Source: a virus. Taken from it: DNA of 20,728 nucleotides. A model generated the notes under the pieces. The model was not told the origin of the DNA. It saw only the letters and a program-made list of their open reading frames with translations, and searched no databases. The stretch's first letter is position 1; every line of letters starts with the position of its first letter. The stretch lies in the IMG/VR virus record IMGVR_UViG_3300001683_000068, positions 1 through 20,728 of that record; one strand, 5' to 3'. Made by a program: the position numbers and the translations under genes. Positions 1-20,728 of this stretch are shown here, piece after piece.

Positions 1-1
1 A

Positions 2-724
2 GATGTAGTTGATATAGACTCGAATTCAGATCGCATTAGAAAAGCACAACCTGCAGCAGAGTCAGCAGAAGACCTAATGGATCTTGAGATCGCCGGAACA
101 TCGTTAGCAGACCTTGAGAAAAAAATAGCAAAAGCACAAGCGGCTGTTGACGCTTATAACGATTCCTCTGGCCGCCGTGAGCAAATGGGGCTTCCTGAAT
201 GGGATGAAGGTGAGTTAGAGAGCTTGAAATTCGATGTGATAGGAGCCAAGCTGGACGTTCAGAGTAAGAAAGATCAGATGGCCGGCGGCACTGGAAACAT
301 TAAAACTACTAAAACAACAGGCATGGGCAAACCACAATTACGACCAGGAGACCTCACTGAAGAAGAAATAAAATCCGGCACATTCGAGAACGATGTATTA
401 GTACAACCAAACGAAGTCGATGATTTGGGAATGAATCCACCGCTTGCTTTTATAGTACCAGATAGTAATCTATCTAGTAATCTGTCAGTAGATGGAAACG
501 TCAACTCGTCGTTGACTACGGCACAAGCAGAGAATAATGCATTGACCACTAGTACGTCATCAGCAATACAGGCATTGTCGCCAGTCCTTGCTGCAGTATC
601 ATCAGGTGGTTCAGTTGGTGGTGGTAAATCGACTAGCAACACAGCGGTCGCTAACACTACGAACATCAACAGTACAAACAGTCCCGATAATATCTCACGC
701 GAGTGGTCTTTCAGGCCTGCATAA
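2..724 (+). CDS. C-terminal part of probable virion protein (5' truncated)
   Basis: The reading frame is open from the left edge, so the true start lies outside the window; the first internal Met is at 77. The visible 240 residues begin charged and probably helical (LADLEKKIAKAQAAVDAY) and end in a Ser/Thr/Asn/Ala/Gly-rich low-complexity tail with the terminus SPDNISREWSFRPA. Such tails are common at the C-termini of tail and baseplate proteins of T4-like phages, which is the only basis for the virion call. No catalytic motif is visible. It is the sole + strand gene and converges on gene 32. The exact product cannot be named from this fragment. Confidence 0.55.
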   Translation, partial: DVVDIDSNSDRIRKAQPAAESAEDLMDLEIAGTSLADLEKKIAKAQAAVDAYNDSSGRREQMGLPEWDEGELESLKFDVIGAKLDVQSKKDQMAGGTGNIKTTKTTGMGKPQLRPGDLTEEEIKSGTFENDVLVQPNEVDDLGMNPPLAFIVPDSNLSSNLSVDGNVNSSLTTAQAENNALTTSTSSAIQALSPVLAAVSSGGSVGGGKSTSNTAVANTTNINSTNSPDNISREWSFRPA

Positions 725-728
725 TAAA

Positions 729-750
729 TGCCCCTGGATCAACAGGGGCA
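729..750. terminator. Shared hairpin between convergent genes
   Basis: TGCCCCTG and CAGGGGCA form a perfect 8-bp stem with a 6-nt loop (GATCAA). It sits 5 nt past the stop of the + strand gene and 8 nt past the end of gene 32 on the other strand. On the - strand it is followed by TTTATTAT; on the + strand there is no T-run. It is best read as a bidirectional or mainly - strand terminator. Confidence 0.7.
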
Positions 751-757
751 CATAGTA

Positions 758-1693
758 CTAGTCTTCTTTTGCTAGATTAGCAAAGTAGGACATAGCATCC
801 TCAGGGTCATCGTCTGAAACATCCAACGCAGGCGCTGGTAACTCAGGTTCTGACATCACAGGAGGAACTGACTTACTGGGTGACTTAGGTGGTGTAGACT
901 CATCTAGATCAGAAGTTTGTTGAGGAGTCTGAGGTACGGACTCTCCTAGAACTTTTGCCATATGTGCCTTCAGTTCAGCATACGATTTGTAATTCGCAGG
1001 TGCAGTGAACTCGCCTAAATCGTGTAGTTGTCCGTAAATCCCTTCCAGTTTAGCATCATCATCAGATAACGCGGTAGGCGTAGCAAACTCGGACTTGTCA
1101 TAGTTTCGGTATCCCTCAACTTTACGAATCTTAAGTTTGAAATTTGCACCTTCCCAGAAGTCAAACGGACTGAATGGAGTTTCATCCTCGAACTGAGGTT
1201 CCATTGCTTCCATCAACTTATCAAAGATTTTCTTGCCGTACTTGTACATGAAAACTTTGCCTTCGTTGTCTGGATTAGAAGGATCGGACACAACAAGAAC
1301 GTTAGACACGTAATGCAGTTTACGCTTACGGCCTGGATTACCTGGAGTACCTGATACGATCTTCTTACCAGCATCGCCAGATTCCCACAACTTGTTATTC
1401 GCTTCGGCGACAGGGTCGTCTTGGCCAATAGAGGTGAGAGAATTTTCGATGTACCATTTACCTGTTGGTCCCTTAAAACCATGAGACCAGTATCGGACCC
1501 AAGGTGTTGGAGTAACTTCGGATTCAGGGAGAAAACGAATCACTGAGAAACCATTACCCGCTTTATCAACGGTAGGTTGCCAGAGACGTTCGTCCTTATC
1601 ATAGTTACCGCCAGAGTTGTTTTGTTGACCGGCAGTTTCGAGAAGTTTTTCAACAGATTTTGCGCGGTTCCGCTTCATTGATTCAAATGACAT
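758..1693 (-). CDS. 32: Single-stranded DNA-binding protein gp32
   Basis: T4 gp32 homologue, 311 aa. gp32 coats single-stranded DNA at the replication fork and coordinates recombination and repair. Visible parts: a basic N-terminus (MKRNRAKSVEKLLE) matching the cooperativity region; an OB-fold core with RLWQPTVDKAGNGFSVIRFL, a YWSHGF aromatic patch and VFMYKYGKKIFDKL; the segment FWEGANFKLKIRKVEGYRNY; and an acidic C-terminal tail (SDDDPEDAMSYF) used in T4 for partner binding. The zinc-ligand cysteines of T4 gp32 are not evident, as in many marine relatives. An AAGGA ribosome site precedes the ATG. It lies directly downstream of gene 33. Part of its coding sequence (1147-1189) recurs inside thymidylate synthase. 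Confidence 0.95.
   Translation of the reverse strand: MSFESMKRNRAKSVEKLLETAGQQNNSGGNYDKDERLWQPTVDKAGNGFSVIRFLPESEVTPTPWVRYWSHGFKGPTGKWYIENSLTSIGQDDPVAEANNKLWESGDAGKKIVSGTPGNPGRKRKLHYVSNVLVVSDPSNPDNEGKVFMYKYGKKIFDKLMEAMEPQFEDETPFSPFDFWEGANFKLKIRKVEGYRNYDKSEFATPTALSDDDAKLEGIYGQLHDLGEFTAPANYKSYAELKAHMAKVLGESVPQTPQQTSDLDESTPPKSPSKSVPPVMSEPELPAPALDVSDDDPEDAMSYFANLAKED
1147..1189 (-). repeat. Source copy of 43-bp segment shared with thyA
   Basis: This part of gene 32 codes EDETPFSPFDFWEG and matches 6917-6959 at 42 of 43 positions, in the same reading frame. Because FWEGAN with flanking sequence is a recognised conserved piece of gp32 and is not a normal part of thymidylate synthase, this copy is taken as the original. 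Confidence 0.9.
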
Positions 1694-1702
1694 ATTGCGT
1701 AT

Positions 1703-1735
1703 TCCTTGTATTTTAGTATTATAGTATTTTAGTAT
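1703..1735 (-). promoter_or_regulatory. gene 32 leader: ribosome site and AU-rich direct repeats
   Basis: Read on the - strand, ATACTAAAATAC occurs twice (1724-1735 and 1708-1719) with a 4-nt spacer, immediately followed by AAGGA (1703-1707) and the gene 32 ATG. In T4, gp32 represses its own translation by binding an unstructured AU-rich leader cooperatively. The repeats fit such an operator, but that role is inferred by analogy. Confidence 0.5.
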
Positions 1736-1750
1736 ATCACGAGTTTCATA

Positions 1751-1764
1751 ATATACATGTATAT
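1751..1764. repeat. 14-bp perfect palindrome upstream of gene 32
   Basis: ATATACATGTATAT is a perfect palindrome in the 101-bp gap between genes 33 and 32. It could be an operator, or a hairpin near the 5' end of a gene 32 transcript. It is AT-rich, so chance cannot be excluded. Confidence 0.35.
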
Positions 1765-1794
1765 AGTATACTTTAAAACAACCCTATTTTCAAG

Positions 1795-2043
1795 TTACTC
1801 TAAAGGTAGACTATTTCGCTTCGGTAAGAAATTGAGTTGTTCCGCTTCATGCTCAATCTTACTGAGGATGGAAGGTGATAGGAACTTCCTACAGTCCTCA
1901 ACTTCCATATTCACCGTCTCACACAAATGCACAATCGCATCGATGTAAGATAGACGTTTACCAAAGACAGTATCTTCAACCATCTTCGAGAATTTCTTTT
2001 TGTTGAGCATTAGTCCATCAAGTTTCATCTGCTGTTTGCTCAT
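1795..2043 (-). CDS. 33: Late-promoter transcription accessory protein gp33
   Basis: 82 aa from Met at 2043. gp33 of T4-like phages bridges host RNA polymerase and the sliding clamp to activate late transcription. The middle and end (LSYIDAIVHLCETVNMEVED, then FLSPSILSKIEHEAEQLNFL) follow the pattern I know from gp33 of marine T4-like phages: a helical polymerase-binding part and a short C-terminal hydrophobic tail thought to touch the clamp. The gene overlaps the 3' end of the upstream gene by 26 nt and is followed by gene 32, as expected in this group. A start five codons earlier (2058) is open but has no better ribosome site. Confidence 0.85.
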   Translation of the reverse strand: MSKQQMKLDGLMLNKKKFSKMVEDTVFGKRLSYIDAIVHLCETVNMEVEDCRKFLSPSILSKIEHEAEQLNFLPKRNSLPLE

Positions 2044-2524
2044 TCCAAAAACCCACATCGCGATAAAAGAAACCCTTCGTTCGTTTCATCGTACCATCTT
2101 CATGATATGCTGGAGCAATCACCAAGAATTTTATTTCATTCTCACGATCTTCACCATAGTGTGAGTCGGACCATATACCATTACCTAGATAAGACTTCAT
2201 GTTCTTTAGATACGTCTCTGCAATGAGATGGTCGCGTCTCTGGTCACGATCTTTCGAGTCTCTATATGTCTTCATCGACTTGAGTTTATCCTGCCAGACT
2301 TTGATCCATGACTTCACTTTAGTTGGGGAGAGAAAATGATCTTCCGGCAGAGTTCTAATAGTAATATCCACCGATGCATGCTTTGATGGTCCCTTTGCCG
2401 CCCTCGCTTTTGCGAGACGTTCACCTGCCGCTGCTTTTTGCTCCGCTGACATTGGTTTCCGCTTACGCTTAACCTTAGACTTTTCTCTGACAGGTTTGCC
2501 TGGTTCTTCATATTTCTTACCCAT
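2018..2524 (-). CDS. Conserved basic phage protein of unknown function
   Basis: 168 aa from ATG at 2524, with GAGAG seven nt upstream and 4 nt after the stop of the homing endonuclease gene. The first 60 residues are very basic and rich in Lys, Pro and Ala (EKSKVKRKRKPMSAEQKAAA), probably disordered and nucleic-acid binding. The C-terminal 100 residues look folded (SWIKVWQDKLKSMKTYRD, AETYLKNMKSYLGNGIWSD, FFYRDVGFW). I remember similar proteins near genes 33 and 32 in marine T4-like phages, without a known function. A replication role is suggested only by position. Confidence 0.8.
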   Translation of the reverse strand: MGKKYEEPGKPVREKSKVKRKRKPMSAEQKAAAGERLAKARAAKGPSKHASVDITIRTLPEDHFLSPTKVKSWIKVWQDKLKSMKTYRDSKDRDQRRDHLIAETYLKNMKSYLGNGIWSDSHYGEDRENEIKFLVIAPAYHEDGTMKRTKGFFYRDVGFWNEQTADET

Positions 2525-2528
2525 TTTG

Positions 2529-3059
2529 TTACTCTCTGGTCCAGATATAACCTTTGTGTTGGTTCTTATCTTTACCGCTGCCTTTTCCCTGAATACAGTT
2601 ACTAACATGGCCTGAATTAAATCCTGCCGCGATTAATGCTTTCGTGCCTTCAAACCTGATAACTTCTCCAGTTTCGTGATGAGTCCCGATGCTTGCGCCT
2701 TTGTATCTAGTATTATTCGCTCCGATCCGTGATTCAGATATCTTTTTCTTGGTTTCTTCTGATAAAGTTCTGCCAGACGATACTGAGCCCCCGCAGCCAC
2801 CGATCTTTAGATTATATGTATCATCACGAGCAACAAATGCTTCATTGACAACCACCGCTTCCTTGTCGTACATCTCTTCCCTGGAATCACAGATAAACAA
2901 TATTTCTTTCGTGAAGTTTTCATTACCATGTTTCTTTATGGCAGGTTTTAACGTTAAACCGGATCCTAGATAATTATCATTAGGATTTTCAGTTTCATGA
3001 GCACCGATATAGATTTTATTATTGAGTAGGTTTGTGGTTTGATAGATTGTGTAGTGCAT
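2529..3059 (-). CDS. GIY-YIG homing endonuclease (SegA-like)
   Basis: 176 aa from ATG at 3059. The N-terminus HYTIYQTTNLLNNKIYIGAH is a GIY-YIG nuclease signature. The expected later elements follow: KEAVVVNEAF with a candidate catalytic Glu, and YNLKIGGCGG. Then comes a NUMOD-type DNA-binding repeat (SEETKKKISESRIGANNTRY) and a C-terminal domain ending GYIWTRE. It is a free-standing homing endonuclease that would cut phage genomes lacking it and spread by recombination. It lies 1 nt after the dehydrogenase stop and 4 nt before the next gene, so it disrupts neither neighbour. It looks intact. Confidence 0.92.
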   Translation of the reverse strand: MHYTIYQTTNLLNNKIYIGAHETENPNDNYLGSGLTLKPAIKKHGNENFTKEILFICDSREEMYDKEAVVVNEAFVARDDTYNLKIGGCGGSVSSGRTLSEETKKKISESRIGANNTRYKGASIGTHHETGEVIRFEGTKALIAAGFNSGHVSNCIQGKGSGKDKNQHKGYIWTRE

Positions 3060-3060
3060 A

Positions 3061-3843
3061 CTAATCAATTCTATACTTTTCATTGAACGAACGAACCGAC
3101 TCAAGGAATTCTACATCGGCGCCGGTGTATCTTCCAGACTCAATAATGGCAGACATGTCTTTCGGTAGGCAGTGGCCACCGTATCCTAATTTACCATCAG
3201 GTCCTGGCACCTGTGTATGCGAATGACCTATACGAGGATCGTTACAGATAGCATCAACCATTACATCGAAGTCTTCAAACCCCATCGCATTGTATATATG
3301 GTACATCTGATTAAAGAAGGCCACCTTGGTTGCAAGGAAAGTGTTCTCAACATACTTGGCGAACGCCGCTTGTTCCATGGATGTGAAACTCACTTTCTCT
3401 AGTTTAGGAAGAACAGGTTTAAACAGTTCATGCCACCAGCGCATTTCTCCACCACCATACATGGCGAATTCCTGGTTGATGAAGTCTTTGATAGGATTAG
3501 TACCCGTAGAACCTCGAAGAAACTCAGGACTGACAGTAACATTCTCTGCATCACAATACTGTAGAAACAGAGGATCAACCGCAGACTTAACAAGATATCG
3601 TTGATGATTACCATACTTATCGAATACAGCACGAACGTTATCTACTTCACATGTTCCATCGTCTCGCATAGGTGTAGCAACGCAAACGACTACGGCGACG
3701 GGGACTAACACCCTTACCATATCCTCTGTAATTTCCCATCCTAGTTGCGGGTCGTCGATGTACACATTAACATCCGGACGATTTTGTAGTGCTGCTTCGA
3801 CTGCCCTACCGACCACGCCGTATCCTGCTATAACAATATTCAT
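3061..3843 (-). CDS. UDP-glucose/GDP-mannose dehydrogenase family protein, short form
   Basis: 260 aa. The N-terminal Rossmann motif IAGYGVVGRAVEAAL binds NAD, and GYGGHCLPKD (near residue 222) holds the catalytic cysteine of the UDP-sugar 6-dehydrogenases, which oxidise the C6 hydroxyl of the sugar to a carboxylate. PEFLRGST and KYVENTFLATKVAFFNQM match the central helical dimerisation part. Cellular relatives have 390-450 residues with a C-terminal nucleotide-sugar domain. Here the protein ends shortly after the catalytic cysteine, so that domain is missing. ATGA overlap with the upstream gene. Substrate unknown; the glycosyltransferase cluster near 18-20 kb is a possible user of its product. 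Confidence 0.85.
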   Translation of the reverse strand: MNIVIAGYGVVGRAVEAALQNRPDVNVYIDDPQLGWEITEDMVRVLVPVAVVVCVATPMRDDGTCEVDNVRAVFDKYGNHQRYLVKSAVDPLFLQYCDAENVTVSPEFLRGSTGTNPIKDFINQEFAMYGGGEMRWWHELFKPVLPKLEKVSFTSMEQAAFAKYVENTFLATKVAFFNQMYHIYNAMGFEDFDVMVDAICNDPRIGHSHTQVPGPDGKLGYGGHCLPKDMSAIIESGRYTGADVEFLESVRSFNEKYRID

Positions 3844-4973
3844 CTAATAATCTCCAAGTCTGTAGTCTCTGGCGTCCATATTTCTAACTCATTACGCAAA
3901 CGACCGTCCTTCTGTAAAGACTCGTATCGTTTGCTTGCTTTGTTCTTCCACCATGTAATAATATTCTCTAATTCAAATCGATCAAAGTTCTCTCGTTTCT
4001 CTAGAGTGTCGGTCTTGAGATTGATGTAGTCTGCGACATTCGAATATCCGTACGTGGATATATATGCTCGTTTTTGTTCTGTCAATTCGGTTGCTGTTTG
4101 AATAGTCTTACAGAAGCGTTCCCATAGATCGGTATTATATTTCTTAAGTGCTTTCTTTGTTATACCAATCATCATACCAGAACGCTTCAGTTTCTTCGAG
4201 CCCTTGTCGTTGGATACTAGATGTACTCCATCGTTCCAATCACAAAACGTCTGGTATAGACTGTGGTAAGTGTCGTCGTCCATCATTGGAACGAACTTTG
4301 AGTCCGTTAGTCCTGCGTACCTTAGAAACGGTCGCATACCATCGTACTGTGAAAATGCTTTAGTTGAACCATATAATGATGTCGTCTCGAACATACAATA
4401 ACTTGTATCGTACTTTTTGTTCAGAATTCTTCGCGCATAGTGTGAACAACATATGCCCGCTAGAAGTTTACCGCCTAGGTAGTTGAACCCGAATGGTTGC
4501 GCTGGTACAATGTTAAATCCCATAATAGTGGAGTCATTGAACCTCTTCATGATGTCTTTGTTTTTTGTGTCTAATGGTTTGCCTAGGAATTCGTTGCGGG
4601 GTTTACAGTTGATCACAGGCGAACCGAATCGAATCATACCGACCACTTTGTTGCTGGTCTTCTCATAAACTATCCACTGCATACCACGTCCAGGAATATT
4701 CCTCTCGTTACAGTGAGACGATGTCAGTTCTAAATACTGTGAATACTTAGACATGTATGCATTTTCAATAACGAACTCCATGTCGTTAGGATGCATAGAA
4801 AAATCTAGAAACAGATCCTTCTCTGGTTCATAACCAGGCAGTGCATGCACCGAATTCTTCACACGTTCGATCTTCTTCATCCGCATATATTCGTCTATGC
4901 GCGTAAATCTATCGAAGAATGACATCATCTTATTGGCAGATAGCGTCGCCTGATGTTCATTTATTTCAAGCAT
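3840..4973 (-). CDS. DruA/DUF4338- or Mom-like protein
   Basis: 377 aa, function unknown. The central part has an ordered set of motifs: NKVVGMIRFGSPVINCKPRN, FLGK, STIMGFNIVPAQPFGFNYLG, LLAGICCSHYARR, FETTSLYGSTKAFSQYDGM and RPFLRYAGLTDSK. The same order (G..fGs, R..lG, a small hydrophobic strand with P and N, then ETT...G...Y and G.T) is what I recall for DUF4338, the family of Druantia component DruA, and more loosely for Mom-type DNA-modification acyltransferases. The C-terminal third is Lys-rich and helical. If the resemblance holds it would act on DNA. Translation starts at 4973 or at Met 16/17; a possible promoter sits directly upstream. Confidence 0.8.
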   Translation of the reverse strand: MLEINEHQATLSANKMMSFFDRFTRIDEYMRMKKIERVKNSVHALPGYEPEKDLFLDFSMHPNDMEFVIENAYMSKYSQYLELTSSHCNERNIPGRGMQWIVYEKTSNKVVGMIRFGSPVINCKPRNEFLGKPLDTKNKDIMKRFNDSTIMGFNIVPAQPFGFNYLGGKLLAGICCSHYARRILNKKYDTSYCMFETTSLYGSTKAFSQYDGMRPFLRYAGLTDSKFVPMMDDDTYHSLYQTFCDWNDGVHLVSNDKGSKKLKRSGMMIGITKKALKKYNTDLWERFCKTIQTATELTEQKRAYISTYGYSNVADYINLKTDTLEKRENFDRFELENIITWWKNKASKRYESLQKDGRLRNELEIWTPETTDLEIIR

Positions 4974-4979
4974 AGAATC

Positions 4980-5008
4980 ATTATACTACATTATGAGAAA
5001 GAATTCAA
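4980..5008 (-). promoter_or_regulatory. Possible sigma70-type promoter
   Basis: On the - strand TTGAAT (5003-5008) and TATAAT (4980-4985) are separated by exactly 17 nt. The predicted start of transcription falls at about the A of the next gene's ATG (4973), which would make that message leaderless. It lies in the 31-nt gap between two genes and just touches the upstream coding end. Chance in AT-rich DNA remains possible. Confidence 0.4.
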
Positions 5009-5277
5009 GTTGCGTTGTATATGCTGTCGATATGGTCAGAGAATGCTTCGACCTTAGCAGATCTATCGGGCCACTTGATGTATTCCTTTTCAGGATTCGC
5101 TTTGAGATTATTCAATAGTGGTTGTATGGCGCCATATAGCCTGTCTAGTTTCGCTTGAACAGCTTCCAGCGTCTTCTCTGTTTGATTAACAACCAATGCC
5201 TGATGCTGGACAGACTCTAATTCGTTTTCGTCAACCAGCGTGAACCCAAACGCGAAGTCATTATCAAACGTTGACAT
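5005..5277 (-). CDS. Small conserved T4-like phage protein
   Basis: 90 aa, acidic N-terminus (STFDNDFAFGFTLVDENELE), then a heptad-like helical stretch (QTEKTLEAVQAKLDRLYGAI) followed by QPLLNNLKANPEKEYIKWPD. The last motif, PEKxYIxWPxR, is one I recall from small proteins of marine T4-like phages with no assigned role. It probably forms a coiled coil and may bind a larger phage complex. It overlaps the upstream gene by 14 nt, which suggests coupled translation. Confidence 0.8.
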   Translation of the reverse strand: MSTFDNDFAFGFTLVDENELESVQHQALVVNQTEKTLEAVQAKLDRLYGAIQPLLNNLKANPEKEYIKWPDRSAKVEAFSDHIDSIYNAT

Positions 5278-5431
5278 TTTTGTTCTCCAAGTGTCTTTGT
5301 TTTTCGAGGTCTATGAGATACAGTTTTTCTGACAATTCTTGTGTTGTGTAGTCATAGACGTATCCCATTTTCAGTAACATTTCTGCTTGGATAATAAAAT
5401 CATTCCAACCATCGGGACTATAATTCTGCAT
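5264..5431 (-). CDS. Small hypothetical protein
   Basis: 55 aa from ATG at 5431 (MQNYSPDGWNDF), ending in a charged helix (LYLIDLEKQRHLENKNVNV). The start overlaps the 3' end of the upstream gene by 14 nt and the stop overlaps the next gene by 14 nt, so it is held in place by two couplings. An in-frame Met at 5473 would give 69 aa but would extend further into the upstream gene. No family recognised. Confidence 0.65.
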   Translation of the reverse strand: MQNYSPDGWNDFIIQAEMLLKMGYVYDYTTQELSEKLYLIDLEKQRHLENKNVNV

Positions 5432-5969
5432 GATTATACCACTCCGGTGTTGGTGTTCCCATTTCCCATCCATTACGGCCGTAAAGATTCTTTACATAGT
5501 GGTTTCTATATGATTCGATGGGATCATCTACAACACAATCTGCATCTACTAGTACGGGCGGTGGTTCAAAAACTCCTTCTCCCATAGTCGCGGGATGCCA
5601 GATCATCAAGGGATATAGTTCCTGAACAGTTGAATTAACTTTACCATATCTCTTAAAGTACTCGCTGCACATATTGATCCACAGTGCACACAACCACTGA
5701 TAATTATTTACATTCATTCCTGCCCATTTCACCACGGCACTATTCGATTCAGTTGCTTTGTATAGGAATTGCTGGATATTGGGATTTGGGTGCACCCATG
5801 TAGATATATCAACACCCTGAAGAGTCGTGCCTTTCCACTCGATACCATCAGTCACCCAATGTACTGTCGATAGAATCGTTGCATATTCTAAACACATCTC
5901 ATCTACGTGACGATCACTGTGCATAGTGGCGCACTCCGCAGGATCATGAGATAGGTAATAGATATTCAT
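5418..5969 (-). CDS. Conserved phage protein, pyrimidine-dimer glycosylase-like?
   Basis: 183 aa. The opening MNIYYLSHDPAECATMHSD, then HVDEMCLEYATILSTVHW, is a conserved start I know from many phage proteins (usual form HDPxxCAxxHxDKHVxKMxLE). Later come SNSAVVKWAGMNVNNYQWLC and a C-terminal YRNHYVKNLYG...PEWY. The family is mostly unannotated; some members are labelled pyrimidine dimer DNA glycosylase because of a weak resemblance to that domain. A repair role is therefore possible but unproven. ATGA overlap with the small membrane gene upstream. Confidence 0.8.
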   Translation of the reverse strand: MNIYYLSHDPAECATMHSDRHVDEMCLEYATILSTVHWVTDGIEWKGTTLQGVDISTWVHPNPNIQQFLYKATESNSAVVKWAGMNVNNYQWLCALWINMCSEYFKRYGKVNSTVQELYPLMIWHPATMGEGVFEPPPVLVDADCVVDDPIESYRNHYVKNLYGRNGWEMGTPTPEWYNHAEL

Positions 5970-6109
5970 ATCTTTATCAATATTCCTGTTAATATAATGA
6001 TAATGATAAGCAATTCAATTGACATTATTGTGTGATACCAGACCCATCTCGCGCGATAGACCTTGTGCACTTGGAAAGTTTCCTTCACTTCATCCAGAAA
6101 TTTCTTCAT
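5966..6109 (-). CDS. Small single-pass membrane protein
   Basis: 47 aa: a charged amphipathic N-terminal half (MKKFLDEVKETFQVHKVYRA), then one strongly hydrophobic helix (IELLIIIIILTGILI) at residues 31-45. Topology is probably N-in with the positive charges on the cytoplasmic side. The stop overlaps the next start as ATGA. The ribosome site is weak (GGGAA). Small membrane proteins of this kind are frequent in T4-like accessory regions; function unknown. Confidence 0.6.
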   Translation of the reverse strand: MKKFLDEVKETFQVHKVYRARWVWYHTIMSIELLIIIIILTGILIKI

Positions 6110-6261
6110 TGTCGATTCCCGTTAAGTTGTAGAGTGTTGGTACATGCTTTCATATGGTTGCACTTGTGTACACGTTATGAAATGTGGAGCGTGATGGTCA
6201 GTGTCGCACTGCCGCTGTGCTTCTGGTCGAAGTCATCGCCTACTTATCACGCGCTATTTCT
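6110..6261. other. 152-bp gap without a supported gene
   Basis: No frame of useful length with a start and ribosome site is visible on either strand. Two stretches read like protein on the - strand (CDTDHHAPHF in one frame, GDDFDQKHSGSATLTITLHI in another), but neither has a start codon, so they could be remains of a decayed gene. Confidence 0.35.
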
Positions 6262-6423
6262 TTATATATACATACCAGCGTACATCTTTTCTATTTCGCT
6301 GAAAGTTATAATTGGAACGGTAAACTCAGAGACACCAACAAAGTCATATTCGAATGCCTCGTATAGTGACTTGGTTATCTCGTCTTGTTGTACAGTAGAG
6401 TGTAATATCTTATCGTCACTCAT
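6262..6423 (-). CDS. Small acidic hypothetical protein
   Basis: 53 aa (MSDDKILHSTVQQDEITKSL, then YEAFEYDFVGVSEFTVPIIT, then FSEIEKMYAGMYI). Its ATG overlaps the TGA of thymidylate synthase as ATGA, the standard coupling in this region and the main support for it. No family recognised. Another frame continues as CIYKEIARDK after the stop, so a 3' frameshift relative to an ancestor is possible. Confidence 0.6.
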   Translation of the reverse strand: MSDDKILHSTVQQDEITKSLYEAFEYDFVGVSEFTVPIITFSEIEKMYAGMYI

Positions 6424-7325
6424 ACTGAAACTTTTCCTTTAATCAATGGGTGATGTTCATACCCGACTAGTTCGAAATCACTATAAACAAAATCATCTAT
6501 CGACTTCTGATCACCATGAATTTCTATAGTAGGAAAACTATAAGGTGGTCTCGATAATTGTGTTAATACTTGTGTGTCATGGTTATTATATAGGTGTGTG
6601 TCTCCGAACGACATTACCAACTGTGATGCTTTGTGGTTAGTTATCTTCGCTATCATATGAGTCAGGAGCGCATAGGACGCAATGTTAAACGGTACACCAA
6701 GAAACCAATCTGCAGATCGTTGGTACATATGGCATTGCAGATGTCTCTCACCGTCAATCAGGTACGACTTGAATTGAAAGAATGCGTGACAGGGTACAAG
6801 TGCCATTTGATCTAGTTGATTAGGATTCCATGCTGATACAATGATGCGTCTGGAGTCGGGATCGTTATTGAGTAGATCGATGGCATTCTGTAATTGGTCG
6901 ATACCATCGCTTTCTTCACCTTCCCAGAAGTCAAACGGACTGCATGGAGTTTCATCCTCACCATAGTAGTTGTGCGCGTCAAATCTTCGCCATTGGTGAC
7001 CATACACTGGTCCAAGATCTCCTTCTTCGTCTGCCCACTCATCCCATATCCGAACCTTGTTGTCCTGTAGATATTTGATGTTCGTGTTGCCTGATATGAA
7101 CCAGAGCAGTTCATGAGCGGCGGATGGAAAGTGTATCTTCTTTGTAGTCAACAGAGGAAATTTGTTATCAGATAAATCAAACTTCAATTGATGACCAAAG
7201 ATCGACCGTGTTCCTGTGCCTGTTCTATCGTCCGTGGGAATTCCATCGTCGTATAAGGACTGCATGTGACGTTGGTATGCATACTCTTCTTGATTCACAA
7301 ATTGTCCTTCCTCAAAGTCATACAC
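6420..7325 (-). CDS. thyA: Thymidylate synthase with a gp32-derived insert
   Basis: 301 aa. ThyA methylates dUMP to dTMP with methylenetetrahydrofolate. All core motifs are present: DDRTGTGTRSIFGHQLKFDL, LLTTKKIHF, ELLWFISGNTNIKYL, GDLGPVYGHQWR, RRIIVSAWNP, the catalytic Cys in MALVPCHAFFQF, QRSADWFLGVPFNIASYALL and GDTHLYNNH. Between VYGHQWRRFD and GIDQLQ, where relatives have a short variable loop, there is an insert GEDETPCSPFDFWEGEE whose DNA matches gene 32. The start is GTG at 7325, as the conserved N-terminal helix (EEYAYQRHMQSLYDDG) needs it. The enzyme looks functional apart from the insert, which lies away from the catalytic motifs in sequence. Confidence 0.95.
   Translation of the reverse strand: MYDFEEGQFVNQEEYAYQRHMQSLYDDGIPTDDRTGTGTRSIFGHQLKFDLSDNKFPLLTTKKIHFPSAAHELLWFISGNTNIKYLQDNKVRIWDEWADEEGDLGPVYGHQWRRFDAHNYYGEDETPCSPFDFWEGEESDGIDQLQNAIDLLNNDPDSRRIIVSAWNPNQLDQMALVPCHAFFQFKSYLIDGERHLQCHMYQRSADWFLGVPFNIASYALLTHMIAKITNHKASQLVMSFGDTHLYNNHDTQVLTQLSRPPYSFPTIEIHGDQKSIDDFVYSDFELVGYEHHPLIKGKVSV
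6917..6959 (-). repeat. Ectopic gene 32 segment inside thyA
   Basis: 43 bp matching 1147-1189 with one difference (position 6943 against 1173, changing Phe to Cys). It codes EDETPCSPFDFWEG in the same frame as in gp32. Similarity stops sharply at both ends. Confidence 0.9.
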
Positions 7326-7330
7326 TATAT

Positions 7331-7441
7331 CTATATACCCTCGTTCTGGTTGATGTTCAACAGTTTATCACGGCGTTCGACCCAAGCAAACTCGTCACCG
7401 TCTTTTACCCACAACCAATTTGCGTCTCTATGTTTATTCAC
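7331..7441 (-). CDS. Small hypothetical protein, GTG start
   Basis: 36 aa if the GTG at 7441 is used; it overlaps the upstream stop (GTGAATAA). The same frame is open upstream to an ATG at 7483. The sequence (NKHRDANWLWVKDGDEFAWV, then ERRDKLLNINQNEGI) is charged and Trp-rich and reads like real protein. It ends 5 nt before the thyA start. It could be an independent mini-gene or the displaced C-terminus of the upstream gene after a frameshift. Confidence 0.4.
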   Translation of the reverse strand: MNKHRDANWLWVKDGDEFAWVERRDKLLNINQNEGI

Positions 7442-7814
7442 GCCGTGAGGTTTTAAGGTAGCTTGTAATGGTATACAGGTCATCCATGACGCTGAAGGCA
7501 CCATTATCGATTTCAGTGACTTCATCCTTCCATCTCTTAACAAGTCTAACCCTCGTTGCTTCGAGTGCTTCGAGTGCCAACTCTTCTGTATCGAAAGCAG
7601 TCATAGGGTAATCAGACCTACTGGACTCTAATAACCATACATGAGTCCAGGGACCTGGACCGTGTCGGGCAGTCAGCACCACCAGTAATTCCCTGAGTTC
7701 GTCTATCTCTTTTCTGGCAATCTTTAATAGGTCGCCATCTGCAGAGTTCGGCCATCCGATAGTACCATCTGGCTGTGCATAAAAATGAAACGTTCTATCA
7801 TCGAATTCACTCAT
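7434..7814 (-). CDS. Hypothetical protein
   Basis: 126 aa from ATG at 7814, preceded by AGGTAAGAAGTAAG. Mixed alpha/beta-looking sequence (RTFHFYAQPDGTIGWPNSAD; LLKIARKEIDELRELLVVLT; WTHVWLLESSRSDYPMTAFD; ELALEALEATRVRLVKRWKD). No catalytic motif and no family recognised. It is the first gene downstream of the tmRNA and structured-RNA block. Confidence 0.65.
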   Translation of the reverse strand: MSEFDDRTFHFYAQPDGTIGWPNSADGDLLKIARKEIDELRELLVVLTARHGPGPWTHVWLLESSRSDYPMTAFDTEELALEALEATRVRLVKRWKDEVTEIDNGAFSVMDDLYTITSYLKTSRRE

Positions 7815-7856
7815 CTTACTTCTTACCTCACATGTCATAGTCATTCACTATTAAAA

Positions 7857-7950
7857 AGATGTTATAGGTCAGTAAAACCCACTGGCATGGGGACTTCGCT
7901 GCTGCCAGGCAACCGCGCCCTGGGATAAGGATTGTGCGCCTATAACATCT
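7857..7950 (-). ncRNA. Unassigned structured RNA / stem-loop with T-run
   Basis: AGATGTTATAGG (7939-7950, - strand) pairs perfectly over 12 bp with CCTATAACATCT (7857-7868), enclosing 70 nt. The closing strand is followed by TTTTTAAT. Inside, CCTGG can pair with CCAGG upstream or, as part of CTGGCA, with TGCCAG downstream, so two hairpins exclude each other; CCCA and TGGG can close around them. There is no coding frame. It follows the tmRNA on the same strand and may terminate its transcript, be a separate small RNA, or be a switch for the gene starting at 7814. No known RNA family recognised. Confidence 0.6.
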
Positions 7951-7960
7951 ATTAAATAGT

Positions 7961-7993
7961 GCTGGTCTTATTGGATAAGAAAGAAAGACCAGC
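7961..7993 (-). other. 9-bp stem near the tmRNA 3' end
   Basis: GCTGGTCTT and AAGACCAGC (7985-7993 with 7961-7969) form a perfect 9-bp stem with a 15-nt pyrimidine-rich loop, shortly after the helix-5-like stem. It probably stands where a pseudoknot or terminal hairpin of the coding piece is expected. Confidence 0.6.
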
Positions 7994-8012
7994 AAAAACT
8001 CCCATGAGGGTG

Positions 8013-8054
8013 TTACGCCGCTAGGGCAACCTCATCAAATATCGCATCGTTTGC
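8013..8054 (-). other. tmRNA tag reading frame
   Basis: GCA AAC GAT GCG ATA TTT GAT ... GCG GCG TAA codes ANDAIFDEVALAA, preceded by AATAATT, like the A-rich bases before the resume codon of other tmRNAs. With the Ala delivered by the charged RNA the tag would be AANDAIFDEVALAA. The ALAA end is the form recognised by ClpXP and related proteases. Confidence 0.92.
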
Positions 8055-8267
8055 AATTATTGTTGCGACCCTGTTTAACGTCAGCATCATTGACGATTCT
8101 CGGTGTGTATTCAGTTGCCTGTCGAAACCTTGCATCCCCATCAAAAGTGTACTTGTGGCCTGAACGAATCGCGAGGTTGATCATTTCCTCTGGGCGTTAA
8201 CCTATTGTGGTACATGTACACTTATGGTGGAGATGGCGGCATCGAAGCCGCGTCCAGACTTCTTATC

Positions 8268-8402
8268 TCACACTTCAACGAATAGTATTTTACGACCTTT
8301 CAACCATCCTTCAGGTATTGGATCGTGCTTATTAATCCTTATACTTCTTTTTTCGGTAAGAGAATAAATCCACATCTTACCATACATTGAATTCTTTTTG
8401 CC
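8268..8402 (-). pseudogene. C-terminal fragment of a homing endonuclease
   Basis: The frame reads GKKNSMYGKMWIYSLTEKRS, then INKHDPIPEGWLKGRKI and FVEV. GKKNxMYGK followed by MWIY...DPIPEGWLKGRK is a characteristic C-terminal region of GIY-YIG or HNH homing endonucleases of T4-like phages. No nuclease domain is in frame upstream. The earliest local Met is at 8387, which would give 39 aa. The stop overlaps the first bases of the tmRNA acceptor piece. It is best seen as the relic of a mobile gene; a short DNA-binding product cannot be excluded. Confidence 0.6.
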
Positions 8403-8619
8403 TTGCGTGAGGAATTGCTTCGCGGACATCCCTGAGAGCAGTGGAAATAGCAAGATGGGCGTTCTCTGCTTCCCTGCTGAAATCCATGCCAATGAATCCG
8501 ACCTTTCCTAACCCTACCAGTGCATCATCACAACCAGCCTCAAAAAGGGCATCCAGGTATTGCTCAGGATCTTCTTCATCACTTAGTTTAAATTTTAACT
8601 CAAATTCATATTCAGTCAT
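8377..8619 (-). CDS. Truncated conserved protein (MTEYEFELKFKL family)
   Basis: 80 aa from ATG at 8619. TEYEFELKFKLSDEEDPEQY, LDALFEAGCDDALVGLGKVG and ISTALRDVREAIPHA match a family I know from bacteria and phages, of unknown function. Relatives usually continue after the AIPxA motif with about 30-50 residues (often a helix-turn-helix-like segment). Here the match ends at AIPHA and is followed by RQKEFNVW and a stop, which come from DNA that in another frame codes the homing-endonuclease tail. The gene was therefore probably cut by a recombination event. Its start overlaps the upstream stop by 8 nt. Confidence 0.65.
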   Translation of the reverse strand: MTEYEFELKFKLSDEEDPEQYLDALFEAGCDDALVGLGKVGFIGMDFSREAENAHLAISTALRDVREAIPHARQKEFNVW

Positions 8620-8881
8620 TTTTTTGTTTTGAGCAACTATCTGCCCACCTCCTAATCTGCTTTGCATGTGACCCTGGGTTTGCAAGTTTTCCAACACGAC
8701 TCTGGTATTCAGAATTATATCTTAGATTGAACTGACTCTGTTTCTCTGGATTCTTAAATGGATTATTTTTAGAACTACTACCTTTCGATCCACCAAGACT
8801 TCTTGCCTCGCGAACCAACTCTTCTTTATTACTAACTGTATTTATTATAACAAATCTTTCAACCAATTTCAAGTTCGACAA
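8612..8881 (-). CDS. Possible homing-endonuclease-like C-terminal fragment
   Basis: The open frame has no ATG; a TTG at 8881 is the only early candidate and lacks a ribosome site. Sequence: NTVSNKEELVREARSLGG, NPFKNPEKQSQFNLRYNSEY and HAKQIRRWADSCSKQKND. It is basic, and the arrangement resembles the DNA-binding C-terminal parts of phage HNH or homing enzymes. It lies beside the relic at 8268-8402, so the two may be pieces of one element split around the gene at 8377-8619. Low certainty that it is expressed. Confidence 0.4.
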   Translation of the reverse strand: MSNLKLVERFVIINTVSNKEELVREARSLGGSKGSSSKNNPFKNPEKQSQFNLRYNSEYQSRVGKLANPGSHAKQIRRWADSCSKQKND

Positions 8882-9318
8882 AATTCACACGTTGTTCGAT
8901 ACCAACCGCGATCTGAAACTCTGCTGGAGTTGTAAGTCTCACCAACAGCGCCGCAATCCATGCATGTCTTATGTGAGGCGTCCTCAGCAACATCGATTAG
9001 TTTGCGCATCATCTCGGCATCTTTCCCGGAACATGCATCACTGAATTCGACGTAATATCTCAGTCCACCGAACTTTTCTTTAATCTGATCGATTCTATAA
9101 TCAGTATCAATGTCCCGCAGACTTTCATTAAGTTCTATGACCAGATCTCGCCATCCCGGTTCTGTGCTTGCGCATTTTGTCACACCTCTCAGGACACGTT
9201 GCGCGATATCATCATTGAACATCTCGACAATTTCATCCAGAAATTCATTGTGCTTATATCTTCTATTGTGAATATATAGTGGATTAGTCGTTGTTTCGGA
9301 CATTCTTATCAAATTCAT
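8869..9318 (-). CDS. Hypothetical protein with C-terminal zinc ribbon
   Basis: 149 aa from the ATG at 9318, chosen because GAAGGA lies 6 nt upstream; Met codons at 9324 and 9303 are alternatives. The middle IDQIKEKFGGLRYYVEFSDA belongs to a motif (EKFGGLRxY) common in phage proteins of unknown role. The end carries CMDCG near residue 120 and CEFC near the last residues, a CxxC...CxxC zinc ribbon. Probably binds nucleic acid or a protein partner; not otherwise assignable. Confidence 0.75.
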   Translation of the reverse strand: MNLIRMSETTTNPLYIHNRRYKHNEFLDEIVEMFNDDIAQRVLRGVTKCASTEPGWRDLVIELNESLRDIDTDYRIDQIKEKFGGLRYYVEFSDACSGKDAEMMRKLIDVAEDASHKTCMDCGAVGETYNSSRVSDRGWYRTTCEFCRT

Positions 9319-9353
9319 TTTCATTCCTTCATTTTCTATGTGTTAATTGGTGT

Positions 9354-9386
9354 CACGTTACACACTTGAAAATTAAATTACATCAC
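9354..9386 (-). repeat. Inverted repeat, left copy
   Basis: On the - strand this 33-bp stretch matches the + strand of 9881-9913 at 28 of 33 positions (shared core TTCAAGTG.GTAACGT). It covers the last codons of the small gene at 9373-9513 and the bases after its stop. Confidence 0.7.
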
Positions 9387-9513
9387 CCTTATCTTGTAAC
9401 TTCCGTTGCGTTGAAATGGCATGGCGTTCACGCGTGTTGCCCTTCCAGCGGTGTGTTGTGCAGATCGTGCACTTCACGTTTCGCTTGGACTTCTTTCGTT
9501 TATGATTCGCCAT
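9373..9513 (-). CDS. Small basic protein with CxxC motif
   Basis: 46 aa: MANHKRKKSKRNVKCTICTT, then HRWKGNTRERHAISTQRKLQ, then DKGDVI. The basic start followed by CxxC...HRWKGN is a pattern of tiny proteins seen in many phages; the two Cys and nearby His could hold zinc. Function unknown, possibly nucleic-acid binding. A TATAAATA late-promoter octamer lies 33 nt upstream. Its 3' end is part of an inverted repeat. Confidence 0.75.
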   Translation of the reverse strand: MANHKRKKSKRNVKCTICTTHRWKGNTRERHAISTQRKLQDKGDVI

Positions 9514-9528
9514 AACAGTGTTAAAGAA

Positions 9529-9792
9529 TTAGATTAGGCCGTCTTTATTTATAACTGGAATCATGGACAAGGTCGGGGCGGCACTTACTGTTTCTAACCA
9601 CTTAATTTTTGCTATACGTACAGGAGATTGATTGGACATATGATCAACACAACCAGCGTCAAAATCTTGTATCCACGTAAAGTCTAATCCTCTTTCCCAG
9701 CAGAATTGCATTTCGTTAGTAACCTGAGTGCCTTCCATTGTACTGCATCCTGTTACAAATATCAAAGTTAGTATTACAATTAAATTTTTCAT
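9529..9792 (-). CDS. Small lipoprotein
   Basis: 87 aa from ATG at 9792 (GGAG 6 nt upstream; the Met four codons earlier lacks spacing). The N-terminus MKNLIVILTLIFVTGCSTME is a classic lipoprotein signal: two positive-side residues, a hydrophobic core and the lipobox VTGC with the lipidated Cys at residue 16. The mature part contains two further Cys (FCWERGLDFTWIQDFDAGC). Phage lipoproteins often act in superinfection exclusion or lysis, but nothing here shows which. Flanked by the inverted repeat 9354-9386/9881-9913. Confidence 0.75.
   Translation of the reverse strand: MKNLIVILTLIFVTGCSTMEGTQVTNEMQFCWERGLDFTWIQDFDAGCVDHMSNQSPVRIAKIKWLETVSAAPTLSMIPVINKDGLI
9546..9553 (-). promoter_or_regulatory. 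T4-type late promoter TATAAATA
   Basis: Exact match to the T4 late-promoter octamer on the - strand, in the 3' end of the lipoprotein gene and 33 nt before the next start codon (9513). Confidence 0.5.
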
Positions 9793-9804
9793 GTTATGCT
9801 CCAT

Positions 9805-9954
9805 TTTTAAAAGATTATTCTTTTGTTTATAAATAATATTTAGTCATAGAGCTGTATACTAGCGATATTCTTGGTGTAACGTAATGTAATTAAATGTTCA
9901 AGTGCGTAACGTTGTGTATCGTGATACTATCACCTCATGGGGATTTTTATCGAC
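9805..9954. other. 150-bp gap with palindrome and repeat
   Basis: No gene seen. It holds the right copy of the inverted repeat (9881-9913), a near-perfect palindrome GTGATACTATCAC (9921-9933), and an AT-rich stretch ahead of the lipoprotein gene that may carry its promoter. Confidence 0.5.
9881..9913 (+). repeat. Inverted repeat, right copy
   Basis: Partner of 9354-9386, 28 of 33 bases identical in inverted orientation. The pair encloses about 490 bp with the lipoprotein gene and most of the small CxxC gene. Confidence 0.7.
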
Positions 9955-10146
9955 TCATGAGAATGTCGGCACATCGATTTTAGAAATCGTCAACCAGGAA
10001 CCAAGACCCATTTCAATCTTCGCTTTTGTATATTTGGCCATGAGTTCGCCGTATGCTATCTGCGCGTCATCATAATTCTTATAGATGGTACCATTCACAA
10101 CCTCGTAGATGCCGTCTGTTTCTGTATATTTAACTATTGTCCACAT
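9955..10146 (-). CDS. Small hypothetical protein
   Basis: 63 aa: MWTIVKYTETDGIYEVVNGT, YKNYDDAQIAYGELMAKYTK, AKIEMGLGSWLTISKIDVPT. Beta-strand-like start with a helix in the middle (DDAQIAYGELMAKY), similar to short phage proteins that present an amphipathic sheet; no family named. No Shine-Dalgarno sequence is visible. A TATAAATA octamer ends 9 nt before the ATG, so the late message would have almost no leader. Confidence 0.6.
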   Translation of the reverse strand: MWTIVKYTETDGIYEVVNGTIYKNYDDAQIAYGELMAKYTKAKIEMGLGSWLTISKIDVPTFS

Positions 10147-10155
10147 AATAATGTC

Positions 10156-10163
10156 TATTTATA
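10156..10163 (-). promoter_or_regulatory. T4-type late promoter TATAAATA
   Basis: Exact octamer on the - strand in the intergenic space, immediately upstream of the gene starting at 10146. This is the best placed of the three octamers seen on the coding strand. Confidence 0.6.
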
Positions 10164-10174
10164 GGATAACGCAA

Positions 10175-10215
10175 TTGAGCGGGTAGTCAGAATCGAACCA
10201 TCGACTTAATCGCCT
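10175..10215 (-). pseudogene. tRNA 3'-half-like remnant
   Basis: Read on the - strand: GATGG, T-loop TTCGATT, CTGAC, then TACCCGC and T, resembling the T-arm, acceptor strand and discriminator of a tRNA (tRNA-Gly-like end). The T-stem pairs poorly and no matching 5' strand (GCGGGTA) is found upstream within tRNA distance. It overlaps the end of the gene 10206-10505. Probably a decayed tRNA. Confidence 0.4.
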
Positions 10216-10505
10216 GGACTTGGTTCACTTGTTTTTACGCGGTCGATACCAACCCATGGTTTTGATCGACTCATTCTGACTACCTCTGACACTAGATCAC
10301 CTCTTCGAAGTACATAGTGTTCACATAATTCACCAGACTTCAAACTGGTCACTGCCGTAGCACTAATAATCAGTTCGGCAATGTTCGAACCACCGTCGAT
10401 TTGAATCGATGAGGCGATCATAGGATCCGGTACCGCTGAAATTCGAAACGGTTCGTATTCCACATTAACTACTGTCAGTTGAACGACTCTAGTATGGTCT
10501 GCCAT
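10206..10505 (-). CDS. Hypothetical protein
   Basis: 99 aa with a strong ribosome site (AAAGGAAG, 7 nt before ATG). Beta-rich sequence (TRVVQLTVVNVEYEPFRISA; IQIDGGSNIAELIISATAVT; HYVLRRGDLVSEVVRMSRSK). No signal peptide, membrane segment or catalytic motif. No family recognised; it could be a small structural or adaptor protein. The last codons overlap a tRNA-like remnant, suggesting the 3' end was joined by recombination. Confidence 0.65.
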   Translation of the reverse strand: MADHTRVVQLTVVNVEYEPFRISAVPDPMIASSIQIDGGSNIAELIISATAVTSLKSGELCEHYVLRRGDLVSEVVRMSRSKPWVGIDRVKTSEPSPGD

Positions 10506-10572
10506 GATTTACTTCCTTTCATTATAATGATAAAATTGTAGTTTATATATACAAAAATTAACTAGTGAGTTA

Positions 10573-11262
10573 TTAATTCTTATAATCTAGAAAACCGACT
10601 CTAAAGGTGAAACCCTTCCATGCTTTGTGCACCCGATCCTCCGGGTGAAACGATGCCTGTCCTTTTGGGAAGTCGTCATTGTATCTAGGTGCCAGTTTAT
10701 GACCGATCCAGATTCGAAAGACGTGGTCCTTCTGACTGGGAAATATCTTGACGAACCACGCTGGCATTGGTTGTGATAACCACTTGAAACAGTAGTATTT
10801 GAACACAGACCCTCGGGCCATGACAAACTGCCAACCGAGAGCACTGCCGTCGTCATCGTCATCGACGTTGTACTGACCTGCCAGCAATTCCACCTCAGTT
10901 TCAAACATATTGACGCTGAAGATAGGGGTGAAGCGCATATTGTTAACAGGGTTCCTCACAGCCATCCAGACCCATCTGGAAAAGAAGTCGTCGCTATTGC
11001 CGGTTGGGCAATTCATATCCCACCAACCTCGCTTGTCTCCCTTTGCTCCGTCTCTGTCGTTACTGAAGATCCACAACCAGCGTGGTAACCCAACGTGGTA
11101 CCAGTCACGGTTGATGTTGTGCCGCGTGAACTTTATCGCTGGCAATGTTTTGACAGACATAAGCAGACCTAGCGCCGTTAGCGGCAAGCCTAACAGGATA
11201 AGTGGAAACCGCAGGACTACTGCAACGATCCAAATTGTAATTGCTTCAAGTATATTGATCAT
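10573..11262 (-). CDS. Conserved phage membrane-anchored protein
   Basis: 229 aa with ribosome site TAGGAG. Two hydrophobic segments at the N-terminus (about residues 5-20 and 22-38, ITIWIVAVVLRFPLILLGLP) form a membrane hairpin. The rest is soluble and Trp-rich: LPRWLWIFSNDRDGAKGDKR, WVWMAVRNPVNNMRF, DDDDDG and KIFPSQKDHVFRIWIGHKLA. The combination LPRWL.....DG..GD....W..RNP is one I recall from large phages, annotated only as a domain of unknown function. Probably sits in the inner membrane of the infected cell facing the cytoplasm. Confidence 0.75.
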   Translation of the reverse strand: MINILEAITIWIVAVVLRFPLILLGLPLTALGLLMSVKTLPAIKFTRHNINRDWYHVGLPRWLWIFSNDRDGAKGDKRGWWDMNCPTGNSDDFFSRWVWMAVRNPVNNMRFTPIFSVNMFETEVELLAGQYNVDDDDDGSALGWQFVMARGSVFKYYCFKWLSQPMPAWFVKIFPSQKDHVFRIWIGHKLAPRYNDDFPKGQASFHPEDRVHKAWKGFTFRVGFLDYKN

Positions 11263-11284
11263 TTAAAACTCCTATGTATTGATA

Positions 11285-11330
11285 ATATCGTATTCTCGTG
11301 ATCTACCAGATGAACCACGAAGGCGCTTTG
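11285..11330 (-). pseudogene. tRNA 5'-half-like element
   Basis: On the - strand CGTGGT and ATCACG (11314-11319 with 11297-11302) pair over 6 bp around the loop TCATCTGGTAG, which looks like a tRNA D-arm (TTCATCTGGTAGA). GCGCCTT precedes it. No T-arm or acceptor partner follows before the next gene. It lies in the 77-bp gap between two genes. Confidence 0.35.
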
Positions 11331-11339
11331 CTCTTACTT

Positions 11340-11630
11340 CTATCTTCCGTGATGCTGCCACATGACAGCATTACACCTTGCGTGTACCGCACCTTCGGTC
11401 AGACCTTCCTGATGATCGTGCTGTAAATGTATAGGAAAATTCAAGAATCCTGGAGGGAACAACTTTAGGTTGATCCTCTTCTCCGTAATATCCTGTCTTG
11501 GTGCTGCACTCAAATCTGCCTTACACCAGTAGCATAATCCTTTCTGTTCTTTGACGTACTGTTCTCGCACCTCCCGTCTTTCTTTAGTTGTGAGATTGTC
11601 GTACATCACAGGTAATTCGTATCTAGTCAT
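11340..11630 (-). CDS. Small HNH / endonuclease VII-like nuclease
   Basis: 96 aa from ATG at 11630 (AAAGGAG ribosome site; an earlier in-frame Met at 11651 overlaps that site). CYWC near residue 33 and the block IHLQHDHQEGLTEGAVHARC, then NAVMWQHHGR, form a Cys/His zinc and beta-beta-alpha metal nuclease arrangement. The HDH...G.VxxxCN order is typical of small phage HNH nucleases and resembles recombination endonuclease VII. It could process branched DNA or be a mobile nuclease. It sits between the tRNA-Trp gene and a tRNA-like fragment, fitting a mobile or tRNA-linked element. Confidence 0.75.
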   Translation of the reverse strand: MTRYELPVMYDNLTTKERREVREQYVKEQKGLCYWCKADLSAAPRQDITEKRINLKLFPPGFLNFPIHLQHDHQEGLTEGAVHARCNAVMWQHHGR

Positions 11631-11659
11631 TATCTTTGTAACTCCTTTCATTTACTAAT

Positions 11660-11736
11660 TGGCGGTCCGTGAGAGATTTGAACTCCCGACATTCGGTTTT
11701 GGAAGCCGACGTTCTGCCAGACTGAACTAACGAACC
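11660..11736 (-). tRNA. trnW: tRNA-Trp (anticodon CCA)
   Basis: 77 nt with encoded CCA. Acceptor GGTTCGT pairs with ACGGACC over 7 bp (one G-U), discriminator G. D-arm GTTC-AGTCTGGCA-GAAC. Anticodon arm TCGGC-TTCCAAA-ACCGA, anticodon CCA, with a C31-A39 mismatch at the loop end. T-arm GGGAG-TTCAAAT-CTCTC. The anticodon loop and 3' half resemble bacterial tRNA-Trp. It decodes UGG. Confidence 0.92.
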
Positions 11737-11777
11737 ATTAAATTGGGAGCGCAACTGCGCCATTTTTCTGTTAATTG

Positions 11778-12236
11778 TCAATCTGATTGGGATGCTGTTA
11801 CTCTTTTTCGTAGACTGCTTGAACTGAATGAATGATCTCTGGCATTGTAGATGACTTCAATGCCTCGTTGTTCACAAATGTCTTTACCACTAAACTCTTT
11901 GTCTTCGTACTCAACTCCGATGATTCTAGCATCGATAGGTAGTACTAACAATAAGTCTCTGAGGTCTTCTTCTGTCTGATAGATAACAATTTCATCTACA
12001 TATCGTGTAGCGGCCAATTGAATCTGTCTTTCAACAATGCTTTGTACTGGGGAACTCTTCGAATCATGTCTATCAATAGTAGGATCAGTTTGTAATCCAC
12101 AAATCAGATAGTCACAATGATTCTTTGCTTCTGACAACATCGCAATGTGTCCCGCATGTAATAAATCAAATGTACTGAATGTAATGCCAATTTTCTTGCC
12201 AGCGTCCTTTAGTTCACGTATCTTATTAAAGATCAT
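11778..12236 (-). CDS. Cytidylyltransferase-family protein (glycerol-3-phosphate type)
   Basis: 152 aa. The nucleotidyltransferase signatures are clear: GITFSTFDLLHAGHIAMLSE (HxGH at residues 27-30) and SFSSSSLRKRV (the SSSxLR signature) near the C-terminus; VERQIQLAATRYVDEIVIYQ lies between. Such enzymes join CTP or ATP to phosphorylated alcohols or sugars and release pyrophosphate; T4-like marine phages often carry one of this length. It may supply an activated precursor for surface or DNA modification with the dehydrogenase and glycosyltransferases. ATGA overlap with the upstream small gene. Substrate not determinable. Confidence 0.85.
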   Translation of the reverse strand: MIFNKIRELKDAGKKIGITFSTFDLLHAGHIAMLSEAKNHCDYLICGLQTDPTIDRHDSKSSPVQSIVERQIQLAATRYVDEIVIYQTEEDLRDLLLVLPIDARIIGVEYEDKEFSGKDICEQRGIEVIYNARDHSFSSSSLRKRVTASQSD

Positions 12237-12412
12237 ACAGCGGTCTTCTTCTCAACTCTGGACTGACTCTTCTTTCGACTCGTCCCCTCCTCGGCACGAT
12301 CTTTTGTTGTTTCCTTCTTACCGAAGATTGCGTCCCAGTTATCGCTGTACTTTTTCTTGTCTACTGGGCGCTGGGCGCTACCTTTACCTCCCGACCATTG
12401 TCCGTGTGCCAT
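12233..12412 (-). CDS. Small conserved basic phage protein
   Basis: 59 aa: MAHGQWSGGKGSAQRPVDKK, KYSDNWDAIFGKKETTKDRA, then a Lys/Arg/Ser-rich end. The block SGGKGSxQRPxxKKKYxxNWDxIFGKK is shared with many small phage proteins I remember, none with a known function. Likely disordered and nucleic-acid binding. Ribosome site AGGA 8 nt before ATG. It overlaps the cytidylyltransferase start as ATGA. Confidence 0.8.
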   Translation of the reverse strand: MAHGQWSGGKGSAQRPVDKKKYSDNWDAIFGKKETTKDRAEEGTSRKKSQSRVEKKTAV

Positions 12413-12435
12413 TTTTGTTTATCCTGTATTTAATA

Positions 12436-12490
12436 TGGTGCGAAAGTAGAGACTCGAACTCTCACGTATTTCACACACGTAATAGTTTGA
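12436..12490 (-). pseudogene. tRNA 3'-portion remnant with CCA
   Basis: On the - strand: a possible anticodon-type stem with ACGT/ACGT arms, T-arm GAGAG-TTCGAGT-CTCTA (one mismatch at its base), CTTTCGC, A and CCA. A 5' acceptor strand GCGAAAG is not found upstream; that space is occupied by the end of the response-regulator gene. It looks like a tRNA whose 5' half was replaced. Confidence 0.5.
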
Positions 12491-12491
12491 A

Positions 12492-13274
12492 TTATACATT
12501 AAACATGCCTAAACTGAAATATTTATTTATAGTATCGAAACACGATTGAAGTTCATCAGATATATTATCAAATTTCTTATTCGTGTAATTCGTGTAAGCT
12601 AATGCGGCCGAAATTCTTAATGATCTATCATTGTTTTTATCTTTGATTATTTCCCCCAATAGTTTACTACTGGGATTATAACTATTTAAGAAAATAGCTA
12701 GTTTAAGTTGGAAATATTCTATTTCAGATAAATTATATTCAGTGTGCAATTGTTCTGCTAAATTTATCTTTTCTCCATATTGTGTACTTATGCAAGAATC
12801 AGATGTTGACACTGTTCCTTCATGTCTTAATATATATTCTGTAAAAAACTTTAATAACTCATTAGTAGTTATTGATTTTTCTATTGGTTTTTTCTTGGCG
12901 GATTCTGCCATTTTTAATATTTCAGAGTAGATTGTTAATTTTAGTTGTGCTAAGTTATGTGGTTTGGATACATAAGAATGCACAGATCCACTATTTATAG
13001 CATTTATTAAATCTGTAGTATTAGTACTTCCACTTATTGCTATTCTAACAATGGACGGGTATTTTCTTCTCATTTCGAGAAAAAGGTCTATTCCCGACCC
13101 TGTAGGCATGTTGATATCTGAAATTACGCAATCAATAACCTCGTTTTCTAATATTTTTAAAGCTTCTAGGGTTCCCGAAGCAAATAAACAAGAATAATCT
13201 GTATTAGAAAACTCACGCTTAAAAAGTCTTAACATCCTAGTTTCGTCGTCTACAAATAGTAGCTTACGATTCAT
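12492..13274 (-). CDS. Response regulator receiver protein
   Basis: 260 aa from ATG at 13274, overlapping the upstream stop as ATGA. Residues 1-125 form a receiver domain: KLLFVDDETRMLRLFKREF (acidic pair), CVISDINMPTGSGIDLFLEM (phospho-acceptor Asp), IAISGSTNTTDLINAINSG (switch Ser/Thr) and YVSKPHN (conserved Lys). The remaining 135 residues are helical and match no output domain I recognise; they could be a degenerate HD-type domain. The gene is markedly more AT-rich than its neighbours, which suggests recent acquisition from a bacterium. In the cell it could take phosphate from a host kinase and interfere with host signalling. Confidence 0.88.
   Translation of the reverse strand: MNRKLLFVDDETRMLRLFKREFSNTDYSCLFASGTLEALKILENEVIDCVISDINMPTGSGIDLFLEMRRKYPSIVRIAISGSTNTTDLINAINSGSVHSYVSKPHNLAQLKLTIYSEILKMAESAKKKPIEKSITTNELLKFFTEYILRHEGTVSTSDSCISTQYGEKINLAEQLHTEYNLSEIEYFQLKLAIFLNSYNPSSKLLGEIIKDKNNDRSLRISAALAYTNYTNKKFDNISDELQSCFDTINKYFSLGMFNV
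12524..12531 (-). promoter_or_regulatory. T4-type late promoter TATAAATA
   Basis: Exact octamer on the - strand inside the last codons of the response-regulator gene, 112 nt upstream of the small gene starting at 12412. It could drive the 12412-11778 pair late, but being in AT-rich coding DNA it may be chance. Confidence 0.35.
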
Positions 13275-13537
13275 GTATTTGTTACTTCGTGTTGGAACGT
13301 GTATAGGACAACCCAACTTGCAGGATTCCCAGGAGGATGATCCGCTGCACGGATTGCTCCAGTCATTGTGTGTTTGTAAACAGTGATTGTAATAGTATTA
13401 TAATCGTCTGGTTGATGAGAATGTTTGGCCCAAAAAGCAACGTGGTCCTCGCAACCTTCCCACAGGTCTAGCCATTTCCCGTATGCAGGGCCAAAAGCAT
13501 GGGCTACCGGCAGACGAGGATGTTTCTTCTTGCTCAT
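13271..13537 (-). CDS. Small hypothetical protein
   Basis: 88 aa, overlapping both neighbours by ATGA. Basic start MSKKKHPRLPVAHAFGPAYG, then KWLDLWEGCEDHVAFWAKHS and a beta-rich end (YNTITITVYKHTMTGAIRAA; SWVVLYTFQHEVTNT). The Trp-rich C-terminal half could form a small sheet. No family recognised. First of a chain of small coupled genes upstream of the response regulator. Confidence 0.65.
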   Translation of the reverse strand: MSKKKHPRLPVAHAFGPAYGKWLDLWEGCEDHVAFWAKHSHQPDDYNTITITVYKHTMTGAIRAADHPPGNPASWVVLYTFQHEVTNT

Positions 13538-13701
13538 TCGTCGTCGCTCACTGGCTCAACATACCCATTGTCCGCCAATATTTTAGTAAACTCAGAGTCT
13601 GATAAAAGTTTATCAGACAAGCGTTTTAGGATCGGGTTATCGTCATTGGTCATAAAATCCCAAAAGTCTAGCCGCTCAATATTAGGGTTATCTTTATTCA
13701 T
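13534..13701 (-). CDS. Small acidic hypothetical protein
   Basis: 55 aa: MNKDNPNIERLDFWDFMTND, DNPILKRLSDKLLSDSEFTK, ILADNGYVEPVSDDE. Ribosome site GGAG 7 nt before ATG; ends with ATGA overlap into the next gene. Very acidic and probably helical; the size and charge would suit a DNA-mimic or inhibitor, but nothing specific shows that. Confidence 0.6.
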   Translation of the reverse strand: MNKDNPNIERLDFWDFMTNDDNPILKRLSDKLLSDSEFTKILADNGYVEPVSDDE

Positions 13702-13951
13702 TATTCTCTCCAAGGTATTCCCATTCTCCCGGGGTCAAGCCGGTCATCAAAAATTCACGCTCTTCATTGTTCAGGACATCAAATGCCTGTTGAATCAGAT
13801 CGCCACTGTTGTACTCGCGCAGTCTTTTGATCAAGCCACTGCGGGAAACAGGGAGGTTCTTGCTTGCCACTGCCCCGTTCATAGTAATAAGTTTGACTGA
13901 GCAGAGTTGCGGCCCGATGTCCTGAACCTTGATTATTTGAGTGAGCATCAT
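13694..13951 (-). CDS. Small hypothetical protein
   Basis: 85 aa (start 13951 or the next Met at 13948), with a strong GAGGAGGAAGAG ribosome site. A beta-rich first part (LTQIIKVQDIGPQLCSVKLI) is followed by SRSGLIKRLREYNSGDLIQQ and AFDVLNNEEREFLMTGLTPG, then EWEYLGENNE. The latter half (NxEEREFLxTGxTPxEW) looks like an interaction helix pair common in small phage proteins. Function unknown. The stop overlaps the next gene by 8 nt. Confidence 0.65.
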   Translation of the reverse strand: MMLTQIIKVQDIGPQLCSVKLITMNGAVASKNLPVSRSGLIKRLREYNSGDLIQQAFDVLNNEEREFLMTGLTPGEWEYLGENNE

Positions 13952-14103
13952 GACTCTTCCTCCTCTTTCTGTTCATCGAGAATTCTGATGTAGGTCTTGG
14001 CATCTCTGAGCAGATCGAACTCCGCATCAATGACGTATTCGATATGCCAAGTTTTTTCTATTTTGCGAATCTCACGATTCCGATAAACGCAGACTCCTCT
14101 CAT
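13948..14103 (-). CDS. Small hypothetical protein
   Basis: 51 aa: MRGVCVYRNREIRKIEKTWH, IEYVIDAEFDLLRDAKTYIR, ILDEQKEEEES. Strong ribosome site AGGAGGAG in the tail of the upstream gene; its TGA overlaps the next ATG. Short strands followed by a charged helix (FDLLRDAKTYIRILDEQK). No family recognised; support comes from coupling and ribosome site. Confidence 0.6.
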   Translation of the reverse strand: MRGVCVYRNREIRKIEKTWHIEYVIDAEFDLLRDAKTYIRILDEQKEEEES

Positions 14104-14228
14104 GACTCCTCCTCATGGTCTGGGCAAAGTTCGCCCAGTACCTCGCACTCCGGGCAGTCCTGTGGCTCGATATCGTCGAGCGACGACCAAAGGGCTTCAA
14201 TATACTCGTCGGTAGGGGGTCTGATCAT
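14100..14228 (-). CDS. Small acidic protein with CPEC/CPDH motif
   Basis: 42 aa: MIRPPTDEYIEALWSSLDDI, EPQDCPECEVLGELCPDHEE, ES. CPEC and CPDH could bind one zinc ion. The start follows AAAGGAGCAAGCGTA; the 3' end serves as ribosome site (GAGGAGGAG) for the next gene, and the stop overlaps its start. Function unknown. Confidence 0.55.
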   Translation of the reverse strand: MIRPPTDEYIEALWSSLDDIEPQDCPECEVLGELCPDHEEES

Positions 14229-14267
14229 TACGCTTGCTCCTTTAATTTATCGCCATTTTGAGTTTTT

Positions 14268-14489
14268 TTATGAGGCTGTCCACGCGTTGTGAGTTGGTAC
14301 GAGATAACCTTTCGGACCGTAGTAACCATGTCCGAATCCGACAAGCCGCACTTTGACCAGCTTGCCGCATTTGCATTTGATTTTCCCTCCCAGCCCGATG
14401 CCCTCAACTTGCTGTGAACAGGGCAACAGCAGAGCTGCACAGCGAGGGTCGGACACCGGGAGTTGAGTTCCTGATTGGTTGCATTTCAC
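14268..14489 (-). CDS. Zinc-binding-like hypothetical protein, GTG start
   Basis: 73 aa starting with GTG at 14489, which overlaps the upstream stop as GTGA. Contains CNQSG...DPRCAALLLPC and a CKC motif in LGGKIKCKCGKLVKVRLVGF, then GHGYYGPKGYLVPTHNAWTAS. The Cys set (CxC plus the earlier C...C) suggests a small metal-binding fold. A different open frame covers the same bases, but its start is not supported. No family recognised. Confidence 0.6.
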   Translation of the reverse strand: MKCNQSGTQLPVSDPRCAALLLPCSQQVEGIGLGGKIKCKCGKLVKVRLVGFGHGYYGPKGYLVPTHNAWTAS

Positions 14490-15316
14490 TGGTTCAAGAC
14501 CCCGTCTAAATAAATCAGATGGATGAGGCTGGACTCTACGAAATCCTCAAGGAGCATTGTCTTTCTGATACGTGGGCCGCCTGCAAAGAAATCGAGCTCT
14601 ACAACGAGCGATCCCTTGTCGAACGCCTTATTATAATCGTTACTAACATAATGGAGTCCAACATTACGTCCGGCAAACTCGATGCTATAAACGTGTCGAT
14701 CATTGACTATTTCACTATTTAAGCTAGCCTCGCTTTGTCCGACTTGGCTACCTCGAATTGCGTTTTTGAATGCTACCTTAACTTGCGTCTGCTCCAGATA
14801 AGCACCAGACTTCAATTCAGCGAAGTGTGCTTCAATTCTATCCTGTTCCTCAATCCGCCTCGCGATCTGCTTTGCGAAACCATTTTTAATCGCGTAGTGC
14901 CTTTGTGTCTTATCAGTGCTGACATGAAAATTCGGCTCTCTATTGGCATTATGTCCGTAACCATGCAAACTACCGCTTCCATAATTCAACATGACGCTCA
15001 TTTTTGGCGCATGAACCCCTTTCGGTCGCTCGTGGTAAACGCCATACCTGCCCACGTTAACCAAAGTGAACCCGAGCTGACCCAGTATCTCCTCGGCCCA
15101 ACTAATCGCGCTGTCTCTGTTTTCATAAGCAGTTTGAACTTCTACTGATTTCTCCGTAGAAAATCTGATCATTTCAGCAATATATTCTTCTGCGTCTATT
15201 TCTACTGTCCTGAATTTTTTGTGTCTGCCGTTATCCGGGTCATAGCTTTTGTGGCGCTCTGTCACGCGCACTAATTCCGCTTCAACTAATTCGGTTACTC
15301 GATCTATGTTATTCAT
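14486..15316 (-). CDS. Hypothetical protein
   Basis: 276 aa from ATG at 15316, with GGAAGAG nine nt upstream and TAATG coupling to the tiny gene before it. The N-terminal third is helical and charged (NNIDRVTELVEAELVRVTER; EYIAEMIRFSTEKSVEVQTA), the middle is Gly/Tyr-rich (VMLNYGSGSLHGYGHNANRE), and the end is mixed (SIEFAGRNVGLHYVSNDYNK; LVVELDFFAGGPRIRKTMLL). No signal peptide and no recognisable catalytic motif. It is the largest gene of the small-gene chain; function unknown. Confidence 0.65.
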   Translation of the reverse strand: MNNIDRVTELVEAELVRVTERHKSYDPDNGRHKKFRTVEIDAEEYIAEMIRFSTEKSVEVQTAYENRDSAISWAEEILGQLGFTLVNVGRYGVYHERPKGVHAPKMSVMLNYGSGSLHGYGHNANREPNFHVSTDKTQRHYAIKNGFAKQIARRIEEQDRIEAHFAELKSGAYLEQTQVKVAFKNAIRGSQVGQSEASLNSEIVNDRHVYSIEFAGRNVGLHYVSNDYNKAFDKGSLVVELDFFAGGPRIRKTMLLEDFVESSLIHLIYLDGVLNQ

Positions 15317-15399
15317 TACGCTTGCTCTTCCTTTGTATTCGGTTTCCAATCCATCCGTTCACTACCACACAGGCAGCACGTAGGTGCTAGGGGATACAT
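15316..15399 (-). CDS. Mini-protein with CCxxC motif
   Basis: 27 aa: MYPLAPTCCLCGSERMDWKP, NTKEEQA. CCLCG is a zinc-knuckle-like start without a visible second half. Its TAA overlaps the next ATG as TAATG, and its last codons hold that gene's ribosome site. It may exist mainly to couple translation. Confidence 0.4.
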   Translation of the reverse strand: MYPLAPTCCLCGSERMDWKPNTKEEQA

Positions 15400-15408
15400 A
15401 GATGGGTC

Positions 15409-15474
15409 TTACTTCGCGAACATTTCTATGCATTTATCTAAGTGGTGGGTCATTGCTTCGTTTTCTTTAATCAT
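15409..15474 (-). CDS. Mini-ORF, possible leader peptide
   Basis: 21 aa: MIKENEAMTHHLDKCIEMFA plus K. Its ATG overlaps the upstream TAA as TAATG. Too short to judge by composition; the coupling is the only support. Confidence 0.3.
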   Translation of the reverse strand: MIKENEAMTHHLDKCIEMFAK

Positions 15475-15665
15475 TAGGGCATCTCCCCTTCACACATATC
15501 TATCATGAGTCCTCGATTCCGTTTTCGAGTTGACTTGCCCGTCGCTGTTTGCACGGCGGACCTCTTCTGGTCCAGCCATTCTACGTATTCTTGATACGCG
15601 TCAATGTGTTCAAGGGTTTCAAAATGAAACCACCCTTCGTTAATTGCTTCTTCACTATATTTCAT
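15474..15665 (-). CDS. Small hypothetical protein
   Basis: 63 aa from ATG at 15665 (AGGAACAAAAGAAA upstream); a GTG at 15716 would add 17 residues. Sequence: MKYSEEAINEGWFHFETLEH, IDAYQEYVEWLDQKRSAVQT, then a basic tail (GKSTRKRNRGLMIDMCEGEM). An acidic helical body and a basic C-terminal patch. No family recognised. Confidence 0.6.
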   Translation of the reverse strand: MKYSEEAINEGWFHFETLEHIDAYQEYVEWLDQKRSAVQTATGKSTRKRNRGLMIDMCEGEMP

Positions 15666-15723
15666 TTTCTTTTGTTCCTGTTCTTGTCTTAATATGCGAT
15701 TATTATCCCCTTTCACCCATTAT

Positions 15724-16365
15724 TTAATCCCATAAGTTTTCAAAGTATCGTCCAAACAATCTAAACCCGTTGGACATACGTTCTTGATGTGCTTTACTTC
15801 CCTCTCGGTCTTCCCATACAAGTTTAAGACCAAAAAGACGTTCAGTTTCATCTTTAGATTCCTCTGGTCCCATTGCTCTGTACTCGTAATAGTCGCTTTC
15901 CCAAGAGGTGCGGCACTTTTGTTCAAATGCCCAAATCATTTCGTCCATTACCCAATCCCATCTAGTGAAGTGATTGGGGTCTATATCCCCACTCTTCTTA
16001 CAATCATCCAACTGTTTCTTTGTAGGGCGAAGATTTTTAGGCACATCTTCAAAATCTATATTAGGAGCGCCATGCCCGGTTTTTTTAAGTTGTGTAAGCA
16101 TAGGCAATATGATAGGAGCAAGAGTACTATCCATACTCCAAGTATCCCAAGGGTCAATATGAATATCAACAGACTGCTCCATTGAGTCTAAGAATATATT
16201 TGCTGTATGATTGTATACAGTTTGCAACGCATCTTCAATTACTTCTAGGACTTTATCTAGGCGAGTAATATTATTCTCCCACAATATACCATACTTCTTT
16301 TCCATATGGTTAGTATGTACATTACTGACCCAGCGGTCTGGGTATGATCCAATTTTAACTTTCAT
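15724..16365 (-). CDS. Widespread phage protein of unknown function
   Basis: 213 aa from ATG at 16365, with AGGAGG nine nt upstream. The start MKVKIGSYPDRWVSNVHTNH, the middle VDIHIDPWDTWSMDSTLAPI and LPMLTQLKKTGHGAP, the block HFTRWDWVMDEMIWAFEQK and the end HQERMSNGFRLFGRYFENLW are the conserved landmarks of a protein present in many unrelated phages. I know no established function. DxWDTWSMD and WDWVMDEMIWAFE are the best conserved parts and might form an active or binding site. It overlaps the zinc-ribbon gene upstream by 11 nt. Confidence 0.85.
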   Translation of the reverse strand: MKVKIGSYPDRWVSNVHTNHMEKKYGILWENNITRLDKVLEVIEDALQTVYNHTANIFLDSMEQSVDIHIDPWDTWSMDSTLAPIILPMLTQLKKTGHGAPNIDFEDVPKNLRPTKKQLDDCKKSGDIDPNHFTRWDWVMDEMIWAFEQKCRTSWESDYYEYRAMGPEESKDETERLFGLKLVWEDREGSKAHQERMSNGFRLFGRYFENLWD

Positions 16366-16525
16366 CCAATGTTTCCTCCTGATGTGGTCCAATATGCAAG
16401 TGACCACAATGTGGGCAATAAAGGTTTGGCCAACAGGATTTTCTGTCGAACATTTGTGCCCAACTCCACCATTGTTTACATTCTTCACATGTGAAACTGT
16501 AGATTATTTCTTTACTATATCTCAA
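16355..16525 (-). CDS. Zinc-ribbon protein with TTG start
   Basis: 56 aa starting at TTG 16525, with a near-perfect ribosome site AGGAGGTG six nt upstream. Sequence: RYSKEIIYSFTCEECKQWWS, WAQMFDRKSCWPNLYCPHCG, then HLHIGPHQEETLDES. CEEC and CPHCGH make a four-Cys zinc ribbon. The start overlaps the upstream gene by 11 nt and the end overlaps the next gene by 11 nt. Related short zinc proteins are common in phages; likely a nucleic-acid or protein binder. Confidence 0.65.
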   Translation of the reverse strand: MRYSKEIIYSFTCEECKQWWSWAQMFDRKSCWPNLYCPHCGHLHIGPHQEETLDES

Positions 16526-16832
16526 AGCGGTTCACCTCCTCATTCCTCTCAATAAAGAACGTATGTATCGGGACTCGATCTACTCTAATATGCACAGCAC
16601 ATTTGACATTAGAATCAACCTTTCGTATCGAAAGTTCTTCGACCTCGATGATAGCATGTTGATTCGCGTAATCATGATTTATCGCTTCTTCGGCCAAGAC
16701 CTTGGACATATGTAGAGCTCTGGATTCTGATCCTGTAGAGAACACAAGATCAAAGACTACGTCGACATCCGGTGTTCCTCTACCTACTACTCTCTGTTCA
16801 AATACTTTATATCTATGCATGATGTTACCCAT
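16515..16832 (-). CDS. Hypothetical protein
   Basis: 105 aa from ATG at 16832, which overlaps the upstream stop by 8 nt; Met 5 (16820) is an alternative. Alternating beta-like and helical parts (YKVFEQRVVGRGTPDVDVVF; HMSKVLAEEAINHDYANQHA; VKCAVHIRVDRVPIHTFFIE). No motif recognised. Its 3' end contains the strong ribosome site of the next gene. Confidence 0.65.
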   Translation of the reverse strand: MGNIMHRYKVFEQRVVGRGTPDVDVVFDLVFSTGSESRALHMSKVLAEEAINHDYANQHAIIEVEELSIRKVDSNVKCAVHIRVDRVPIHTFFIERNEEVNRFEI

Positions 16833-16917
16833 TGACTACTATAATAAAGACCATCAGCGTTGTTATTCCAATACCACTCACGATACCGGCAATAAACCCA
16901 TTATCAAAATCTTTCAT
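16825..16917 (-). CDS. Tiny single-pass membrane peptide
   Basis: 30 aa: MKDFDNGFIAGIVSGIGITT, LMVFIIVVNG. A short acidic start and one transmembrane helix with small residues spaced as a glycine zipper (G..AG..SG.G), which favours helix packing. Coupled to the next gene by overlap. Function unknown; peptides of this kind in phages often modulate membrane proteins. Confidence 0.5.
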   Translation of the reverse strand: MKDFDNGFIAGIVSGIGITTLMVFIIVVNG

Positions 16918-17004
16918 TTTGGTGCTACTTTCTTCTCTAATTTATTATATAACTATTATCGTCTATTGAAGCGAAAAGATCAAGTGTGCCTAAGTTGTTG
17001 TTTT

Positions 17005-17679
17005 TTAAAGGGAATTTCGAGTCTTGAATAGATCGATTGTTTCTAGGAGGGTTTTCGACCAGGAGTCTCTATGTTCGACGAACACCTGTGGTTTACTATG
17101 GTCGACTGCTATGATGGTGACTAACTGAGTGATGGGTACACCCGTCCGTTCTTCCCACATAATAGCGTATGCGGATTCTTGAATGAAGTAATTTTCAACC
17201 CAAGATTTGCGTTTGGTTTTTGCTGAAGTTTTCCAGTCAACGATTGACAGTTGACCGTCGAACTCGCCGACAAGGTCGACGCGTCCAGCGACACCTAGTT
17301 GGTGTGAATACAATGCTGCTTCCTGTTCATAGATAAGACCAAGTCGACTATCTAATATAGGTTTCACTGACATGAAGTTAGCAACGACATGAGGCATGTA
17401 TCCGACAGCGTAGTCCGGATCGTTTGCCACATATTTCTCTATCATCTCGTGAACTTTAGTACCACGATTCGACGCACGAAAAGAAACCTTTCTCGCCTCT
17501 TCTTCACCCACACGTTCTTTCCATGCGGCGATATGCTCTTCCGAGAGTATCGAAAGAACAGTCGTTATGGAAGGATACCTTTCGCCGGTTGGGGTAGCGT
17601 ATGTTCTACCTGTTGACAAGGTAGTCGCTGTCAGATCATCATAACCTAACAGCGACTCTTTTCGATGAACGAATGACAT
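17005..17679 (-). CDS. PD-(D/E)XK exonuclease (RecB/Cas4-like)
   Basis: 224 aa. Motifs in order: SFRASNRGTKVHEMIEKYV (motif I with the His/Glu helix, about residues 67-85), GRVDLVGEFDGQLSIVDWKT (Asp of motif II and D-x-K of motif III) and IQESAYAIMW (motif IV, QxxxY). This is the layout of RecB-family single-strand nucleases including phage exonucleases and mitochondrial MGME1. It would trim or process DNA ends in replication or recombination. The start at 17679 is 15 nt after the upstream stop, with a weak ribosome site. All catalytic residues appear to be present. Confidence 0.85.
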   Translation of the reverse strand: MSFVHRKESLLGYDDLTATTLSTGRTYATPTGERYPSITTVLSILSEEHIAAWKERVGEEEARKVSFRASNRGTKVHEMIEKYVANDPDYAVGYMPHVVANFMSVKPILDSRLGLIYEQEAALYSHQLGVAGRVDLVGEFDGQLSIVDWKTSAKTKRKSWVENYFIQESAYAIMWEERTGVPITQLVTIIAVDHSKPQVFVEHRDSWSKTLLETIDLFKTRNSL

Positions 17680-17694
17680 TACATGGTCACCACG

Positions 17695-17976
17695 TCACCA
17701 GACTGGTTCTTGAGTAACGAAATTTGTTACATTATCGACCCGGAAACTTCTCCATCCATCATCATGTCTGTCTTGACCGATGGCAAAGTGCCACACATTG
17801 ATAACGTTTTCGTTGACCATGGGTGCATCGCGGGCGGCAGCTGATGTAGACTCGGGTAATACGTCTTCACGTAATGTGCACAACATAATCCGCTCGTCTC
17901 CATTCACCTTAGTGAACGTCACAGTACAGAGGTTCGCTTCGAGTTCTTCGATCATTTCACTTCTATTCATATTCAC
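17695..17976 (-). CDS. Small phage protein, DUF2693-like
   Basis: 93 aa from GTG at 17976 (GTGA overlap with the upstream stop); ATG two codons later is an alternative. The pattern MIEELEANLCTVTFTKVNGD, ERIMLCTLREDVLPE, then NVINVWHFAIG and WRSFRVDNVTNF is the one I recall for the small phage family DUF2693 (helix, T.TK.NG..R.M.CTL....LP, VWD...WRSFR). Function unknown. Near the middle (TSAAARDAPMVNENV) it is slightly longer than usual. It lies between the nuclease and the glycosyltransferase-like genes. Confidence 0.75.
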   Translation of the reverse strand: MNMNRSEMIEELEANLCTVTFTKVNGDERIMLCTLREDVLPESTSAAARDAPMVNENVINVWHFAIGQDRHDDGWRSFRVDNVTNFVTQEPVW

Positions 17977-18728
17977 TTATTCTTCCTTTTCTGTGCAGTT
18001 ACTGCTCGACGTTGATGACGATTCAATCCGCGAAGTTCCGCGAGAGGATCCTCGTCTAGTATAATCTGCGCTGGTTTGTCTACCTTGGCAGGTTCGTTTT
18101 TCTTCTTCTTACTAGTATACGTTATTACTTCCACGTTTTCAAGTTTCGGTAATTTCAGGTCGTCATGATCATGGTGCAGTACAAACTTAGTGTTTGGAAA
18201 CTCATTGAACAATCCCCACCAGACAGGACGCCAGTTCTCGATCAATCTAAAATTGTTTGACTGTCCACGGTCGCTGTTCAGATACAGATCTGTGATACTG
18301 TGCATGTTGAAATCAAACAACGTGTCAAATCCATACATATGAATTTCGTCCGCCTGATGTTTGTTTGCTGCATAATGGACTGCCATATGTCCACAGTTGA
18401 AGTTGGTAGCATTACCTGCATAGTCAGGAACAGTAGTATAGAACTCCTTGATGTTCTTGGCGTACTTTAGATAAAACAACGAACGAGCAGGGTCATCCAT
18501 CCACATACGCGGCCGCGTACCGAGCACCCAGTCATACATAGCAAGGTTCAAGGATCCCTCTGTCAATGCTGCCATCATCTTGAAGTCAACCATACAGGTT
18601 GCATAGACTTCATTTGTTGGCATAGAGAACGGAGGCATGTTACAGATAAGTTTCATGCCCTCGCGCTTCTTCTCTTTATAGAATATTGCCTTATCGCCGT
18701 TGCCGATTACATGAACTACTTTAACCAT
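17973..18728 (-). CDS. Rossmann-type, glycosyltransferase-like protein
   Basis: 251 aa, TAATG-coupled to the upstream glycosyltransferase. VKVVHVIGNGDKAIFYKEKK at the N-terminus is a nucleotide-binding-like GNG loop; LICNMPPF and CMVDFKMMAAL follow. The block FNCGHMAVHYAANKHQADEI, then HMYGFDTLFD, resembles the sGxxxAxxAxxxGxxEIxLxGxD core of sialyltransferase family 42 and DUF115-type proteins. The C-terminal 40 residues are basic and low complexity (KKKKNEPAKVDKPAQ; LNRHQRRAVTAQKRKNK), possibly anchoring it to nucleic acid or membrane. Donor and acceptor unknown. Confidence 0.7.
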   Translation of the reverse strand: MVKVVHVIGNGDKAIFYKEKKREGMKLICNMPPFSMPTNEVYATCMVDFKMMAALTEGSLNLAMYDWVLGTRPRMWMDDPARSLFYLKYAKNIKEFYTTVPDYAGNATNFNCGHMAVHYAANKHQADEIHMYGFDTLFDFNMHSITDLYLNSDRGQSNNFRLIENWRPVWWGLFNEFPNTKFVLHHDHDDLKLPKLENVEVITYTSKKKKNEPAKVDKPAQIILDEDPLAELRGLNRHQRRAVTAQKRKNK

Positions 18729-19417
18729 TATGTTTTGATCTCATGCCAGTTGTTTCTTATATAGTCTAAATCTTGGAGATCGTGAGGTTTTGGTCGACCG
18801 CCACAATCAACAGTTTTTATCTTTGGACTAATTCTGTGGGGAAACTTCCACTGGCCAAACACTTTTGCCCCGAGATGAAATTTCAGATTCATCTTAATAT
18901 TTGGATACACTTCGTCTAGGTACAGTATGTCGTCGTCGTTTAAGAGATGACCTGTCCATACCTGATCACCGCCATCATAACCATGCTCTAACATCTCGTG
19001 AACAGGTTTAAAGTATTCATAAACATCCTTCATTGCTCCAGTACAGAACATCATCATTGAAGAACTGAACTTATTACCCTTCCACATAATCGCATCCGAT
19101 ACACAAGAAATCTTTTTGCCGGTTCGTTGAGCATACTTGATCTCTTCATCGAAGTTGTTAATGAGAACGATATCGATATCAAGGTAGACATTAAATCCCT
19201 TGGGCATATTAGGACTGTACGCAAGGACCTTGTTCCACCAACCAACAGTGTTAATCTCTGGTTTGATAGGCGTAGCAATATCTCTAATTTCGTCAGGTCG
19301 ATCTGTGATACAGTACGGTGTACATTCTAGGTCAGTCAACTCCATGAATCTAGTGATCGTCTTGCGGGCATACTCCATAGGATATGCGTCAGTACATACT
19401 GTGATAAGATTAATCAT
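18728..19417 (-). CDS. Glycosyltransferase with DxD motif
   Basis: 229 aa. The N-terminal strand INLITVCTDAYPMEYARKTI, WWNKVLAYSPNMPKGFNVYL and the DIDIVL motif (Asp-x-Asp, near residue 80) match GT-A type glycosyltransferases of the family 8 kind, where the acidic pair binds a metal and the nucleotide sugar. DGGDQVWTGHLL further on could be the acceptor-side loop. Both ends overlap neighbours (8-nt overlap upstream, TAATG downstream), so it is co-translated with them. Likely cytoplasmic. It would transfer a sugar to a phage or host surface component or to DNA; the target is unknown. Confidence 0.75.
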   Translation of the reverse strand: MINLITVCTDAYPMEYARKTITRFMELTDLECTPYCITDRPDEIRDIATPIKPEINTVGWWNKVLAYSPNMPKGFNVYLDIDIVLINNFDEEIKYAQRTGKKISCVSDAIMWKGNKFSSSMMMFCTGAMKDVYEYFKPVHEMLEHGYDGGDQVWTGHLLNDDDILYLDEVYPNIKMNLKFHLGAKVFGQWKFPHRISPKIKTVDCGGRPKPHDLQDLDYIRNNWHEIKT

Positions 19418-20072
19418 TTATTATGGTATACCCTACGCCGTCATGCCAGTTGTGTTTCGCCCGACAACCCAGTTCTCTCTGTATAGTAGAGAACGAATCT
19501 TTTGCCTCAACAAGCCATGGATAGTATTCTTCAAGTGTTGGGAAGTCTTTATTGTTCAAGAAAATGTCTGTTGGTTGCGCATGCGTCTTCGCACCTTCCA
19601 CTAACAGTTTAGCACCAGCAGGTTTAAGTCTGTATGCATGAGCGCCTGGAAAGTATGTTTTGCTAAACAGTTTGCGCGGTCCCATTCTTGGAGCAATCTT
19701 GAAGTTTCCATAACTAGGTTTACCAACAGAGATACAATGCTTGTATGGAATGAACTCAGGAATAAATGAGATAGCAACCGCGTCATGTTCGAAGATTTGA
19801 TACTCCTCATTATCCTCTATACACTTGTTCCATAGACCCCAGTGAGAAAGAAACGCTGCCATGGCAGATAACACGTAAGAATATTCTCTTCCTGATTGTT
19901 GGTTGAATCCAGTAGCATCCATACCATTATGATCGAATATCCCAACAGGATCATCCTTCGGAGTACATCCGTAATAGTTCTGGACATCAAACTCTGGCAT
20001 AGAACTCTTACAACGCTCTGCTGCTGACTCCGATTCTTTTAGATGTTCGATTGTTATTACAAACGATTTCAT
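19410..20072 (-). CDS. Family-25-like glycosyltransferase
   Basis: 220 aa. Family 25 (LPS galactosyltransferase type) features: FVITIEHLKESESAAERCKS (the xxINLxxxxxRxxxxx start), AMAAFLSHWGLWNKCIEDNE and YQIFEHDAV with the acidic pair, then YFPGAHAYRLKPAGAKLLVE and QPTDIFL. Coupled to the next copy by ATGA. It resembles the partial gene upstream at 20069 in all landmarks (FLSHxxLW, acidic motif, AYxxxPxGAKxLV), so the two arose by tandem duplication. The second acidic residue is unusual (EHDA here, EEDA in the neighbour). Confidence 0.75.
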   Translation of the reverse strand: MKSFVITIEHLKESESAAERCKSSMPEFDVQNYYGCTPKDDPVGIFDHNGMDATGFNQQSGREYSYVLSAMAAFLSHWGLWNKCIEDNEEYQIFEHDAVAISFIPEFIPYKHCISVGKPSYGNFKIAPRMGPRKLFSKTYFPGAHAYRLKPAGAKLLVEGAKTHAQPTDIFLNNKDFPTLEEYYPWLVEAKDSFSTIQRELGCRAKHNWHDGVGYTIIND

Positions 20073-20728
20073 GCTGTAGTCTTAGACTTCGTCCCTTGTA
20101 CGCGTGTGTAGTATATAGTGGTAACGCCCAGTTGCTTTGGCATTAGTTGCTTACACATGATAGCATCGTTAGGCCATGCTCCATGCTCCTTCACCAGTCT
20201 CACCAGCGTCTTTGCGCCTTCTGGTCTAATGAAGTACGCAGAGTTACCTGCAAGTCCCTGAGGCACGTTCTGGTTGTCAACTGAAGGTACTGGTATTATA
20301 TTATACCCTAAATTTGAGGGAGATTCAACTTTATCATGAAACACACCAGATTTGCGGGTTGCTCCCCGAGGATCGTTGAGTCCTACTATGTCGAACTTGG
20401 TGCTCTCAAGAATGTCCAGATCGAGGGGTTTCACAAACAGTGCGTCCTCCTCTAGGATGATCCTGGGTTCATCCGATTCGGCGACCTCTAACCATAACCA
20501 ATAGTGTGAGAGGAAACACGCCACTCGTTTCATAGGAGATGCTGTTGTATATGGAGGCAGCAATAGGCCTGTTTTAATATCTAGTCTAGGTTCGGCCCAT
20601 GGATATGTCCAATGAACTCTAAACGAAAGTAGCAGATCGTCTACCATGTCTGGCGTGACTGCTGGACTCAGAGTACATTCGACATCATGGTTGTATTGGT
20701 CAGAGGAATATCGACAACGCTCTGCCTG
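20069..20728 (-). CDS. Family-25-like glycosyltransferase, N-terminus cut by window edge
   Basis: The frame is open to the right edge; 219 residues are visible, starting QAERCRYSSDQYNHDVECTL, so a short N-terminal part is missing. FLSHYWLWLEVAESDEPRII, LEEDALFV (acidic motif), AGNSAYFIRPEGAKTLVRLV and WPNDAIM match family 25. It is the tandem paralogue of 19410-20072. An internal Met at 20647 is unlikely to be the start because conserved family sequence lies before it. Confidence 0.8.
   Translation of the reverse strand, partial: QAERCRYSSDQYNHDVECTLSPAVTPDMVDDLLLSFRVHWTYPWAEPRLDIKTGLLLPPYTTASPMKRVACFLSHYWLWLEVAESDEPRIILEEDALFVKPLDLDILESTKFDIVGLNDPRGATRKSGVFHDKVESPSNLGYNIIPVPSVDNQNVPQGLAGNSAYFIRPEGAKTLVRLVKEHGAWPNDAIMCKQLMPKQLGVTTIYYTRVQGTKSKTTA

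Follow-up and report, generated by a model that had tools for sequence, protein, structure and literature searches.

The closest described system is the circularly permuted tmRNA of Melnitz, a T4-like phage of Methylophilales (MZ577097), where a two-piece tmRNA is encoded directly upstream of gp33 (PMC9004378). The Melnitz gene follows a PDDEXK nuclease gene and closely precedes gp33 and gp32 on the same strand; its RNA has the alphaproteobacterial T-loop GGCAGUA and the tag ANDNYVPVDYALAA, and a glutamine riboswitch has been reported for this phage. The same 2022 study distinguished 133 phage tmRNA structures, of which 53 were in two pieces (50 of them from marine or aquatic samples), and proposed that phage tmRNAs serve the upkeep of hijacked machinery or tag host proteins for recycling (PMC9004378). 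In Caulobacter, the precursor is cut into two pieces by tRNA-processing enzymes, according to Keiler (2000) as cited in PMC9004378. Two kinds of cellular permuted tmRNA also bear on the comparison, namely those of betaproteobacteria (RF01850), which have seven-base T-loops of the UUCRA type and an AND...ALAA tag, and those of the Rhizobiales (Mesorhizobium, Aliihoeflea), which have a six-base UUCGAW loop closed by a Y53-R61 pair.

The window, i.e. the whole stretch of DNA analysed here (20,728 bases, a virus record), encodes a circularly permuted tmRNA on its minus strand (8330-7961, outer ends approximate). In an Rfam search with cmscan, RF04321 (tmRNA_permuted) matched 8283-8013 on the minus strand over its full length (model positions 1-213) with 94.4 bits and an E value of 1.7e-17, twice the gathering score of 47 bits that serves as cut-off. 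Independently, ARAGORN called a permuted tmRNA (tmRNA*) at 7922-8316 with the tag ANDAIFDEVALAA. The two programs thus agree with the original prediction, made from the sequence alone, of a phage-encoded permuted tmRNA with its own tag, for which a covariance search had been proposed as the check. Among clade models, beta_tmRNA (RF01850) was the best; it aligned to 8328-7943 with 52.8 bits, below its cut-off of 84. The parts of the RNA are as follows.

8013-8283, minus strand: permuted tmRNA gene, covariance-model core (RF04321 and ARAGORN).
8225-8330, minus strand: acceptor piece, the 5' part of the transcript with an approximate 5' end, holding the helix 2 3' strand, T-arm, acceptor 3' strand and CCA (RF04321 and beta_tmRNA alignments, sequence).
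8235-8225, minus strand: acceptor 3' strand CAUCUCC followed by ACCA (read from the sequence).
8236-8251, minus strand: T-arm GCGGC-UUCGAU-GCCGC with a 5-bp stem and a six-base loop (an arm class present in 118 viral contigs).
8140-8224, minus strand: intervening segment of 85 nt (sequence).
8223-8216 with 8152-8145, minus strand: 8-bp stem AAGUGUAC/GUACACUU closing the intervening segment (sequence and predicted fold).
7961-8139, minus strand: coding piece with an approximate 3' end, holding the acceptor 5' strand, D-region, helix 2 5' strand, tag, helix 5 and 3' hairpin (RF04321 and beta_tmRNA alignments, sequence).
8013-8054, minus strand: tag frame GCA...UAA, encoding ANDAIFDEVALAA (ARAGORN and sequence).
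8006-8033, minus strand: helix 5 hairpin, containing the tag stop codon (sequence).
7961-7993, minus strand: hairpin GCUGGUCUU...AAGACCAGC, which corresponds in the alignment to the beta_tmRNA 3' hairpin.
7857-7950, minus strand: 94-nt element with a perfect 12-bp inverted repeat, then UUUUUAA (fold z-score).

The CCA-ended acceptor piece comes first, with its CCA end at 8225, followed by the intervening segment and by GGGGAUG from 8139. All seven pairs of the acceptor stem GGGGAUG/CAUCUCC are present, including G3-U70, the resume codon is GCA, and the tag ends in ALAA with its stop inside helix 5; in all these respects, as in the 8-bp stem closing the intervening segment, the predicted architecture was borne out. 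The predicted range (7955-8277) placed the inner parts correctly, while the gene is on the minus strand and its RNA is probably longer at both ends, as in the beta_tmRNA alignment. Helix 2, which had been predicted to join the two pieces, is paired in the covariance alignment, albeit short and with several non-standard pairs; its energy gives no strong additional support, as 128 of 1000 shuffles reach the -11.6 kcal/mol of the duplex and 61 of 200 equal the energy of the cofolded whole pieces. Compared with the RF04321 consensus, the T-loop and the D-region linker (three bases vs four) are each one base shorter. The element at 7857-7950 has a better predicted fold than the majority of its shuffled versions, with z-scores of -2.48 for the minus and -3.18 for the plus strand, and matched no Rfam family; it may be a terminator or 3' structure that could end the tmRNA transcript. 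A promoter search for the tmRNA gave no clear candidate above chance level, and, unlike in Melnitz, Rfam matched no riboswitch in the window, including a glutamine riboswitch beside the tmRNA.

Based on these features, we propose that the window very probably encodes a permuted phage tmRNA that is intact and built for trans-translation. A single transcript would fold such that the acceptor stem closes over the 85-nt intervening segment, and, by analogy with known two-piece tmRNAs, host RNase P and tRNA 3'-end processing would remove this segment, which would then be missing from the mature RNA. The resulting two pieces would stay joined through the acceptor stem and helix 2. The G3-U70 wobble is the pair used by AlaRS, through which this enzyme would charge the tmRNA. 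Host SmpB would take the charged tmRNA to stalled ribosomes, which would append ANDAIFDEVALAA, halt at UAA and be released; tagged proteins would end in NDAIFDEVALAA, and ClpXP would degrade them via the ALAA end. The phage may benefit by keeping ribosomes in play while its nucleases break host and phage mRNA, a tentative suggestion that we rate at somewhat below even chances. No SmpB was found in 30 tmRNA-bearing phage records, most of them fragments, so that the phage RNA probably relies on the host for SmpB, AlaRS and ClpXP.

The same need for host SmpB would also suit an RNA that is charged or SmpB-bound yet tags inefficiently and thereby inhibits host trans-translation. For such a decoy there is a reported precedent in the tag-less tmRNA-like RNA of mycobacteriophage DS6A, and a similar short tRNA-like-domain molecule is reported to inhibit tmRNA, perhaps by titrating SmpB (PMC4131195; PMC11915505). 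However, a decoy needs neither tag frame, stop codon, helix 5 nor ALAA end, all of which are kept in the window and in nearly all relatives, and we consider this explanation very unlikely.

The tag itself appears to be the phage's own. A pattern for ANDAIFDEVALAA and stop that allowed all codon choices was absent from 84,980 bacterial and archaeal genomes, and a looser pattern run over viral contigs matched a near-identical record alone. In the part of the sets that was tallied, viral tags are nearly all of the form AND...AA, with 46 of 49 distinct tags ending in AA. Burkholderiales one-piece tmRNAs carry the tags ANDERFALAA and ANDETYALAA; since several viral two-piece genes encode exactly ANDERFALAA, infection by some phages probably gives hosts with a one-piece tmRNA an additional, two-piece one whose tag is host-like.

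The genomic surroundings identify the gene as part of a T4-like phage, as had been predicted. The contig encodes gp32, a gp33 homologue, ThyA and a PDDEXK nuclease, with gp32, ThyA and the exonuclease falling into phage families, and three of these genes served as positional markers.

758-1693, minus strand: gp32 single-stranded DNA-binding protein, downstream marker (phrog_224, E 2.6e-108).
1795-2058, minus strand: gp33-like late-transcription coactivator, downstream marker (36% in tblastn to the annotated Melnitz coactivator gene).
17005-17679, minus strand: PDDEXK exonuclease, upstream marker (phrog_298, E 8.4e-70).

A scan of viral contigs by a pattern of RNA features alone returned at least 120 contigs. 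Among the matches listed, 95 of these at least 120 contigs encode one or more of four window marker proteins, the PDDEXK nuclease lies upstream of the tmRNA on the same strand in all 73 contigs that have both, and gp33 and gp32 lie downstream on the same strand in 64 of 65 and 51 of 52 cases, respectively. The locus thus reads PDDEXK nuclease, tmRNA, gp33, gp32 on one strand, the order found in Melnitz, and the window keeps it in a looser form (nuclease 17679-17005, tmRNA 8283-8013, gp33 2058-1795, gp32 1693-758). When the search was instead begun from gp32, 27 of the 50 records with a gp32 relative also held a permuted tmRNA above cut-off. Because the marker order is conserved in contigs that were found by RNA pattern, the tmRNA is a resident gene of the gp33-gp32 region in many T4-like phages. 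The original prediction regarded two-piece tmRNAs as unusual for T4-like genomes; with Melnitz published (PMC9004378) and many such contigs at hand, two-piece tmRNA genes are common in environmental T4-like phages.

The conserved order over a wide set of T4-like contigs also argues against the recent acquisition of an ssrA gene from a host, for instance via an integration site, without a role in the phage. Integration commonly occurs at ssrA, and gene exchange with a temperate phage has been offered as one origin (PMC9004378). Nevertheless, the tag peptide occurred in none of the 84,980 genomes sampled, the closest RNAs are viral and no integrase was found among the window proteins tested, leaving a passenger gene highly improbable.

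Other features of the contig were noted in passing. The window gp32 is closest to those of Melnitz and cyanophages, at about 51%; a search of phage records for near DNA relatives of the window and a distant DNA search with the tmRNA gave no match. A short open reading frame at 5418-5969 matches Melnitz gene 78 and is not gp59. A second virus record, IMGVR_UViG_3300049899_000204 (L122/L123), shares 99.88% identity with the window overall, and 241 nt of the RNA match without a difference. In L123, window bases 2680-2989 are missing, which removes most of a GIY-YIG/NUMOD3 homing endonuclease gene (2529-3104), and thus one phage exists in forms with and without this gene. The gp32 (1147-1189) and thyA (6917-6959) genes have in common a 43-nt stretch with 42 identical positions, giving SPFDFWEG in both proteins; the stretch in ThyA looks like an inserted copy. 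The contig further encodes a response regulator receiver domain protein (12492-13316; PF00072, 8.4e-19), a type of gene that is unusual in T4-like phages, and a phrog_19197 protein (3840-4973) with a DruA match (PF14236, 1.9e-10), a relative of a Druantia defence protein.

A feature that had gone unnoticed in the original prediction is the T-loop, UUCGAU, which has six bases vs the usual seven and is closed by a C-G pair at 53:61. This pair is nearly always G-C in tRNA and in seven-base tmRNA arms. A pattern for six-base loops that left the 53:61 pairing and the stem open, with mismatches allowed, matched 118 viral contigs, each with five of five stem pairs, and position 53:61 was C-G in 89, U-A in 29 and mismatched in none. 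At least 98 of the 118 carry a permuted tmRNA with a perfect acceptor stem, vs 11 permuted among the 23 places matched in cellular genomes; the cellular counts are lower bounds because the pattern requires an encoded CCA, and the cases called permuted by ARAGORN carry alphaproteobacterial record titles. Across 28 distinct arms, the covariation score was 0.364 vs 0.099 for shuffled arms, also above slid controls, and three T-stem pairs show changes on both sides; the acceptor pairs had been selected for by the pattern, the T-stem pairs had not. Among the matches listed from the scan by RNA features, 3 of at least 120 contigs have a six-base loop. The window thus departs from the canonical seven-base T-loop, which is usual though not strict for RF04321, and the 11 cellular permuted tmRNAs indicate that a six-base loop is no bar to membership of this family.

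An assembly error was rejected as the source of the six-base loop: the near-identical record with the same T-loop makes it very unlikely, and the 28 distinct covarying arms have such a loop as well. The notion of a single phage clade with six-base loops was likewise unsupported, the tree needing several changes. The shorter T-loop and D-linker could weaken tmRNA function; yet the reading that these two deletions relative to the RF04321 consensus mark a tmRNA losing function is highly improbable, given covarying closing pairs in 118 viral contigs, six-base loops in intact Rhizobiales tmRNAs with the tag ANDNYAEARLAA, and the intact state of every other part. As side observations, viral T-loops include UGCRA types alongside UUCRA, GGCRGUA and six-base forms, and in the permuted tmRNAs L147, L151, L158 and similar ones the T-arm was not resolved by a simple finder.

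Identical sequence aside, the RNAs closest in blastn are viral and have six-base loops (L276, L346, L253 and others), and the window pairs with L346 in three trees (supports 95/88, 91/66 and 99/97). The Rhizobiales six-base tmRNAs are permuted as in the window, whereas their closing pair is U-A rather than C-G and they fall into an alphaproteobacterial lineage in the tree. GGCRGUA is the T-loop in 29 of 30 alphaproteobacterial loci and in Melnitz, in contrast to UUCGAU in the window, so that the alphaproteobacterial origin proposed for the Melnitz tmRNA is not transferable and was rejected for the window. Two pattern searches over 240 alphaproteobacterial genomes returned nothing, or genomes already known, because alphaproteobacteria use another T-loop. 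The betaproteobacterial RNAs resemble the window in loop type and in the AND...ALAA form of the tag but differ in having seven loop bases.

Outside alphaproteobacteria, few cellular genomes in our sample carry a two-piece tmRNA: the RF01850 cut-off was passed in 1 genome among the 299 sampled from Pseudomonadota and in 7 among the 200 from Burkholderiales, the latter order being deduced from the tags and from the match to beta_tmRNA. In an unconstrained tree, seven cellular beta two-piece sequences stood among the viral ones (99/99), which suggests a phage origin. However, a tree in which the beta two-piece sequences were held with Burkholderiales one-piece tmRNAs was not rejected (AU p 0.605); the alignment was short (253 columns) and contained no cyanobacterial sequence. 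It is conceivable, though on balance unlikely, that T4-like phages have served as an ancient and independent reservoir of two-piece tmRNAs, and that the scattered beta two-piece genes were acquired from such phages rather than by permutation of a host gene. In one betaproteobacterial genome (G842), an integrase-like gene (L516, 12370-14178) lies near the two-piece tmRNA, which suggests that an island adjoins it; another tmRNA-like match, a weak one, is located about 9 kb away.

Taken together, the two-piece tmRNA is no oddity: in environmental T4-like phages, it is a regular gene with a conserved position close to the replication genes, which argues that these phages bring trans-translation along for infection. 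The long-open question of what a phage tmRNA is for thereby becomes testable in any cultured relative. With some phage tags identical to the Burkholderiales ANDERFALAA and others lacking a cellular match, host mimicry can be compared with the use of an own tag, and the six-base T-loop offers a natural test of the minimal T-loop length in a working tmRNA.
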